Origin: Bacteroides faecalis | Lineage (GTDB): Bacteria > Bacteroidota > Bacteroidia > Bacteroidales > Bacteroidaceae | DNA: 64,000 bases | Direction of reading: 5' to 3' | Assembly (NCBI RefSeq): GCF_003865075.1 | Contig: NZ_BHWB01000007.1 | Span: 186,001 to 250,000 of the forward strand | Shown: in pieces, positions 1 through 64,000 of the stretch | How the letters are laid out: every line of letters begins with the position of its first letter | How positions within the stretch are numbered: the first letter of the stretch is position 1 | The notes under the pieces: model-generated | Databases searched by the model: none | Seen by the model: the letters and a program-made list of their open reading frames with translations, nothing else | Told to the model about the DNA's origin: nothing | Program-made: the position numbers and the translations under genes

Positions 1-133
1 CAGCACTTAAAATGATGAAAAGCAGTGCCATCTCATATTGGGCTTCGAAAGCCATGATACAAGCGATACAGCCGGAGAAAAGGTTTAGGCAGGTTACTGT
101 ATTTGGTATGTTGTTCTTAATAACATTTGTCAT
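1..133 (-). CDS. pssA: CDP-diacylglycerol-serine O-phosphatidyltransferase, N-terminal part
   Basis: The frame read leftward from the ATG at 131-133 is open to the window edge (44 codons). It contains NIPNTVTCLNLFSG followed by a hydrophobic stretch, the usual start of bacterial phosphatidylserine synthase, an integral membrane enzyme. That enzyme makes phosphatidylserine from CDP-diacylglycerol and serine. The catalytic CDP-alcohol phosphotransferase motif lies outside the window. The start is 10 bp after the stop of psd, the next enzyme of the pathway, so the two are probably co-transcribed. The identification rests on this N-terminal pattern and the neighbour. Confidence 0.85.
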   Translation of the reverse strand, partial: MTNVIKNNIPNTVTCLNLFSGCIACIMAFEAQYEMALLFIILSA

Positions 134-143
134 TGTGACCGAA

Positions 144-830
144 TTATTTAAGTTTGGCAATAACCGTTTGGTTACCCGTAGTTAATTGTCCCATGCTGAC
201 ACAGACTTCTGTGCCGATAGGGAGATATACATCTACACGTGAACCGAATTTGATAAATCCCATGTGTTCGTCAATGTAGCATTCTTCACCCACTTCTGCA
301 TAGGTAACGATACGACGTGCTACGGCTCCGGCAATCTGGCGGGTAAGTATTTCCACTCCTTCAGGGGTTTCGATGACTACTGTAGAACGCTCATTCTCTG
401 TGCTGGCTTTCGGCAGCCAAGCTTTCATAAAGTTACCGTTGTGATGTGCCACCTTCTTAATGGTACCATCTACCGGATACCAGTTGGCATGTACATTTAC
501 GATACTCATGAAAATGGAGATCATCAATCGGCGATCGTGAAAATACTCATTCTCCTCTACCTCTTCGATAACAACAATTTTACCATCAGCAGGAGCAACA
601 ACTATTTTTTCTGTATCTTTTCCGAATAAACGGATAGGACAACGGAAGAAATTGACCATTAGCAGATAAACTGCAATACTGGCTACTGCCATTACGTAAA
701 AAGGTATCTTACAATCAATTCCCCAATAAAGAGCCGCATTGATTAGTAGCAATAGCAAGAAGCTAGCCCATAATATATGTGTTCCTTCGTGGTGAATACG
801 TATCTTTTTTAATTTCTTTAGTCGGCCCAT
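144..830 (-). CDS. psd: Phosphatidylserine decarboxylase proenzyme (short form)
   Basis: Decarboxylates phosphatidylserine to phosphatidylethanolamine at the inner membrane. The protein has 228 aa, typical of the short Psd class. There are hydrophobic segments at about residues 22-60, the core motif [16 protein letters not shown] in the middle, and [10 protein letters not shown] near the end. Cleavage between Gly196 and Ser197 would create the pyruvoyl cofactor, as in the family. The gene is followed 10 bp later by pssA, so consecutive steps of one pathway are adjacent, although the order is inverted relative to the reactions. A -7 element lies about 25 bp upstream of the start. Divergent from dnaE. 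Confidence 0.95.
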
Positions 831-855
831 GAATACTGTTTAATGATATTGTGTG

Positions 856-886
856 CAAAAATATACTTAATTTAAAAAATCAGCAA
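856..886 (-). promoter_or_regulatory. Promoter of psd-pssA
   Basis: On the minus strand TATTTTTG (856-863) matches the Bacteroides -7 consensus TAnnTTTG. A TTG lies 20 bp upstream (884-886). Predicted transcription starts about 20 bp before the psd ATG. Inferred from the consensus only. Confidence 0.6.
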
Positions 887-911
887 GTAAATGAGCATAG
901 AAATGCAAGTG

Positions 912-938
912 TTGATAACTTTTTGAGGATTATTTTTG
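912..938 (+). promoter_or_regulatory. Promoter of dnaE
   Basis: TATTTTTG at 931-938 fits the -7 consensus TAnnTTTG. A TTG at 912-914 is closer than the usual 19-21 bp, so the -33 element is uncertain. Leader of about 45 nt to the dnaE ATG. Confidence 0.5.
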
Positions 939-991
939 TTTATAACAAGGGAGGTAGTAATTTTATGCCTTCAATTTAACTACTTATCATT

Positions 992-3900
992 ATGCAGGAT
1001 TTCGTTCATTTACACGTCCATACGCAATATTCTCTTTTGGATGGTCAAGCTAGCGTAGCTCGCCTGGTTGATAAAGCCATGCAAAATGGAATGAAAGGTA
1101 TTGCCGTGACCGATCATGGGAATATGTTCGGTATCAAGGAATTTACGAACTACGTCAATAAGAAAAACAGTGGTCCGAAAGGAGAAATCAAGGATCTGAA
1201 AAAGAAAATTGCAGGAATTGAAGCAGGTACGGTAGAGTGTGAGGACAAAGAAGCGGAGATTGCTGCTTGCAAAGCTAAAATAGTAGAGGCGGAGAATAAG
1301 ATTTTCAAGCCGATAATCGGTTGTGAGATGTATGTGGCACGCCGCACAATGGAACTGAAAGAAGGTAAACCCGATCAAAGTGGCTATCACTTGATTGTGT
1401 TAGCCAAGAATGAGAAAGGTTATCATAACCTTATTAAATTAGTATCGCACGCGTGGACACGTGGATACTATATGCGTCCACGTACCGACCGTAGTGAGTT
1501 GGAAAAGTATCACGAAGGGTTGATTGTATGCTCGGCTTGTTTGGGTGGAGAGATACCCAAACGGATTACTAATGATCAGTTTGCTGAAGCAGAAGAAGCC
1601 ATCCAATGGTATAAGAATCTGTTCGGCGATGATTTTTATCTGGAGATGCAGCGGCATCAGGCAACGGTTCCTCGTGCTAATCACGAATGTTACCCGTTAC
1701 AGGTAAAAGTAAACAAGTACTTGCAGGAATATGCACAGAAGTTCAACATAAAGTTGATCTGTACCAACGATGTCCATTTTGTTGATGAAGAAAATGCCGA
1801 AGCACATGACCGATTGATCTGTTTGAGTACAGGTAAGGATTTGGATGATCCGTCCCGTATGCTATATACCAAACAGGAGTGGATGAAAACCCGTGAGGAA
1901 ATGAATGAACTCTTTGCGGATGTACCCGAAGCTTTGAGCAATACGTTAGAGATTTTGGACAAGGTGGAGATCTATTCTATTGACCATGCTCCTATTATGC
2001 CTACTTTTGCCATTCCTGAAGAATTCGGAACAGAAGAAGAATATCGGAAGAAATTTACGGAAAAAGATCTTTTTGATGAATTCACTCAGGATGAACATGG
2101 TAATGTAGTCTTGAGCGAGGAAGATGCAATAGCAAAAATCAAGCGTCTAGGGGGATATGATAAATTGTACCGTATCAAACTGGAAGGCGATTATCTGGCC
2201 AAGTTGGCTTTTGACGGAGCCAAAAAAATATATGGTGAACCTCTATCGGATGAGGTTAAGGAACGTATGAATTTTGAGTTGTACATCATGAAGACGATGG
2301 GTTTCCCGGGATACTTCTTGATTGTGCAAGACTTTATCAATGCTGCCCGTAAGGAATTGGGGGTATCGGTAGGACCGGGACGTGGTTCGGCTGCCGGCTC
2401 GGCTGTTGCATACTGTCTGGGGATTACAAAGATCGACCCTATCCAGTATGATTTGCTGTTTGAGCGTTTTTTGAATCCGGACCGTATCTCATTGCCTGAT
2501 ATTGATGTCGATTTCGATGATGATGGTCGTGGTGAGGTACTTCGTTGGGTGACTAATAAGTATGGTCAGGAGAAAGTAGCCCACATCATTACTTATGGTA
2601 CGATGGCAACCAAGCTGGCAATCAAAGATGTTGCGCGTGTGCAGAAGTTACCTCTTTCCGAATCTGATCGTTTGGCAAAGCTGGTCCCGGATAAAATCCC
2701 CGATAAGAAACTGAATTTACGGAATGCTATTGAATATGTTCCGGAATTACAAGCTGCTGAGGCATCTTCCGATCCTCTGGTAAGGGATACGATTAAGTAT
2801 GCTAAAATGCTTGAAGGAAACGTTCGCGGTACAGGCGTACATGCTTGTGGTACAATTATTTGTCGTGATGATATCACCGATTGGGTACCTGTAAGTACGG
2901 CGGACGATAAGGAAACGGGAGAGAAAATGCTCGTTACTCAATATGAAGGTTCAGTCATTGAGGATACGGGATTGATAAAGATGGACTTTCTCGGATTGAA
3001 GACTCTTTCTATTATAAAGGAGGCAGTCGAAAACATCCGTTTGAGTCGTAACCTGGAGATTGATGTAGACCAGATAGATATTACAGATCCTGCTACTTAT
3101 AAGCTATATAGTGATGGACGTACCATTGGTACTTTCCAGTTTGAATCTGCCGGTATGCAAAAATACCTGCGTGAGTTGCAGCCCTCTACTTTTGAGGACT
3201 TGATTGCCATGAATGCTCTCTATCGTCCCGGACCGATGGATTATATTCCTGACTTTATCGATCGTAAACATGGTCGTAAGCCGATCGAATATGATATTCC
3301 GGTGATGGAGAAGTACTTGAAAGATACGTATGGTATTACTGTATATCAAGAACAGGTGATGCTTTTGTCACGTTTGTTGGCTGACTTCACCCGTGGCGAA
3401 TCGGATGCGCTTCGTAAGGCGATGGGTAAGAAGCTGCGTGATAAACTGGATCACATGAAACCAAAGTTTATCGAAGGCGGTCGAAAGAACGGTCACGACC
3501 CGAAGGTGCTTGAGAAGATCTGGACCGACTGGGAGAAATTTGCTTCTTACGCTTTCAATAAATCACATGCTACTTGTTATTCGTGGGTTGCTTATCAAAC
3601 TGCTTATCTGAAAGCAAACTTCCCACCGGAATATATGGCGGCTGTGATGAGCCGAAGTTTGTCGAATATTACCGATATCACCAAGTTGATGGACGAATGT
3701 AAGGCAATGGGGATTCAGACACTGGGACCGGATGTGAATGAGAGTAACCTTAAGTTTACGGTAAACCATGATGGTAATATCCGTTTCGGATTGGGAGCAG
3801 TGAAAGGCGTAGGTGAAGCTGCCGTACAAAGTATAATGGAGGAACGCGAGAAGAACGGGCCTTTTACAGGTATCTTTGATTTTGTGCAACGTGTCAATCT

Positions 3901-4798
3901 GAATGCTTGTAACAAGAAAAATATGGAATGCCTGGCACTTGCCGGAGGTTTTGACAGTTTTCCGGAGTTAAAACGTGAACAGTATTTTGCTGTTAATTCA
4001 AAGGGTGAAGTGTTCCTGGAAACATTAATGCGCTATGGTAACCGTTATCAGGCGGATAAATCAGCAGCTGTCAATTCTCTTTTTGGCGGTGAAAATGTGA
4101 TTGATGTGGCTACTCCTGAAATCCCTCAAGATGTGGAGCGTTGGAGTGATCTGGATCGTTTGAATCGTGAGCGTGATTTGGTTGGTATTTACCTTTCGGC
4201 TCATCCCTTGGATGAATTTTCTATTGTTTTGGAACATGTTTGTAATACACGCATGGCCGAGTTGGATAATAAAGCGGATTTAGCAAGGCGTGAGATAACA
4301 ATGGGAGGTATTGTAACCAGTGTGCGAAGAGGTGTTAGTAAAAACGGCAATCCGTATGGAATTGCTAAGATTGAAGATTATTCCGGTTCTGCCGAACTGC
4401 CATTCTGGGGAAATGATTGGGTGACTTATCAGGGATATCTGAATGAAGGAACGTTCCTGTATATCAAAGCTCGTTGCCAGCCTAAGCAATGGCGACAGGA
4501 TGAATTAGAGATAAAAATAACCTCAATGGAACTGTTGCCGGACGTAAAAGAAGAGTTGATACAGAAAATCACTATATTGATTCCTTTATCAATACTCAAC
4601 TCGGGATTAGTAACAGAATTGGCTACATTAACAAAGGAGCATCCCGGTAAAACGGAACTTTATTTTAAAGTAACGGATGATTCTGATGCCAATCGTATGT
4701 CGGTTGATTTAATCTCTCGTCCTATAAAACTTTCGGTCGGTAGAGATTTAATAACTTATTTAAAAGAGCGTCCTGAACTAGCTTTCCGTATAAATTGA
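992..4798 (+). CDS. dnaE: DNA polymerase III alpha subunit
   Basis: Main replicative polymerase subunit, 1268 aa. An N-terminal PHP domain starts with HLHVHTQYSLLDG. The PHP domain holds a charged, coiled-coil-like insertion at about residues 57-110 (Lys/Glu/Ala rich) before FKPIIGCEMYV; from memory, Bacteroidetes DnaE proteins carry such an insert. The polymerase core contains the PGRGSAAGS block near residue 460 and the catalytic DIDVDFDDDGR near residue 505. The little-finger and helix-hairpin-helix region follows, then a C-terminal OB-fold region (NGNPYGIAKIEDYSG) near residue 1120. The start fits the promoter 54 bp upstream. trxA follows after 62 bp with its own -7 element overlapping the dnaE stop. 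Confidence 0.97.
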   Translation: MQDFVHLHVHTQYSLLDGQASVARLVDKAMQNGMKGIAVTDHGNMFGIKEFTNYVNKKNSGPKGEIKDLKKKIAGIEAGTVECEDKEAEIAACKAKIVEAENKIFKPIIGCEMYVARRTMELKEGKPDQSGYHLIVLAKNEKGYHNLIKLVSHAWTRGYYMRPRTDRSELEKYHEGLIVCSACLGGEIPKRITNDQFAEAEEAIQWYKNLFGDDFYLEMQRHQATVPRANHECYPLQVKVNKYLQEYAQKFNIKLICTNDVHFVDEENAEAHDRLICLSTGKDLDDPSRMLYTKQEWMKTREEMNELFADVPEALSNTLEILDKVEIYSIDHAPIMPTFAIPEEFGTEEEYRKKFTEKDLFDEFTQDEHGNVVLSEEDAIAKIKRLGGYDKLYRIKLEGDYLAKLAFDGAKKIYGEPLSDEVKERMNFELYIMKTMGFPGYFLIVQDFINAARKELGVSVGPGRGSAAGSAVAYCLGITKIDPIQYDLLFERFLNPDRISLPDIDVDFDDDGRGEVLRWVTNKYGQEKVAHIITYGTMATKLAIKDVARVQKLPLSESDRLAKLVPDKIPDKKLNLRNAIEYVPELQAAEASSDPLVRDTIKYAKMLEGNVRGTGVHACGTIICRDDITDWVPVSTADDKETGEKMLVTQYEGSVIEDTGLIKMDFLGLKTLSIIKEAVENIRLSRNLEIDVDQIDITDPATYKLYSDGRTIGTFQFESAGMQKYLRELQPSTFEDLIAMNALYRPGPMDYIPDFIDRKHGRKPIEYDIPVMEKYLKDTYGITVYQEQVMLLSRLLADFTRGESDALRKAMGKKLRDKLDHMKPKFIEGGRKNGHDPKVLEKIWTDWEKFASYAFNKSHATCYSWVAYQTAYLKANFPPEYMAAVMSRSLSNITDITKLMDECKAMGIQTLGPDVNESNLKFTVNHDGNIRFGLGAVKGVGEAAVQSIMEEREKNGPFTGIFDFVQRVNLNACNKKNMECLALAGGFDSFPELKREQYFAVNSKGEVFLETLMRYGNRYQADKSAAVNSLFGGENVIDVATPEIPQDVERWSDLDRLNRERDLVGIYLSAHPLDEFSIVLEHVCNTRMAELDNKADLARREITMGGIVTSVRRGVSKNGNPYGIAKIEDYSGSAELPFWGNDWVTYQGYLNEGTFLYIKARCQPKQWRQDELEIKITSMELLPDVKEELIQKITILIPLSILNSGLVTELATLTKEHPGKTELYFKVTDDSDANRMSVDLISRPIKLSVGRDLITYLKERPELAFRIN

Positions 4799-4799
4799 C

Positions 4800-4807
4800 T
4801 ATATTTG
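4800..4807 (+). promoter_or_regulatory. -7 element of trxA
   Basis: TATATTTG begins 2 nt after the last base of the dnaE stop codon and matches TAnnTTTG. No clear TTG sits 19-21 bp upstream. It would give trxA a leader of about 45 nt. Confidence 0.5.
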
Positions 4808-4860
4808 TAGCGGAAATCAATTAGGAATCATTTATAATTAACACTTAATATTTAAATAAA

Positions 4861-5175
4861 ATGGCTTTAGAAATTACAGATAGCAACTATAAAGAGCTTA
4901 TTGCAGAAGGTAAGCCGGTTGTGGTAGATTTTTGGGCTCCTTGGTGTGGCCCTTGTAAAATGGTAGCTCCTATCATAGAGGAATTGGCAATCGAATTTGA
5001 AGGACAGGTACTCATCGGTAAATGTGATGTAGATGAAAATAGTGATGTGGCTGCTGAATACGGTATCCGTAACATCCCGACTGTTCTGTTTTTTAAGAAT
5101 GGAGAAGTTGTTGATAAGCAGGTAGGTGCTGTCGGCAAACCGGTATTTGTGGAGAAAGTGAAGAAACTTTTGTAA
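4861..5175 (+). CDS. trxA: Thioredoxin
   Basis: Cytoplasmic thiol-disulfide reductase of 104 aa, the standard single-domain length, with no signal peptide. The active site WCGPC has Cys29 and Cys32. FWAPWCGPCK, the cis-proline in RNIPTVLFF and GAVGKPVFVEKV at the end are all typical. It probably serves general redox balance (ribonucleotide reductase and others). Lies between dnaE and a small acidic protein and may be co-transcribed with the latter, which starts 50 bp downstream without an obvious promoter of its own. Confidence 0.96.
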   Translation: MALEITDSNYKELIAEGKPVVVDFWAPWCGPCKMVAPIIEELAIEFEGQVLIGKCDVDENSDVAAEYGIRNIPTVLFFKNGEVVDKQVGAVGKPVFVEKVKKLL

Positions 5176-5225
5176 AGGAAGTTTTCATTATACTTATAAA
5201 TGTATCACTTAACACTTAAAAAATC

Positions 5226-5561
5226 ATGGGAGTGGAAGACGAATTTTTATTTGAGGATGTTGATGACGAAAAGACCGTCGAATACATTAGGAATTATCTG
5301 CCGCAAGAACTGAAAGAGAAGTTCTCGGACGATGAGCTTTACTATTTTCTCGATTTAATTGACGAATACTATTCAGAAAGTGGTATCCTTGATGCTCAAC
5401 CTGATGCAGACGGCTACGTTGAGATAGACTTGGATGCTATTGTTGAGTATATCGTGAAAGAAGCCAAAAAGGACGAAATGGGTGAGTTTGATCCTGAAGA
5501 AATTCTTTTTGTGGTTCAGGGAGAAATGGAGTATACTGACTCTCTGGATAAGGAAGACTGA
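5226..5561 (+). CDS. Small acidic protein of unknown function
   Basis: 111 aa, very acidic (dense Asp/Glu throughout), with no signal peptide or membrane segment. The N-terminus reads MGVEDEFLFEDVDDEKT, and FDPEEILFVVQGEMEY lies near the C-terminus. Probably all-helical. I do not recognise a named domain; the dnaE-trxA-acidic protein order looks like conserved Bacteroides synteny, but that is from memory. Probably the last gene of the trxA unit, since a strong terminator lies 40 bp downstream. Confidence 0.8.
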   Translation: MGVEDEFLFEDVDDEKTVEYIRNYLPQELKEKFSDDELYYFLDLIDEYYSESGILDAQPDADGYVEIDLDAIVEYIVKEAKKDEMGEFDPEEILFVVQGEMEYTDSLDKED

Positions 5562-5600
5562 GAAGAAGGCCGGTTCGTTGCAGATAAAGATTAATGAAAA

Positions 5601-5629
5601 GGCGTGTCAGCAGCCTGACACGCCTTTTT
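5601..5629 (+). terminator. Rho-independent terminator after the trxA unit
   Basis: A perfect 10-bp stem, GGCGTGTCAG (5601-5610) and CTGACACGCC (5615-5624), with a CAGC loop, is followed by TTTTT (5625-5629). It also marks the boundary of the Rhs region: Rhs-like sequence on the minus strand stops about 6 bp to its right. Confidence 0.9.
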
Positions 5630-5634
5630 GTACT

Positions 5635-6728
5635 TTAATATACTTGTAAGGCTGAACATTATTCGTAGAAGTAAAAGTCCCACCAAACGGATAGCAATTG
5701 TTCGTCTCCTCCACATTCCCATCCTTGTCCGCCACAACCCTTACATTCCCCTGATGATTCTTCAAATAGAAATGGAACTTCCTATCCGGGAAACTCACAT
5801 ACCCGCCTCATTGAGCAACATCCTCAACACCCCATTCTCATAGATCGCATTCCCACAGTAATCCGTTGTTAAGGTAGTAGCACCCGTCTTATGCACAGTA
5901 CGAAGCTTAGTTCGTCAGCAACATATTCATATTCAACACTGTTACCACCCAAAGATTACCTGATCAGGCAAATTTAAAAAATTATACCCAATACTACTAA
6001 TATTCTTGTTTAAATCTTTAGTCAGATTACCATTTTTATCATAAGCATACTCCACCGTCTGATTGGAATTGTCTTTGAATTCACTTCCATTACCATAAAC
6101 CGAACTTGTGGCAATGTCCTTTACCGCCTGCAACTGATTGCCATTATACGTCAAAGTCAGATTGTCAATCAGCCCGTAGCTGTTTGCATCCGTCTGCCCG
6201 TAACGTTTCAGGCCTAAGATATTTCCCATCTTGTCATAAGCGGTAATCTGCTCATTGAATCGGTTCGTATTTGAGGCAAGCGTAGCGCCTTCCCCGTAGA
6301 GAGCATCCTTCAACCTGGAAAGCCTGTCATATTTGTAGAGGTAAGCATATTTTTGGATGGCTGCCGCAGTCTCGGTCCATGAAGCGGGGGGAGTGGCCGA
6401 GGTCAGCAAGTCCGAAGCTGCCGGAGGCAATACCATCCGTAGATTCCCGTAGTTGTCATAAACGTAATAGGTATCGAGCAGCACCTCCCCGTCCATTACA
6501 CGTGAAAGGAGGATCCGGTCCGTAGCCCGGTCCTTGAATTCCAGGGTGATGTGTCCGTCCTCGTCAGTAGTCTGCGTACAGTCGAGAGTACCTGTCGCAT
6601 AGTCCTGACGGTAGGTGAGGCTGTCCGCTGAAAGGGAATAGATACGCGCTCAATTTAGGGTAGAAGGTCAGGTAATACGCCAGTCCTTGTCGGTTCTGGT
6701 TAGTAAGGAAAGAAGTTGGCACAGGATT
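5635..6728 (-). pseudogene. Decayed third Rhs module (core fragment only)
   Basis: Minus-strand sequence clearly homologous to the full Rhs gene at 10655-14173, but broken. Recognisable pieces are the YD-repeat block (5942-6496) and the core segment MSFPDRKFHFYLKNHQGN (from 5798). Damage visible by comparison: a 984-bp in-frame deletion joining YLYKYD to RLSRLKDALYG (near 6320), a 2-nt loss at about 6646 and small indels near 5910-5950. The C-terminal toxin tip and any immunity gene are missing, because homology ends at the terminator of the plus-strand neighbour. It has no N-terminus or signal peptide. It begins at a ~112-bp block also found before the second module. Confidence 0.85.
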
Positions 6729-6730
6729 TT

Positions 6731-6843
6731 CGCTGTATTGAAAGAGGTAGAGTTGGTAAACATTTATAGAATAAACATTCCAATATATAAAATACCCTGA
6801 TATAAATTATCTTTAATCAGACAACCTATATCAGGGTAAGACA
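6731..6843 (-). repeat. Shared inter-module block, copy 1
   Basis: Almost identical (about 2 differences) to 10020-10131. It contains a perfect 12-bp inverted repeat, TACCCTGATATA (6793-6804) and TATATCAGGGTA (6827-6838), with a 22-nt spacer. On the minus strand the hairpin is followed by TATTTTATAT, so it could end transcription of the immunity gene just upstream. It directly precedes the truncated Rhs core of module 3. Confidence 0.8.
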
Positions 6844-6862
6844 CTCTTGGGAATATTTGAGT

Positions 6863-7408
6863 CTACTTCCAGTGATCAATAGCTTCTCTTATCTTCATAA
6901 TAGTTTCAATAGGTAGTTTATTTTTAGAAACAATACGTACACCATTTACTAAAAAAGCAATTTGGAACATTCCATTCTTATATTTAGAATAAAGTTTTTT
7001 AGGTACTTTTGATAAAGTCATCCCGTTTACTATATAAAACTGAGACAAAGATGAACCATGAGATTGATAGTTGTCTTTAAAAAAATTATAATCATCATAC
7101 GATATGAATTTATCTTTTTCAAGTAAAAACACTTCTTGTCCATATTTATTCCATAGAAATAGCTTCATAAAATAAGCTGAAGTACCTAAGCCAACAATGC
7201 AGGAAATAAGAAATCCTATAGGTATTCCTTCCCCAAGACTTGCCATATAGACAAATGAACCTATAAGTATAAAACTTATAATTATAGGGGGAATTAGTAG
7301 CAAATTAGTTGCCACTTTATTGGATTCTTCGCCCCATAAATACAAACAAATACCATTCTCTGATATTTCTAATTTATAAGATTGTTCATTTACTATTGTT
7401 GTTTCCAT
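6863..7408 (-). CDS. Probable immunity protein with two membrane segments (module 2)
   Basis: 181 aa. Two hydrophobic segments (about residues 33-56 and 62-86) are separated by a short GEGIP loop. A soluble C-terminal half of about 95 aa follows, containing KVPKKLYSKYKNG and ending EAIDHWK. No named family recognised. Its start overlaps the 3' end of the module-2 Rhs tip by 16 nt, the arrangement expected of a toxin-immunity pair. The region is AT-richer than the Rhs core beside it, as is common for exchangeable toxin/immunity tips. The membrane topology suggests the cognate toxin acts at or across the inner membrane (inference). It could instead be an unrelated membrane protein. Confidence 0.65.
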   Translation of the reverse strand: METTIVNEQSYKLEISENGICLYLWGEESNKVATNLLLIPPIIISFILIGSFVYMASLGEGIPIGFLISCIVGLGTSAYFMKLFLWNKYGQEVFLLEKDKFISYDDYNFFKDNYQSHGSSLSQFYIVNGMTLSKVPKKLYSKYKNGMFQIAFLVNGVRIVSKNKLPIETIMKIREAIDHWK

Positions 7409-9111
7409 TTTTGATAATCTAAACTTCTATTTTTTAAAGCATTTTGATGTGTCCCATAATTTTCTATAGTATATTTACCTCTATTTAACATCTGGAATCT
7501 ATTCCAAGGAGAACTTATCGTGTACCAAGATTTTGGAATTAGATTCGTAGGATCTAATGGTGTAGGAATCCAGTTCATAGGATTTTTTACTATTTGCAAA
7601 TAACCTCTAAACATGTTCTGATAAACATTTTCATTTCCATTTACACCATTATCTGCAGCCCATCTCACAAAATTATATTGAAAGCCTGTTGGATCTGTAT
7701 CACCATTTTTAAAATCTTTTACTTTACTTTCTCCTACTACATATTTATATTCGTATAAATCAAATCCTGTTTCAGGATCTTTTCCATATAATTCAATTGC
7801 AGCATAATTCCCTTTATTTTCTCCAGAAACAAATTCACGTAGTATATATTTAACTCCTCCTTTTATTTTTATAGGAATAAATTCCTCTGCTAATAACCCC
7901 ATACCATTAGTTCTAAAGTTTAGTAAATTGTAATCCCAGATTTCATCATCAGGCACAGTATCACAGCCCATAGGGTCTATATAATTCACGGAATTATTGA
8001 CACTATAAACATACGGACTCATGACACTGTTTTTCTCACTCATCAGGTCCATCACATGCCACCTCCCTATCGCCGCATCATAATGTCTCGCCCCATAATC
8101 ATACCAGCTCAATCCATTCCTCGTATCCAACTCCTTACCATTATACTTAAAAGGCTGAACACTATTGGTTGATGTAAAAGTACCACCAAAAGGATAATAC
8201 GCATTCGTCTCCTCAACATTGCCATCCTTATCTGCTACCACACGAGTATTACCCTGATGATCCTTCAAATAGAAATGAACCTTCCTATCCGGGAAACTGA
8301 CATAACCCGCATCATTGAGCAACATCTTCAACACCCCGTTCTCATAGATCGCATTTCCACAATAATCCGTCGTTAAGGCAGTAGCCCCCGTCTTATGTAC
8401 CGTACGAAGCTTCGTTCCGTCAGCAGCATACTCATACTGCACGCTGTTACCATCCGCAAAGATTACCTGATCAGGCAAATTTAAAAAATTATACCCGATA
8501 CTACTAATATTCTTGTTTAAATCTTTAGTCAGGTTACCATTCTTATCATAAGTATACTCCACCGTCTGATTGGAATTGTCTTTGAATTCTGTTCCATTAC
8601 CATAAACCGAACTTGTGGCAACGTCCTTTACCGCCTGCAACCGGTTACCGTTATACGTCAAAGTCAGATTATCAATCAGCCCGTAGCTGTTTGCAGCCGT
8701 CTGCCCGTAACGTTTCAGGCCTAAGATATTTCCCATCTTGTCATAAGCGGTAATCTGCTCATTGAATCGGTTCGTATTAGCGGCAAGCGTAGCGCCTTCC
8801 CCGTAGAGGGCATCCTTCAATCTGGAAAGCTCGTCATACGTGAAACGATAACCTCTTTGGCTCGTTTCCGTTCCTGCCTTCCACAACATACTGCTGATGT
8901 TGCCATTATAGCAAGGGGTATTCCCCGTTATTGCCTCCTGATAATTCAGCGTTTGACTGAACAGCGTCCCTGTAATACTCTTCGTCCAAGAACGAATGTT
9001 ATAAGCATACTCCGTTTTCAGCCTAGCATTCCCGTTTCGCCTGTCCCACTTCAAACGTCCCACTTCATCGTAGGTGTTATCCACCAGAGTCACCGCCGCG
9101 GCATTGTCCAA
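7393..9111 (-). CDS. Displaced Rhs core with unknown C-terminal toxin tip (module 2)
   Basis: 572 aa from the first ATG after an in-frame stop. The frame itself continues that of 9247-10071. Residues 1 to about 350 are YD-repeat/Rhs core, nearly identical to the full Rhs protein, through RHYDAAIGRWH. The sequence then diverges to VMDLMSEKN and NNSVNYIDPMG, the DPxG boundary of Rhs cores. The last ~190 aa are a distinct tip (NPMNWIPTPLDPTNLIP, ending LDYQKWKQQ) that I cannot assign. It overlaps the following immunity gene by 16 nt. No signal peptide or promoter is visible, so it is probably a silent cassette unless recombined onto a full N-terminus. Confidence 0.7.
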   Translation of the reverse strand: MDNAAAVTLVDNTYDEVGRLKWDRRNGNARLKTEYAYNIRSWTKSITGTLFSQTLNYQEAITGNTPCYNGNISSMLWKAGTETSQRGYRFTYDELSRLKDALYGEGATLAANTNRFNEQITAYDKMGNILGLKRYGQTAANSYGLIDNLTLTYNGNRLQAVKDVATSSVYGNGTEFKDNSNQTVEYTYDKNGNLTKDLNKNISSIGYNFLNLPDQVIFADGNSVQYEYAADGTKLRTVHKTGATALTTDYCGNAIYENGVLKMLLNDAGYVSFPDRKVHFYLKDHQGNTRVVADKDGNVEETNAYYPFGGTFTSTNSVQPFKYNGKELDTRNGLSWYDYGARHYDAAIGRWHVMDLMSEKNSVMSPYVYSVNNSVNYIDPMGCDTVPDDEIWDYNLLNFRTNGMGLLAEEFIPIKIKGGVKYILREFVSGENKGNYAAIELYGKDPETGFDLYEYKYVVGESKVKDFKNGDTDPTGFQYNFVRWAADNGVNGNENVYQNMFRGYLQIVKNPMNWIPTPLDPTNLIPKSWYTISSPWNRFQMLNRGKYTIENYGTHQNALKNRSLDYQKWKQQ

Positions 9112-9246
9112 TTGGTAAGTTGTTTTTAACAGACGTTCCGCCGGGTCATAGGTATGAACATATACTTCTGTCCGGGTGTCCGACCCGACAGTATGTACTT
9201 TCCTGACTTGCGTAGGATTTCCCGGGAAGTCGTAGGCAGTAAATAT

Positions 9247-10071
9247 CTAAGGAATTCCATTCGATCCTATAAAGTTATACCGGTCATAATAATTTACGCT
9301 CAATATAACAGGGGTGGTCAAGGCGACTTTTGAGGGAAGCGTATATCCTTTCAGCTCATTAGTCTGATTCGTGCCTGTTAACCGGGTAGCTTTCACCACT
9401 ACGTTCTTTAACGGATCATTTGCATGATTCAGCGTATTCTTGCAGGTTCCCGTCAAGACGATCCTTCCAAAAACATCGGGTATGCTGAAGGACCATTCCC
9501 CTTTGGAACGTTGCATTCCGTCCTGTACGAAGATAGGACGGTCGGCTGAATCATACACTGTATAGACGGGATCGCAACCGGGAAGTTTCTTGTAGATGCA
9601 ACGGTTCCGGCCGTCATATTTGTAGAGGTAAGCATATTTTTGGATGGCTGCCGCAGTCTCGGTCCATGAAGCGGGGGTAGTGGTCGAGGTCAGCAAGTCC
9701 GAAGCTGCCGGAGGCAATACCATCCGTAGATTCCCGTAGTTGTCATAAACGTAATAGGTATCGAGCAGCACCTCCCCGTCCATTACGCGTGAAAGGAGTA
9801 CCCGGTCCGTAGCCCGGTCCTTGAATTCCAGGGTGATGTGTCCGTCCTCGTCAGTAGTCTGCGTACAGTCGAGAGTACCTGTCGCATAGTCCTGACGGTA
9901 GGTGAGGCTGTCCCCAGAAAGGGAATAGATACGCACGCTCAATTTAGGGTAGAAAGTAAGGTAATGCGCTAGTCCTTGTCGGTTCTGGTTGGTAAGGAAA
10001 GAGGCTTGCACAGAATGTACGCTGTATTGAACAGGTAGAGTTGGTAAACATTTATAAAATAAACATTCCAA
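9247..10071 (-). pseudogene. 5' half of displaced Rhs module 2, ended by a premature stop
   Basis: Encodes 274 aa matching the full Rhs protein from VQTSFLTNQN to NYYDRYNFIGSNGIP, then TAG at 9247-9249. Relative to the full copy, 204 bp (12685-12888 there) are missing exactly at this point. The loss keeps the frame, but the junction codon becomes TAG. The upstream end has no ATG; the frame opens with TTG inside the shared block at 10020-10131. Everything from 10030 to 7393 is therefore one module with a scar, not two genes. No signal sequence is present. Confidence 0.8.
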
Positions 10072-10131
10072 TATATAAAATACCCTGATATAAATTATCT
10101 TTAATCAGACAACCTATATCAGGGTAAGACA
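10020..10131 (-). repeat. Shared inter-module block, copy 2
   Basis: Near-identical to 6731-6843, including the perfect inverted repeat TACCCTGATATA (10081-10092) and TATATCAGGGTA (10115-10126). It lies 9 bp after the stop of the immunity gene of module 1 and runs directly into the truncated Rhs core of module 2. A minus-strand terminator reading is possible (hairpin then TATTTTATAT). Confidence 0.8.
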
Positions 10132-10140
10132 AATGATCAG

Positions 10141-10653
10141 TTATTCAAAATCAGGATGCCAAAAATTGTACTTTCCCGTTTTTATACGATCTACAATATC
10201 CCAAGGACTTACAACAAGCCCAATTTCTGCTTTTCTGTTTTCTCCCTCTAACTTTCCAACATCAGTAAAGGTCTTGTCATTGATATGCCATACGCGCCAT
10301 CTATATGATATCTTAACCGGCTCTTCTCCTAATTTAAGAGCTCCATCACTTGAATATCTAAATAAAATATGACTTGTATCCCCTACATCAGCGATACTTC
10401 CCACTTTCTCCCACAAAGAGAGTTTAAGACCCAAATTGGTTATACAATGAGCATAAAACTCTACCTCGCCATTCACTATTTCTGATAAAGTAGGATGTTC
10501 ATCCAAAGTATACACCTTTTCGAAAGCTCTGATAACATCACTATTAAATAGAGTTAAATCAAATGCTATCAGTTGGAAATACTTTATACCGGATTCTGAT
10601 ACTTTCACAGAAAAGACATCTCCAATTTTTGTTCTGATTCTTTTTGCTACCAT
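10141..10653 (-). CDS. Probable immunity protein for the GIY-YIG-like Rhs toxin
   Basis: 170 aa, soluble, no signal peptide. The N-terminus KRIRTKIGDVFSVKV resembles the GDvf-type beta start of the Imm26 group of immunity proteins; this family call is tentative. FYNFWHPDFE-like sequence lies at the C-terminus (KTGKYNFWHPDFE). The start lies 1 bp after the stop of the Rhs gene, so translation is probably coupled, as expected for a cytoplasmic immunity protein neutralising the adjacent C-terminal toxin. Followed 9 bp later by the shared block with its inverted repeat. Role inferred from position plus weak sequence resemblance. Confidence 0.7.
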   Translation of the reverse strand: MVAKRIRTKIGDVFSVKVSESGIKYFQLIAFDLTLFNSDVIRAFEKVYTLDEHPTLSEIVNGEVEFYAHCITNLGLKLSLWEKVGSIADVGDTSHILFRYSSDGALKLGEEPVKISYRWRVWHINDKTFTDVGKLEGENRKAEIGLVVSPWDIVDRIKTGKYNFWHPDFE

Positions 10654-10654
10654 A

Positions 10655-13600
10655 TTATTTTATACCATATTGTCCCCAGTTTTTAGGGGCGATTGAATTG
10701 ATTTTATTTAATAATTGTCCTCCGTTTTTTCCCATTCCATACTGGTTAATTAGAGTTTGCTCCCATACCCGGGCTTGAGTCCTTGTCAGATTTTCAGCGC
10801 CTTTAACAGGTATAAACTTTAATGTAGCTCTTGCCGTTCCTGAATGCAAATGTTCCAAAAACCTGACGGATGGATCACGCCCTGTTATGCCTACATATCG
10901 AACCGTTCCCGAAGCGTCTACCCCCGTATAAACAGAATGGGTTCCAACAGCCGCTTCATTACCAATAGAAGAAGCTTCTGCAGCTTGGGCAATACTACTA
11001 CCGCTTTTGGAGGCAAATTGTCCGACTAACTTTCCAATTCCCAAACTTAATAGTTTGCCTCCCAGCAAAACAGTTCCCTGTTCTACCAGAAACTCTCCTA
11101 CGGGACGGGCTATTGCATCAACTCCTCTGCTGGTTAGTCCATTGAACAATGCTGATTTTGAGTCTTCAGACAGAGGACTTTGATTGCCTAAGAACTGCTT
11201 CTGTAATTTTCCGCTGCCAGAAATTAAGTCGAATGCATTTACTGCTTGATTCGCAATGATACCACCATTCTGATAGGCGTTTAGATACAGACCATCTCCC
11301 AACGATATAGAAACGGATGAACCGAGTCTTTCATATCCCTCAATTTCTTCGTCGCCTTCTATCCAACGATAATTTCCGTTATTGTCGCGATACCAATCTT
11401 CTCCGGTAGGATCTATTTTATCAATCGGCCCATTGTTACAATAAACATATGGAGACAAATAATTGTACTTTTCACATTTGGGATCTATTGCATGCCACCT
11501 CCCTATCGCCGCATCATAATGTCTCGCCCCATAATCATACCAGCTCAATCCATTCCTCGTATCCAGTTCCTTACCATTATACTTAAAAGGCTGAACACTA
11601 TTGGTTGATGTAAAAGTACCACCAAAAGGATAATACGCATTCGTCTCCTCAACATTGCCATCCTTATCTGCTACCACACGAGTATTACCCTGATGATCCT
11701 TCAGATAGAAATGAACCTTCCTATCCGGGAAACTAACATAACCCGCATCATTGAGCAACATCTTCAACACCCCATTCTCATAGATCGCATTACCACAATA
11801 ATCCGTCGTTAAGGTAGTAGCCCCCGTCTTATGTACAGTACGCAACTTTGTTCCGTCAGCAGCATATTCATATAAAACACTATTACCTCCCGCAAAGATT
11901 ACCTGATTAGGCAAATTTAAAAAATTATACCCAATACTACTAATATTCTTGTTTAAATCTTTAGTCAGATTACCATTTTTATCATAAGCATACTCCACCG
12001 TTTGATTGGAATTGTCTTTGAATTCTGTTCCATTACCATAAACCGAACTTGTGGCAACGTCCTTTACCGCCTGCAACTGGTTACCGTTATACGTCAAAGT
12101 CAGATTATCAATCAGCCCGTAGCTACTTACAGCCGTCTGCCCGTAACGTTTCAACCCCAGAATATTTCCCATCTTGTCATAAGCGGTAATCTGCTCATTG
12201 AATCGATTCGTATTAGAGGCAAGCGTAGCGCCTTCCCCGTAGAGGGCATCCTTCAATCTGGAAAGCTCGTCATACGTGAAACGATACCCCCTTTGGATCG
12301 TTTCCGTTTCTGCCTTCCACAACATACTGCTGATGTTGCCATTATAGCAAGGGGTATTCCCCGTTATTGCCTCCTGATAATTCAGCGTTTGACTGAACAG
12401 AGTCCCTGTAATACTCTTCGTCCAAGAACGAATGTTATAAGCATACTCCGTTTTCAGCCTAGCATTCCCGTTTCGCCCGTCCGACTTCAAACGTCCCACT
12501 TCATCGTAGGTGTTATCCACCAGAGTCACCGCCGCGGCATTGTCCAACTGATAGGTGGTCTTTAACAGACGTTCCGCCGGGTCATAGGTATGGGTATATA
12601 CTTCTGTCCGGGTGTCCGACCCGACAGTATGTACTTTCCTGACTTGCGTAGGATTTCCCGGGAAGTCGTAGGCAGTAAATATCTTATCCTCTCCTCCCAG
12701 AGAATTGTTTCCCCGCTGCTGGATCATACGTCCCCTCTCATCGTAATACATCACCGAGTACAGGTATCCCGATACCGTCCCATTGCCGGATATCTTAGCC
12801 GTCAGTGTGCCTGTAAGCAAGCCTTTGACTCCCACTGTCCTGAGCTGGTCATACCCTGCTACTTTTTCGTAAGCAGTGGCAGCGCCCGAAGGAATTCCAT
12901 TCGATCCTATAAAGCTATACCGGTCATAATAATTTACGCTCAATATAACAGGGGTGGTCAAGGCGACTTTTGAGGGAAGCGTATATCCTTTCAGCTCATT
13001 AGTCTGATTCGTGCCTGTTAACCGGGTAGCTTTCACCACTACGTTCTTTAACGGATCATTTGCATGATTTAGCGTATTCTTGCAGGTTCCCGTCAAGACG
13101 ATCCTTCCAAAAACATCGGGTATGCTGAAGGACCATTCCCCTTTGGAACGTTGCATTCCGTCCTGTACGAAGATAGGACGGTCGGCTGAATCATACACTG
13201 TATAGACGGGATCGCAACCGGGAAGTTTCTTGTAGATGCAGCGGTTCCGGCCGTCATACTTGTAGAGATAAGCATACTTCTGTATCGCTGCCACAGTCTC
13301 GATCCATGAAGCGGGTGTAGTGGTCGAAGTCAGTAAGTCCGAAGCCGTCGGAGGCAATACCATCCGTAGATTCCCGTAGTTGTCATAAACGTAATAGGTA
13401 TCGAGCAGCACCTCTCCGTCCATTACCCGTGAAAGGAGGACCCGGTCCGTAGCCCGGTCCTTGAATTCCAGGGTGATGTGTCCGTCCTCGTCAGTAGTCT
13501 GCGTACAGTCGAGAGTACCTGTCGCATAGTCCTGCCGATAGGTGAGGCTGTCCCCAGAAAGGGAATAGATACGCACGCTCAATTTAGGGTAGAAGGTCAA

Positions 13601-14173
13601 GTAATGCGCCAATCCTTTTTGGTTCTGGTTGGTAAGGAAAGAGGTCTGCACCGGATGTTCCTCCCAGTCCTTTCCGGGACCGAACTGTTGTCTGATCCGG
13701 TTCAGAGAAGAGTTTTCGTAGACGGGATAGCTCCAGGGGGCAGTGTCTTTGCCGTAGTAAGCGGCCGCCCGGGCTATGTCCCCCACCACATAAGGTTCCA
13801 TGTATTTGCCGCCGGAGGTATTCGCGCCTACAGGCAGGTAACGGAAAGATTCCCGGTTAAGCCCGTCATAGCTTTGCAGGTTTACCAGGTCTTCTCCGTT
13901 AGGGGAGAGGCCATGCAGGATGTTCAGGTTAGGATTACCGAAGCGGTCGTAGTATTGGATTTCACGCCGCATCTGATTCTCACTCAATCCGGCAAGTCCG
14001 GAAGTCTTTACCCGCGGAGTCACAGTGATGATGTGAGGCTGCCCGGCACTGGTGTGCATATACAGGGTGTCCCGGGATTGAGCGGAAGCACCGGCGGGAT
14101 ATAGGGACAGGACCAGGAACGAAAGGAGGGTTCCCAATGTCCGCAGATTTCTGATAGTTCGTATCGCTTTCAT
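10655..14173 (-). CDS. Rhs/YD-repeat protein with GIY-YIG-like C-terminal toxin domain
   Basis: 1172 aa, secreted. Signal peptide to about residue 32 (LSLYPAGASAQS). The N-terminal region resembles DUF6443 of Bacteroidetes Rhs proteins (REIQYYDRFGNPN, LQSYDGLNR). Long YD-repeat region. Rhs core block YDYGARHYDAAIGRWH at about residue 894, boundary IDPTGED near 924. The variable tip ends in a GIY-YIG-like nuclease fold: VYTG (Tyr1082), YVGIT (Tyr1093), Arg1104 and Glu1138 in RVWEQTLINQYG are the likely catalytic residues. By family, the repeats form a shell around the toxin and core cleavage releases it. The immunity gene starts 1 bp after the stop. It is downstream of a 1056-aa partner in the same orientation. 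No secretion apparatus is encoded in the window. Confidence 0.88.
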   Translation of the reverse strand: MKAIRTIRNLRTLGTLLSFLVLSLYPAGASAQSRDTLYMHTSAGQPHIITVTPRVKTSGLAGLSENQMRREIQYYDRFGNPNLNILHGLSPNGEDLVNLQSYDGLNRESFRYLPVGANTSGGKYMEPYVVGDIARAAAYYGKDTAPWSYPVYENSSLNRIRQQFGPGKDWEEHPVQTSFLTNQNQKGLAHYLTFYPKLSVRIYSLSGDSLTYRQDYATGTLDCTQTTDEDGHITLEFKDRATDRVLLSRVMDGEVLLDTYYVYDNYGNLRMVLPPTASDLLTSTTTPASWIETVAAIQKYAYLYKYDGRNRCIYKKLPGCDPVYTVYDSADRPIFVQDGMQRSKGEWSFSIPDVFGRIVLTGTCKNTLNHANDPLKNVVVKATRLTGTNQTNELKGYTLPSKVALTTPVILSVNYYDRYSFIGSNGIPSGAATAYEKVAGYDQLRTVGVKGLLTGTLTAKISGNGTVSGYLYSVMYYDERGRMIQQRGNNSLGGEDKIFTAYDFPGNPTQVRKVHTVGSDTRTEVYTHTYDPAERLLKTTYQLDNAAAVTLVDNTYDEVGRLKSDGRNGNARLKTEYAYNIRSWTKSITGTLFSQTLNYQEAITGNTPCYNGNISSMLWKAETETIQRGYRFTYDELSRLKDALYGEGATLASNTNRFNEQITAYDKMGNILGLKRYGQTAVSSYGLIDNLTLTYNGNQLQAVKDVATSSVYGNGTEFKDNSNQTVEYAYDKNGNLTKDLNKNISSIGYNFLNLPNQVIFAGGNSVLYEYAADGTKLRTVHKTGATTLTTDYCGNAIYENGVLKMLLNDAGYVSFPDRKVHFYLKDHQGNTRVVADKDGNVEETNAYYPFGGTFTSTNSVQPFKYNGKELDTRNGLSWYDYGARHYDAAIGRWHAIDPKCEKYNYLSPYVYCNNGPIDKIDPTGEDWYRDNNGNYRWIEGDEEIEGYERLGSSVSISLGDGLYLNAYQNGGIIANQAVNAFDLISGSGKLQKQFLGNQSPLSEDSKSALFNGLTSRGVDAIARPVGEFLVEQGTVLLGGKLLSLGIGKLVGQFASKSGSSIAQAAEASSIGNEAAVGTHSVYTGVDASGTVRYVGITGRDPSVRFLEHLHSGTARATLKFIPVKGAENLTRTQARVWEQTLINQYGMGKNGGQLLNKINSIAPKNWGQYGIK

Positions 14174-14253
14174 AATTATTCGTTATTTTATTCTATTTTT
14201 GATTCTTGTATCATTCTTGTATTACTCTTATTCACAAGCTTACTTTATCAGCT

Positions 14254-14327
14254 ATGCTAAAAGCCGTAGTCACATTTGGTGAATCCGTCAGTCGGTATCC
14301 GCCACAGGGATATCCGGCCTTTAGCAT
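14254..14327. repeat. Inverted repeat between the two Rhs-type genes
   Basis: Arms ATGCTAAAAGCCG (14254-14266) and CGGCCTTTAGCAT (14315-14327) pair with one mismatch across a 48-nt spacer, within the 166-bp gap between the 1056-aa and 1172-aa genes. It could be an intercistronic hairpin that separates their expression. No clear T-run follows. Confidence 0.5.
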
Positions 14328-14339
14328 ACCCGACTCCCG

Positions 14340-17300
14340 TTACTTCTCCCCCAAGTGATAGAGATACTGTTGCAGCAGTACTTTGTTCGCGGCCGAGTCC
14401 AGGTAATAGCTCCTTGTCAGCCGGTTGAAACCGTCGTACTCATGCCGGGTGGTGATTCCATTGGGATCGGTGACAGCTATCACCCCCTGCAACGGTTCGT
14501 ATTCGCAGGTGTACACATTCGCTTCCGATAAAGAAGTACGCAAAAGCTGCAGGGACTGTAGCATGGCCGGGGCAGGCATCATGTCTCCTGCCCAACCGTC
14601 TGCCTCGCCGGCGTCCACTCCCATGGCGGCCAGTACCTCCGATCGTGTGGCATTCTCTATCATGGCAACCGGGAAGCGGCCCCGGTATCCCCAGAGATAT
14701 GTAATGGGAGTTCCGTCCTTGCTGTGTACCTCCGCCACATTGTTATATAAGTCGTAAGCCGTATAAACCACCTCATCACGAAATTCTGTTTCCCGGTCCG
14801 TCGCGGAAACCACCCGCTCGGGCAGGCTTGTACCTTCCTTGAAAAGGATACGGTTTTCTTTCCAGCTACCCCCTTCCGTATGCCGGTGCATCGAGAGTAT
14901 CCCCGGGAATTGCCCGTCCAGATAATCGTACTCGTCAATAGTGAGACCTTCGTCACTGCGGCTGGTAGTTATCTTACGAGGTTCCAGAGAAATTCCCGAC
15001 AGATGAGAAAACTTATACTCGAATGTCTTATTTTCTTTATAAGACTCAAACTCATAAGGGGGCTGGTCACGAGGTACCTGCTCACGAGTTTCTATGGTAT
15101 ATTCTCTTGTAAGGAATGTATACGACCCCGGATCCAGATAGAAGGTAGACTGGGCCGGACCACCGTCTTCCGCAGGATAGAACCTGCCGGTATTGAATAC
15201 ATTATCCCAGGAATAATCTCCCGGATTATTTTCGCAGACTTCCCGGCTGACAGAGATATGTCGTACCGGGATGTCGATGCTGACCACGCCTCCCGTACTG
15301 ACATGTTCGTACTCATACTCCGTAGTGGATAAAAAAAAGCCATTATCCTTGTAACGGTCCACTCGCTTCAGTTTTCCTGCCAGCCATTGGTCGTCGGACA
15401 TATTGATGTATTCATCCGGATGCTTTCCCGGATTGTTGGGAAGGGGGCATACGAGGCCTTTCAATTCTTTGTAAGAGTGACTTAACAGGTAATCATTCAC
15501 TTGTTTCTCTTTTTTGACATAATTCAACTCAGGATCATATTGGTCCCATTCCAGTACGTTGTTGTACTCATGGCAAGGCACATGGTAGACATACTCTGTC
15601 ACAAGGGCGGAACCGCCGCCTTCCACACTCTCCTTTACGTTACTGTAGAGAACAGGGCTTCCGTTGTGGAATGTGATCTCACTGACGGGATTGTTATGGA
15701 TAACCGTCATACTCTGGAGATTGCCAGGTGAGAAAGGTACAAGAACGCTGGTCTGGTAATCCCGTTCGGTGACGATATGGGGAATGGCACCGCCACCCCA
15801 AATAACTCCCCAGCCGATGGATCCTTCCAGCCCATAACTGTATCTTTTGCGGACCGTCTTTTGTTCCTTGGGGTCGTAGGTGTGGATGGACTTGACCCGA
15901 AGGCCGCCAACCGGACGGAGGTACATCGCACCTTCTTCCTCCGGACCGGGATAGCCCATGGCGAAAGCTGCATGGTTTCCCTCATATTCGAAGTGTGTTT
16001 CCAAGCCTTGCGGGTCGGTGATTTGAATCAGCATTCCCAGATTGGTCCAGGTGGCATCAGCCTCCCGGTTCGCTCCTTTATAATCCAACAGCAGACGTAT
16101 TTGCTGCCCATTTTTACTGTAAGTCAATATCTTGCGGAAGCTGGGGACTGTATTGACGACATACCGGTTTTCAGGACCGTTGCAGAATCCCCAATGGTCT
16201 ACCACCTTTGTATCAATGGAAGGGACATTCAGGCCGCCGTTATAATTGAACTTATATGTCTTCGTCTCCACGCCGGGTGCCGAGATGCTGACGGAATCCA
16301 GTTTGGTCAGGCTGGTATGGGAGTTGTAGGTACTGAGGTAGAAACGGATGCTGCGTACCGGATTGCCATGTTCGTCGGTCACTTCGATGGTATCGTATGC
16401 ATCGTTCCAGTACTCAGGACCGCCTACCGAGGTATAACTGATTTTCATCGTATTGCCCAGGAAACGGATATCGGTCAGCCGCGGAACTTCAACATCGTTG
16501 GGAAGGATGCTGCCCGAATTATCAATGTGGAGACTTTCGGAGTAACCACGTCTCAATTCCGCCTTATAGTCGTAATAGTAAGCGTCCGAACCGGCATTAT
16601 AATCGGGCACTAAGGCATAGTTGTATTCCTGAAGAGGAAGATGTTCGGTCAGATTATATCCGTCTTCGGTTGGGTTCTTGTTGATGATTACTTCTCCAAA
16701 CCCCATACATCCTTTGTTGGTTCCGGATGACTGGTGGGAAAGGATATCATATCCGAAGGTAACGGACGGGGTGGTTCTGTGTGGCGACCGGATACTGGTA
16801 CAGTGCCAACGGTTGATGGATTGGGTATAGAATACTTTCTCTACCACGCCGTCGAACTCATAATAGTATCCTTTATCGTCGGTGATGCTCATTTTATCGC
16901 TTCTGTCCCAGTTTACTACATCATTGGTGCGGGGACAGGTGACCATGGGGCTTCCCCGATACAACATATATCCGCTTCCTCCTCCATGAGGCAGGGTGTA
17001 GGTAAAACGGTCCGGCTGGCTGTCGCGTATGCCGCGAACGACTTCGTCCATAAAGTTGATCTGGTCCATGCGTGAAAATCCGGGAGGGATACCGCGGTGA
17101 TAGCTGCCATCGCACAGCCAGCCATAATTGCCAATGTCGTCCGTCCCACGTATCTCCCGGCTGACAGAGGGCTCAAGGCTGAGTGACCAGTTGGTGCCAG
17201 CCAGTCCACTACCTTCGTGAGGCTTGAGGCCGGAGGCGTGGTAGGATAAGGTGACGGGGATCGTGATGTCTCCCGCTACGATTTCATATAAAGGAATGCT

Positions 17301-17510
17301 GATTTGGGGTACGCCCGTACAATAGTCCACCGGATAGGAATGGAATTTGTCCAAAACGGCGGCTTCGGGGGAAACGGGGAAGATCTGGGGCATGTCCAGC
17401 TTGACCACTTGGCCGAATGTCGGTACTAGGGGAAGACATGCAAAGATAAGAAGCCGGAATAATTGTCCGGGAATCCGGAGTTTGTTATTTTTTGTAGGAT
17501 TGGTTTTCAT
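14340..17510 (-). CDS. Large secreted YD-repeat protein, Rhs partner without toxin tip
   Basis: 1056 aa. Signal peptide near residues 15-33 (LLIFACLPLVPTFG). The N-terminal part has PVDYCTGVPQISIPLYEI and TLSYHASGLKPHEGSGLAGTNWSL blocks typical of the first domain of Bacteroidetes Rhs-like proteins. It lacks the Rhs core motif and a variable tip: it stops after DPNGITTRHEYDGFNRL, a YD repeat, and YLYHLGEK. It sits just upstream of the complete Rhs gene, same strand, 166 bp apart. Possibly it supplies the first part of the shell or an anchoring subunit (inference). Codon use is richer in G+C than the surrounding chromosome, like the Rhs core. Alternative: an Rhs gene that has lost its end. Confidence 0.75.
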   Translation of the reverse strand: MKTNPTKNNKLRIPGQLFRLLIFACLPLVPTFGQVVKLDMPQIFPVSPEAAVLDKFHSYPVDYCTGVPQISIPLYEIVAGDITIPVTLSYHASGLKPHEGSGLAGTNWSLSLEPSVSREIRGTDDIGNYGWLCDGSYHRGIPPGFSRMDQINFMDEVVRGIRDSQPDRFTYTLPHGGGSGYMLYRGSPMVTCPRTNDVVNWDRSDKMSITDDKGYYYEFDGVVEKVFYTQSINRWHCTSIRSPHRTTPSVTFGYDILSHQSSGTNKGCMGFGEVIINKNPTEDGYNLTEHLPLQEYNYALVPDYNAGSDAYYYDYKAELRRGYSESLHIDNSGSILPNDVEVPRLTDIRFLGNTMKISYTSVGGPEYWNDAYDTIEVTDEHGNPVRSIRFYLSTYNSHTSLTKLDSVSISAPGVETKTYKFNYNGGLNVPSIDTKVVDHWGFCNGPENRYVVNTVPSFRKILTYSKNGQQIRLLLDYKGANREADATWTNLGMLIQITDPQGLETHFEYEGNHAAFAMGYPGPEEEGAMYLRPVGGLRVKSIHTYDPKEQKTVRKRYSYGLEGSIGWGVIWGGGAIPHIVTERDYQTSVLVPFSPGNLQSMTVIHNNPVSEITFHNGSPVLYSNVKESVEGGGSALVTEYVYHVPCHEYNNVLEWDQYDPELNYVKKEKQVNDYLLSHSYKELKGLVCPLPNNPGKHPDEYINMSDDQWLAGKLKRVDRYKDNGFFLSTTEYEYEHVSTGGVVSIDIPVRHISVSREVCENNPGDYSWDNVFNTGRFYPAEDGGPAQSTFYLDPGSYTFLTREYTIETREQVPRDQPPYEFESYKENKTFEYKFSHLSGISLEPRKITTSRSDEGLTIDEYDYLDGQFPGILSMHRHTEGGSWKENRILFKEGTSLPERVVSATDRETEFRDEVVYTAYDLYNNVAEVHSKDGTPITYLWGYRGRFPVAMIENATRSEVLAAMGVDAGEADGWAGDMMPAPAMLQSLQLLRTSLSEANVYTCEYEPLQGVIAVTDPNGITTRHEYDGFNRLTRSYYLDSAANKVLLQQYLYHLGEK

Positions 17511-17668
17511 AAGAAGTCGATTTTTATAAATTGAATAATTGGTTTTTTAATAACTATCGGTAAACAATCCCTCTGCCGGAATAGAGCTCGTATCCACAGT
17601 GGGATTGTACCGGTGTTTGTGTCTTGAATCTGTTCACTGAATTCAATGACTCAGCTTGTTGAAGAATT

Positions 17669-17770
17669 CTACAGGTTCATAGCATTGGCACCCAACGCTC
17701 CAAGGACTGCTGAAGCTACGGCGATAATCGCTTTCAGGATGATATCCCATACTGATTTTTTCATTGCCAT
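17669..17770 (-). CDS. Smalltalk-type small protein
   Basis: 33 codons: MAMKKSVWDIILKAIIAV, then an Ala/Gly-rich hydrophobic stretch ending ANAMNL. This matches the smalltalk family, very small Bacteroidales proteins of unknown function typically found near HU-like and amidase genes. One hydrophobic helix is visible. The start at 17768-17770 is favoured over the second ATG because AAAGGAGGTG (17778-17787) lies at ideal 7-nt spacing. Perfect Shine-Dalgarno sites are unusual in Bacteroides. Located 158 bp upstream of the Rhs operon, same strand, where other Bacteroides loci have an amidase gene. Confidence 0.8.
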   Translation of the reverse strand: MAMKKSVWDIILKAIIAVASAVLGALGANAMNL

Positions 17771-17777
17771 TGTCGTA

Positions 17778-17787
17778 CACCTCCTTT
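17778..17787 (-). promoter_or_regulatory. Perfect Shine-Dalgarno of the smalltalk gene
   Basis: AAAGGAGGTG on the minus strand, fully complementary to the 16S rRNA 3' end, 7 nt before ATG. It decides the start codon. Confidence 0.8.
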
Positions 17788-18016
17788 CTGATGCTTTTAA
17801 ATAGTTGTATTAATTTACATTCAATAGTGGTTTTGAGAGATTTGGATATTCTTTATATGTTGCAAATTGAGTGTACTGTTCCCTGTCATGGCGGAATCAT
17901 CCGTCATGATAAATAGATAATATGATTATTTAAAGTGAATTATCTACTTTGTGAGGTGCTACAGTCTTCGGCCGTTCAATCAAGTCATTCTTACACTTTG
18001 TGCTGACGAATAAATA

Positions 18017-18463
18017 TTACAGGGACGGGAACGGAGGGGGCCGGCACTGTTGCTGATAAAGTTTCCATCGGTTCGGATGACCATTATTAAGTAAGATATG
18101 TACGGGAGTGCATGAATAGTCTTGAACTTGTAGTACTTCAAATTTCTTTTTGCTGACAAGCTGCAATTCTTCGGTTTTCCTAATGAAGAAGGAGCAGTCT
18201 GTTGTTCTATGAATAGTTAATTTGTTCATGGTATAATTATTATTAGGGTGTTTATATTTTAAAATACTGGTTTTATTTCTAACTGTTACCATATGCTGAT
18301 ACACGTAACTCGGGGAGGATCGATGCAAGCCACAAGAAAATGAAAGCCTTATATTATATATTACTAATGGGGCCGTAAAAAATTCGATTGGAGCAGGGCT
18401 TTTAACAAAATTTAGTTTTGGTGCTGCCAAACAACTGTAAGACCTCAGTGTATTATGTTTCAT
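18017..18463 (-). CDS. Small ORF with strong ribosome binding site, unknown function
   Basis: 148 codons. The ATG at 18461-18463 is preceded at 7 nt by AGAAAGGAGG (18471-18480), a perfect Shine-Dalgarno, and by a consensus promoter at 18585-18614, so translation initiation here is credible. The protein itself is unconvincing: Ser/Pro/Arg rich, no recognised domain, ending QCRPPPFPSL. An internal ATG (MNKLTIHRTTD) near 18228 could start a 70-aa version. It may be a frameshifted or decayed version of the small regulatory genes that usually sit beside smalltalk genes (DUF4248 or HU-like), but I see no residual motif for those. Confidence 0.35.
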   Translation of the reverse strand: MKHNTLRSYSCLAAPKLNFVKSPAPIEFFTAPLVIYNIRLSFSCGLHRSSPSYVYQHMVTVRNKTSILKYKHPNNNYTMNKLTIHRTTDCSFFIRKTEELQLVSKKKFEVLQVQDYSCTPVHILLNNGHPNRWKLYQQQCRPPPFPSL

Positions 18464-18584
18464 ATTTATTCCTCCTTTCTAAATGATCAAAACAGTTAGT
18501 ATATCTGCGCATAAAACTCATATATCGATTTGTAGCTATCAAGTTTATCTATTGCAAATACTAACTAAACACATTGTCATAATG

Positions 18585-18614
18585 CAAATATACTAACTAT
18601 ATTGTAAATACCAA
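18585..18614 (-). promoter_or_regulatory. Consensus promoter reading toward the smalltalk/Rhs region
   Basis: Minus strand TATATTTG (18585-18592) with TTG (18612-18614) exactly 19 bp upstream, a full match to the Bacteroides housekeeping promoter. Leader of about 115 nt to the ATG at 18463. No promoter-like match was found between here and the Rhs genes, so it may serve the whole leftward unit. Confidence 0.6.
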
Positions 18615-18897
18615 ATATAATATTAGTATTTTATACTATTTAACTAATAACTATTAGCTAAAAAGCAGTATATGTAAGCATAATACGCAAATAAACCAAG
18701 AAAAATTGTAATTACAGCAAGATATTCGCTAACTCAAAGACTAACAATAGCAAATTAACCGAAGCGTGAGAATAAGTTTTTAAAGCCCCAACAATATATT
18801 AAATGACTGAAAAAGATTCATCTTATATGTCACACAGGGGGTACGTCCTGATTCAGGTATGATCTACTTTATCTCTAGGGAGTATAAAGCCATTATT

Positions 18898-19012
18898 TAT
18901 TGTCACTTGTCACTTTTCGGAATTAAGTCTCAGATAATCAATGGTAAAGTGGTGATAATAGATAGGTGACAATAGAGTGACAATAGAGATTTATAACATT
19001 TCTATTGTCACT
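18898..19012. repeat. GTGACAATAG repeats, direct and inverted
   Basis: Two direct copies of GTGACAATAGA (about 18966-18987). The second copy forms a perfect 12-bp inverted repeat with TCTATTGTCACT (19001-19012; arm 18976-18987, 13-nt spacer). Further TTGTCACTTGTCAC copies lie at about 18898-18914. The pattern resembles protein-binding iterons; the binding protein is unknown. Confidence 0.6.
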
Positions 19013-19176
19013 TTCATTTAACTATCTATCCACATAACACACTGATTTCCAGATATTACACATACTATTTTGAGAGTAGAAGGATTAGGGCATCTTACCC
19101 CTATTTCATTCGTTTTTTTAGAAAACCATAGTCTGTAATCATTGCATTAGTTGTTTTTTAGAGAGTTAATAGATTT

Positions 19177-19349
19177 GTTACCTTGCCATCATTCTCACGC
19201 TGGAAAAGTACAAAGAGCTACGTAAAGAACATGAGCAAATAGAGTAGAAGAAAACTTTGAGGAAACCCATGGAAACAGAAAAAGGCTACAGCCGTTTCCG
19301 CAAGGAATTTACAAAGAAATTTACATTGCATATCACTGACAAAACTTGA
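19177..19349 (+). pseudogene. Possible coding remnants in a gene-poor stretch
   Basis: Two short open pieces have protein-like composition: one ending LEKYKELRKEHEQIE (stop at 19245-19247) and a 26-codon ORF from ATG 19269 ending TKKFTLHITDKT (stop at 19347-19349). No function assigned. They may be leftovers of a mobile-element primase or VirE-type gene of the sort seen beside smalltalk loci; this is a guess. The rest of 18464-19923 shows only the promoter and repeats listed here. Confidence 0.2.
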
Positions 19350-19452
19350 GTACACTATTTGTTTGTTTCAGATAAAGTATCCGTTTTCTCGTTTCTTGTA
19401 TGTCAGCCATTTACTCCCCAATATACCATAAACTTAGTTCCTTCTTCTATTT

Positions 19453-19638
19453 CATTAATAAATAGATTGTTGTTCATTAATAGAAAACTTGCTCCCTACT
19501 AATAGATAACTTGTTCTCTATTAAGTGATAACTTTCTTTTCCTTTATACAAAACTATAACCGCAAGCTCCGGTTATATAACTGAAACTTTTGATTATATA
19601 ATCAAAGGCTTCGGTTTCATAATCAGAACTTGCGGCTA
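19453..19638. repeat. Intergenic repeat array with 22- and 21-bp periods
   Basis: Four consecutive 22-bp units start at 19453, 19475, 19497 and 19519, each opening with a YAYTAA core (CATTAATA, CATTAATA, TACTAATA, TATTAAGT) followed by an AACTTG-like half. After 14 bp come four 21-bp units starting at 19555, 19576, 19597 and 19618, each opening with YATAA and carrying a middle CTTG/GGTT-like half. Units are similar but not identical; there are no unique spacers. Confidence 0.7.
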
Positions 19639-19888
19639 TAGCTTCTTTCCTACAAAAACACATTTTAGCTCTTGAAAGAACAAGTTTCCTTCCGATTAAA
19701 AGGAATTTATGCAGTACAAACTTACTGAAAAATATCGGTTTATAAGCGTTATTTCATAAAAGAATAGTTTTATAAATCCTTGTTTACACATATAATCAAG
19801 CTCCCAGTGGAAAATCTACAAAGAGATTGTGACCTCTTTTGTTAAAGAATACTTTCCTTCACTGCTAGTTTATTTGAAACGTTATACT

Positions 19889-19896
19889 TACTTTTG
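19889..19896 (+). promoter_or_regulatory. -7 element of the spmAB-like gene
   Basis: TACTTTTG matches TAnnTTTG. Because it overlaps the upstream ATG at 19894, translation must begin at the next in-frame ATG (19924). Confidence 0.55.
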
Positions 19897-19923
19897 CATC
19901 CACATCATACATATATCAAAACT

Positions 19924-21156
19924 ATGGTTCTGAATTATATCTGGATAGCCTTCTTCCTCATAGCTTTTGTGATAGCCCTTGCAAGAGTGCTATTTCTGGG
20001 AGATACGGAGATATTTACTGCTATTATGAATTCTACGTTCGACTCTTCGAAAACAGCCTTCGAGATCTCTTTAGGGCTAACCGGAGTATTAGCTCTTTGG
20101 TTGGGAATTATGAAAATCGGAGAGAATAGCGGATTAATAAGTTCATTGGCACGTTTTCTCAGTCCGGTGCTTTGCCGGCTGTTTCCGGATATTCCTAAAG
20201 GACATCCGGTATTAGGTTCCATCTTTATGAATATGTCTGCTAATATGCTGGGATTGGATAATGCAGCTACCCCAATGGGGTTGAAAGCCATGAAAGAATT
20301 GCAAGAATTGAATCCAAAGAAAGATACGGCTTCCAATCCGATGATTATGTTTTTGGTTATCAACACTTCCGGCCTCATCATTATTCCAATCAGTATCATG
20401 GTCTATCGTGCACAGATGGGTGCTGCACAACCGACAGATGTATTTATTCCTATTTTGTTGAGTACATTCATTTCTACTTTGGTAGGAGTCATTGCGGTCA
20501 GCATTGCTCAAAAGATAAACCTGATCAATAAACCGATTCTGATATTAATGGGTATTGTCTGCCTGTTCTTTTCAGGTTTGATTTATTTGTTTTTGAATAT
20601 TTCCCGCGAAGAAATGGGAACTTATTCTACATTAATTGCCAATATCATCTTGTTCGGAGTCATCATTTTGTTTATTCTGACGGGAGTCCGTAAGAAAATC
20701 AATGTATACGATTCGTTTGTAGAAGGTGCTAAAGAAGGATTCACAACAGCAATACGTATCATTCCTTATTTGGTTGCTTTTCTCGTAGGCATTGCTGTAT
20801 TCCGCACTTCAGGAGCTATGGATTATCTGGTAGGAGCTATCGGATCTTTTGTCGGCTTATTTAGAATCGATACTAGTTTTGTAGGTGCCCTCCCAACTGC
20901 ATTGATGAAATCACTTAGTGGCAGTGGTGCTAATGGATTGATGATAGACACAATGAAAGAGTTGGGTCCCGATTCATTTGTCGGTCGAATGAGTTGTGTA
21001 GTACGTGGTGCTTCGGATACTACATTTTATATCCTTGCCGTCTACTTCGGTAGCGTAGGAATTACCAAAACCCGGAATGCAGTTACCTGCGGCTTAATTG
21101 CAGACTTTTCAGGGATAATTGCCGCTATCTTAATCAGTTATTTATTTTTCTTTTAA
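19924..21156 (+). CDS. SpmA/SpmB-like nucleoside-recognition membrane protein
   Basis: 410 aa from ATG 19924. The longer frame from 19894 is rejected because the -7 element lies on it. Many transmembrane segments are present. The N-terminal half carries SpmA-like motifs (FEISLGLTGVLALWLGIMKIGE, broken here as FEISLGLTG and LWLGIMKIGE) and NMSANMLGLDNAATPMGLKAM. The C-terminal half carries SpmB-like GALPTALMKSLSGSGANGLM. The single chain therefore equals a fusion of the two spore-maturation proteins, which is usual in non-sporing Bacteroidetes. The substrate is unknown, so no transport role can be assigned. ybeY follows after 12 bp in the same unit. Confidence 0.8.
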   Translation: MVLNYIWIAFFLIAFVIALARVLFLGDTEIFTAIMNSTFDSSKTAFEISLGLTGVLALWLGIMKIGENSGLISSLARFLSPVLCRLFPDIPKGHPVLGSIFMNMSANMLGLDNAATPMGLKAMKELQELNPKKDTASNPMIMFLVINTSGLIIIPISIMVYRAQMGAAQPTDVFIPILLSTFISTLVGVIAVSIAQKINLINKPILILMGIVCLFFSGLIYLFLNISREEMGTYSTLIANIILFGVIILFILTGVRKKINVYDSFVEGAKEGFTTAIRIIPYLVAFLVGIAVFRTSGAMDYLVGAIGSFVGLFRIDTSFVGALPTALMKSLSGSGANGLMIDTMKELGPDSFVGRMSCVVRGASDTTFYILAVYFGSVGITKTRNAVTCGLIADFSGIIAAILISYLFFF

Positions 21157-21168
21157 ATCAGTTTTATT

Positions 21169-21582
21169 ATGGCTGTAACTTATCAATCGGAAGGCATTAA
21201 AATGCCGGATCTCAAGAAAAGGGAAACAACGGAATGGATTAAAAACGTAGCTGCTTCTTATGGAAAAAGGCTGGGTGAAATCGCCTATATCTTCTGTTCG
21301 GATGAAAAGATACTGGAAGTAAACCGTCAATATCTGCAACACGATTATTTCACAGATATTATCACTTTTGACTATTGTGAAGGAGATCGTCTGTCCGGCG
21401 ATTTATTCATCAGTTTGGATACTATACGAACCAATGCAGAACAATTCGGAACGTCTTATGATGACGAATTGCATCGGGTAATTATCCATGGAATTCTTCA
21501 TCTTTGCGGAATCAACGACAAAGGTCCCGGTGAACGGGAGATTATGGAAGCTGCGGAAGATAAGGCATTAGCTATGAGATAA
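21169..21582 (+). CDS. ybeY: Endoribonuclease YbeY, rRNA maturation
   Basis: 137 aa, normal length. Zinc site motif HRVIIHGILHLCGINDKG near residue 105, with three metal-binding positions as in the UPF0054 family; the Bacteroidetes form has GINDK in place of GYDH. The conserved TDIITFDY block and GDLFIS precede it. Acts in 16S rRNA 3' processing and ribosome quality control. 12 bp downstream of the membrane protein gene and probably co-transcribed. Followed by a hairpin at 21721. Confidence 0.93.
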   Translation: MAVTYQSEGIKMPDLKKRETTEWIKNVAASYGKRLGEIAYIFCSDEKILEVNRQYLQHDYFTDIITFDYCEGDRLSGDLFISLDTIRTNAEQFGTSYDDELHRVIIHGILHLCGINDKGPGEREIMEAAEDKALAMR

Positions 21583-21720
21583 AATAATATCTTAGAAATA
21601 TATCAAGAAAATCAAAGATATAACAAAACGTCCATTTTATATCGCATAATTAAGCCTGATATAAGGAACTCACATTGAAATCTTTGGTTTATCTAACTAT
21701 ATTCCGTATTCATAAAGATT

Positions 21721-21756
21721 GCACCCCAAAAGTTAGACACAAAACCTTTGGGGTGC
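21721..21756. terminator. Bidirectional hairpin between convergent genes
   Basis: Perfect 10-bp stem GCACCCCAAA (21721-21730) and TTTGGGGTGC (21747-21756), loop of 16 nt, followed by ATTTTAAATTT. It sits between ybeY (+) and the metalloprotease gene (-). The inner AAAAGTTAGACAC resembles ends of IS3-type elements, so it may be a relic used as a terminator. Confidence 0.6.
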
Positions 21757-21798
21757 ATTTTAAATTTAAGAAATTCAAATTACGATAAGAACTTCAAG

Positions 21799-24351
21799 CT
21801 ATTCATTGTTAGTCAATGCCCGTTTTATCTTAAGCGCCAAACTCTGATAATGAGCTCTAGTGGTGTTATCTCCCACTCTGGTTTTACTACGAATTAAATT
21901 ATAACTCTCTATCAGTTTCTGATGTATCGCGGGATTCTTTATCATATCTACATTTCCTAACGGATTTAACTCAAATCCTGCTTTCTGCCAATCAACATTA
22001 TCTGTCACTAACTGTTTTTCTACTTCATTCAGGTCTTTAAACCCGAATATGGAAGTTTTTTGTTTAGACAAACCGGATTCCCTTAGCAATTTATCGACAT
22101 AAGTTATCTGTAGATTACGGTCATACATATCCAATTTAGCCCCGGATTTTGTTTTCCTCCACACGAAGTTATAAATATCATCCATAAACTCACTATAACG
22201 ATAAGCCTCCTTAGGATAGATCTCTTCAAACAATACAAGGCTGGATGTAATAGAAGTAAAGAATAACCGGCTAATAACAATAGATTGCAGAGTACTTGGC
22301 GAATAGATTGGACCCGTATATTCAATGATATTCTTATCAAGCAACCAGTCCGGTAATTCCATCATAGTTTCCAACACAAACTTCAAAGCCTCCTTTTGTT
22401 CAGCTTTGGGGGCAAAACGTATGACTGGTTTTACATTATCCCGTCGCGGCTCATCAAAATAAATACCGCCAACAGAAACCATTGCGTGTAATAAATAACG
22501 CTGCATCTGCATAATAACTTCCTGATACGCTTCAGTAAGATGTTCATAGTGATTATCATCTTCCTTAGTCCATTCCGGTAAATTCTTCATGATAACCTTC
22601 AAATTTTTAAGACCATATATACCTGCTTTTACTGCATTGTCTCCAAGATCTTCAGACTTGCAGGAAGGATCTACTTCATTAATAAAAGGCTGGGGACCAT
22701 ATTTATACATCGGATCATGGTCTTTCTCTTTAATCCATTTACTCAACGTAGCTTTTTCTGCATCGGGTGATTCAGCCTCAAAGATAGGTTTATATCCCCA
22801 TTTGATCGCAAACTTATCGTATACGCCCAAAGTCGGTGGAGTCAGCGCCACTCCTTCATCACCGGGTTGAGCAATATAATTAAAACGGGTATAATCCATA
22901 ATGGAAGGAGTCGTACCATACTTTTGAGTAAAAGTAGCCGACCGCAAAGAGTCTACCGGAAATGAATAAGAAGCTCCGAAATTATGCATCAATCCCAATG
23001 TATGCCCGATTTCGTGAGCAGCCACATAACGCAATGATCCTCCCATCGTTTCATCATCAAACACTGCTTTGCGAACTTTCGGATCAACAGCAGCCGTTTG
23101 CACAAATCTCCAATTATGTAGTAATTGTACAATATTTGAATAGAAAAGCACATCCCCCTGAATGATTTCACCGGAACGCGGATCAGCGCAAGAAGGGCCC
23201 ATCGAGTTCTGTACAGGAGTAGTAATCATCCGATAGCAGCTATAACGAATATCATCGGGATCAAAGTTGGGATCATCTTTCGGATAATCCTTAGCAATAA
23301 TTGCATTCTTAAATCCTATCTCTTCAAAAGCCGGTTGCCAATCTTCAATTCCTTTTTTAATGTAGCTCCTCCATTTATCGGGAATGGCTGTATCTACATA
23401 ATAAACAATTTGTTTCTCCGGTTCCACTAACTCTCCCTGTTTGTATCGCTCCAAATCTTCTGGTTTTGGCTGTAAATTCCATCTATCGATATAAGAGAAC
23501 TCTTGCAAACCATCCTTTTTCTCTGTATAAAGCCTTTTGCCTTCGTCAAAATAGCCAATGCGGGTATCACTTAACCGGGGGCGCATTGTTTTCTCCGGCA
23601 ATAGAATTATATTGCGTGTCATCGTAGCAGTAAATGGAGCTCCATCCACCGAATACCCCATCAACGTCTTAATATTGATATTCATGGGGAAACATTTCAT
23701 TCCCAAAATAGAAGACTTTGTAGCGGACAAGCTTCCTTTCAAAGCTTTCTTCTTCATCAACACATCCATGATATTCTCTGAGCGGAAAGGACTAAACTCA
23801 GGAACATCAGTTATGAACAGTGCACTCATATCAATGACATATGCTGAGGAGTCGGGAGACAAACTCTCTATTTTATAGGCCTCCCAAATAGGATCTATAA
23901 AGTTCCGTTGAAAAGCAGCATACATATTTGAAGTGGTATCACATAAATTGCGTACCATTTTTTTATGCATATATACTTTATCCTTATCTGCCGAGAAAGT
24001 CACCAATACAGGATTATGAGGCATCTGTCCGGCGGAAACGTCCTTATTATTACTGATACTGGAAACTCTGGACGTTATCATAAAATCCCTATCCATCAGT
24101 TTTTTAGGTATTTCAAAATAATACTTATCCTTTACAATATGGATCTTAAACATTCCATCGATTGTCTTGGCATCCTTCAATAGCTTCTTATACTCCGTTG
24201 TACTATTTTTAGTAGAGTCTTTGGTTGCAGCCTGCTCTGTTTCCGCCTTCGCTTTCTTCTTTTTCTTTTTGAATATTTGGGTTTCAGCATTAGCAGTCAC
24301 CACTCCGGTTGTCAATAACCCTACAATTAATAGTTTAAAAAGATTGTTCAT
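21799..24351 (-). CDS. Secreted zinc-dependent metalloprotease (DUF5117/DUF5118 type)
   Basis: 850 aa. Signal peptide (LLIVGLLTTGVVTANA), a Lys-rich linker, then the Bacteroidetes DUF5118 and DUF5117 regions (EYKKLLKDAKTIDGMFKIH; GMKCFPMNINIKTLMGYS). The catalytic domain has AAHEIGHTLGLMHNFG near residue 444. This is the HExxHxxGxxH zinc motif of metzincins, with the Glu as general base. Last gene of the SusC-SusD operon, 17 bp after the preceding lipoprotein gene. It probably cuts a protein or peptide substrate in the periplasm or at the surface before uptake (inference). A hairpin lies beyond its stop. Confidence 0.88.
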   Translation of the reverse strand: MNNLFKLLIVGLLTTGVVTANAETQIFKKKKKKAKAETEQAATKDSTKNSTTEYKKLLKDAKTIDGMFKIHIVKDKYYFEIPKKLMDRDFMITSRVSSISNNKDVSAGQMPHNPVLVTFSADKDKVYMHKKMVRNLCDTTSNMYAAFQRNFIDPIWEAYKIESLSPDSSAYVIDMSALFITDVPEFSPFRSENIMDVLMKKKALKGSLSATKSSILGMKCFPMNINIKTLMGYSVDGAPFTATMTRNIILLPEKTMRPRLSDTRIGYFDEGKRLYTEKKDGLQEFSYIDRWNLQPKPEDLERYKQGELVEPEKQIVYYVDTAIPDKWRSYIKKGIEDWQPAFEEIGFKNAIIAKDYPKDDPNFDPDDIRYSCYRMITTPVQNSMGPSCADPRSGEIIQGDVLFYSNIVQLLHNWRFVQTAAVDPKVRKAVFDDETMGGSLRYVAAHEIGHTLGLMHNFGASYSFPVDSLRSATFTQKYGTTPSIMDYTRFNYIAQPGDEGVALTPPTLGVYDKFAIKWGYKPIFEAESPDAEKATLSKWIKEKDHDPMYKYGPQPFINEVDPSCKSEDLGDNAVKAGIYGLKNLKVIMKNLPEWTKEDDNHYEHLTEAYQEVIMQMQRYLLHAMVSVGGIYFDEPRRDNVKPVIRFAPKAEQKEALKFVLETMMELPDWLLDKNIIEYTGPIYSPSTLQSIVISRLFFTSITSSLVLFEEIYPKEAYRYSEFMDDIYNFVWRKTKSGAKLDMYDRNLQITYVDKLLRESGLSKQKTSIFGFKDLNEVEKQLVTDNVDWQKAGFELNPLGNVDMIKNPAIHQKLIESYNLIRSKTRVGDNTTRAHYQSLALKIKRALTNNE

Positions 24352-24368
24352 ATATTATTGTTTTAAGT

Positions 24369-25280
24369 CTATAATTCCAATTTAGATAAGTCAAATCCGT
24401 TTTCCAACATGGCTTCCCGAATAATATCATACTTTTTCTTCATGACCGGATATTTATCGCAAATCTCTTGTATTTCGACAGGTGTCTTCAGAAAAACAAA
24501 GTTCATCCATTGAGATAAATCCGTTTCTTTTGAAGGGGCATACAGCGAATACCAAGGAAAATCGGGATCCGCTTCATCCACAAACGAACGTTCCGGGTCA
24601 TAACTGATCAAACCATAATGATAGAAGTCTGTATTATAAGGGGTAGCATCGTAGCCAAAATAAAACCAGTTCGGACTATAAATATCTGGTTCGACCTCCT
24701 CACTAGCCTCATAAAATGCATCCGAGATAATGAACAGTCCTCTAACCTGAGACATATACCTTGCCCAAAAACTAGCATTTACATCTGCCCTGATTTTATA
24801 AAATTCTTTCTGAGTCATCGTCTTTAGTCCAACAGTCACATTGCCTAAAGCAATAAAGCCTCCACTGGCATAGCAATTCAGAATCGCTGTTTCACCATAA
24901 GAATCCATTCGTACTTCTTCTGCCAGAATAATAGAAAACGGCAGATTCTTTTTCAGAAAATTATCCGGATACAAATCTAATAAAGTACGTTGCAAGAAGT
25001 CAATTCCATCATTTATCACCTCCTTATTTTGTTCAGGAGCCATAATCTTAATACCATTATCCGAAGTGAAATTAAATTCATAATCCGCTCCGGTAGGATT
25101 AGTAATGATCACTGTTTGATACTTCTGATAGAATTGATACCTGAAATGTTGAGTCGGGTCCGACGGATCATCTTTCAGGATATTGTATTTATCCAGTTGG
25201 TCGGGAATAATTAATGCGTCTTCATGGTAGCAGGAAGACATCCCAGCCAACAAACTGATTAATAGTATAAGTTTCTTCAT
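24369..25280 (-). CDS. Lipoprotein resembling Bacteroidetes putative metallopeptidases, zinc motif missing
   Basis: 303 aa lipoprotein: LLISLLAGMSSC with the lipid cysteine at about residue 17. The fold pattern (KYNILKDDPSDPTQHFRYQFYQKY, a Gly-rich middle, WMNFVFLKTPVEIQEICDKYP at the end) resembles the putative zinc-binding metallopeptidase lipoproteins encoded beside SusD genes. The expected HExxH is absent; the equivalent stretch seems to be KIRADVNASFWARYM. It may bind peptide without cutting. 10 bp after susD and 17 bp before the active-looking metalloprotease. Family call moderate, inactive state inferred from the missing motif. Confidence 0.6.
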   Translation of the reverse strand: MKKLILLISLLAGMSSCYHEDALIIPDQLDKYNILKDDPSDPTQHFRYQFYQKYQTVIITNPTGADYEFNFTSDNGIKIMAPEQNKEVINDGIDFLQRTLLDLYPDNFLKKNLPFSIILAEEVRMDSYGETAILNCYASGGFIALGNVTVGLKTMTQKEFYKIRADVNASFWARYMSQVRGLFIISDAFYEASEEVEPDIYSPNWFYFGYDATPYNTDFYHYGLISYDPERSFVDEADPDFPWYSLYAPSKETDLSQWMNFVFLKTPVEIQEICDKYPVMKKKYDIIREAMLENGFDLSKLEL

Positions 25281-25290
25281 AATCGGTCAA

Positions 25291-26748
25291 TTATTTAACA
25301 GGTTCACTTTCCGGACGATCAAATAATTCAATCTCCGTATTTCTATCTTTCTCACTTTTAGGTATCGGAAGTACATAAGCTTTTTTATCTTCCAGTTTGA
25401 AGACATCACCGGCACCTTCAGTTTCTTTTGATGTATAAGTATGCTGAAGGGGCAACACTCCATATCTACGCAAGTCAAACCATCGGAATCCTTCAAAAGC
25501 TAGTTCCCGGCGACGTTCTTTACGTACTGTCTCGACAATGCCTTTTTCGTCAAGAGTCAAAGCAGTTGTTCCCGGCTTCATTCTGTATTCGCGGAGTTCG
25601 TTCAAGTCGGCAAGAGCCATCTCTGTATTACCTAATTCCGCATTTGCTTCGGCACGATTCAGATACGCCTCCGAAAGACGAAATGCATTCGAATATACAG
25701 TAGGTGAATTACGGCTCCACTTTAAAGGAGTATAAAGAGTACATTCTTTGGCAACCGGTTTTTTCTGCATACCTTTGGTAAATTTAAAGAAATTAGTCAG
25801 CCGTAAATCGTCTCCGGAATAGAGTTCCACCAACTCATCAGACACCACAAATTCTCCCATATATCTATAATCTTCTTTCATATACTCCTCAATTACTGTA
25901 CTACCATACGACCAAAGAATCTCTTTATTAAGTAAAGAAAAAAAATAATGATCATCATTCTCCTTAAGTTTATAAAGAGGCTGGGAAGTCGATTTAAACA
26001 CTGAATCAGCATACAAGATCGCTTTATCATACTTCTTCTGGAAAAGAGCAATACGGGATGCCAACAAATAAGCACTAGGTAAATTAGGACGGAATATAGT
26101 TTTTTCACCTCCTACTGTTTTGAAACATTGGATAGCCCGATTGATATCACCTTCTATTTTCGCATACACTTCTGCATTAGTAGATCTTTTCATCATCTTA
26201 TCCGACAAACTAATTTCTTCATTAATCGGCACACAAAGATCCTTATCTGCTGTAGCAACTTCATAAGGCTGCCCATACAAGTTGGCAAGCATGAAATATG
26301 AGAAAGCCCTGATAAAATAAGATTCCCCGGCCAAATCATACCTTTCTATATCGGTTCCGTTCATTGCAGGAAGATTATCTATCATAATATTAACCATCAA
26401 AATCTTATGATAATAAGAAGTCCACGCAATATCAGCATAAAACTCATTGGTAATACCAATTTCAGGGTTCGACTGCCAGGTATAATATGCCCACATTTTC
26501 TCTCTAAAGTCATTTGATATAAACTTGGGATTGGTCCCATAATAACATTGGTCTTTCACATCATCTGTCATATATTCCAGATAAGGATGTAGATTTTCTT
26601 CATTGTTCAAAACTTCACCAAAGAATAACTCTTTATAGTCTTTAACCGACTTGGGTATCATCAAATCCTGTGAGCTTTCTTCCAGAAAGTCACCACAAGA
26701 TGACAACATGCATATAAGCATTAAAAAATAGATTCTATATTGTTTCAT
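25291..26748 (-). CDS. SusD/RagB-family surface lipoprotein
   Basis: 485 aa lipoprotein (MLICMLSSCGDFLEE, lipid cysteine near residue 18). Typical SusD start (DFLEESSQDLMIPKS), TPR-like helices in the middle (RAFSYFMLANLYGQPY) and the usual C-terminal block LNELREYRMKPGT ... RKERRRELAFEGFRWFDLRRYG. Forms the lid of the SusC transporter and holds the ligand outside the cell. The ligand cannot be predicted, but the downstream protease suggests peptides. 13 bp after susC. Confidence 0.95.
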   Translation of the reverse strand: MKQYRIYFLMLICMLSSCGDFLEESSQDLMIPKSVKDYKELFFGEVLNNEENLHPYLEYMTDDVKDQCYYGTNPKFISNDFREKMWAYYTWQSNPEIGITNEFYADIAWTSYYHKILMVNIMIDNLPAMNGTDIERYDLAGESYFIRAFSYFMLANLYGQPYEVATADKDLCVPINEEISLSDKMMKRSTNAEVYAKIEGDINRAIQCFKTVGGEKTIFRPNLPSAYLLASRIALFQKKYDKAILYADSVFKSTSQPLYKLKENDDHYFFSLLNKEILWSYGSTVIEEYMKEDYRYMGEFVVSDELVELYSGDDLRLTNFFKFTKGMQKKPVAKECTLYTPLKWSRNSPTVYSNAFRLSEAYLNRAEANAELGNTEMALADLNELREYRMKPGTTALTLDEKGIVETVRKERRRELAFEGFRWFDLRRYGVLPLQHTYTSKETEGAGDVFKLEDKKAYVLPIPKSEKDRNTEIELFDRPESEPVK

Positions 26749-26761
26749 CGTCTTTTCATTA

Positions 26762-29700
26762 TTAGAGGATTATATTAAAACGAAGTGAATACGAGCGCTG
26801 TGGCGGGATACTTCTTGAACCAAACCCAATTTGTTCGGGATCTCTTCCTTTCAAAGCTTTATCTTTGATTACAAAAACATTCCCCGCATCAAAACTAACA
26901 CTAGCACCTTTCAAATAAATAGATTTCAACCATTCACGCTTCAAGTCATAACGGATAGACATCGAACGACATCTGAGGAAGCTACCGGAAACAACTCTGA
27001 GATCACTCTTATTATACATATCCCATTTATTGTCAGCAATACGATAGGTTACCTCTTTATTGTTTATAGTTAAACTTTTATCGGACAACACCGGAATATT
27101 AGTTCTGTCTTCATCTCCCGGTTCTCTCCACCGATTTACAAATTCACTAGACATATTCTGGTCAGGATATGGAAGAAGTTGTCCGGAGGATTCATACAAA
27201 TCATTCAAACGGATATTATTTCCAAAGCTAAATGAGAACAATGCATTCAATGTGATATTCTTATATTTCAAATAAGTAGAAAAACCTCCGGTCAAGTCCG
27301 GTTCCCGTTTTCCGGAGAAAACAAAGGCGTGATCATACATTTCCTGTTGCGAATGTACCACTGCATTTCCCTTTTCATCCTTCTCGTTCGTATCTTTAAA
27401 AGTAGGATAACCTTGAGCATCCAATTTATCAAATTTATATGAATAGAAACTATTTACAGCATGTCCATTGCTCACCAATGATCCTGAGATGTAATCTTGC
27501 CAAGTGAGTGCTGAATTACCTGCATTCAGGACTTTATTGTAGTTTTTTCCCGTATTGAACGACATACTCCACATCCAATCTTTAGTTTGAATAGGAACGA
27601 AAGAAACCGCTAAATCCCAACCTCTGTTCTCCACATCTCCATCATTGATAGAAACGCTGGATGCACCTGTAGAAGGCGCTACATTTTTCGTTACTACCTG
27701 ATCGACTCCTTTTTTGTAATATACATCCAATGATCCATAGATTCTGTTGTTCCAAAAAGCCCAATCAACAGCAAGATTATATGAACGTGTTTTTTCCCAT
27801 TTCAATTTATTATTCGGTAACTTATAAAGTTTGGATATGTATTCTTGGGGTAATGTTTCCAATGCTCCCAGACTCGCAATAAGGTTCGGTGTCTGATCCG
27901 GATGCACATTACCCTGAATTCCGTAGGAAGCACGAATTGCCAGATCATTTAGGAAATTGACATTCTTCATAAATTTCTCATTGATCACATTCCAACGTGT
28001 AGATACAGACCATATCGGTAAGAAACGCACACTTTTGTCTTGACCAAACTTATTGGAACCATCTGTGCGGATATTAAAATTAAAGATATATCGGCTGTCA
28101 TAGACATATGCCGCAGTGGCATAAAGTGAAATCATATTATTCTTCGTGTCAGTCACCACATCCGGGTGCCCTCTCAATAAAGAGTTATATCTTACCCAGA
28201 TAGTCGGATCAATATCTACAAAACGTCTCCCCCTCTCCGGTAAATAGCCGTATTGTGTGGATTTTAATCCATCATATTTAGAGGAATGAATTTCTTGTCC
28301 GATACTTCCGGATACCTCATGTATTCCGAAACTTTGTATTAAAGACAAACTGTTTCTCCACGTATATGATGTATTACGGGTATTGGTAGTTACTAATTCA
28401 CCCCCGAAAGGAAGTCGACATTCCTTTGTAGAAAATTGAGTATCCTCTGCGGGATTCGGCAACATCGTTCCATAAGGTGTCATTCGCATAGAAGAAATAT
28501 AAAATGACTGTTCGTCGGCCCAGTCTTCTTGTGCCACATTACTTCTGGAAACACCCAATAAAGATGAAAAACGCATCCATGAAGCAACTTTCCAATCCAA
28601 ATCAATAGCCACATCTATGGAAGAATTATCATTTTTATTTCCGGTATGATTCAGTTCATTAATGATATTAAATGGTATACTACCCGTATAACCACTTTGA
28701 TTTGCATAGAAGTACAAATCATTGGAAGCTGTTCTCAAAGGAATCGCTCGTGAAGTATTATATGCATATTCGTATACATCGATAGAAGTATGCGGATGAT
28801 CTGTTTTAGAAAGAGAACCGCTTACCTTCAATCCCAGACGAATATTGCGATTAATCTTGGTATTTATCTTAGCCAATACATTATAGCGTTCCAAGCCCTC
28901 TCCTGTCGTGACACTCTCATCATTGGCATACCCAACAGACATGTAATAATCACCTTGTTCACTTCCACCTGTAACGGATACGGAATGCTGGTGAGTAAAT
29001 GCCCTGCGAAACAACAAATCATACCAGTCCGTATTCAACCCTTTCAGCACTTTCACCTGATTTAGAAACTCCTGATAGGTAATATCTTTATTCCACAAAT
29101 GTTGCAAAGCCCCTTCATATCCGATATCCGAAGGTTTGTAACTTCCAAAGCTCAATCCTCTTTCCTGCATCTCCATAGACATATCAATTCGGTCGGCAGA
29201 GTTCATGCGGAACATCTTATCATAAGTTGGTGGAGCCGTCATTCCCAAGGTAGCAGTATAGGAAATACTTGGTTTCTGTGCTTTTCCGCGTTTAGTAGTC
29301 ACCACAATGACACCATTAGCCGCTTTAACACCATAAATAGCCGTTGCACTTGCATCCTTCAGAATATCTACACGTTCAATATCTTCCGGGTTTAAAGAAC
29401 CGATAGCATTTCCGATCAGGTTTATTTTGTCGGGGCTGTTCAATTCTTCCGTAGAGATATTAACACGCTCTTCAAGGATAATTCCATCCACCACCCATAC
29501 CGGTTCTCTATTTCCCGTAATTGAAGAAGATCCTCTGATTCTGATTTTAGGAGCTGCACCGGGAGTAGACGACATATTCATAACTGCCACACCTGGCAGA
29601 CGTCCCTGCAACATCTTATCGACGGACATATACTCTCCACCCATCAGATCAGATCCTTTGATAGAAAGAATAGAACTGGCAAGTTTACGCCTATCAATCT

Positions 29701-30301
29701 CCTGATAACCAGTAACTACTATCTCGTCCAGTAATTTAGCATCCGGCACCAGTTGGAATGTTTGCTTTTTCTCCAAATTCAGTTTAGCAGTATTAATTTC
29801 CAATGTTTTCATACCGACAAAAGAGATGCGTACTATGGTATTGTCAGTTGGGAGATCCAGAGAGAAATTACCATTCGGATCGGTCATCGTACCCACATTC
29901 TGGTCTTTATCCACTATCAGTATCGTTACTCCTGATACCTCATCTCCCATATCATCGACCACCTTTCCTTCCAGTACACGTTTTTTCTGCTCTTTCCTTT
30001 TGATGACCACAATATCATTCTTTGTTGCATAAGTGAACCCCCTGGGCGAAAGTACCCGATTCAACAATAAATTCCAAGGCTCATTGGTAGCCTTCACTGT
30101 TACTAATGAAACCCCGTCAAACATCTGCGAGTTGTAAAGCATATTAATTCCTGCTTTTTCTTTGACCGCGTTCAAGAAAGTCTCCATTGTTACCTCTTTT
30201 AAATCAAGAGTCACCTTCCTCTCGTCAGAAGGAAGCGTCCATGCACTAAGGATCATACTCAATGCAAACAGACATAACATACAAATCTTTTTTTTCTCCA
30301 T
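26762..30301 (-). CDS. SusC/RagA-family TonB-linked outer membrane transporter with STN domain
   Basis: 1179 aa. Signal peptide, then a secretin/TonB short N-terminal (STN) domain (VTLDLKEVTMETFLNAVKEK, residues about 28-80) that contacts an anti-sigma factor. A carboxypeptidase-like domain follows (VLEGKVVDDMGDEVSGVTI), then a plug domain (VTGYQEIDRRKL, KIRIRGSSSITGNREPVWVVDG) and a beta barrel ending RSYSLRFNIIL with the expected terminal aromatic/hydrophobic pattern. Presence of STN plus the upstream fecR and ECF sigma genes indicates signalling-type regulation: ligand transport frees the sigma factor. 21 bp after fecR. Confidence 0.96.
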   Translation of the reverse strand: MEKKKICMLCLFALSMILSAWTLPSDERKVTLDLKEVTMETFLNAVKEKAGINMLYNSQMFDGVSLVTVKATNEPWNLLLNRVLSPRGFTYATKNDIVVIKRKEQKKRVLEGKVVDDMGDEVSGVTILIVDKDQNVGTMTDPNGNFSLDLPTDNTIVRISFVGMKTLEINTAKLNLEKKQTFQLVPDAKLLDEIVVTGYQEIDRRKLASSILSIKGSDLMGGEYMSVDKMLQGRLPGVAVMNMSSTPGAAPKIRIRGSSSITGNREPVWVVDGIILEERVNISTEELNSPDKINLIGNAIGSLNPEDIERVDILKDASATAIYGVKAANGVIVVTTKRGKAQKPSISYTATLGMTAPPTYDKMFRMNSADRIDMSMEMQERGLSFGSYKPSDIGYEGALQHLWNKDITYQEFLNQVKVLKGLNTDWYDLLFRRAFTHQHSVSVTGGSEQGDYYMSVGYANDESVTTGEGLERYNVLAKINTKINRNIRLGLKVSGSLSKTDHPHTSIDVYEYAYNTSRAIPLRTASNDLYFYANQSGYTGSIPFNIINELNHTGNKNDNSSIDVAIDLDWKVASWMRFSSLLGVSRSNVAQEDWADEQSFYISSMRMTPYGTMLPNPAEDTQFSTKECRLPFGGELVTTNTRNTSYTWRNSLSLIQSFGIHEVSGSIGQEIHSSKYDGLKSTQYGYLPERGRRFVDIDPTIWVRYNSLLRGHPDVVTDTKNNMISLYATAAYVYDSRYIFNFNIRTDGSNKFGQDKSVRFLPIWSVSTRWNVINEKFMKNVNFLNDLAIRASYGIQGNVHPDQTPNLIASLGALETLPQEYISKLYKLPNNKLKWEKTRSYNLAVDWAFWNNRIYGSLDVYYKKGVDQVVTKNVAPSTGASSVSINDGDVENRGWDLAVSFVPIQTKDWMWSMSFNTGKNYNKVLNAGNSALTWQDYISGSLVSNGHAVNSFYSYKFDKLDAQGYPTFKDTNEKDEKGNAVVHSQQEMYDHAFVFSGKREPDLTGGFSTYLKYKNITLNALFSFSFGNNIRLNDLYESSGQLLPYPDQNMSSEFVNRWREPGDEDRTNIPVLSDKSLTINNKEVTYRIADNKWDMYNKSDLRVVSGSFLRCRSMSIRYDLKREWLKSIYLKGASVSFDAGNVFVIKDKALKGRDPEQIGFGSRSIPPQRSYSLRFNIIL

Positions 30302-30322
30302 AACTACAATCCTAACTCAATA

Positions 30323-31519
30323 TTACTCATTCTTATAAATCAATATTCTTTTCCCATTTATCTTATAGTAGATGTCGCCGGTCAATTCTAAAGCATCAAG
30401 AAACGTGTTTATTGCCCTATATCGCTCTACACTGCCGCTATAAGCAATGTCGCGTAAATCCGGTGTTTCATAGTAAACTTGTATATCATACCATCGTTCG
30501 AATGTTTGCATAATCTCTCCCAAAGTGCGGTTGTTAAAGCTATAAACACCGTTCACCCAACCAACATATTCATCCACGTTTACCGAACGTTTGCTTAATT
30601 CACTCGCCGAGATAACCGCCTGCTCACCCGGCAAAAGAGTGATTGTTTTATCTTCCGGAGTAGAAAAACTTACTTTCCCATGTACCAATGTAGTGTAGCA
30701 AACAGAAGCATCCCTATATGCGTTCACATTAAAAGCAGTTCCCAACACCGTAACTTCCCCCAAATGAGTCCGTACAACAAAAGGATGTTCTTCATCTTTC
30801 GTGACATCAAAATAAGCTTCCCCTTCGAGGATTACCATTCGACGTTTCCCTGCAAACTGTGTCGGATAGATCAACTTGGAACCTGCATTTAAATGAACCC
30901 TAGTCCCATCTGCAAGAACTACTGTATTTTCTCCTCCACGCGGTATCGCCAATTCATTTGATCTGATGGTTTTTTCTATGTTTTCTTTTATTTCCTGTTC
31001 CGTTGTAGCAGTTTGCTGATAGGTTAATACTCCTTCTTTATATTTCACCTTGACTCCATCGACTACTACATCTACTACCTTCTTCTCATGTATATCGATA
31101 GTATTTCCATCCGATAAAGTCAGCTGTGCTTGCTGTGTTCCGGGTTGAATCAAAATTTCATTTTCTTCTTGGGGGAGTTTAGTTTCCGAGAGAAAAAAGG
31201 CTAAACCAATAGCTAGAATAACAATTGCAGCAGCTGAGTACCATGCAACCCGAAGTAATAAAGATTTGCGTGATTTTGTTTTCTTTGATTCTATCTTTTC
31301 AAGGAATGCCAAATAAGCTCTCTCCGAAGAATAATTCTGATATTCATCAAATGCAGTTTTCAACGTTTCACTGTCTTGTAATTCCTCATAAACGTTCTGT
31401 AAATCAGGGCAATGAATCAGCCTTTTTTGGAATTCTTGTCGTTCCACTTCATTAGCCTCTCCCAGCAAGATCTTTTTCACTAATGCAGCATCCTGATAAA
31501 TATTCTCACTGTTTTTCAT
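30323..31519 (-). CDS. FecR-family anti-sigma factor
   Basis: 398 aa. Cytoplasmic N-terminus binding sigma (RLIHCPDLQNVYEEL), one transmembrane helix at about residues 88-110 (YSAAAIVILAIGLAFFL), a periplasmic FecR domain (IPRGGENTVVLADGTRVHLN, GEAYFDVTKDEEHPFVVRT) and a C-terminal DUF4974 domain (FNNRTLGEIMQTFERWYDI) that receives the STN domain of the transporter. Located between the sigma gene and susC. Bacteroides FecR-type anti-sigma factors regulate host-glycan and related loci in this way. 256 bp separate it from the sigma gene, enough for its own ECF-dependent promoter. Confidence 0.95.
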   Translation of the reverse strand: MKNSENIYQDAALVKKILLGEANEVERQEFQKRLIHCPDLQNVYEELQDSETLKTAFDEYQNYSSERAYLAFLEKIESKKTKSRKSLLLRVAWYSAAAIVILAIGLAFFLSETKLPQEENEILIQPGTQQAQLTLSDGNTIDIHEKKVVDVVVDGVKVKYKEGVLTYQQTATTEQEIKENIEKTIRSNELAIPRGGENTVVLADGTRVHLNAGSKLIYPTQFAGKRRMVILEGEAYFDVTKDEEHPFVVRTHLGEVTVLGTAFNVNAYRDASVCYTTLVHGKVSFSTPEDKTITLLPGEQAVISASELSKRSVNVDEYVGWVNGVYSFNNRTLGEIMQTFERWYDIQVYYETPDLRDIAYSGSVERYRAINTFLDALELTGDIYYKINGKRILIYKNE

Positions 31520-31775
31520 GTTATTATCCTTTTTTTATTTAAAATTAATCATCATTTCTTTCTAATCGTTTATTATAAATATACACAGCAATCAAAAAGG
31601 GGTGACAAAAAGATGATATTTTTTCTAATAAATGAAAAAGAACAAAAACATATTGCAGACAAAACATATCATTATGTCAGCAAAATATGCATATGACAAA
31701 CAGTTATAGCCAAGAAGAGAAGTCTTAACTATTTAATATAAATGTAAACGAGTATCAATTTAACTTTTTAATATT

Positions 31776-32345
31776 TTAAAAGAATAAGCAAAGAAGAATA
31801 GAATAAAAAGAGTCTCCCAGCTTTTCCCTAAGAAATTTATAGCTGCGGCTCTTCTGTGTTTTGACGGTATTAATACTCACTCCCAAACGTTCTGCAATCT
31901 CGTCCCAAGTGTACCCTTCAATTCTCATCAAGATAATTCGACGCTGTTCAGCAGGAAGTTCTTCAATATGAACGTATAACTGACGGATGATTTCCTCTTT
32001 TACCGTCAATACATAAACCATATCTTCGTCTTGAGAATCTTCATCCTTGGCAAGAGAGTTTAAAATAGAATCATGGATTTGATTATTACGAATATACAAT
32101 AAGGCATTATTATAACAGACTCGATAAAGATAATTGGTCAATTCTTTTATATCAGTGAAAGTACGCCTACTTTCCCATACAGAGATAAAAACATCCTGTA
32201 CTAAATCTTCTACAGCATCCGGTACAGGTAATATTTTAGCAACATAAACGCATAAAGCAGCATAAAAACGATCATAAAAAACGCTCCATATCTTTTCATC
32301 CTTCCGATTCAACTCTGCTACTAAAATGCTGCTTTTGTCTTTCAT
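31776..32345 (-). CDS. ECF-type RNA polymerase sigma factor
   Basis: 189 aa. Sigma region 2 (VEDLVQDVFISVWESRRTF) at about residues 40-60 and region 4 helix-turn-helix (YTWDEIAERLGVSINTVKTQ) at about residues 148-168. FecI-like length. Partner of the adjacent FecR; expected to transcribe fecR-susC-susD and the protease genes. Its own promoter is a consensus -7 element at 32435-32442, not an ECF-type one. C-terminus ends YSILLCLFF, slightly hydrophobic. Confidence 0.93.
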   Translation of the reverse strand: MKDKSSILVAELNRKDEKIWSVFYDRFYAALCVYVAKILPVPDAVEDLVQDVFISVWESRRTFTDIKELTNYLYRVCYNNALLYIRNNQIHDSILNSLAKDEDSQDEDMVYVLTVKEEIIRQLYVHIEELPAEQRRIILMRIEGYTWDEIAERLGVSINTVKTQKSRSYKFLREKLGDSFYSILLCLFF

Positions 32346-32357
32346 ATTGCTTTGCTA

Positions 32358-32391
32358 TTCTCCTCTAATAAAATGTTCTCCTCTAATAAAA
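32358..32391 (-). repeat. 18-bp tandem duplication before the sigma gene
   Basis: TTCTCCTCTAATAAAA occurs at 32358-32373 and again at 32376-32391 (offset 18 bp). On the minus strand each copy carries AGAGGAGAA, a Shine-Dalgarno-like segment, in the sigma gene leader. The effect is unknown. Confidence 0.6.
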
Positions 32392-32434
32392 AAGGATATC
32401 TATCGCCCGGAAACTGCTTTCGCGACTTCGAATG

Positions 32435-32442
32435 CAAATATA
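32435..32442 (-). promoter_or_regulatory. -7 element of the ECF sigma gene
   Basis: Minus-strand TATATTTG matches TAnnTTTG, giving a leader of about 85 nt. No TTG at the expected distance. Confidence 0.45.
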
Positions 32443-32600
32443 TTGTTTTTTCTTTAAACATCAGTTAAGCTATTTTAAATAGAACAGAAAATCTACTCTA
32501 CACATAAAGATGAAAAAGTTTTTTTTCCGTCACTCATCACACTCCTATACATAAATAGCTGAATGAAAGCACTTAATAGCGTGATGATAAGGTGTGACGA

Positions 32601-32629
32601 CAGGTGATGGAAACAATTTCCATCACCTG
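32601..32629. repeat. 13-bp perfect hairpin
   Basis: CAGGTGATGGAAA (32601-32613) and TTTCCATCACCTG (32617-32629) are perfect inverted copies with a 3-nt loop. Partial GTGATGA/TCATCAC motifs lie in the 90 bp to its left. An A-run follows on the plus strand. It lies 22 bp before a 22-bp repeat array. Possible protein site or structured RNA element. Confidence 0.65.
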
Positions 32630-32650
32630 GCAAAAAAAATCTAAAAACTT

Positions 32651-32783
32651 TTGAAACCGGTAGATTCATCCTTTGGAACCAAAAGTTTCATACAAGTGAA
32701 ACTAAAGGTTTCAAAGCGTGGAACTAAAAGTTTCAAGGCTTGAAACCAATAGTTTCACCGCTTGAAACCGGTAGTTTATACGC
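32651..32783. repeat. Intergenic 22-bp repeat array, GAAAC type
   Basis: Six units start at 32651, 32673, 32696, 32718, 32740 and 32762; all are 22 bp except the second (23). Each has the form TTGRAACY, four variable bases, AGTTTCA-like, then a variable tail of about five bases. Each unit is quasi-palindromic (GAAAC facing GTTTC). A partial seventh unit (TCGAAAACAGG) follows. No identical repeats and no spacers. No gene overlaps it. Confidence 0.75.
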
Positions 32784-32974
32784 TCGAAAACAGGAACAGA
32801 TATATACCATACGTTTATTGTCTCTTTACCTTGATTTCTTTGACATAATAGAACAGCTTTTATTCGTATAAAAAGACCCGCATTATTGAATAAAAGATCC
32901 ATAATACCTCCAAACCAAAGACAATCGATAAACACTTTAAAGAAAATACTAACGAATAGGAAAGGACTAAAAAC

Positions 32975-33236
32975 AAAAAAAGAGCGAATAATTCCGCCCC
33001 ACCTTTAAAGAATCCCCCATAAATGGGATTCTTTTTTTCTGCATCTTCACTTTACTTGTTACCTGAAAAACTACTCTTTTACTCAAAATACCTAATAAAA
33101 ACTACCTTGCTACCTAAAAACTAATCTTAAATCTAATCCTTAATTTTATAAACTAATACTTAATACCTTTTTCACCTTTTCTAATACCTAAAAATTCTTT
33201 AAACTAAAACTAAACTATAGAGTAGTTTCACAACTA
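32975..33236 (-). ncRNA. Candidate small RNA, about 260 nt
   Basis: A full-consensus minus-strand promoter (33242-33271) has no ORF downstream. The predicted RNA runs through AU-rich GGTATTAG-like repeats (about 33080-33200), then a strong hairpin (AAGAATCCC 33008-33016 with GGGATTCTT 33025-33033). It ends in a short hairpin GCGGA-ATTA-TTCGC (32984-32997) followed by TCTTTTTTT (32975-32983), a minus-strand terminator. No convincing coding frame. It could be a Bacteroides regulatory RNA or a 6S-like RNA; the identity is not established. Confidence 0.55.
33008..33038. terminator. Hairpin with T-run inside the candidate RNA
   Basis: 9-bp stem AAGAATCCC/GGGATTCTT with an 8-nt loop; on the plus strand it is followed by TTTTT. 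No plus-strand gene precedes it. On the minus strand it would be an internal hairpin of the candidate RNA. Confidence 0.6.
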
Positions 33237-33241
33237 CGCTG

Positions 33242-33271
33242 CAAAGTTACGTCGGATTTGGAAAAATGCAA
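33242..33271 (-). promoter_or_regulatory. Consensus promoter of the candidate small RNA
   Basis: Minus strand TAACTTTG (33242-33249) with TTG (33269-33271) exactly 19 bp upstream. Divergent from mnmG. Confidence 0.65.
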
Positions 33272-33651
33272 TAGTTCCTATTCTAAAAAACAGTTAATAG
33301 CTTATTTTATTGACTTATATCAAGAGAAAAGGAGAAGATTAAGTGCAAAATGACTTTTACCTTTCTTTTTTACTCTCTTTTCTAAAAATGGGGTTCACCA
33401 ATTTTCTATTTACACTTAAAATCCGATCCTGTTCGAAGTAACAAAAAGACAGTAATAACGACGATTCAAAATCATAAATTCAAAATATTACCGATTAGAA
33501 AGTAAATATCACCCACAATTTATTCCAAGTAAAACGACATTCTGCATATTTCTAATTTAAAATTAAAGAGATTTTTTTATTCTCTCCGACACCTAGCCGC
33601 AATTTTTGGAAGCAAAAACGGGCAGCGGATACAACTCTCGCAACTTTTCCG

Positions 33652-33659
33652 TAACTTTG
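33652..33659 (+). promoter_or_regulatory. -7 element of mnmG
   Basis: TAACTTTG matches TAnnTTTG, 26 bp before the mnmG ATG. No TTG at the usual distance. The stretch 33272-33651 otherwise shows no gene; it is AT-rich. Confidence 0.55.
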
Positions 33660-33685
33660 CAGCGTTAGATAATAAATAAGATAGA

Positions 33686-35572
33686 ATGGATTTTAAGTAC
33701 GACGTTATTGTAATTGGTGCCGGACATGCTGGTTGCGAAGCAGCAGCTGCCGCTGCAAATCTTGGTTCCAAAACTTGTCTCATCACAATGGACATGAACA
33801 AGATTGGCCAGATGAGTTGCAACCCGGCCGTAGGAGGAATCGCCAAGGGACAAATAGTACGCGAAATAGATGCACTCGGCGGACAGATGGGATTAGTGAC
33901 TGACGAAACCGCCATTCAGTTCAGAATCTTGAACCGTTCGAAAGGACCTGCCATGTGGAGCCCGCGTGCTCAATGCGACCGCGCCAAATTCATTTGGTCC
34001 TGGCGTGAGAAACTTGAAAACACTCCCAACCTTCATATCTGGCAAGATACAGTATGCGAACTTCTCGTTAAAAATGGAGAAGTCACCGGATTAGTTACAG
34101 CCTGGGGCGTTACCTTCAAAGCCAAATGCATAGTACTTACAGCAGGAACTTTCCTAAACGGTCTTATGCACATCGGTCGCCACAAACTTCCAGGAGGAAG
34201 AATGGCCGAACCGGCTTCTTACCAACTTACCGAATCCATCGCTCGTCATGGTATTGATTATGGTAGAATGAAAACCGGTACGCCGGTACGTATTGATGCT
34301 CGCAGCGTTCATTTTGATCAAATGGAAACACAGGAAGGAGAAGCTGACTTCCACAAGTTTTCATTCATGAATACCAGTGTCAGCCATTTAAAACAACTGC
34401 AATGCTGGACGTGTTATACCAATGAAGAGGTACACCACATTCTTCGTGAAGGATTACCGGATTCTCCTCTATTCAACGGACAAATACAAAGTATCGGTCC
34501 ACGCTATTGCCCGAGTATAGAAACCAAAATCGTTACTTTCCCGGATAAAAACCAGCACCAATTGTTTCTGGAACCGGAAGGGGAAACTACACAAGAGTTA
34601 TATCTCAACGGCTTCTCTTCTTCCCTCCCAATGGATATACAGATCGCCGCACTAAAAAAGATTCCGGCTTTCAAAGATTTAGTAATCTACCGACCGGGAT
34701 ATGCCATCGAATATGATTACTTCGATCCTACCCAACTAAAACATTCGTTGGAATCGAAGATTATTAAGAATCTATTCTTTGCCGGACAAGTGAACGGAAC
34801 TACCGGTTACGAAGAAGCAGGCGGACAAGGAATAATTGCCGGTATCAATGCCCACATCAATTGCAATGGTGGAGAACCTTTCACACTTGCACGTGACGAA
34901 GCTTATATTGGCGTATTGATCGATGATCTTGTAACCAAAGGTGTAGACGAGCCTTACCGTATGTTTACCTCGCGAGCAGAATATCGAATCCTTCTTCGCA
35001 TGGACGATGCAGATATGAGACTTACCGAACGGGCATATAAACTAGGATTAGTCAAAGAAGACCGCTACCAGCTGCTCAAGAGTAAAAAAGAAGCTGTAGA
35101 TCAAATCATAGCCTTCACGCATAGTTATTCGATGAAACCGGCATTAATTAATGATGGACTCGAAAAGATAGGAACAACTCCCCTACGCCAAGGATGCAAG
35201 CTGATCGAAATTCTAAACCGTCCGCAAGTAACAATAGAAAACATAGCACAATATGTTCCTGCATTCCAAAAAGAACTGGATAGAGTAACAGCATCGGATA
35301 CGGATCGTAAAGAAGAAATCCTTGAAGCTGCTGAGATATTAATAAAATATCAAGGTTACATCGATAGGGAACGTATGATTGCAGAAAAGCTTGCCCGTCT
35401 GGATAGTATAAAAATCAAGGGCAAATTCGACTACGCTTCTATCCAATCTCTATCTACGGAAGCCCGTCAAAAACTGGCAAAAATAGATCCGGAAACAATT
35501 GCCCAAGCAAGCAGAATTCCAGGAGTATCGCCAAGCGATATCAACGTATTACTAGTACTTTCAGGACGATAA
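33686..35572 (+). CDS. mnmG: tRNA uridine-5-carboxymethylaminomethyl modification enzyme, FAD subunit
   Basis: 628 aa, family length. FAD-binding GAGHAGCEAA at residues 10-19, then GGIAKGQIVREIDALGG and the conserved GPRYCPSIE block near residue 270. GQVNGTTGYEEAGGQGIIAG near residue 370 is the signature of the GidA family. The C-terminal helical domain binds MnmE. With MnmE it installs the cmnm5 group on U34 of several tRNAs. The enzyme MnmD, which works further along a related U34 pathway, is encoded at 53768. A parS-like palindrome follows the stop, then apt. Confidence 0.97.
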   Translation: MDFKYDVIVIGAGHAGCEAAAAAANLGSKTCLITMDMNKIGQMSCNPAVGGIAKGQIVREIDALGGQMGLVTDETAIQFRILNRSKGPAMWSPRAQCDRAKFIWSWREKLENTPNLHIWQDTVCELLVKNGEVTGLVTAWGVTFKAKCIVLTAGTFLNGLMHIGRHKLPGGRMAEPASYQLTESIARHGIDYGRMKTGTPVRIDARSVHFDQMETQEGEADFHKFSFMNTSVSHLKQLQCWTCYTNEEVHHILREGLPDSPLFNGQIQSIGPRYCPSIETKIVTFPDKNQHQLFLEPEGETTQELYLNGFSSSLPMDIQIAALKKIPAFKDLVIYRPGYAIEYDYFDPTQLKHSLESKIIKNLFFAGQVNGTTGYEEAGGQGIIAGINAHINCNGGEPFTLARDEAYIGVLIDDLVTKGVDEPYRMFTSRAEYRILLRMDDADMRLTERAYKLGLVKEDRYQLLKSKKEAVDQIIAFTHSYSMKPALINDGLEKIGTTPLRQGCKLIEILNRPQVTIENIAQYVPAFQKELDRVTASDTDRKEEILEAAEILIKYQGYIDRERMIAEKLARLDSIKIKGKFDYASIQSLSTEARQKLAKIDPETIAQASRIPGVSPSDINVLLVLSGR

Positions 35573-35579
35573 GCGGCAA

Positions 35580-35595
35580 CGTTTCACGTGAAACA
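35580..35595. other. parS-like site
   Basis: CGTTTCACGTGAAACA differs at one edge base from the widespread ParB-binding consensus TGTTTCACGTGAAACA. The inner 14 bp, GTTTCACGTGAAAC, is a perfect palindrome. It lies 7 bp after the mnmG stop. No other copy was noticed in the window by eye. Confidence 0.75.
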
Positions 35596-35622
35596 AAAGA
35601 ATTAAAGAAACGATATAAAGCA

Positions 35623-36153
35623 ATGATTATGAGCAAAGAAACGCTAATCAAAAGTATTCGTGAAATACCAGATTTCCCTATTCCGGGAATCTTGTTCTAT
35701 GATGTAACCACCCTGTTTAAAGACCCTTGGTGTTTGCAAGAGTTATCCAATATCATGTTTGATATGTATAAGGATAAAGGTATTACTAAAGTAGTAGGTA
35801 TAGAATCAAGAGGATTCATTATGGGGCCTATACTAGCTACCCGCTTAAATGCAGGATTTGTTCCAATTCGCAAGCCGGGAAAACTTCCAGCAGAAACTCT
35901 TGAAGAAAGCTACGATAAAGAATACGGCAAAGACACTGTACAAATCCACAAAGACGCAATCGACGAGAACGACATAATCCTTTTGCACGACGACTTATTA
36001 GCAACAGGAGGAACTATGAAAGCAGCTTGCGCGCTTGTGAAAAAGTTAAAGCCTAAAAAAGTATATGTAAACTTCATCGTCGAACTAAAAGATTTGAATG
36101 GTATCTCAATGTTCGGAGATGATGTAGAAGTAGAATCAGTATTGTCATTATAA
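35623..36153 (+). CDS. apt: Adenine phosphoribosyltransferase
   Basis: 176 aa. Purine salvage: adenine plus PRPP gives AMP. The hood and core motifs are present: FPIPGILFYDVTTLFKDP near the N-terminus, GIESRGFIMG, and the PRPP loop LLHDDLLATGGTMKAA near residue 123. Two starts are possible (MIMSKETL): 35623 or 35629; the first is kept. Follows mnmG by 50 bp and may share its transcript. Its end carries the -33 element of the uvrC promoter, and a terminator follows 20 bp after the stop. Confidence 0.95.
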   Translation: MIMSKETLIKSIREIPDFPIPGILFYDVTTLFKDPWCLQELSNIMFDMYKDKGITKVVGIESRGFIMGPILATRLNAGFVPIRKPGKLPAETLEESYDKEYGKDTVQIHKDAIDENDIILLHDDLLATGGTMKAACALVKKLKPKKVYVNFIVELKDLNGISMFGDDVEVESVLSL

Positions 36154-36171
36154 ACTTATTGATTATATTTG
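36142..36171 (+). promoter_or_regulatory. Consensus promoter of uvrC, overlapping the end of apt
   Basis: TTG (36142-36144), 19-bp spacer, TATATTTG (36164-36171). The predicted start near 36178 lies inside the first arm of the apt terminator. Confidence 0.65.
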
Positions 36172-36173
36172 CA

Positions 36174-36202
36174 GGGCGTAGCTGTATAGCTACGCCCTTT
36201 TT
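36174..36202 (+). terminator. Rho-independent terminator after apt
   Basis: Perfect 10-bp stem GGGCGTAGCT (36174-36183) and AGCTACGCCC (36188-36197), GTAT loop, then TTTTT. Confidence 0.9.
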
Positions 36203-36228
36203 ATTTCAGTTCTTCATCTCTAAAGATT

Positions 36229-38061
36229 ATGAATACAGATTCAGTAAACCCAACCAGCGAATACCTGAAAGGTATTGTGGCAAATCTTCCGGAAAAGCCA
36301 GGTATTTACCAGTATCTAAATACCGAAGGTATCATTATATACGTTGGAAAGGCCAAAAACTTAAAGAAAAGAGTCTATTCGTATTTTAGCAAAGAACACG
36401 AACCGGGTAAGACTCGTGTATTGGTCAGCAAAATCGCCGATATCCGCTATATCGTTGTCAATTCGGAAGAAGATGCACTATTATTGGAGAATAACTTGAT
36501 AAAGAAGTATAAACCCCGCTACAATGTACTATTGAAGGATGATAAAACTTATCCCTCAATATGTGTACAAAATGAGTATTTTCCCAGAGTTTTCAAAACA
36601 AGAAAGATTATCAGAAATGGTTCGTCCTATTATGGCCCATACAGCCATATCCCTTCCATGTATGCTCTACTCGATTTGATAAAGCACCTATATCCATTAC
36701 GCACCTGTAATCTAAATCTTACCCCTGAAAATATTCGGGCTGGTAAATTCAATGTCTGCTTGGAGTATCACATTAAAAATTGTGCAGGACCTTGCGTTGG
36801 ACTACAATCACAGGATGAGTATCTAAAGAATATCGATGAAATCAAGGAGATATTAAAGGGAAATACTCAGGATATTAGTCGTATGCTGCTAGAAAAAATG
36901 CAAGAACTGGCAAGTGAGATGAAGTTTGAAGAGGCACAAAAGATGAAGGAGAAATACCTTTTGATAGAAAATTATCGCTCGAAATCTGAAGTGGTTAGCT
37001 CTGTTCTGCATAATATCGATGTCTTTTCCATTGAAGAAGATGAATCCAATTCAGCCTTCATAAATTATCTACATATCACAAATGGTGCCATTAATCAGGC
37101 ATTTACTTTCGAATATAAAAAGAAACTGAACGAGACAAAAGAGGAGCTACTAACACTCGGTATCATTGAGATGCGGGAACGCTATAAAAGCCTGTCTCGA
37201 GAAATCATTGTTCCATTTGAATTGGATATGGAGCTGAATAACGTTAACTTTACCGTCCCTCAGCGCGGAGATAAAAAGAAACTATTAGAACTTTCGATTT
37301 TGAACGTAAAGCAATATAAAGCTGACCGTATGAAGCAAGCGGAGAAGCTCAATCCGGAACAGCGAAGCATGCGCTTAATGAAGGAAATACAGCAAGAACT
37401 ACATTTAGATAGATTACCCATGCAAATTGAATGCTTTGATAACTCCAATATACAAGGTTCGGACGCTGTAGCGGCATGTGTTGTATTCAAAAAAGCCAAA
37501 CCATCAAAGAAAGATTACCGTAAATACAATATAAAAACTGTAATGGGACCTGATGATTATGCTTCAATGAAAGAGGTAGTAAGAAGACGTTATCAACGTG
37601 CCATTGATGAGCAATCACCGCTTCCGGACCTGATTATTACCGATGGTGGTAAAGGCCAAATGGAGGTTGTCAGAGAGGTTATTGAAGATGAATTAAAGTT
37701 GAATATACCTATCGCCGGACTAGCTAAAGATAATCGTCACCGTACTTCAGAACTATTGTTTGGATTTCCACCACAAACCATCGGAATCAAACAGCATAGT
37801 CCCCTATTCCGTCTACTCACCCAAATACAAGATGAAGTACACCGTTTTGCTATTACTTTCCATCGGGATAAACGCAGTAAACGACAAGTAGCCTCTGCAT
37901 TAGATACCATTAAAGGTATCGGTGACAAGACAAAAACAGCTTTATTGAAAGAATTTAAAAGTGTAAAAAGAATAAAAGAAGCGTCATTAGAAGATATATC
38001 TGCAATCATCGGTGAAGCAAAGGCCAAAATCGTAAAGGAGGGATTAAACCAGAATATTTAG
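36229..38061 (+). CDS. uvrC: Excinuclease ABC subunit C
   Basis: 610 aa. N-terminal GIY-YIG nuclease domain (KPGIYQYLNTEGIIIYVGKA, residues about 20-40) for the 3' incision. A Cys-rich segment follows (CNLNLTPENI ... CLEYHIKNCAGPC), then a UVR motif (LASEMKFEEAQKMKEKY), an RNase H-like domain for the 5' incision (IECFDNSNIQGSDAVAACVV; LPDLIITDGGKGQ) and C-terminal helix-hairpin-helix (LDTIKGIGDKTKTALL). Nucleotide excision repair with UvrAB. Own promoter upstream; a weak hairpin (AGTAT/ATACT then T-run, 38060-38078) after the stop may end it. Confidence 0.97.
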   Translation: MNTDSVNPTSEYLKGIVANLPEKPGIYQYLNTEGIIIYVGKAKNLKKRVYSYFSKEHEPGKTRVLVSKIADIRYIVVNSEEDALLLENNLIKKYKPRYNVLLKDDKTYPSICVQNEYFPRVFKTRKIIRNGSSYYGPYSHIPSMYALLDLIKHLYPLRTCNLNLTPENIRAGKFNVCLEYHIKNCAGPCVGLQSQDEYLKNIDEIKEILKGNTQDISRMLLEKMQELASEMKFEEAQKMKEKYLLIENYRSKSEVVSSVLHNIDVFSIEEDESNSAFINYLHITNGAINQAFTFEYKKKLNETKEELLTLGIIEMRERYKSLSREIIVPFELDMELNNVNFTVPQRGDKKKLLELSILNVKQYKADRMKQAEKLNPEQRSMRLMKEIQQELHLDRLPMQIECFDNSNIQGSDAVAACVVFKKAKPSKKDYRKYNIKTVMGPDDYASMKEVVRRRYQRAIDEQSPLPDLIITDGGKGQMEVVREVIEDELKLNIPIAGLAKDNRHRTSELLFGFPPQTIGIKQHSPLFRLLTQIQDEVHRFAITFHRDKRSKRQVASALDTIKGIGDKTKTALLKEFKSVKRIKEASLEDISAIIGEAKAKIVKEGLNQNI

Positions 38062-38316
38062 TATCTGAAATACTTTTTGTATATAAACGGGTAAAGTACT
38101 ATCATATCTCGATCCAATGGTTCTGCTTTTCAATATTAAGAACAATAGCAAGAACTAGACTCCAGTAAATAGAGTTTATTCTCTATATAGGATAGTAATT
38201 AACTTAAAAAAACTTTCTTAATTTGCTTAACCAGAGGCTTACGCTGACAGAGATATTGAGTGTGCCAAAACTAAGATGCCCACTCTAAAAAGTTTTAGAT
38301 TGCAATTAACAAGTAT

Positions 38317-38364
38317 AAAAGAGCTATATCAAACTCGATTTTTGAGTAATGATACGGCTCTTTT
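38317..38364. terminator. Imperfect hairpin upstream of dtd
   Basis: AAAAGAGC (38317-38324) faces GCTCTTTT, with further partial pairing (TATCA/TGATA, AACTC/GAGT) inside. The interval 38062-38543 otherwise holds no gene. It may end a transcript or be a relic. Low certainty. Confidence 0.4.
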
Positions 38365-38508
38365 CATTGCTGATAAGGGTGGCCAAGTTTCAGATTAAAA
38401 GTCCTCTTTCTCTAAAATTGAGTTTTAAATTCATCCTCTTTAAATCTTCAAACAAATATAACGAGAATAATATTTCCTCTATTCCATCATTTTATCTGCC
38501 GAATTTCG

Positions 38509-38516
38509 TAAATTTG
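38509..38516 (+). promoter_or_regulatory. -7 element of dtd
   Basis: TAAATTTG matches TAnnTTTG, 28 bp before the chosen dtd start. It supports rejecting the longer frame that opens at 38349. Confidence 0.55.
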
Positions 38517-38543
38517 CCTTCCGTAAATATAACAAAAGAATCA

Positions 38544-38996
38544 ATGAGAGTAGTAATTCAACGTGTTAGCCATGCTTCAGTAACTATCGATAAGCACTGT
38601 AAGTCTTCTATCGGTAAAGGAATGCTGATATTAGTTGGAATTGAAGAAACTGACGGAAAAGAGGACATTGACTGGCTTTGCAAAAAGATAGTAAACCTTC
38701 GCATTTTTGATGATGAAAACGGTGTTATGAATAAATCTATTCTGGAAGATGGAGGTGATATTTTAGTTATCAGCCAATTCACTTTACACGCATCCACTAA
38801 AAAAGGGAACCGTCCTTCGTACATCAAAGCTGCCAAACCAGAGATCTCTATCCCACTCTATGAACAATTCTGTGAAGATCTGAGCAGTGCATTAGGAAAA
38901 GAAATCGGCACAGGAACTTTCGGTGCAGATATGAAAGTTGAACTTTTAAATGATGGTCCTGTTACTATATGCATGGACACTAAAAATAAAGAATAA
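38544..38996 (+). CDS. dtd: D-aminoacyl-tRNA deacylase
   Basis: 150 aa from ATG 38544 (MRVVIQRVSHASVTI, the standard family start). A 65-codon upstream extension is open but lies across the -7 element and looks non-coding. Motifs SQFTLHASTKKGNRPSY (catalytic Ser-Gln-x-x-Thr area) and the Gly-cisPro segment NDGPVTI are present. Removes D-amino acids or glycine wrongly attached to tRNA. Starts a run with the MazG-like gene (68 bp on) and deoC. Confidence 0.95.
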   Translation: MRVVIQRVSHASVTIDKHCKSSIGKGMLILVGIEETDGKEDIDWLCKKIVNLRIFDDENGVMNKSILEDGGDILVISQFTLHASTKKGNRPSYIKAAKPEISIPLYEQFCEDLSSALGKEIGTGTFGADMKVELLNDGPVTICMDTKNKE

Positions 38997-39064
38997 AATC
39001 AATCTGTGATGAGAGGAATCAATTCCTTCCTATCGACGATTCAATCCACTTAAACCGTTATATT

Positions 39065-39403
39065 ATGACTCTGGAAGAAGCTCAGAAGCAAGTAGACCAA
39101 TGGATAAAAACATACGGTGTCCGTTACTTTAGCGAATTAACCAATATGGCTGTCCTGACCGAAGAAGTCGGAGAATTAGCGCGTGTCATGGCACGAAAAT
39201 ATGGTGACCAATCCTTCAAGGAAGGTGAAAAAAACAACATTGATGAAGAAATAGCCGACATTTTATGGGTACTTCTTTGCATCGCTAATCAAACAGGCGT
39301 CAATGTTACTGACGCTTTCCAGAAAAGTCTGGAAAAGAAAACAAAGAGAGACAATAAAAGACATATTAATAATCCAAAACTGAACGATCATGGAAGAGAA
39401 TAA
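39065..39403 (+). CDS. MazG-like nucleotide pyrophosphohydrolase
   Basis: 112 aa, single all-alpha domain. Metal-binding pattern EEVGELAR (first EExxE-like pair) and DEEIADILWVLLCIANQTG (second, E/D-x2-D) typical of short MazG-family enzymes that hydrolyse NTPs or dNTPs, often damaged ones. The 3' end overlaps the start of deoC by 14 nt, so the two are translationally coupled. Substrate unknown. Confidence 0.88.
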   Translation: MTLEEAQKQVDQWIKTYGVRYFSELTNMAVLTEEVGELARVMARKYGDQSFKEGEKNNIDEEIADILWVLLCIANQTGVNVTDAFQKSLEKKTKRDNKRHINNPKLNDHGRE

Positions 39404-40292
39404 TTCACAACCTAGTAAGTATGAAATCGCTCTGGCGAAATACAATACCAATCTGAATGATGCAGATATACAAGCTCGCGTAGCCGATCTGATTGAAAAT
39501 AAAGTGCCGGAAAACAATACAGAAGAGGTTAAAAAGCTCCTGTTCAACTGCATTGATCTGACCACACTGAACACTACAGACAGCGACGAAAGCGTCATGC
39601 GCTTTGCTGAAAAAGTGAATCAATTCGATGATGAGTTTCCCGAGCTGAAGAATGTAGCGGCTATCTGCGTATATCCTAATTTCGCCGCCATCGTTAAGAA
39701 TACATTAGAAGTAGAAGATGTCAATATCGCCTGTGTATCAGGAGGTTTTCCATCATCTCAAACCTTCATTGAAGTGAAAATTGCAGAAACTGCATTAGCC
39801 ATCGCCGACGGAGCAAACGAGATAGATATCGTAATCTCTGTAGGTGAATTCCTGAGTGGTGACTATGAAACGATGTGCGACGAAATCCAAGAACTGAAAG
39901 ATACCTGCAAAGACCACCATCTCAAAGTGATTCTTGAAACAGGTGCTTTGAAAAGCGCTTCCAACATCAAAAAGGCTTCTATCCTATCCATGTACTCAGG
40001 TGCAGATTTCATCAAAACATCGACTGGGAAACAACAGCCTGCCGCTACCCCCGAAGCTGCATATGTGATGTGCGAAGCTATCAAAGAATACTACCAAAAA
40101 ACAGGAAATAAAATAGGATTCAAACCCGCCGGAGGTATCAATACTGTAAATGATGCACTCATTTACTATACAATCGTCAAAGAAATTCTTGGAGAGGGAT
40201 GGTTAAACAATCAACTTTTCCGTCTGGGAACAAGCCGGTTAGCAAACCTTCTGCTTTCTGATATCAAAGGCGAAGATATCAAATTTTTCTAA
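39390..40292 (+). CDS. deoC: Deoxyribose-phosphate aldolase
   Basis: 300 aa, the longer Bacteroidetes form with an N-terminal extension of about 50 residues. Class I aldolase barrel; the Schiff-base lysine is Lys209 in GADFIKTSTGK, with VILETGALKS and KPAGGI also conserved. Splits 2-deoxyribose-5-phosphate into glyceraldehyde-3-phosphate and acetaldehyde (deoxynucleoside catabolism). The start overlaps the MazG-like gene by 14 nt. Terminator 25 bp after the stop. Confidence 0.96.
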   Translation: MEENNSQPSKYEIALAKYNTNLNDADIQARVADLIENKVPENNTEEVKKLLFNCIDLTTLNTTDSDESVMRFAEKVNQFDDEFPELKNVAAICVYPNFAAIVKNTLEVEDVNIACVSGGFPSSQTFIEVKIAETALAIADGANEIDIVISVGEFLSGDYETMCDEIQELKDTCKDHHLKVILETGALKSASNIKKASILSMYSGADFIKTSTGKQQPAATPEAAYVMCEAIKEYYQKTGNKIGFKPAGGINTVNDALIYYTIVKEILGEGWLNNQLFRLGTSRLANLLLSDIKGEDIKFF

Positions 40293-40316
40293 AAGACAGA
40301 TTAACAATTACATATA

Positions 40317-40365
40317 ACTACCGCACAACTCTCGTTATAAAGATGAGTGTTGTACGGTAGTATTT
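40317..40365 (+). terminator. Terminator after deoC
   Basis: Arms ACTACCG (40317-40323) and CGGTAGT (40355-40361), continued by ACAACTC/GAGTGTTGT pairing, followed by ATTTATTT. It ends the dtd-deoC run. Confidence 0.75.
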
Positions 40366-40390
40366 ATTTAAGAAAAACTAAAATTACTTA

Positions 40391-40420
40391 TTGCTACTAT
40401 TTACTTTTTCATTATCTTTG
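40391..40420 (+). promoter_or_regulatory. Consensus promoter upstream of the DUF1266-like gene
   Basis: TTG (40391-40393), 19-bp spacer, TATCTTTG (40413-40420). The next confident start codon is 280 bp away. The leader between contains only a doubtful ORF (40516-40734). Confidence 0.6.
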
Positions 40421-40702
40421 TGATATATTTAGTTATAGTATTTCTCTATAACTATTTGAAATAGAGAACGTTTTATTTATTGCCTACTCCTGGAATTCGG
40501 CAAAAATTCAAAGTTATGAGCGGTGATAAGCAAACGGGTCTCACGCACCTTCACGTATACATTTTTGTTATATATCGAACGGAGCGTGGGACTGTTGCTT
40601 GTATCGTCATAACGGCTTGCCGAAGCCCCAGGAAAGATATCAAGTGGCAGTTCTCACGCTTTTCGGTAAATCCTACACCATATTATAATAAGAAGTATAT
40701 TG

Positions 40703-41383
40703 ATGAAAATACACTTAAAGACCTTACGATTTAATCATAACCCTTTAAATCTGCTTCTCAATACAAAGAGAAAACAAGGATTACGTATCGGCTATATGCA
40801 TGCTACACTTGAAAACTTTTGCCTCAATAGTATTGAGACAAGGGTACCCAAACAAGAAGTTATCAAATTTCTCACCAATAAATTCAACTGTGTTGATACT
40901 GATTCGACCCGCAATATGTTACAATTCCTGATGAACGAAGGAGACAGAATATCTTATGCCATACAAACTCCTTTTTTGCTATCAACAGACAACTTGAATG
41001 AGTTTGAAACGATAATACGTAAACGCTTTTTCGGAGTAGAACGGTTTGTTCAACAAGGCAAGAATCTATATAACTTCGTAAAATACGCAGAGGAAAGAAG
41101 AGATCCAATCATTTGGATAAATGATCTTGAAAGAGGAATTATCGGCTGTGATATGGGATTAGCAGTCACAATCGCCCGCGCAGCACATGAGTGTGGATAT
41201 ATAACTAGAGATGAAACTTGGGAATACATCGAACAAGCAAACACTTTTTACGCCGAAGTCCTTAGTACTCCAGAAGAAATAGATAAAAGCTGTCTTATCG
41301 GAAGAGCTATAAAATCAGATAGAATAGAAGATTGGGAACAACTAATTTTATGCTATTCGCTTTTGAGTAAATTCAGGAAATGA
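40703..41383 (+). CDS. DUF1266-like protein
   Basis: 226 aa from ATG 40703; the first ~30 residues are basic and might be non-native, with MHATLENF an alternative start. The C-terminal half reads LERGIIGCDMGLAVTIARAA, CGYITRDETWEYI, then LIGRAI and DWEQLILCYSLL. This order of motifs (Trp/Asp segment, GYI...WE, G-R, LLxCYxLL) is like DUF1266 proteins, often encoded near toxin-immunity genes but of unknown function. No signal or membrane segment. Convergent with the polyprenyl synthase; the two stop codons abut with no base between. Confidence 0.6.
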   Translation: MKIHLKTLRFNHNPLNLLLNTKRKQGLRIGYMHATLENFCLNSIETRVPKQEVIKFLTNKFNCVDTDSTRNMLQFLMNEGDRISYAIQTPFLLSTDNLNEFETIIRKRFFGVERFVQQGKNLYNFVKYAEERRDPIIWINDLERGIIGCDMGLAVTIARAAHECGYITRDETWEYIEQANTFYAEVLSTPEEIDKSCLIGRAIKSDRIEDWEQLILCYSLLSKFRK

Positions 41384-42358
41384 TCATTTCTCACGATCGA
41401 CTACATAATCCAGATAAGTCTCCAAAGCAGCCCGCACCTCTGAATCCGGCAATAACCTTAACAAATCAAGAGCTTTTTGCTTATATGCATTCATTGTCTG
41501 AATGGCATATTCAATTCCCCCATTTTCTTTGGTAAATGCAATTAAACAAGCTATTTCTTCCATGCTGGCTGTACCCTCTTTTATCTTGAATGCAATTTCA
41601 CGCATTCGCGCATCCTGAGTTGCATTCAACACATACAAAGCGGGTAAAGTAAGTTTTCCTTCAAGCATATCATTGCCCGTCGGTTTACCTATCTCTTTGC
41701 TATCAAAGTAATCAAAAATATCGTCTTTAATCTGAAAACAAATACCTATATATTCACCCAATAGACGGGCAAATTCAGTATTCTCCTCTCCTACTTCTAC
41801 CGAATAAGCTGCCGCTTTTGTACAAGCCGCAAAAAGAGCTGCCGTCTTCTTACGAATCACATCAAAATAGACCTTTTCGGAAAAACTGTGGTTGCTTACA
41901 TTCGATAACTGAAGCAATTCTCCTTCAGCAAGATCCTGCCCCAATGAAGATACGACTTGTATGATATCATGGCTTTTAGTAAGTCCGGCATGAACCAGAC
42001 TGGTAGCTAACAGGTAATCTCCTGTCAATACCGACACCTTATTATTAAAAACAGCATTTACCGAAAGCTGTCCCCGGCGCTCGGTACTCTCATCCACTAC
42101 ATCATCGTGTACCAGACTGGCAGTATGAAGAAGTTCTAAAGCTACAGCTGCATGAAGAGTACTTGGACGGATTGCACCATAGAGGCGTGCGACTAAAAGG
42201 ACGAGAATAGGACGCATCATCTTACCATTCCTCTGACGTATATAAGCTATTACACTGTCGAGCAATGCATTCGAACTGGAGAGAGAACTGTCAAAAAGGT
42301 CTCTGAAATCCTCAAGTTCAGTCGTTATTGGTTTTTTGATGCAAGTGATACTATCCAT
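41384..42358 (-). CDS. Polyprenyl diphosphate synthase (long chain)
   Basis: 324 aa trans-prenyltransferase. First Asp-rich motif DDVVD in LVHDDVVDESTERRGQ (about residue 91) and second DDIFD in FQIKDDIFDYFD (about residue 215), plus GDYLLA. It elongates farnesyl diphosphate with IPP to an octa- or heptaprenyl chain for menaquinone side chains, by family resemblance (IspB type). Divergent from polA, whose start is 88 bp away. The final stop TGA abuts the opposite gene's TGA (TGATCA). Confidence 0.93.
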   Translation of the reverse strand: MDSITCIKKPITTELEDFRDLFDSSLSSSNALLDSVIAYIRQRNGKMMRPILVLLVARLYGAIRPSTLHAAVALELLHTASLVHDDVVDESTERRGQLSVNAVFNNKVSVLTGDYLLATSLVHAGLTKSHDIIQVVSSLGQDLAEGELLQLSNVSNHSFSEKVYFDVIRKKTAALFAACTKAAAYSVEVGEENTEFARLLGEYIGICFQIKDDIFDYFDSKEIGKPTGNDMLEGKLTLPALYVLNATQDARMREIAFKIKEGTASMEEIACLIAFTKENGGIEYAIQTMNAYKQKALDLLRLLPDSEVRAALETYLDYVVDREK

Positions 42359-42445
42359 TCACACACAATTTGAGTACAAATGTAATAATAAAACGTTTAA
42401 TACGGTATTTTTTTGTACTTTTACCATGAAAAATTAAATAAATCT

Positions 42446-45286
42446 ATGGAGTCAGACAATAAATTATTTCTTTTAGACGCTTACGCACTGATATATCGGG
42501 CATATTATGCCTTTATTAAAAACCCTAGAATCAATTCCAAAGGATTTAATACTTCAGCTATCCTCGGATTTGTCAATACGCTTGAGGAAGTACTGAAGAA
42601 AGAGAATCCTAGCCATATAGGAGTAGCTTTCGATCCCGCCGGTCCTACTTTTCGCCATGAAGCTTTTGAGCAATATAAAGCACAGCGAGAAGAAACTCCG
42701 GAAGCCATCCGCCTATCCGTACCTATTATTAAAGATATCATTCGTGCTTATCGGATACCTATCCTTGAAGTCGCAGGCTTCGAAGCTGATGATGTGATCG
42801 GAACTCTTGCCACCGAAGCCGGAAAGCAGGGTATCATTACTTATATGATGACTCCTGATAAAGATTACGGTCAGTTGGTAACAGACCATGTATTCATGTA
42901 CCGCCCTAAACACACCGGTGGTTTTGAAGTAATGGGTATCGAAGAGGTAAAAGCAAAGTTCGACATTCAATCTCCTGCTCAAGTAATTGATATGCTTGGT
43001 CTGATGGGGGATTCATCGGATAATATTCCCGGTTGTCCCGGAGTCGGAGAAAAGACTGCTCAAAAATTGATTGCCGAATTCGGAAGTATCGAAAATCTGT
43101 TGGAGCATACGGATCAATTGAAAGGAGCTTTGAAAACAAAAGTGGAAACGAATCGGGAATTGATCACTTTCTCCAAATTTCTGGCAACGATCAAAATTGA
43201 TGTTCCTATCCAACTTGAAATGGATTCACTCATTCGCGAACAGGTAGACAAAAATTCACTTCGTCAGATTTTTGAAGAATTGGAATTTAGAACGCTCATC
43301 GATCGTGTTCTCAAAACAGAGAACTTCGGAAGTGAAACAGCAAATGGAAATAAAACGATAAGTAAAAGTCCCCTCTCTCCTCTTCCTCTTTTTCCCGACG
43401 AAGAAGGACCAATACAAGGCGATTTGTTTGCGAAATTTGCGGGCAACGGGGCAGACGACTCAAAAAAAACAAATCTAGATACGTTAGAAACGCTAGGATG
43501 CAATTATCAACTCATTGATACAGAAGAGAAAAGAAGTGAAATTATTCAAAAGTTACTTACATCCAAAATTCTTTCGTTAGATACGGAAACCACGGGAACC
43601 GAACCAATGGACGCCGAACTAGTAGGAATGAGTTTCTCTATTGAAGAAAATCAAGCTTTTTATGTACCGGTTCCACCGGAACGAGACGAAGCGTTAAAAA
43701 TCGTCAATGAGTTCCGCCGGGTTTTTGAAAATGAAGATTCTTTGAAAATCGGACAGAATATCAAGTATGACATGATCGTTCTCCAGAATTATGGAGTAGA
43801 AGTAAAAGGTCCGCTCTTCGACACAATGATTGCTCATTATGTTCTTCAACCGGAACTTCGACATGGGATGGATTACCTGGCAGAAATTTATCTCCATTAT
43901 CAGACTATCCATATTGATGAGCTTATTGGTCCGAAAGGCAAGAATCAGAAAAACATGCGTGATCTGGACCCTAAAGACGTTTACCGTTATGCGTGTGAAG
44001 ATGCAGATGTGACACTGAAACTAAAGAATGTTCTCGAAAAAGAGTTGAAAGCTAACGATGCCGAACGCTTATTCTATGACATTGAAATGCCTCTTGTACC
44101 GGTATTAGTTAATATAGAACGTAATGGAGTACTGCTGGATACAGAAGCACTCAAACAGTCGTCAGCTCATTTCACAGCCCAAATGCAAAGTATTGAGCAA
44201 GAAATCTACCAATTAGCAGAAGAATCATTCAACATTGCTTCTCCGAAACAAGTCGGAGAGATTTTGTTTGACAAACTAAAGATTGTAGAGAAAGCCAAAA
44301 AGACTAAGACCGGCCAGTATATTACATCGGAAGAAGTACTCGAAAGTCTCCGTCACAAACATCCCATAGTGGAAAAGATTTTGGAACACCGCGGATTGAA
44401 GAAGTTACTGGGAACATACATCGATGCGCTTCCCCAACTTATCAATCCTCGTACGGGACGGGTACATACGTCTTTCAATCAAACTGTAACCTCTACCGGA
44501 CGACTTAGTTCAAGTAATCCAAATTTACAGAACATTCCTATCCGCGATGAAAACGGTAAAGAGATTCGCAAAGCATTCATTCCCGATGAAGGTAGCCTTT
44601 TCTTCTCTGCCGATTATTCTCAGATTGAGCTACGCATCATGGCACACCTCAGCGAAGATAAGAATATGATTGACGCTTTTCTCAGTAATTATGATATCCA
44701 TGCTGCTACAGCAGCCAAGATTTATAAAACTGATCTGAAAGAGGTAGGATCGGATATGCGCCGCAAAGCTAAAACTGCTAATTTCGGTATCATTTACGGT
44801 ATATCCGTATTCGGTCTTGCCGAACGGATGAATGTAGACCGTAAAGAAGCCAAAGAACTAATTGACGGCTATTTTGAGACGTATCCGGGAGTGAAGGCTT
44901 ATATGGATAAAAGCATACAAATAGCTCGCGAAAAAGGTTATGTGGAGACAATCTTCCATCGAAAACGCTTCTTGCCGGACATCAACTCGCGTAATGCAGT
45001 CGTTCGCGGATATGCAGAACGTAATGCCATTAATGCACCTATTCAGGGAAGTGCCGCCGATATTATAAAAGTAGCCATGGCACGTATTTACAAAAGATTC
45101 CGGGCAGAAGGAATTCAAGCCAAGATGATTCTTCAAGTGCATGACGAATTGAACTTCAGTGTTCCTATCAATGAAAAGGAACGGGTCGAAGAGATTGTTA
45201 TCGAGGAAATGGAAAACGCTTATCGTATGCATGTTCCTTTAAAAGCTGATTGCGGGTGGGGTAAAAATTGGCTTGAAGCTCATTAA
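42446..45286 (+). CDS. polA: DNA polymerase I
   Basis: 946 aa from ATG 42446 (MESDNKLFLLDAYALIYR); the frame is open 11 codons further up but the family start is here. Three domains: 5' nuclease (residues 1 to about 290, DAYALIYRAYYAF, MGDSSDNIPGCPGVGEKTA); 3'-5' exonuclease with intact acidic pair LSLDTETTGT (about residue 380), so probably proofreading; and the polymerase domain with DYSQIELR, KTANFGIIYG and VHDEL. Roles in Okazaki fragment processing and repair. Divergent from the polyprenyl synthase gene. Terminator at 45409. Confidence 0.97.
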   Translation: MESDNKLFLLDAYALIYRAYYAFIKNPRINSKGFNTSAILGFVNTLEEVLKKENPSHIGVAFDPAGPTFRHEAFEQYKAQREETPEAIRLSVPIIKDIIRAYRIPILEVAGFEADDVIGTLATEAGKQGIITYMMTPDKDYGQLVTDHVFMYRPKHTGGFEVMGIEEVKAKFDIQSPAQVIDMLGLMGDSSDNIPGCPGVGEKTAQKLIAEFGSIENLLEHTDQLKGALKTKVETNRELITFSKFLATIKIDVPIQLEMDSLIREQVDKNSLRQIFEELEFRTLIDRVLKTENFGSETANGNKTISKSPLSPLPLFPDEEGPIQGDLFAKFAGNGADDSKKTNLDTLETLGCNYQLIDTEEKRSEIIQKLLTSKILSLDTETTGTEPMDAELVGMSFSIEENQAFYVPVPPERDEALKIVNEFRRVFENEDSLKIGQNIKYDMIVLQNYGVEVKGPLFDTMIAHYVLQPELRHGMDYLAEIYLHYQTIHIDELIGPKGKNQKNMRDLDPKDVYRYACEDADVTLKLKNVLEKELKANDAERLFYDIEMPLVPVLVNIERNGVLLDTEALKQSSAHFTAQMQSIEQEIYQLAEESFNIASPKQVGEILFDKLKIVEKAKKTKTGQYITSEEVLESLRHKHPIVEKILEHRGLKKLLGTYIDALPQLINPRTGRVHTSFNQTVTSTGRLSSSNPNLQNIPIRDENGKEIRKAFIPDEGSLFFSADYSQIELRIMAHLSEDKNMIDAFLSNYDIHAATAAKIYKTDLKEVGSDMRRKAKTANFGIIYGISVFGLAERMNVDRKEAKELIDGYFETYPGVKAYMDKSIQIAREKGYVETIFHRKRFLPDINSRNAVVRGYAERNAINAPIQGSAADIIKVAMARIYKRFRAEGIQAKMILQVHDELNFSVPINEKERVEEIVIEEMENAYRMHVPLKADCGWGKNWLEAH

Positions 45287-45408
45287 AACTCCTTACTGAA
45301 GGCATATTCGAGAGATAAAACAAAGCTTCAAAGGGGCAATAACATTATTTAACTCAGTATTCAGAAAGCAAGAGAAATGAATATTTATACAACTTTATGC
45401 TATATTCT

Positions 45409-45440
45409 ATATCCGGCAACTTACTGCCGGATATTTTTTT
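45409..45440 (+). terminator. Terminator after polA
   Basis: Perfect 10-bp stem ATATCCGGCA (45409-45418) and TGCCGGATAT (45425-45434), loop ACTTAC, then T-run to 45440. Confidence 0.88.
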
Positions 45441-45538
45441 ACTACCAATTTTATCAAAAAGCAAGTTGCTTTAACCAAGCATTGATAACACTTTGATAAC
45501 ATTTCTCGCCGCAACCATTCCTATATCAAATTTATATA

Positions 45539-45546
45539 TACCTTTG
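45539..45546 (+). promoter_or_regulatory. -7 element of a small transcription unit
   Basis: TACCTTTG matches TAnnTTTG; no clear TTG 19 bp upstream. It precedes the 45553-45761 unit. Confidence 0.5.
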
Positions 45547-45552
45547 CAACAG

Positions 45553-45761
45553 AAAAACAGATACATTAGTAGACAAAAGAAAGAATTCAAGAAAGTATGC
45601 AACACTAATTATCTAAAATGGGACTACAATATATACTTTGTATGGTTCTATGTCTGAACAATAGTAAGATAAAGCAAAACAAATCTATATATAACAAAAC
45701 TCTCTCATTCTAATATTCTAACAAATAGAGGACGCCGTTTCTGATGAAGAAATGGCGTTTT
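45553..45761 (+). ncRNA. Candidate small RNA or small-protein mRNA
   Basis: A promoter-like TACCTTTG 7 nt upstream and a clear terminator (ACGCC...TTTC, loop, GAAA...GGCGT, T-run; 45732-45761) enclose about 200 nt with no large ORF. It contains a 31-codon ORF (45618-45713) starting MGLQYILCMVLCLNN, which is hydrophobic at first and then Lys/Asn rich and could encode a small membrane peptide. Whether it acts as RNA or is translated cannot be told from sequence. It lies between polA and cysE. Confidence 0.45.
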
Positions 45762-45862
45762 CATATTTCAGAGGAGTTAAGTACAAAGTAACTGGAAATG
45801 AAACGACTGATCTAATTGATTTATTTTATTCTGAATATCAACGATATTAATCATTTTTTTAA

Positions 45863-45870
45863 TACCTTTG
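45863..45870 (+). promoter_or_regulatory. -7 element of cysE
   Basis: TACCTTTG matches TAnnTTTG, leader about 30 nt to ATG 45906. Confidence 0.55.
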
Positions 45871-45905
45871 TACCCATATCATATTAAAAATGAGTAACTG
45901 ACCTA

Positions 45906-46808
45906 ATGAGTCCATTGAATTTTACCCACATTTTGACACAGGCAGTCGATGAGCTATCGGAAAGCGAATCTTACAAAGGACTGTTTCATCAACATAAAGA
46001 TGGCGAACCACTGCCTTCTGCTAAAGTCTTGTATGAGATTATCGAGCTTTCACGCTCCATTCTTTTTCCCGGATATTACGGCAATTCTACAATCAACAGT
46101 CATACAATCAATTACCACATCGGTGTAAATATCGAAAAGCTATATGATTTGCTATCTGAGCAAATCCTGGCAGGGCTATGTTTTGGAACGGCAGAAGGTA
46201 AATGTAATACTTGTTCCGATTCAAAAAGAGAGGAAGCTTCCCGACTTGCCGCTAAGTTTATCAGTAAGTTGCCCTGTATGAGAAAAATATTGGCAACTGA
46301 CGTAGAAGCCGCATACAATGGTGATCCTGCTGCCGAAAGTTATGGTGAAGTAATTTGTTGCTATCCTGCTATTAAAGCGATCAGTAATTACCGCATCGCA
46401 CATGAATTATTAGAGTTAGGTGTTCCATTGATTCCCCGCATCATTACGGAAATGGCACATAGCGAAACAGGTATTGATATCCATCCGGGAGCTAAGATAG
46501 GTAGTTATTTCACGATTGACCATGGAACGGGTGTGGTAATTGGTGCTACAAGCATTATCGGAAATAACGTCAAGCTATATCAAGGTGTTACATTAGGAGC
46601 TAAAAGTTTCCCTTTGGATGCAGACGGAAAACCCATCAAAGGCATTCCCCGCCATCCGATATTGGAAGACAATGTTATTGTGTATTCCAACGCCACTATC
46701 TTAGGCAGAATCACCATAGGAAAAGACGCCACTGTAGGAGGTAATATCTGGGTAACAGAAAATGTACCTGCAGGTGCAAAAATAGTACAAACTAAAGCTA
46801 AGAAATAA
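45906..46808 (+). CDS. cysE: Serine O-acetyltransferase
   Basis: 300 aa. N-terminal helical part with a CxxC-like segment (GKCNTCSDSKREE) and C-terminal left-handed beta helix of hexapeptide repeats: DIHPGAKIGSYFTIDHGTG, VVIGATSIIGNNVKLYQGVT and ILGRITIGKDATVGGN. The catalytic His is in TIDHGTG. Makes O-acetylserine for cysteine synthesis. From its length it is the extended form common in Bacteroidetes rather than the short EpsC form. The RNA methyltransferase gene follows after 16 bp. Confidence 0.93.
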   Translation: MSPLNFTHILTQAVDELSESESYKGLFHQHKDGEPLPSAKVLYEIIELSRSILFPGYYGNSTINSHTINYHIGVNIEKLYDLLSEQILAGLCFGTAEGKCNTCSDSKREEASRLAAKFISKLPCMRKILATDVEAAYNGDPAAESYGEVICCYPAIKAISNYRIAHELLELGVPLIPRIITEMAHSETGIDIHPGAKIGSYFTIDHGTGVVIGATSIIGNNVKLYQGVTLGAKSFPLDADGKPIKGIPRHPILEDNVIVYSNATILGRITIGKDATVGGNIWVTENVPAGAKIVQTKAKK

Positions 46809-46824
46809 ATTCAAATTACAATAT

Positions 46825-48366
46825 ATGAGCGAACAATTCGAAATTATTGCCAAGACTTTCCAAGGATTGGAAGAGATACTTGCAGAAGAACTGACAACAT
46901 TAGGAGCCAACGACATTCAGATAGGACGCCGCATGGTTTCATTTACAGGAGATAAGCGTATGATGTACAAAGCAAATTTCTGCCTTCGTACTGCCATTCG
47001 CATCCTGAAACCAATTAAACATTTTACCGCCAAAGATGCCGATGAGGTTTACAGTCAGATTCAAGAAATTCCTTGGGAAGAGTATCTGGACACTGACAAA
47101 ACATTTGCTATAGATGCGGTAGTATTTAGTGAAGAGTTCCGCCATTCGAAGTTCGTTTCATACAAAGTAAAAGATGCCATCGTAGATTATTTTCGTGATA
47201 AAACCGGGAAACGTCCGTCAGTACGCATAAATAATCCGGATATTTTATTGAATATACATATTGCACAGACTACTTGTACGTTGTCATTAGACTCTTCAGG
47301 TGAGTCTCTTCATCGTCGTGGATATCGCCAGGAAGCGGTAGAAGCTCCATTGAATGAAGTATTGGCAGCAGGCATGATCCTGATGACCGGATGGCGTGGA
47401 GAATGTGACTTGATCGATCCGATGTGTGGTTCGGGTACAATTCCTATCGAAGCAGCGCTCATTGCTCGAAACATTGCCCCAGGAGTCTTCCGCAAAGGAT
47501 TTGCATTCGAGAAGTGGGTGGATTTTGATGCGGATATGTTCGACGAGATCTATAATGATGATAGTCAAGAACGTGAATTTGAACATAAGATTTATGGTTA
47601 TGACAATAACCCGAAAGCTAATGAGATTGCAACTCACAATATAAAAGCTGCCGGTGTATTCAAAGACGTAGTATTGAAACTGCAACCATTCCAGCAATTC
47701 GAGCAACCGAAAGAGAAATCAATTATCATAACGAACCCTCCTTATGGTGAACGTATCTCTACGAATGACTTGCTCGGATTGTATCAGATGATTGGTGAAC
47801 GTCTGAAACATGCTTTCGTTGGAAATGAGGCGTGGGTACTCTCCTACCGCGAAGAATGCTTCGACCAGATAGGTTTGAAAGCAAGTGAAAAGGTTCCATT
47901 GTTCAATGGTCCACTGGAGTGTGAGTTCCGGAAATATGAAATCTTTGATGGAAAATACAAAGAATTCAAGAGTCAGGAAACAGAAGAAGGTGGAGAAGAT
48001 AAAAACGAGGGAGAAGAAGGTTTTACTCCAAAAATCAAAGAGAGAAAAGATTTCAGACCTCGCAGAGAAGGGGAATTTAAGCCACGTAGAGACGAAGAAT
48101 CCAGACCGAGACGAGAAGGTGAGTTCAAGCCACGTAAAGATGGAGAATATAAACCAAGACGGGATGGTGAGTTCAAGCCACGCAGAAATGGTGAATCCAG
48201 ACCAAGACGAGAAGGAGAGTTTAAACCGCGCAGAGATGGCGAATCCAGAGAGGAAGGAAGAGATAGAAAGCCACGCGGAGAATTCCATGAAAGAAGAGAT
48301 TCGAAAGCACCGAGAGAGTTCAGAGGTAACCGGGAGCCTAGAATTCCTAAAAAGGATGAAGAATAG
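46825..48366 (+). CDS. THUMP-domain RNA methyltransferase (RlmL-like) with Arg-rich repeat tail
   Basis: 513 aa. THUMP RNA-binding domain (residues about 50-160), then a SAM-dependent methyltransferase domain with LIDPMCGSGTIPIEAAL and the catalytic NPPYGERIS, matching the N-terminal half of RlmL-type enzymes that make m2G in 23S rRNA. After about residue 385 the chain turns into a low-complexity charged tail that includes eight 8-aa repeats of the form RR(E/D)GE(F/S)KP (residues 413-476), probably RNA-binding and disordered. 16 bp after cysE. The substrate position is inferred from family only. Confidence 0.9.
   Translation: MSEQFEIIAKTFQGLEEILAEELTTLGANDIQIGRRMVSFTGDKRMMYKANFCLRTAIRILKPIKHFTAKDADEVYSQIQEIPWEEYLDTDKTFAIDAVVFSEEFRHSKFVSYKVKDAIVDYFRDKTGKRPSVRINNPDILLNIHIAQTTCTLSLDSSGESLHRRGYRQEAVEAPLNEVLAAGMILMTGWRGECDLIDPMCGSGTIPIEAALIARNIAPGVFRKGFAFEKWVDFDADMFDEIYNDDSQEREFEHKIYGYDNNPKANEIATHNIKAAGVFKDVVLKLQPFQQFEQPKEKSIIITNPPYGERISTNDLLGLYQMIGERLKHAFVGNEAWVLSYREECFDQIGLKASEKVPLFNGPLECEFRKYEIFDGKYKEFKSQETEEGGEDKNEGEEGFTPKIKERKDFRPRREGEFKPRRDEESRPRREGEFKPRKDGEYKPRRDGEFKPRRNGESRPRREGEFKPRRDGESREEGRDRKPRGEFHERRDSKAPREFRGNREPRIPKKDEE
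48061..48252 (+). repeat. Eight in-frame 24-bp coding repeats
   Basis: Eight consecutive 24-bp units (48061, 48085, 48109, 48133, 48157, 48181, 48205, 48229) each encode one RRxGExKP-type octapeptide. Pairs of units alternate between EFKP and ESRP, suggesting duplication of a 48-bp double unit. Confidence 0.85.
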
Positions 48367-48462
48367 TTAGAATAAATAATTAATGACAGGTTCAATCATT
48401 AATCCTCATTAACTAATTGATATACAGCTTAGGTCACAAATTGTAACCGAAAGCTTAAATAA

Positions 48463-48672
48463 CAAAAATATCAACATCATGCGTGCCTTCGTCTAATCGA
48501 ATATTTAGAAGAAGATGTATCGTCTGACAGAGAGAGCTACGAAAAGCAATTTGATGAATTATTCTCGGCTTTCGCTAAATTAAGTGCGGCCGTTCAGATA
48601 AAAACGACCACTCTTGGAGGAGTAACGATAGATAGATTTAAAATAAATAATAAAGAAGAAAACAATGAATAA
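48463..48672 (+). pseudogene. Protein-like fragment without start codon
   Basis: A frame open from the stop at 48460-48462 to TAA at 48670-48672 encodes CLRLIEYLEEDVSSDRESYE, then KQFDELFSAFAKLSAAVQ and KTTTLGGVTIDRFKINNKEE. This looks like a real protein C-terminus, but there is no ATG/GTG start in frame before it. It overlaps the next gene's start by 8 nt. Either a truncated remnant or a gene with an unrecognised start. Family unknown. Confidence 0.4.
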
Positions 48673-50803
48673 AATTGGAAAAAGAACCATCTTATTATTG
48701 ATGGCACTGCCAATGGTAATCAATGTTATGGCACAAGAAATGAAAAAGCTGACACTGGAAGACTTAATTCCGGGTGGCGAAACATACCGATATGCAGAAA
48801 ACCTCTACGCGCTACAATGGTGGGGGGATGAATGCATTAAACCGGGTATTGATACAATTTATACAATTCAACCCCAAACGGGTAAAGAAACAATGCTTGT
48901 TACTCGGGAGCAGATCAACAAAGTGCTAGAAGCTAACAATTTAGGAAAGCTATCTCATTTATATTCTGTTAGCTTCCCCTGGGCGGACAAGTCACAATTA
49001 CTGCTGACTCTACCGGGTAAATATGTTGTATATGACTTTAAAACAGATCAACTAGTCAATTCACTCAAACTGAAAGAGAAAGCAAATAATCAAGATTATT
49101 GTGCAGCTAGTGGAAAAGTGGCATACACCATAGGAAACAACCTGTATGTAAACGATCAGGCAGTGACCGATGAACCTGAAGGAATCGTTTGCGGACAATC
49201 GGTGCACCGCAATGAATTCGGTATCGAGAAAGGTACATTCTGGAGTCCGAAAGGAAACCTACTTGCTTTCTACCACATGGATGAAAGCATGGTCACACAA
49301 TATCCGCTTGTAGACATTACGGCACGTGTGGGAGAAGTAAACAATATCCGTTATCCAATGGCGGGAATGACTAGTCATAAGGTAAAAGTAGGTATTTACA
49401 ACCCGGAAACAGGAAAAAGTATCTATCTGAATGCAGGTGATCCTACCGATCGCTATTTCACTAATATTAGTTGGGCACCGGATGAAAAAAGCCTCTATCT
49501 TATTGAATTGAATCGTGACCAGAACCATGCCAAACTTTGCCAATACAATGTAGAAACGGGAGACTTGGTAAAGATTCTGTTCGAAGAAAGTCACCCCAAA
49601 TATGTAGAGCCACAACATCCGATTACTTTCCTGCCTTGGGACGATAGTAAATTCATTTATCAAAGTCAGAAAGATGGTTTCAATCACCTCTATTTGTATA
49701 ATACGGAAGGTAAGCTACTGAAACAACTAACAAAGGGAAACTGGCTAGTAAGTGAGTTGCTGGGCTTTAATACAAAAAAGAAAGAAGTTATCTTCACAGC
49801 CATAGAAGGTCTGAAAAGCGGACATTTTGCTGTTAATGTCAGCAACGGAAAGATGAATCAGCCATTCGATACTTGCAAAGAAAGTCTGCATAACGGGATA
49901 CTCAATGCTTCGGGCACCTATCTCATAGACTTTTCTTCTGCTAAAAATGAAGCCCGTACTATCGATTTGATAGATACTAAAAACTTCAAAGGTATCAATC
50001 TACTTCAATCTAAAAACCCGTATGAAGGTTATCAAATGCCTACTCTCGAAACCGGAACGATCAAAGCAGCTGACGGTACCACTGATCTATACTATCGATT
50101 GATGAAACCGGCAGACTTCGATCCGAACAAGAAATATCCTGTCATTGTCTATGTCTATGGTGGTCCTCACGCACAATGTGTCACAGGCGGATGGCTGAAC
50201 GGTGCACGTGGATGGGATATTTATATGGCAAACAAAGGCTACATCATGTTTACTATCGACAACCGGGGTAGTTCTAACCGAGGTTTAGAGTTTGAGAATG
50301 CTACTTTCCGCCATTTGGGTATCGAAGAAGGTAAGGATCAGGTAAAAGGAATCGAATATCTGAAGTCTCTCCCTTATGTAGATGGTAACCGTATCGGTGT
50401 ACATGGATGGAGCTTCGGAGGACACATGACCACTGCTCTCCTACTCCGTTACCCGGAGATATTCAAAGTAGGTGTAGCCGGAGGTCCCGTTATTGATTGG
50501 GGATATTACGAAATAATGTACGGCGAACGCTATATGGACACACCTCAAAGTAATCCGGAAGGATATAAGGAATGCGACCTTAAAAACCTTGCAGGACAAC
50601 TGAAAGGACGTCTTCTAATCATTCATGACGACCATGACGATACCTGTGTGCCACAGCATACGCTTTCGTTTATGAAAGCCTGTGTAGATGCCCGCACTTA
50701 TCCCGACCTGTTCATTTACCCCTGCCATAAGCACAATGTCTCAGGTCGTGACCGCGTACACTTGCACGAGAAAATTACCCGATATTTTGAAGAACATTTA
50801 TAA
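48665..50803 (+). CDS. Dipeptidyl peptidase IV-like S9 family serine peptidase
   Basis: 712 aa, exported (signal peptide LLLMALPMVINVMA). N-terminal beta-propeller (residues about 40-450; FWSPKGNLLAFYHMDES, YLNAGDPTDRYFTNISW) and C-terminal alpha/beta hydrolase domain. Nucleophile Ser583 in HGWSFGG, oxyanion Tyr in VYVYGGPHAQ, acid in IIHDDHDDTCVP and His in PCHKHNVSGRDRVHLHEK. Cuts dipeptides after Pro or Ala from peptides in the periplasm. purD follows after 12 bp, probably in one transcript though functionally unrelated. Confidence 0.93.
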   Translation: MNKIGKRTILLLMALPMVINVMAQEMKKLTLEDLIPGGETYRYAENLYALQWWGDECIKPGIDTIYTIQPQTGKETMLVTREQINKVLEANNLGKLSHLYSVSFPWADKSQLLLTLPGKYVVYDFKTDQLVNSLKLKEKANNQDYCAASGKVAYTIGNNLYVNDQAVTDEPEGIVCGQSVHRNEFGIEKGTFWSPKGNLLAFYHMDESMVTQYPLVDITARVGEVNNIRYPMAGMTSHKVKVGIYNPETGKSIYLNAGDPTDRYFTNISWAPDEKSLYLIELNRDQNHAKLCQYNVETGDLVKILFEESHPKYVEPQHPITFLPWDDSKFIYQSQKDGFNHLYLYNTEGKLLKQLTKGNWLVSELLGFNTKKKEVIFTAIEGLKSGHFAVNVSNGKMNQPFDTCKESLHNGILNASGTYLIDFSSAKNEARTIDLIDTKNFKGINLLQSKNPYEGYQMPTLETGTIKAADGTTDLYYRLMKPADFDPNKKYPVIVYVYGGPHAQCVTGGWLNGARGWDIYMANKGYIMFTIDNRGSSNRGLEFENATFRHLGIEEGKDQVKGIEYLKSLPYVDGNRIGVHGWSFGGHMTTALLLRYPEIFKVGVAGGPVIDWGYYEIMYGERYMDTPQSNPEGYKECDLKNLAGQLKGRLLIIHDDHDDTCVPQHTLSFMKACVDARTYPDLFIYPCHKHNVSGRDRVHLHEKITRYFEEHL

Positions 50804-50815
50804 TACCTACTGATT

Positions 50816-52090
50816 ATGAAGATATTATTATTAGGCTCGGGCGGCCGCGAACATGCACTTGCATGGAAAATTGCCCAAAGTCCGAAAGTAGAAAAATTGT
50901 ATATTGCACCGGGAAATGCAGGAACCACTGCCGTAGGCGAAAACGTAAACATCAAAGCTACTGATTTTGATGCAATCGGCGCTTTTGCTGTAAAAGAGAA
51001 TATCAATATGGTTGTTGTAGGTCCGGAAGATCCGTTGGTACAAGGTATCTATGACTATTTTCAGAATCATCCCGAATTGAAACATATTGCCGTTATCGGT
51101 CCTTCTGCCAAAGGAGCACAGTTGGAAGGAAGCAAAGAATTTGCCAAAGGTTTCATGATGCGTCATCATATCCCGACAGCACGCTACAAAAGCATTACAG
51201 CCGATAACCTTGAGGAAGGACTGTCCTTCCTCGAAACGCTGGAAGCTCCTTACGTACTGAAAGCAGACGGTCTTTGTGCCGGAAAAGGTGTTTTGATCCT
51301 ACCTACGTTGGATGAAGCCAAGAAAGAATTGAAAGAAATGCTTGGTGGAATGTTTGGTTCTGCATCAGCAACTGTCGTTATCGAAGAGTTCCTGAGTGGT
51401 ATCGAATGTTCCGTATTCGTACTTACAGACGGAGAGAACTACAAAGTACTTCCCGTTGCCAAAGACTACAAACGTATCGGAGAAGGTGACAAAGGCCTCA
51501 ATACCGGTGGTATGGGTAGCGTAACTCCTGTCCCGTTTGCAGACGAAGAGTTTATGGAGAAAGTACGTACACGCATCATCGAACCTACCATCAACGGGTT
51601 GAAAGAAGAAAATATCACGTACAAAGGTTTCATCTTCCTCGGACTGATCAGAGTGAAAGATGAACCGATGGTCATCGAATATAACGTTCGTATGGGCGAT
51701 CCGGAAACAGAGAGTGTAATGCTTCGTATCCAGAGCGACTTCGTTGAATTGCTGGAAAGTACAGCCACAGGCAATCTTAACGAGAAGGAATTGGTAATGG
51801 ACCCACGTTCCGCAGGTTGTGTAATCCTTGTTAGTGGCGGTTATCCCGAAGCTTACGAGAAAGGATTCCCTATCAGCGGGCTGGAACAAGCTGCCGCAAC
51901 AGACAGTATCATTTTCCATGCCGGAACAACCGTGAAAGAGGGTCAGGTGGTAACAAATGGAGGACGTGTTATTGCAGTTTGCTCTTACGGTGCAACTAAA
52001 GAAGAAGCATTGGCTCAGAGCTATAAAGTGGCAGATATGATAGATTTCGACAAGAAATACTTCCGCCGCGACATTGGATTTGACCTGTAA
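50816..52090 (+). CDS. purD: Phosphoribosylamine-glycine ligase
   Basis: 424 aa, family length. ATP-grasp enzyme of purine synthesis joining phosphoribosylamine and glycine. Motifs in order: [18 protein letters not shown] at the start, [11 protein letters not shown] near residue 145, [15 protein letters not shown] near residue 228, and the metal-binding [12 protein letters not shown] near residue 287. 12 bp after the peptidase gene. A palindromic element follows the stop. Confidence 0.97.
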
Positions 52091-52095
52091 AACAG

Positions 52096-52203
52096 GGGAT
52101 AGTAAAACCGTTTGGTAAACATATATACTCACCATGGTGGGTATATATGTACGGTACGGTGGATCTATATACCCACTACGGTATACATATAGGGATAGTA
52201 AAC
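52096..52203. repeat. Palindromic element flanked by GGGATAGTAAA direct repeats
   Basis: GGGATAGTAAA occurs at 52096-52106 and again at about 52193-52203. Between lies a 32-bp near-perfect palindrome (52119-52150; arms ACATATATAC and GTATATATGT around CACCATGGTG, one mismatched pair) and a second imperfect pair of TATATACCCAC/GGTATACATATA. It lies between purD and the next gene. Could act as a terminator for purD but lacks a T-run. Confidence 0.65.
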
Positions 52204-52256
52204 GACTCAAAGACAGAGATGAAATACACAATAAATGTCTTGCTAAACTTTAATTA

Positions 52257-53267
52257 ATGAGGAACAAAAGATTACAAAGCCAGATAACAGCAGGACGTTG
52301 GACATTACCAGCCGTCATCTTTATTTGCACTCTCTTCTGGGTGCTGACTTTCTTCTTATTGCCCGACCTCACTCCCGCATTAGGCAAAGAAGGAGGTTCT
52401 ACTATCTGGCAGTCTACCCGTTCCCTATTACTCCCCTCATGGGCGGACCGTATTGTCAGCTATCTGGTATATGCAATTATCGGCTATTTCCTGATCGAAA
52501 TAAACAACCGTTTCACCATCATACGTATGCGAGCTTCCGTACAGACAGCAATTTACTTTCTGCTAGTCACTGTCTGCCCGGAAATGCACCTGTTATATGC
52601 CGGAGACATTGCTGCCCTTGCTTTCTTGATTTCCCTCTATTTTTTATTCAACAGCTATCAACAATCGCAAGCATCAGGCAATCTGTTTTATTCCTTCTTC
52701 TTTATCGGAGCAGGAAGTATCTTTTTTCCTCAGCTCACTTTCTTGTCAGTGCTTTGGTTACTCGAAGCTTACCGTTTTCAATCGCTCAACCCACGTAGTT
52801 TCTGTGCAGCGATATTGGGATGGATGTTTCCCTACTGGATGTTATTCGGACACGCCTTCTTCTACGGTCAAATGGACTTGTTCTACCGGCCTTTCTACGA
52901 TCTGATTACATTTGGGAATGTCTTCGATTTACAAGCTTTACAGCCTTGGGAATTCGCGACACTCGGCTTTCTGCTTGTGTTGTATATCGTCAGCACAGCT
53001 CACTGTATTGTTGCCGGTTTTGAAGACAAGATACGCACTCGCGCCTATTTGCAGTTTCTCATTGAGCTGACTGCTTTCCTCTTTTTGCTGATAGCTTTAC
53101 AACCGATACAGTGCAGCGACCTGTTACCACTTCTAATGATAAGCAGCAGTATCCTGATCGGACACCTTTTTGCGCTGACCAACAGTAAAACATCCAATGT
53201 GTTTTTCATCATAACGATGGTCAGCCTCATCCTTTTATTCGGTTATAATATATGGACGCTTTTATAG
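52257..53267 (+). CDS. Multi-spanning membrane protein, unknown function
   Basis: 336 aa with about 9-10 hydrophobic segments, starting with RWTLPAVIFICTLFWVLTFFL and later FYSFFFIGAGSIFFPQLTFL. No catalytic motif or named family recognised. The C-terminus overlaps the start of the next membrane protein gene by 16 nt, implying translational coupling. It may be a Bacteroidetes-specific inner-membrane protein. No substrate can be suggested. Confidence 0.75.
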   Translation: MRNKRLQSQITAGRWTLPAVIFICTLFWVLTFFLLPDLTPALGKEGGSTIWQSTRSLLLPSWADRIVSYLVYAIIGYFLIEINNRFTIIRMRASVQTAIYFLLVTVCPEMHLLYAGDIAALAFLISLYFLFNSYQQSQASGNLFYSFFFIGAGSIFFPQLTFLSVLWLLEAYRFQSLNPRSFCAAILGWMFPYWMLFGHAFFYGQMDLFYRPFYDLITFGNVFDLQALQPWEFATLGFLLVLYIVSTAHCIVAGFEDKIRTRAYLQFLIELTAFLFLLIALQPIQCSDLLPLLMISSSILIGHLFALTNSKTSNVFFIITMVSLILLFGYNIWTLL

Positions 53268-53731
53268 ATTCAACCATACAGCTTCTCATTGATTGGGGAT
53301 TGCCGGGATTGTTCATTTCGGCTTTGTTAGCAGGTAGTATTATACCTTTCAGCTCCGAGCTTGTGCTAGTTACATTAGTAAAACTCGGACTAAATCCTAC
53401 CGCGTGCATACTTGCCGCTACACTTGGTAATACAGTGGGTGGAATGACTTGTTATTACATGGGCCGTCTGGGTAAAATAAGCTGGATTGAGAAATACTTT
53501 AAAGTAAAGAAAGAGAAAATAGATAAGATGGTTACCTTCCTGCAAGGGAAAGGAGCATTGATGGCATTCTTTGCTTTCTTGCCAGCCATTGGCGAAGTAG
53601 TGGCCATTGCACTGGGATTTATGCGAAGCAATACATGGCTTACTCTCATCTCCATGTTTGTAGGCAAATTATTGCGCTACATTCTTCTGCTATATGTATT
53701 GGAAAATGCTTGGAATATAGTTGCAGGATAA
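53252..53731 (+). CDS. YqaA/DedA-like membrane protein
   Basis: 159 aa, about four transmembrane helices. PGLFISALLAGSIIPFSSE near the start, a GNTVGGMTCYYMGRLGK segment and FLPAIGEVVAIALGFMRS resemble the SNARE-associated/DedA-type YqaA subgroup of small inner-membrane proteins (membrane homeostasis, lipid flipping in relatives). Overlaps the upstream membrane protein gene by 16 nt; mnmD follows after 36 bp. Confidence 0.85.
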   Translation: MDAFIDSTIQLLIDWGLPGLFISALLAGSIIPFSSELVLVTLVKLGLNPTACILAATLGNTVGGMTCYYMGRLGKISWIEKYFKVKKEKIDKMVTFLQGKGALMAFFAFLPAIGEVVAIALGFMRSNTWLTLISMFVGKLLRYILLLYVLENAWNIVAG

Positions 53732-53767
53732 AAGAAAAGAGACATAAAGATTAGAAATTAAAATAGG

Positions 53768-54466
53768 ATGAAAAGAGTAATTGAAAAGACCGACGACGGA
53801 AGTGCAACTCTGTTTGTACCCGAATTGAATGAACATTATCATTCAATCAAAGGGGCACGTACAGAATCGCAACACATTTTCATCCACATGGGACTGGACG
53901 CATCTGATATGCTCTCACCCCGAATTCTGGAAATTGGCTTCGGCACAGGACTAAATGCCTGGCTTACACTTGAGGAAGCGGAAAGAAGCCACCGGAATAT
54001 ACACTATACAGGATTAGAACTCTATCCTCTGGAATGGCCGATAATAGAACAACTAGGCTATGTCAGGGATAGCGAGCAACTAACCATAAATAACCAACCG
54101 GTAACAGTCATCGAACTGTTTAAACAGCTTCACATTTCACCTTGGGAAGAAGAAGTCTGTCTCAGTCCACACTTCACCCTGCGGAAAGTACAGGCAGACT
54201 TTAACGAATGGATCTTCCGTTCTCTGCCAGACAGCCCTGATATCATCTATTTCGATGCATTTGCCCCCGAAAAACAGCCGGAAATGTGGTCGCAAGAACT
54301 ATTCAACCGCCTGTATGTTTTATTAAGCAATGATGGGATTCTGACCACTTATTGTGCCAAAGGAGTGATCCGGAGGATGTTACAAACCGCAGGATTTGTA
54401 GTCGAACGTTTACCGGGTCCTCCGGGAGGTAAACGGGAAATATTACGAGCCCGCAAACAAGTATAA
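53768..54466 (+). CDS. mnmD: tRNA mnm5(s2)U34 methyltransferase, MnmD type
   Basis: 232 aa, SAM-dependent. Characteristic start DGSATLFVPELNEHYHSIKGA and ESQHIFI, SAM loop ILEIGFGTGLNAW near residue 57, and YFDAFAPEKQPEMWS near residue 160. It corresponds to the methyltransferase domain of MnmC; the separate oxidase domain is absent, as in Bacteroidetes and Gram-positive MnmD enzymes. Completes the U34 modification begun by MnmEG (mnmG at 33686). Confidence 0.92.
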   Translation: MKRVIEKTDDGSATLFVPELNEHYHSIKGARTESQHIFIHMGLDASDMLSPRILEIGFGTGLNAWLTLEEAERSHRNIHYTGLELYPLEWPIIEQLGYVRDSEQLTINNQPVTVIELFKQLHISPWEEEVCLSPHFTLRKVQADFNEWIFRSLPDSPDIIYFDAFAPEKQPEMWSQELFNRLYVLLSNDGILTTYCAKGVIRRMLQTAGFVVERLPGPPGGKREILRARKQV

Positions 54467-54493
54467 CAATCAAAGATATTAATAAAACCAGTC

Positions 54494-55414
54494 ATGAAAA
54501 AACAACTAAAAAATAAATGTACTTTCTTGTTGCTCAGCACCTGCCTTTTACTGGCAGCTTGCACAAGAAGTTCATCCAAGTCAAACGATAAAGAAGGCGA
54601 AAAACCCGTTATTACGGTTACCCTGGAACCGCAACGTTACTTCACCGAAGCAATTGCCGGCGACAAGTTTAAGGTAGTCAGCATGGTTCCCAAAGGTTCC
54701 AGCCCGGAGACTTATGATCCTGTTCCGCAGCAGCTTGTATCTCTGGGAGATAGTAAGGCATATTTCCGAATCGGCTATATCGGATTTGAGCAAACATGGA
54801 TGGATCGTTTAATGAATAATACTCCGCATATACAGATGTTCGATACTTCAAAAGGGGTAGATCTTATCCTAAGTAATGAAGATCCGGGACATGGACATAC
54901 GTCTCATGATGGTCATATTCACTCTATAGAGCCTCATATATGGAATTCTGCAACCAATGCTTTGATCATTGCCGGAAACACCTATAAAGCGCTCTGTACA
55001 CTCGACAAAGCCAATCAAGCCTATTACTTCGCACGTTACGACTCTCTCTGCCAACGTATACAATATACTGATAGTATCATTTGTGAGCAGTTGTCAAAGC
55101 CTGAAGCGGCTAAAGCATTTATGATTTATCACCCGGCTCTCTCCTACTTTGCCCGCGACTACGGATTACATCAGATTTCTATCGAAGAAGGAGGAAAAGA
55201 ACCCTCTCCTGCTCATTTGAAAGAGTTGATAGACTTATGCAAAGAAGAAAACGTACAAGTTATCTTCGTACAACCGGAGTTTGACAAGAGAAATGCGGAG
55301 ACAATAGCGCAGCAAACGGGAACACGCGTAGTCCCCATCAATCCGCTAAGCTATGATTGGGAAGCGGAAATGCTAAATGTAGCAAATGCGCTTATGCCTG
55401 TTGAGAAACCCTGA
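54494..55414 (+). CDS. Zinc-type metal-binding lipoprotein (ZnuA-like)
   Basis: 306 aa lipoprotein (lipobox LLAAC, Cys23). Cluster A-1 family pattern: ITVTLEPQRYFTEAIAGDKF and KGSSPETYDPVPQQL, a His-rich loop GHGHTSHDGHIH near residues 136-147, EPHIWNS metal ligands, and HPALSYFARDYG and FVQPEFDKRNAE. Such proteins deliver zinc (or manganese) to an ABC importer. An ABC ATPase gene follows 142 bp later with its own promoter; no permease gene is adjacent. Confidence 0.88.
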   Translation: MKKQLKNKCTFLLLSTCLLLAACTRSSSKSNDKEGEKPVITVTLEPQRYFTEAIAGDKFKVVSMVPKGSSPETYDPVPQQLVSLGDSKAYFRIGYIGFEQTWMDRLMNNTPHIQMFDTSKGVDLILSNEDPGHGHTSHDGHIHSIEPHIWNSATNALIIAGNTYKALCTLDKANQAYYFARYDSLCQRIQYTDSIICEQLSKPEAAKAFMIYHPALSYFARDYGLHQISIEEGGKEPSPAHLKELIDLCKEENVQVIFVQPEFDKRNAETIAQQTGTRVVPINPLSYDWEAEMLNVANALMPVEKP

Positions 55415-55491
55415 TAAACGGACAATCTGCACCCAAAAATTCTTTGAAGATTTCATTGGCTTGGGTGCGTAGCTGTCTGACTAACATCATG

Positions 55492-55521
55492 TTGATTTTA
55501 TCATTTAATTGTTTACCTTTG
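55492..55521 (+). promoter_or_regulatory. Consensus promoter of the zinc-type ABC ATPase gene
   Basis: TTG (55492-55494), 19-bp spacer, TACCTTTG (55514-55521), leader about 30 nt. It shows that the ATPase gene need not depend on the lipoprotein gene transcript. Confidence 0.65.
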
Positions 55522-55556
55522 CTCCAATAATATCAAGCTACAAGTAGGAAGTAACT

Positions 55557-56354
55557 ATGGCTACAACTCCAATCATCGAAATAAAGAATCTTTCTGCCGG
55601 ATACGACGGCCGTACCGTTCTTCATGATGTAAACCTCAATGTCTACGAACGGGATTTCTTAGGTATTATCGGTCCCAACGGAGGAGGTAAAACGACATTG
55701 ATCAAATGTATTCTAGGTCTGTTGAAACCTACCGGAGGGGAAATAATTTTTCATATCGGACAAAGTGCTAACCATTCTCAACTTCCAACTTCCAGCTCAC
55801 AAATTTCTCTCGGCTATCTTCCACAGTACAACACTATCGACCGGAAGTTTCCTATTTCAGTGGAAGAAGTAATTTTGTCAGGTTTAAGCATCCAGAAATC
55901 GCTAACCTCACGCTTCACCCCGGAACAAAAAGAGAAAGGAAAACAAATCATTGCCCGTATGGGACTGGAAGGTCTCGAACATCGCGCTATCGGGCAATTA
56001 AGCGGTGGACAACTACAACGTGCCTTATTGGGGCGTGCCATTATCTCCGATCCTTCCGCCTTGATCCTTGACGAGCCAAGCACCTATATCGACAAACGTT
56101 TCGAAGCACGTCTGTACGAATTATTGGCTGAAATCAATAAAGAGTGTGCCATTATTCTCGTCAGCCATGATATCGGTACGGTACTTCAACAAGTGAAATC
56201 CATTGCTTGTGTCAATGAGACTCTGGACTATCATCCGGATACAGAAGTCACCACAGAATGGTTGGAAAAGAATTTTGATTGTCCGATTGAATTACTTGGA
56301 CATGGAACGCTTCCACACCGCATTCTTGGAGAACATTGCCACCATCATCATTAA
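55557..56354 (+). CDS. Metal ABC transporter ATP-binding protein (ZnuC-like)
   Basis: 265 aa. Walker A GPNGGGKTT (residues 39-47), signature LSGGQLQRALLGRA, Walker B SALILDEPST, and H-loop VSHDIG. The C-terminus ends GEHCHHHH, a natural His tail that could bind zinc and sense it (inference). By neighbour, the ATPase of a zinc importer with the preceding binding lipoprotein. The permease (ZnuB) is not in the window on either side, so it must lie elsewhere or be shared. Confidence 0.88.
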   Translation: MATTPIIEIKNLSAGYDGRTVLHDVNLNVYERDFLGIIGPNGGGKTTLIKCILGLLKPTGGEIIFHIGQSANHSQLPTSSSQISLGYLPQYNTIDRKFPISVEEVILSGLSIQKSLTSRFTPEQKEKGKQIIARMGLEGLEHRAIGQLSGGQLQRALLGRAIISDPSALILDEPSTYIDKRFEARLYELLAEINKECAIILVSHDIGTVLQQVKSIACVNETLDYHPDTEVTTEWLEKNFDCPIELLGHGTLPHRILGEHCHHHH

Positions 56355-56424
56355 GGATACTCCTTGATAAAAAGTACAAAATCATAATTCTCATTTTATC
56401 AACCTCTAACCACAATATTTCAGC

Positions 56425-56534
56425 CATTAATCTGCAACTTATCAGGTATTAATACCCAATTTCCCACCTATTAATACTTGTCACTTCAGCCATTAATACC
56501 TGTCACGTAGACTATTAATAGCCCACAAACTAGG
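56425..56534. repeat. Intergenic 22-bp repeat array, YATTAATA type
   Basis: Five exact 22-bp steps starting at 56425, 56447, 56469, 56491 and 56513, each opening with CATTAAT or TATTAATA. The remaining 14 bases vary, with TGTCAC shared by two units. No identical units. Same core and period as the first half of the array at 19453. Confidence 0.75.
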
Positions 56535-56594
56535 AAATCATCCCTCTGATACTTAATAAATCTTACTTTCTTCTACTTTATGCCCGTAAATCAT

Positions 56595-56602
56595 TATCTT
56601 TG
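56595..56602 (+). promoter_or_regulatory. -7 element of the DUF2723 gene
   Basis: TATCTTTG matches TAnnTTTG; leader about 40 nt to ATG 56648. Confidence 0.55.
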
Positions 56603-56647
56603 CGGCCGTCTAATCTGTTTTTAACGAATAAACTACGATAAGTGCTA

Positions 56648-59600
56648 ATGAAACAGTACAGAACCGTAAACAACCTGATGGGTTGGCTTACATTCATCAT
56701 TGCAGCAACGGTCTATTGCCTTACAATAGAGCCGACTGCTAGTTTCTGGGATTGTCCCGAGTTTATAACCACCGGCTACAAACTGGAAGTCGGTCACCCA
56801 CCCGGCGCACCTTTCTTTATGCTGATGGCAAATTTGTTTACTCAATTTGCTTCCGACGTAACAACTGTTGCTAAAATGGTAAACTATATGAGTGCCCTGA
56901 TGAGCGGTGCCTGTATTCTGTTCCTCTTCTGGAGTATTACCCATTTAGTTCGCAAGTTAGTCATCACCGACGAAAATAACATTACCAAAGGGCAACTCAT
57001 AACAATTATGGGTAGTGGACTGGTAGGCGCTCTGGTCTATACATTCAGCGATACCTTCTGGTTTTCAGCAGTAGAAGGCGAAGTATATGCTTTCTCTTCC
57101 CTGTTCACTGCCGTCGTATTCTGGCTGATTTTGAAGTGGGAAGACGTAGCCGACCAGCCTCACAGTGACCGTTGGCTTATCCTGATTGCTTATTTGACGG
57201 GATTGAGTATCGGCGTTCACTTGTTGAACTTACTTTGTCTACCGGCTATCGTATTGGTATATTACTACAAGAAAACACCAAATGCCACTGCAAAAGGTTC
57301 GCTGCTTGCCCTCATCGGATCGGGCGTACTGGTAGCAGCCGTACTATATGGTATCGTTCCGGGTATCGTGAAAGTAGGTGGTTGGTTTGAACTCATGTTT
57401 GTCAATGGAATAGGAATGCCGTTCAACACAGGCGTAGTGGTTTATATTATCATTCTGGCAGCTTCCCTTATCTGGGGCATATACGAAAGCTATACGGAAA
57501 AAAGTAGACTACGTATGGCTATCTCCTTTATCCTCACTATTGCCCTATTGGGTATTCCGTTCTACGGACATGGAGCCAGCAGTATCCTGATTGGTATTTT
57601 AGTGATCGCCGTATTGGCTATCTACCTTGCTCCACAAGTGCAGGAAAAGATAAAAGAGAAATGGCGTATTTCCGCACGCACCATGAATACAACTTTGTTG
57701 TGTACCATGATGATCGTGATCGGATATTCGTCTTATGCACTGATCGTAATCCGCTCTACAGCCAATACTCCGATGGATCAGAACTCCCCGGAAGACATCT
57801 TCACATTAGGTGAATACCTGGGTCGTGAGCAATACGGAACACGTCCGCTCTTCTACGGTCCTGCTTACTCATCAAAAGTAGCACTCGACACAAAAGATGG
57901 CTATTGCATACCTCGCCAATCAAAAACCGGAGTAAAATATATCCGTAAGGAAAAGACTTCTCCGGACGAAAAAGACTCTTATATCCAACTTCCCGGACGC
58001 ATCGAATACGAATATGCACAGAACATGCTATTCCCCCGTATGTACAGTGCCTCACATGCCGGACTCTACAAACAATGGGTAGATGTGAAAGGTTATGATG
58101 TTCCTTACGACCAATGCGGTGAAATGGTGATGGTAAACATGCCGACGCAATGGGAAAACATCAAATATTTCTTCTCTTACCAATTGAACTTCATGTACTG
58201 GCGTTACTTCATGTGGAACTTCGCCGGACGTCAAAACGATATTCAAGGTAGTGGAGAAATCGAACATGGCAATTGGATCACAGGTATCCCATTCATAGAT
58301 AACCTATTAGTAGGCAACCAGGAATTACTACCACAAGATCTAAAAGACAATAAGGGACGCAATGTCTTTTACTGTCTACCATTGATACTTGGTCTGATCG
58401 GCCTGTTCTGGCAAGCTTATCACAGCCAACGCGGTATTCAACAATTCTGGGTTGTTTTCTTCCTATTCTTTATGACAGGTATTGCCATTGTGCTCTATCT
58501 CAACCAAACACCTGCACAGCCTCGTGAACGTGACTACGCATATGCAGGTTCCTTCTATGCCTTTGCCATCTGGATAGGTATGGGAGTAGCGGGTATCATC
58601 CACTTGTTACGGGAATACTGCAAGATGAAAGAACTTCCGGCGGCTGCATTAGCTTCCGTACTTTGCTTACTGGTTCCTATTCAAATGGCAGGACAAACCT
58701 GGGATGACCACGACCGTAGCGGACGCTTCGTTGCGCGTGATTTTGGTCAGAATTACCTGATGACCCTTCAGGAAGAAGGCAATCCGATCATCTATACGAA
58801 TGGTGATAACGATACCTTCCCTCTGTGGTACAATCAGGAAACAGAAGGATTCCGCACCGATGCGCGTACCTGTAATTTGAGCTATTTGCAGACCGATTGG
58901 TACATCGACCAAATGAAACGTCCGGCCTACGATTCACCTTCACTCCCTATCACATGGGATCGTGTGGAATACGTAGAAGGTCAGAATGAATATATCCCTA
59001 TCCACCCGGAGGTAAGATCGCTTATCGACAACTATTTCAAACAAGCAAATGAATTAGCTGCCCAAGGAGATACTACCGTACTGTCACTTGTTCGTTCCAT
59101 CTTTGGTGAAAATCCTTATGAACTGAAGGAAATCATTAACCGTTGGATACTCGGCAAGAATGATCAGCTTAAAGAACTGCTCAAAAAGACAGGACAGGAC
59201 ATCAAATTACCGCTTATTCCTACAGACAGTATTGTCATGAAGATCGATGAAGAGGCTGTCCGCCGCTCCGGAATGAAGATACCGGAAGCTTTGGGTGACT
59301 CTATTCCTGAATACATGACTATCTTACTGAAAGATGCAAACGGTAGTCCAAAACGTGCACTCTACAAGAGTGAACTGATGATGCTCGAAATGCTTGCCAA
59401 CGCTAACTGGGAACGTCCTATCTATATGGCAATCACCGTAGGTAGCGAAAACAACCTGGGTATGACCAATCATTTCATACAAGAAGGTCTTGCCTACCGT
59501 TTCACTCCGTTTGATACTGATAAGCTGGATAGCAAAATCGACAGTGAAAAGATGTACGACAACCTGATGAACAAATTCAAATTCGGAGGTATCGACAAAC

Positions 59601-60064
59601 CGGGTATTTATATTGATGAAAATGTGATGCGTATGTGTGATACTCACCGTCGTATCTTCACTCAGCTTGTCGGCCAACTCATCAAGGAAGGTAAGAAAGA
59701 CAAAGCTCTTGCCGCACTTGACTACGCTGAAAAGATGATACCTGCTTACAACGTACCTTACGACTGGAGAAACGGTGCTTTCCAAATGGCAGAATCATAC
59801 TATCAACTGGGGCAGACTGAAAAAGCAGATAAGATAATCGATGCACTTGCCAACAAGTCGCTCGAATATATGATTTGGTATCTCAGTCTCAATGACAACC
59901 AGCTCGCTATCTCAGGCGAAAACTTCATGTACAATGCAAGCTTGCTTGACGCTGAAGTCCGCCTGATGGAAAAATACAAATCAGAAAAACTCGCAAAACA
60001 TTATTCCGCACAACTCGAACAATTATACAACGAGTACGTGACGATAATGAAAGGAAAACAATAA
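56648..60064 (+). CDS. GT117/DUF2723 multi-spanning glycosyltransferase-like protein
   Basis: 1138 aa from ATG 56648 (MKQYRTVNNLMGWL); a GTG six bases upstream is also in frame. About ten transmembrane helices in the N-terminal half with the early loop motif WDCPEFITTGYKLEVGHPPG, which is typical of DUF2723 (related to eukaryotic TMEM260 O-mannosyltransferases and to PMT-type enzymes). A large periplasmic C-terminal part follows, including a TPR-like region near the end (AEKMIPAYNVPYDWRNG). Probably transfers sugar from a lipid carrier to exported proteins (inference from the family). It follows the 22-bp array and its own promoter. Confidence 0.87.
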   Translation: MKQYRTVNNLMGWLTFIIAATVYCLTIEPTASFWDCPEFITTGYKLEVGHPPGAPFFMLMANLFTQFASDVTTVAKMVNYMSALMSGACILFLFWSITHLVRKLVITDENNITKGQLITIMGSGLVGALVYTFSDTFWFSAVEGEVYAFSSLFTAVVFWLILKWEDVADQPHSDRWLILIAYLTGLSIGVHLLNLLCLPAIVLVYYYKKTPNATAKGSLLALIGSGVLVAAVLYGIVPGIVKVGGWFELMFVNGIGMPFNTGVVVYIIILAASLIWGIYESYTEKSRLRMAISFILTIALLGIPFYGHGASSILIGILVIAVLAIYLAPQVQEKIKEKWRISARTMNTTLLCTMMIVIGYSSYALIVIRSTANTPMDQNSPEDIFTLGEYLGREQYGTRPLFYGPAYSSKVALDTKDGYCIPRQSKTGVKYIRKEKTSPDEKDSYIQLPGRIEYEYAQNMLFPRMYSASHAGLYKQWVDVKGYDVPYDQCGEMVMVNMPTQWENIKYFFSYQLNFMYWRYFMWNFAGRQNDIQGSGEIEHGNWITGIPFIDNLLVGNQELLPQDLKDNKGRNVFYCLPLILGLIGLFWQAYHSQRGIQQFWVVFFLFFMTGIAIVLYLNQTPAQPRERDYAYAGSFYAFAIWIGMGVAGIIHLLREYCKMKELPAAALASVLCLLVPIQMAGQTWDDHDRSGRFVARDFGQNYLMTLQEEGNPIIYTNGDNDTFPLWYNQETEGFRTDARTCNLSYLQTDWYIDQMKRPAYDSPSLPITWDRVEYVEGQNEYIPIHPEVRSLIDNYFKQANELAAQGDTTVLSLVRSIFGENPYELKEIINRWILGKNDQLKELLKKTGQDIKLPLIPTDSIVMKIDEEAVRRSGMKIPEALGDSIPEYMTILLKDANGSPKRALYKSELMMLEMLANANWERPIYMAITVGSENNLGMTNHFIQEGLAYRFTPFDTDKLDSKIDSEKMYDNLMNKFKFGGIDKPGIYIDENVMRMCDTHRRIFTQLVGQLIKEGKKDKALAALDYAEKMIPAYNVPYDWRNGAFQMAESYYQLGQTEKADKIIDALANKSLEYMIWYLSLNDNQLAISGENFMYNASLLDAEVRLMEKYKSEKLAKHYSAQLEQLYNEYVTIMKGKQ

Positions 60065-60078
60065 TAAATTAAGTATGA

Positions 60079-60154
60079 GAATAAAGAATGAAGAATTGGT
60101 TGCGCCCCTTATGTCGCACTGAATTCTTCATTCTTCATTCCGCATTCTTTATTC
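60079..60154. repeat. Inverted repeat of GAATAAAGAATGAAG type
   Basis: GAATAAAGAATGAAGAATT (60079-60097) faces two overlapping complementary copies (AATTCTTCATTC at 60122-60133; CATTCTTTATTC at 60143-60154). A possible terminator or repeat relic after the DUF2723 gene. Confidence 0.55.
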
Positions 60155-60163
60155 AATTAGTTT

Positions 60164-60778
60164 ATGTTTATAGAACAACCGCCTTGGCTTTTCCGAGCGT
60201 TGTACCCACAAGCCATCTTCCGTATGGACCCGAACGAACGGGCAGTTTATCTGACTTTCGATGACGGACCTATCCCGGAAGTAACTCCATGGGTGTTAGA
60301 GTTGCTGGAAAAGCATGATATTAAAGCCACTTTCTTCATGGTAGGTGATAATATCCGCAAACACCCGGATGTATACCGGATGGTGGTAGAACACGGACAT
60401 CGCATTGGTAACCACACTTTCAACCACATCCGAGGATTCGAATATTCCAATCCGGAATATCTGGCAAACACCAAAAAGGTAGACGAAATGATTCATTCCG
60501 AACTGTTCCGCCCACCACATGGACACATGGGATTCCGGCAGTACTACACATTGCGACATTATTACCGGATTATTATGTGGGACCTTGTAACACGCGATTA
60601 CAGTAAGCGGATGCGTCCCGAACAAGTCCTGAATAATGTGAAACGCTATGTAAGAAATGGCTCTATCATTACCTTCCACGACTCTCTGAAGTCCTGGAAT
60701 AACGGAAATCTTCAATATGCACTTCCCCGGGCCATCGAGTTTCTGAAAGCAGAAGGATACGAGTTTAAAGTATTATAA
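60164..60778 (+). CDS. Polysaccharide deacetylase family protein
   Basis: 204 aa, NodB/CE4 domain. Catalytic Asp33-Asp34 in YLTFDDGP, zinc-binding His84 and His88 in HTFNH, RPPHGHMG for the third motif and FHDSLKSW near the C-terminus. No signal peptide, so it may act in the cytoplasm or be membrane-associated by its Trp-rich start. Removes N-acetyl groups from a polysaccharide or amino sugar; the substrate is unknown. It follows the GT117 gene; queG lies 61 bp downstream. Confidence 0.9.
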   Translation: MFIEQPPWLFRALYPQAIFRMDPNERAVYLTFDDGPIPEVTPWVLELLEKHDIKATFFMVGDNIRKHPDVYRMVVEHGHRIGNHTFNHIRGFEYSNPEYLANTKKVDEMIHSELFRPPHGHMGFRQYYTLRHYYRIIMWDLVTRDYSKRMRPEQVLNNVKRYVRNGSIITFHDSLKSWNNGNLQYALPRAIEFLKAEGYEFKVL

Positions 60779-60839
60779 CCTGCAAGATACTAAACCCGTG
60801 GTTACCACAAGAAATTTATAACGAGACAAGTATTTTTAT

Positions 60840-61817
60840 ATGAATAAACTTCTCTCTTCCGAACAAATAAAAGCCGAAGCCACCCGCCTCGGCTTTTCCG
60901 CTTGTGGACTGGCACCTGCCGAAGCTGTCAATGAAACTGTTGCAACTTCTTTCCGCCAATGGTTGGCTGACGGCTGCCAGGCAGAAATGGCTTATATGCA
61001 AAATTATGAAGATAAACGCCTCGATCCTCGTTTACTCGTCGAAGGAGCACGCACAGTCATCAGCGTCGCATTAAACTACTATCCGGATACTAAACTTCCG
61101 ATAGAGGAGTATCAGATTGCTTGGTATGCCTACGGAAAGGATTATCACGATGTGATGAAGAAAAAACTCAATGCTCTACTGGAATTTATCATACTTCCAT
61201 CAACTAGTGCAGAAACAATCGCCCCAGCTACTTCTCCCCTAACGGTTAGCGGTCGCGTCTTTTGCGACACAGCACCTATACTCGAACGGTATTGGGCATG
61301 GCGTGCCGGACTCGGATGGATAGGAAAAAACACACAACTGATCATTCCTCATGCTGGTTCCTGTTTCTTTTTAGGGGAAGTGATTATCAATATAGCAGCC
61401 GATAATTATGATATTCCACAAAAAAGTCGGTGTGGTTCATGTACGCGTTGCATTGACACTTGTCCAACAAAAGCTTTAGAAGCCCCTTTCCGGCTTAATT
61501 CCAAGAGATGTCTTTCTTATCTTACCATTGAATATCGTGGGGACCTTTCGCCCAATATGGGGCAAAAAATGAATAAAAAGATATATGGATGTGATGAATG
61601 CCAGCACGCTTGTCCATGGAACCGCTATTCCACTCCTTGCAAGACAGAAGAATTTCACCCCTCTCCTTCTCTGCTGCAAATGAAAAAAAGTGATTGGCAA
61701 AGTCTAACAGAAGAACAATATAAAACCCTCTTCAAAGGGAGTGCCGTGAAAAGGGTTAAATATTCGGGATTAATGCGAAATATCCGTATCGTAAAAGAAT
61801 CGCCGGAATCTAAATAA
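60840..61817 (+). CDS. queG: Epoxyqueuosine reductase
   Basis: 325 aa. Last step of queuosine synthesis on tRNA, reducing epoxyqueuosine with cobalamin and iron-sulfur clusters. N-terminal corrinoid-binding part (LGFSACGLAPAEAV, ARTVISVALNYYP, GWIGKNTQLIIP) and two 4Fe-4S sets: CGSCTRCIDTCP near residue 200 and CDECQHACPW near residue 255. C-terminal HEAT-like part is short, as in the non-fused form. Convergent with the DUF4861 gene, the stops 8 bp apart. Confidence 0.96.
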   Translation: MNKLLSSEQIKAEATRLGFSACGLAPAEAVNETVATSFRQWLADGCQAEMAYMQNYEDKRLDPRLLVEGARTVISVALNYYPDTKLPIEEYQIAWYAYGKDYHDVMKKKLNALLEFIILPSTSAETIAPATSPLTVSGRVFCDTAPILERYWAWRAGLGWIGKNTQLIIPHAGSCFFLGEVIINIAADNYDIPQKSRCGSCTRCIDTCPTKALEAPFRLNSKRCLSYLTIEYRGDLSPNMGQKMNKKIYGCDECQHACPWNRYSTPCKTEEFHPSPSLLQMKKSDWQSLTEEQYKTLFKGSAVKRVKYSGLMRNIRIVKESPESK

Positions 61818-61825
61818 TCAATTCA

Positions 61826-63079
61826 TTAATAGGATACAATAAGTGGAGCATGCAGTTTCTGCACATATTGAGCCATATACTCATTCCAAGCATCAACTGT
61901 CTTAATAGCTGCCTTATCCCATGCAGAACCCCAATAATAAGTATATTCAGCACCTGGCTGGTAGTCACTGACCGCCAATAAATGACCATCTGCTCCGGCA
62001 CGCTCTTCTTTCTTCTCCTTCTCTGAGAAAAGTACGGCCTTGGCTTCATTAATTTGAGCAGGAAAAGCAGCGCCGATAAATATCTTACCATTACCGGCCT
62101 TCGGGTTTCCAGTCGGATCTACATAAGTCATATATCCGTTAGCAACATCGGTCTTTATGGTCCCATCCGGCTCATGAAGAACAATTCCGGTAACTACGGG
62201 TACTGATTCTTTCAGATTCGTATAAGAAACCACTGTTCTATTCAAATAAGAATGGGCATCCAACGTAATCACACGAGTCTCCACAACATTAGAATCACCA
62301 CGTACCACTAACGGATTATATTCCAATTTCACAGTAAAACGTAACGGACCATTATCCAGTATCTCCTGTGTACGATAGCAATAAGGATATATAATGGTAT
62401 CCCCCACCATCAAAGCAGATGTACCGCCTCCCAGTGTAGGACCTACATTATAACAATCCATTCCATTGCCATGATCGATATGATAGGAAATAGCACGCTC
62501 CAGTTCTCCGGCAGCTTTAGGATCGGTCTTCTTCAATTCTGCTATTTTTGCCCGTTTTTCCTTGCTTACTTCATTGGCATAACGAGCTTCTACAACAGGC
62601 TCTGTTGTATTATACTTAGTAAACACATCATAACCGAACCCACGTTCGCCACGCTTCTGCAAGGCCGGACCATATGCACGAAAAGCAACCAAATCATTCT
62701 CCCAAGCTACATCATCCAAACGCTCCGGATAGTATCTGCCACATGCTATCACATTATAAGGCTCCGGCATACCTTCCTGAACAGTGTAAGTTACTGTACC
62801 ATTGGCTTTCACCGTTGCCGGGAAAATAACTTTCTGATCATAGGTTATCTGGTAAGGAACTTGCCGACCATCCATGTCCAGAATCACAATCTGTGCTGTA
62901 TCTGCCAATTTCAGTTTAGCAACTACATCACTCATTGCCACCTCAACCATCTCACCCGTACGCTCTAGTCCCAAAGGATTAGACACTGTCACCGTCATTG
63001 TTTGTTTGCTATCTGCACAAGAAGAAACACAACTCATTATGATAACAGCTGTTAGAATTAATATCTTGCTCACTTCCAT
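61826..63079 (-). CDS. DUF4861 lipoprotein
   Basis: 417 aa lipoprotein (SCVSSCADS near residues 17-25). The family is known from Bacteroidetes pectin and unsaturated-uronate loci, with no defined reaction. Motifs VSNPLGLERTGEMVEV, VAWENDLVAFRAYGPA and DCYNVGPTLGGGTSALM fit it. Follows kduD by 103 bp on the same strand, so probably part of the same catabolic unit. A binding or sugar-processing role is likely but unproven. Confidence 0.85.
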   Translation of the reverse strand: MEVSKILILTAVIIMSCVSSCADSKQTMTVTVSNPLGLERTGEMVEVAMSDVVAKLKLADTAQIVILDMDGRQVPYQITYDQKVIFPATVKANGTVTYTVQEGMPEPYNVIACGRYYPERLDDVAWENDLVAFRAYGPALQKRGERGFGYDVFTKYNTTEPVVEARYANEVSKEKRAKIAELKKTDPKAAGELERAISYHIDHGNGMDCYNVGPTLGGGTSALMVGDTIIYPYCYRTQEILDNGPLRFTVKLEYNPLVVRGDSNVVETRVITLDAHSYLNRTVVSYTNLKESVPVVTGIVLHEPDGTIKTDVANGYMTYVDPTGNPKAGNGKIFIGAAFPAQINEAKAVLFSEKEKKEERAGADGHLLAVSDYQPGAEYTYYWGSAWDKAAIKTVDAWNEYMAQYVQKLHAPLIVSY

Positions 63080-63118
63080 TGAATGATAAATAATGAAGTT
63101 TGGACTAAAAATTAAGAA

Positions 63119-63168
63119 ATTGATAATGGATATTCATGACCACACAGCCACTATTACCCATTATCAAT
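63119..63168. repeat. 11-bp inverted repeat between kduD and the DUF4861 gene
   Basis: ATTGATAATGG (63119-63129) and CCATTATCAAT (63158-63168), a perfect pair with a 28-nt spacer. Could attenuate transcription from kduD into the DUF4861 gene. Confidence 0.5.
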
Positions 63169-63182
63169 GATCCATTAAAAAA

Positions 63183-63986
63183 CTATTTTGGTTGTTTACC
63201 GATGTATGCAAGGATACCTCCGTCTACGTAGAGTATATGTCCATTGACCGCATTAGAAGCTTCTGAGGCCAGGAAAACAGCAGGACCTGTAAGTTCCTGA
63301 GGATCTAACCAGCGACCGGCAGGAGTCTTGGCACAAATAAATGAATCGAATGGGTGACGACTTCCATCCGGTTGTTTTTCACGCAAAGGAGCAGTCTGCG
63401 GCGTAGCAATATAACCCGGACCGATACCATTACACTGGATGTTGTATTCACCATACTCAGAACAGATATTACGAGTCAGCATTTTCAAACCACCTTTGGC
63501 AGCAGCATAAGCTGATACAGTTTCACGACCTAGCTCTGACATCATAGAACAGATGTTGATAATCTTGCCATGCCCCTTTTTCATCATTGCCGGCAAAACA
63601 GCCTTAGACATGATAAAAGGAGCGTTCAAATCAATATCGATTACACGACGAAAATCAGCAGCTTCCATTTCATGCATAGGGACACGCCGGATGATACCTG
63701 CATTATTTACAAGAATATCAATGCTACCTACTTCTTTTTCGATGGAAGCAACCATCGCCTGAACAGCCGGTTCGTCTGTTACATCGCATACATAGCCATG
63801 AGCTTTAATTCCCTTTTCGGCATAAGCAGCCATTCCTTTATCTACTAATTCCTGGTTGATATCATTGAAACAGACAGTAGCGCCTTGTTCTGCGTAAGCA
63901 GAAGCAATAGCAAAACCAATACCATAAGAAGCGCCTGTTACGAGAGCTACTTTACCTTCCAGAGAAAAATTCAAAAACTGATTCAT
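63183..63986 (-). CDS. kduD: 2-dehydro-3-deoxy-D-gluconate 5-dehydrogenase / gluconate 5-dehydrogenase
   Basis: 267 aa short-chain dehydrogenase. Rossmann motif TGASYGIG (residues 17-24), NNAGI, catalytic Ser-Tyr-Lys in ICSMMSELG and SAYAAAKGG, GYIATPQTAPL for substrate specificity. Interconverts keto-deoxygluconate forms from unsaturated uronates (pectin, glycosaminoglycans) or reduces 5-keto-gluconate. With the DUF4861 gene after it, the uronate pathway is the better guess. Promoter and any kduI partner lie beyond the window. Confidence 0.88.
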   Translation of the reverse strand: MNQFLNFSLEGKVALVTGASYGIGFAIASAYAEQGATVCFNDINQELVDKGMAAYAEKGIKAHGYVCDVTDEPAVQAMVASIEKEVGSIDILVNNAGIIRRVPMHEMEAADFRRVIDIDLNAPFIMSKAVLPAMMKKGHGKIINICSMMSELGRETVSAYAAAKGGLKMLTRNICSEYGEYNIQCNGIGPGYIATPQTAPLREKQPDGSRHPFDSFICAKTPAGRWLDPQELTGPAVFLASEASNAVNGHILYVDGGILAYIGKQPK

Positions 63987-64000
63987 AATCTTTTGTTATT

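Follow-up and report, generated by a model that had tools for sequence, protein, structure and literature searches.

The window analyzed here, a 64,000-nucleotide stretch of Bacteroides faecalis DNA, carries a 22-bp tandem array that has a minus-strand unit on either side and lies 308 bp upstream of an ECF sigma factor gene, an arrangement that is not a clean 3'-end case. On one side of the array lies the ECF sigma/FecR operon (Pfam). On the other side, upstream of mnmG, is a minus-strand stretch resembling a transcription unit (32975-33249), the letters of which show terminator-like hairpins around 32976-33035 and a TAnnTTTG box, the Bacteroides -7 box, at ~33242-33249. This stretch is conserved in six relatives (G001, G009, G012, G021, G030 and G034, by DNA match or by eye; G labels denote genomes, with G000 the genome that holds the window, and L labels denote loci or contig stretches that were fetched), produced no Rfam match above the gathering threshold, and is likely to be a small RNA or a leader. 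The location of the array between a signalling operon and a candidate small RNA, as described in the first-pass annotation, is borne out by these two neighbors. The window contains three arrays of this period:

32651-32789, no strand assigned: 22-bp array of six TGAAAC-N5-GTTTCA units and a decayed seventh (TRF, unit search and reading of the letters)
19451-19534, no strand assigned: sister array with a CTATTAATAG-type core and a 22-bp period (TRF and matches in the genome)
56440-56525, no strand assigned: sister array with a TATTAATA core and 22-bp spacing (TRF and matches in the genome)

TRF delineated the first of these at 32651-32789, with a period of 22, 6.3 copies, 72% matches and a score of 87. 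The 15-bp cores begin at 32653, 32675, 32698, 32720, 32742 and 32764, so that the spacing between consecutive units is 22, 23, 22, 22 and 22 bp; each unit fits GAAAC-N5-GTTTC with 0-1 mismatches over the ten arm bases, and the decayed seventh unit, "CGAAAACAGG", follows the six. The six-unit palindromic GAAAC/GTTTC array that had been recognized from the letters is confirmed by these results, and so is the claim that it shares its period with the other two arrays of the window and differs from them in the core, theirs being TATTAATA-like. Those two arrays also have dispersed relatives elsewhere in G000. A 48-bp tandem repeat is found in the window as well, at 48065-48249 (3.9 copies, 80% matches, TRF score 223). 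The array part of the window locus was matched in G000 only, among 61 genomes, in a DNA search that misses arrays with another core. In the sister species G030, a ybeY gene (Pfam YbeY) occupies this locus and the array is absent; in G001, there is a gene closely related to the ECF sigma gene, with a CACGTACGTG array on its far side.

The window array belongs to a dispersed family. Its DNA matches 16 other places in G000 with E<=2.3e-4 (the self-search gave 39 rows in all, including both strands and chance tails, and two pairs of places are identical copies), and about seventeen arrays in this genome, the window array among them, have the GAAAC-N5-GTTTC core. The pattern GAAACN4AGTTTC gave 69 matches, compared to 10 for the reversed control. 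The list of arrays used in the neighbor, linker, unit and flank analyses consists of the fetched matches to this core; these arrays encompass 3 to 9 units each, separated by linkers of 7 nt (51) or 8 nt (18), and over 37 arrays the unit spacing is 22 bp in 138 cases, 23 bp in 29 and 44 bp once. A CRISPR array, in which unique spacers of ~26-72 nt separate near-identical repeats accompanied by cas genes, was rejected on the linker length of 7-8 nt, and parS sites were rejected because the orientation is opposite to that of the parS motif and the cores vary.

The period extends well beyond this core. We scanned for self-matches at each lag from 10 to 60, with low-complexity self-matches dropped, in 400 kb each of G000, G044 and G030, all of the same genus, and found that lag 22 was the commonest in intergenic DNA (13, 14 and 15 matches, respectively), followed by lag 44 (6, 5 and 6) and, in G044, lag 21 (5). 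In the coding DNA of the same samples, lag 22 gave 0, 0 and 0 matches, and in 200 kb of E. coli K-12, with 22 kb of intergenic DNA, there was no intergenic self-match at any lag. When the intergenic DNA of the three genomes was resampled with a first-order Markov model (5 replicates each), 2 matches were obtained at lags 10-60 and none at lag 22; hence, arrays of the window type are unlikely to arise by chance. The cores seen at lag 22 include GAAACN5GTTTC, TATTAATA, GCCGACTNTAGTCGGC, CTCATAGNNATGAG, GGGAAAATATTCCC, CACGTACGTG and GTTTATTATAAAC. The dispersed matches and the lag-22 excess in three genomes together support the earlier suggestion that these elements form a family in which the core differs and the period does not. 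Beyond the genus, in samples that are uneven and include several short contigs, the lag-22 signal weakens and does not always dominate. For 20 genomes from other families of the order, the sampled stretches gave 3 matches at lag 22 in 34 kb of intergenic DNA, compared to 4 at lag 10; around mnmG in other Bacteroidales-like genomes, the top lag is 22, with 5 matches in 34 kb, and 5 more fall in stretches called coding; in other orders of the class, there was 1 match in 24 kb compared to 6 at lag 14; and none was found in 3.5 kb from other classes or in 31 kb of Flavobacteria/Cytophagia loci.

The flanks of the GAAAC arrays carry other dispersed sequences in common, which we assigned to three partner families, R1 (GGTGATAG), R2 (GTGATGG/CCATCAC) and R3 (GTGACAATAG/CTATTGTCAC), with matches spanning ~110-165 bp. 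By eye, all three consist of 7-10-mers ~11 bp apart that face inverted copies (the R2 copies are 11-12 bp apart). The partner elements and related repeats that were mapped are:

32499-32626, minus strand: R2 partner hairpin with GTGATGG/CCATCAC repeats, the array being upstream in R2 polarity (66% match to L040)
18874-19014, plus strand: R3 partner hairpin (GTGACAATAG/CTATTGTCAC), with the array at 19451-19534 downstream, as in R3 matches near arrays
19580-19732, no strand assigned: second dispersed repeat, tail-like, after the array at 19451-19534 (78% to G000 C1:167697-168282)
L033 5156-5305, L046 551-667, L038 4530-4674 and L040 5268-5398: R2 copies
L036 4672-4836, L047 4433-4592 and G000 C1:72557-72704: R3 copies

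The element at the window array should take in the adjacent hairpin DNA at 32499-32626, which has a perfect 13-bp inverted repeat (32601-32629) at its edge and was not picked up directly by the L033 R2 query at 1e-4. The partners are polar. The array lies upstream of R1 in 10 of 11 matches and upstream of R2 in 7 of 9, and it lies downstream of R3, whatever the array core, in 10 of 11; the remaining matches (one of R1, two of R2, both in L045, and one of R3) have no array within 700 bp. The polarity is therefore constant in 27/27 matches with an array within this distance, with 4 of the 31 matches lacking one, in counts that include orthologues and a duplicated block. In L047, the order is R3 - array - R1. 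Furthermore, another dispersed repeat was present in 8 of the 10 intergenic segments of 300-600 bp with an array vs 5 of 35 without, in 11/13 vs 7/20 of those of 600-3000 bp, and in 0/4 vs 13/94 of those of 120-300 bp (duplicated segments counted; matches of >=94% identity or <50 bp dropped). In the unbiased contig-1 sample, the respective values for the same three size classes were 4/6 vs 3/25, 5/7 vs 6/13 and 0/2 vs 9/67.

As a class, the arrays are associated with gene 3' ends. Among 44 intergenic arrays in 1.2 Mb, the flanking genes are convergent for 16, co-directional for 23 and divergent for 5, whereas 18%, 59% and 23%, respectively, would be expected from intergenic bases (genes were called by ORF length, without a gene finder, and three of 47 arrays that overlap called ORFs were excluded from the orientation and dyad counts). 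Deduplication, which removed three arrays located in G000 duplications and five orthologues from G030, left 36 arrays (12 convergent, 19 co-directional, 5 divergent), for which the convergent excess is significant (p=0.024) and the divergent deficit is not (p=0.14). Co-directional arrays are closer to the upstream stop in 17 of 19 deduplicated cases (p=0.0007), such that 29 of the 36 are 3'-associated. This bias and the polar partner hairpins are additions to the picture of the array family drawn in the first-pass annotation. The duplicated blocks in G000 recur at an 81,041-base offset (C1 ~231-244 kb, 312-325 kb and further) and carry identical arrays; they may represent a true duplication or an assembly artefact, given that the assembly (5.77 Mb, 53 contigs) has 6.29% contamination.

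The genes next to the arrays belong to unrelated Pfam families (amidohydrolase, Met_synt_B12, enolase, tRNA_Me_trans, QueC/QueF and others), and an ECF sigma gene is the first or second neighbor of at least 4 of 15 arrays (the window, L034, L046 and L047; second neighbors partly scanned). Within L040 1-5500 (G000 C2), and also in the near-identical L039 (C17), an rRNA operon has both a GAAAC array and a TATTAATA array upstream. In L040, the 16S gene (2147-3672, minus strand) starts ~1.2 kb from the GAAAC array (4901-4982) and runs away from it, again not a clean 3'-end case. Terminator-like hairpins show no clear relation to the arrays. At 38 gene ends facing an array, such a hairpin is located before the array in 6 cases, after it in 9 and in neither position in 23, so that 32 of the 38 have no intrinsic-terminator-like hairpin ahead of the array; such a hairpin marks no more than 26 of the 121 gene ends sampled, and a missing terminator therefore says little.

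Dyad symmetry is significant in about half of the arrays, namely, 23 of 44 with all cores at p<0.05 and 18 at p<0.01, with no significant dyad in the other 21, in a count that keeps duplicates and orthologues. Among the consensus units of the window arrays, it was detected in two of three (p=0.030 and 0.020; p=0.47 for the third). Over 204 distinct units, the arms contain 1.3-1.9 bits per base and the linkers mostly <0.2, the arm information being inflated by the choice of units with an arm score >=8/10. The array of the window also folds well as RNA, with z values of -6.7 for the plus and -4.9 for the minus strand against shuffled sequences, and the arrays gave nothing above the gathering threshold in Rfam. 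The inner pair 5/9 covaries (z +3.5) and the pair 6/8 anti-covaries (z -5.5), whereas the arms display almost no paired changes, a shortfall that is not significant (p=0.14 at both 1/13 and 0/14); one unit carries a C-G pair at 1/13. The TATTAATA core is a loop-less palindrome, which fits a dimer site better than an RNA hairpin.

The lineage distribution of the cores is patchy. The double GAAAC unit was found in 19 of 60 genomes of the genus, with 0 control matches, and in one of 149 genomes across the order, which is G000 itself; only two of the 149 belong to the genus. Pairs of TATTAATA are present in 6 of 13 selected genomes, and their occurrence does not depend on GAAAC, as illustrated by G053, with 13 such pairs and no double GAAAC unit, and by G042, with 29+29 GAAAC matches and no TATTAATA pair. 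The region upstream of mnmG contains an array with four GAAAC-like units in B. ihuae (L054) and, seen by eye, GTTAAC units with a 22-bp period in B. fragilis (L052), the species with the best named mnmG relative (86%), by which G000 was taken for a Bacteroides. In the B. fragilis genome, there are 12 GTTAAC-N16-GTTAAC sites compared to 0 controls, one of them upstream of mnmG; the genome of L054 has 6 vs 1 control, and that of L053 has none. By these matches, the array cores are lineage-specific. Also upstream of mnmG, in an uncultured Mediterranea (L057, ~4740-4872), 11-bp direct repeats change to their inverted form halfway through, resembling a 22-bp array whose half-units had been ordered into a single long hairpin.

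The comparison of G000 with its sister species G030, where aligned blocks are mostly 90-96% identical, reveals rapid turnover of the units. Of 14 arrays tried, 9 had both flanks in the sample and five lacked one or both; at these nine orthologous GAAAC loci, the unit counts in G000/G030, obtained with a lenient unit score, were 8/9, 7/7, 4/3, 6/6, 7/10, 3/9, 7/7, 4/5 and 8/7, unequal at six. Changes in unit number with the period kept, which had been proposed as a check in related strains, are therefore seen here between sister species. Anchored lengths at four of these loci differ by +22, -24, -22 and +66 bp, and a 22-bp difference in anchored length makes L038 a seventh locus that varies. 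Local duplication does occur, as attested by the L041 orthologue, which has an additional 66 bp of near-identical units; its postulated role as the main process, by which each array would evolve in concert, is not supported. Within G000, two units from one array resemble each other barely more than two from different arrays (0.472 vs 0.444 for inner bases and 0.317 vs 0.283 for linkers), and in some arrays a unit together with its linkers has been replaced by another sequence type, with the neighboring units untouched. Where units were not replaced, the arms change more slowly than the rest, with 3 changes in 184 arm positions vs 18 in 225 others (p=0.003) in five hand-chosen segments of three orthologous array pairs. 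Across six pairs that include replaced units, the values are 21/457 for arms, 35/190 for inner bases, 32/172 for linkers and 9/82 for array edges. At one site, a 176-bp indel that adjoins a retained GAAAC array contains a TATTAATA array present in G000 and absent in G030, with no clear target duplication.

We tentatively favor, at somewhat less than even confidence, the explanation that the array is the minisatellite module of a BrickBuilt-like leader-array-tail repeat, with units that would be cooperative, putative sites for a dimeric DNA-binding protein and with a boundary role. The composite repeat to which the array would contribute the minisatellite is non-coding, polar and dispersed, was possibly mobile in the past, and joins the array in a fixed order to hairpin elements, sometimes on both sides (leader - array - tail). 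Each unit would be a palindromic site recognized by a sequence-specific dimeric protein, and the spacing of 22-23 bp, about two helical turns with 11 bp per half-site, would allow adjacent dimers to bind cooperatively. Bound arrays, located mostly after genes or between convergent genes, would then most likely act on the DNA as transcription-unit boundaries, in the form of a roadblock or insulator, or of a nucleoid anchor, while the units turn over through duplication, loss and exchange and the arms are kept. Recognition of DNA by dimers about two turns apart is suggested by the arm information, the variable linkers of fixed length, the dyads, the slow change of the arms and the loop-less palindromes; for the boundary role, the evidence is the position of the arrays. 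Homogenization between arrays might also keep the arms alike.

This last possibility is central to a quite different explanation, namely, that the array is a selfish or neutral minisatellite or MITE, a composite that spreads and whose units expand and homogenize by recombination, with no host function and with arms alike as the donors are alike. We consider this a realistic possibility, if on the doubtful side. It would account for the dispersed copies with common flanking modules, the fast change in unit number and content, the absence of the TATTAATA array from G030 within the 176-bp indel and the patchy spread among species (19/60 genomes of the genus). It fits less well with arms spared by point mutation where units are not replaced, with 22/23-bp spacing under unrelated cores, with the 3'-end bias and with the array-bearing filled/empty site that lacks a clear target duplication. 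The 3'-end bias would also be expected if the arrays acted at the RNA level, transcribed as 3' UTRs in which hairpins protect or terminate the transcript. The strong folding, the covariation of pair 5/9 and the 32 of 38 gene ends without a terminator-like hairpin before the array agree with such a function, although the last point carries little weight when such hairpins mark only 26 of 121 gene ends. The anti-covariation of pair 6/8, the near absence of compensatory changes in the arms (not significant), cores such as TATTAATA and CACGTACGTG that leave no proper loop, and an exact 22-bp period that RNA hairpins do not need all argue against it. With covariation at 5/9, anti-covariation at 6/8, few arm changes and good folding on both strands, an RNA role retains some probability and appears unlikely.

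Palindromic, operator-like sites with an ECF sigma neighbor at no fewer than 4 of 15 arrays might also be taken for the operators of an ordinary regulon, governed, for example, by the neighboring ECF sigma factor or by a different regulator. In Bacteroides, such ECF genes are numerous. Most arrays follow genes rather than occupying promoters, and the Pfam families of their neighbors are unrelated, so that this explanation strikes us as very improbable. Even less credible, bordering on negligible, is mobilization as REP/BIME elements by a RAYT (Y1 transposase): the arrays do share with REP elements short extragenic palindromes near gene ends, but they consist of multiple units at a fixed period, and Y1_Tnp was not matched in 5 of 7 genomes bearing GAAAC arrays (absent in G000, G001, G021, G030 and G042, present in G012 and G044), on which grounds this origin was rejected.

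A wider version of the boundary explanation, which we put forward as speculative and rather unlikely, is that Bacteroides chromosomes hold a large gene-end boundary system made of many sets of 22-bp-spaced palindromes, each with its own core and putative dimeric protein, together with polar hairpins of 11-bp repeats. Period and position would persist as the core is swapped from species to species (GAAAC-N5-GTTTC, TATTAATA, GTTAAC and others), a pattern reminiscent of an arms race or of a rapidly rewired chromosome-organizing code. If true, the intergenic DNA of Bacteroides would be organized by a common array class, amounting, by extrapolation from 13-15 lag-22 matches per 400 kb, to very roughly 170-200 arrays per genome. 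It would offer a handle on how adjacent genes are insulated in a phylum whose promoters are unusual, and a natural example of a change in DNA-binding specificity under a fixed architecture. The fast variation of the arrays between close species could make them typing markers.

Several known systems resemble these arrays in part. REP/BIME elements of enterobacteria are clustered extragenic palindromes, often found between convergent genes, and the arrays are likewise extragenic, palindromic, clustered and often between convergent genes, but differ in the fixed 22-bp tandem period, the several unrelated cores and the lack of Y1_Tnp in 5/7 genomes. Plasmid iterons are tandem sites of ~20-22 bp for cooperative protein binding, a similar length; unlike iterons, the arrays are dispersed over the chromosome, and most have no replication gene among the scanned neighbors (a VapE-like/BT4734-like protein is encoded near the array in L045). 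Paired GAAAC-N5-GTTTC sites were also detected in 20 viral contig stretches, among which letters were inspected in five, ORFs in three and Pfam matches in two. In L262, L266 and L270, there are two such sites 22-23 bp apart, and in L266 and L270 the pair is located between divergent HTH_3 genes, in the manner of repressor operators, which these pairs probably are. Not all viral pairs are operators because, in L281, the repeats are inside an ORF and have a 20-base period. The arrays share with the L266/L270 pairs the 15-bp palindrome and the spacing, but contain 3-9 sites and have no HTH_3 gene among the scanned neighbors. The search for an array-binding protein found none: no homologue of the viral HTH_3 protein turned up in G000 at E<=1e-3, and weak homologues of the L266 protein occur in nine of the other ten genomes searched, both with and without GAAAC arrays.

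Among the matches listed in the literature searches, which covered sources other than subscription journals and preprints, titles and abstract openings did not describe such arrays in Bacteroides, and the term "tandem repeat" does not occur in the main text of the transcriptome papers on B. thetaiotaomicron that were searched. The PM2 promoter motif of B. thetaiotaomicron is near-palindromic, according to the relevant passages of PMC7366714; we also drew on parts of PMC5771137 and PMC10994844. The closest known kind is BrickBuilt of Porphyromonas gingivalis, which, in the sections of PMC4596501 that describe it, consists of imperfect 23-nt tandem repeats in 19 dispersed intergenic copies in one strain, flanked by a leader and a tail, with unit numbers that differ between strains. 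By the test used here, its published consensus is dyad-symmetric (p=0.004; PMC4596501). Like BrickBuilt as described there, the arrays are tandem imperfect repeats of 22-23 nt, intergenic and dispersed in many copies; they are joined by leader- and tail-type sequences in a fixed order (27/27 polarity), and their unit number varies at conserved loci, here between sister species rather than strains. In contrast to that description, there are several interchangeable partner hairpins rather than one pair, with some arrays having none, several cores per genome rather than one repeat consensus, and a 3'-end bias, the word "convergent" being absent from the PMC4596501 text. Elements of the BrickBuilt type would also be expected to have IS-like terminal inverted repeats with target duplications; the array-bearing 176-bp indel shows no clear target duplication. 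Because the BrickBuilt unit, given there as AGAYCATARTATCCTCTCRTRTG, is by eye unrelated to the units of the arrays, we regard the arrays as similar in kind to BrickBuilt rather than as members of it.
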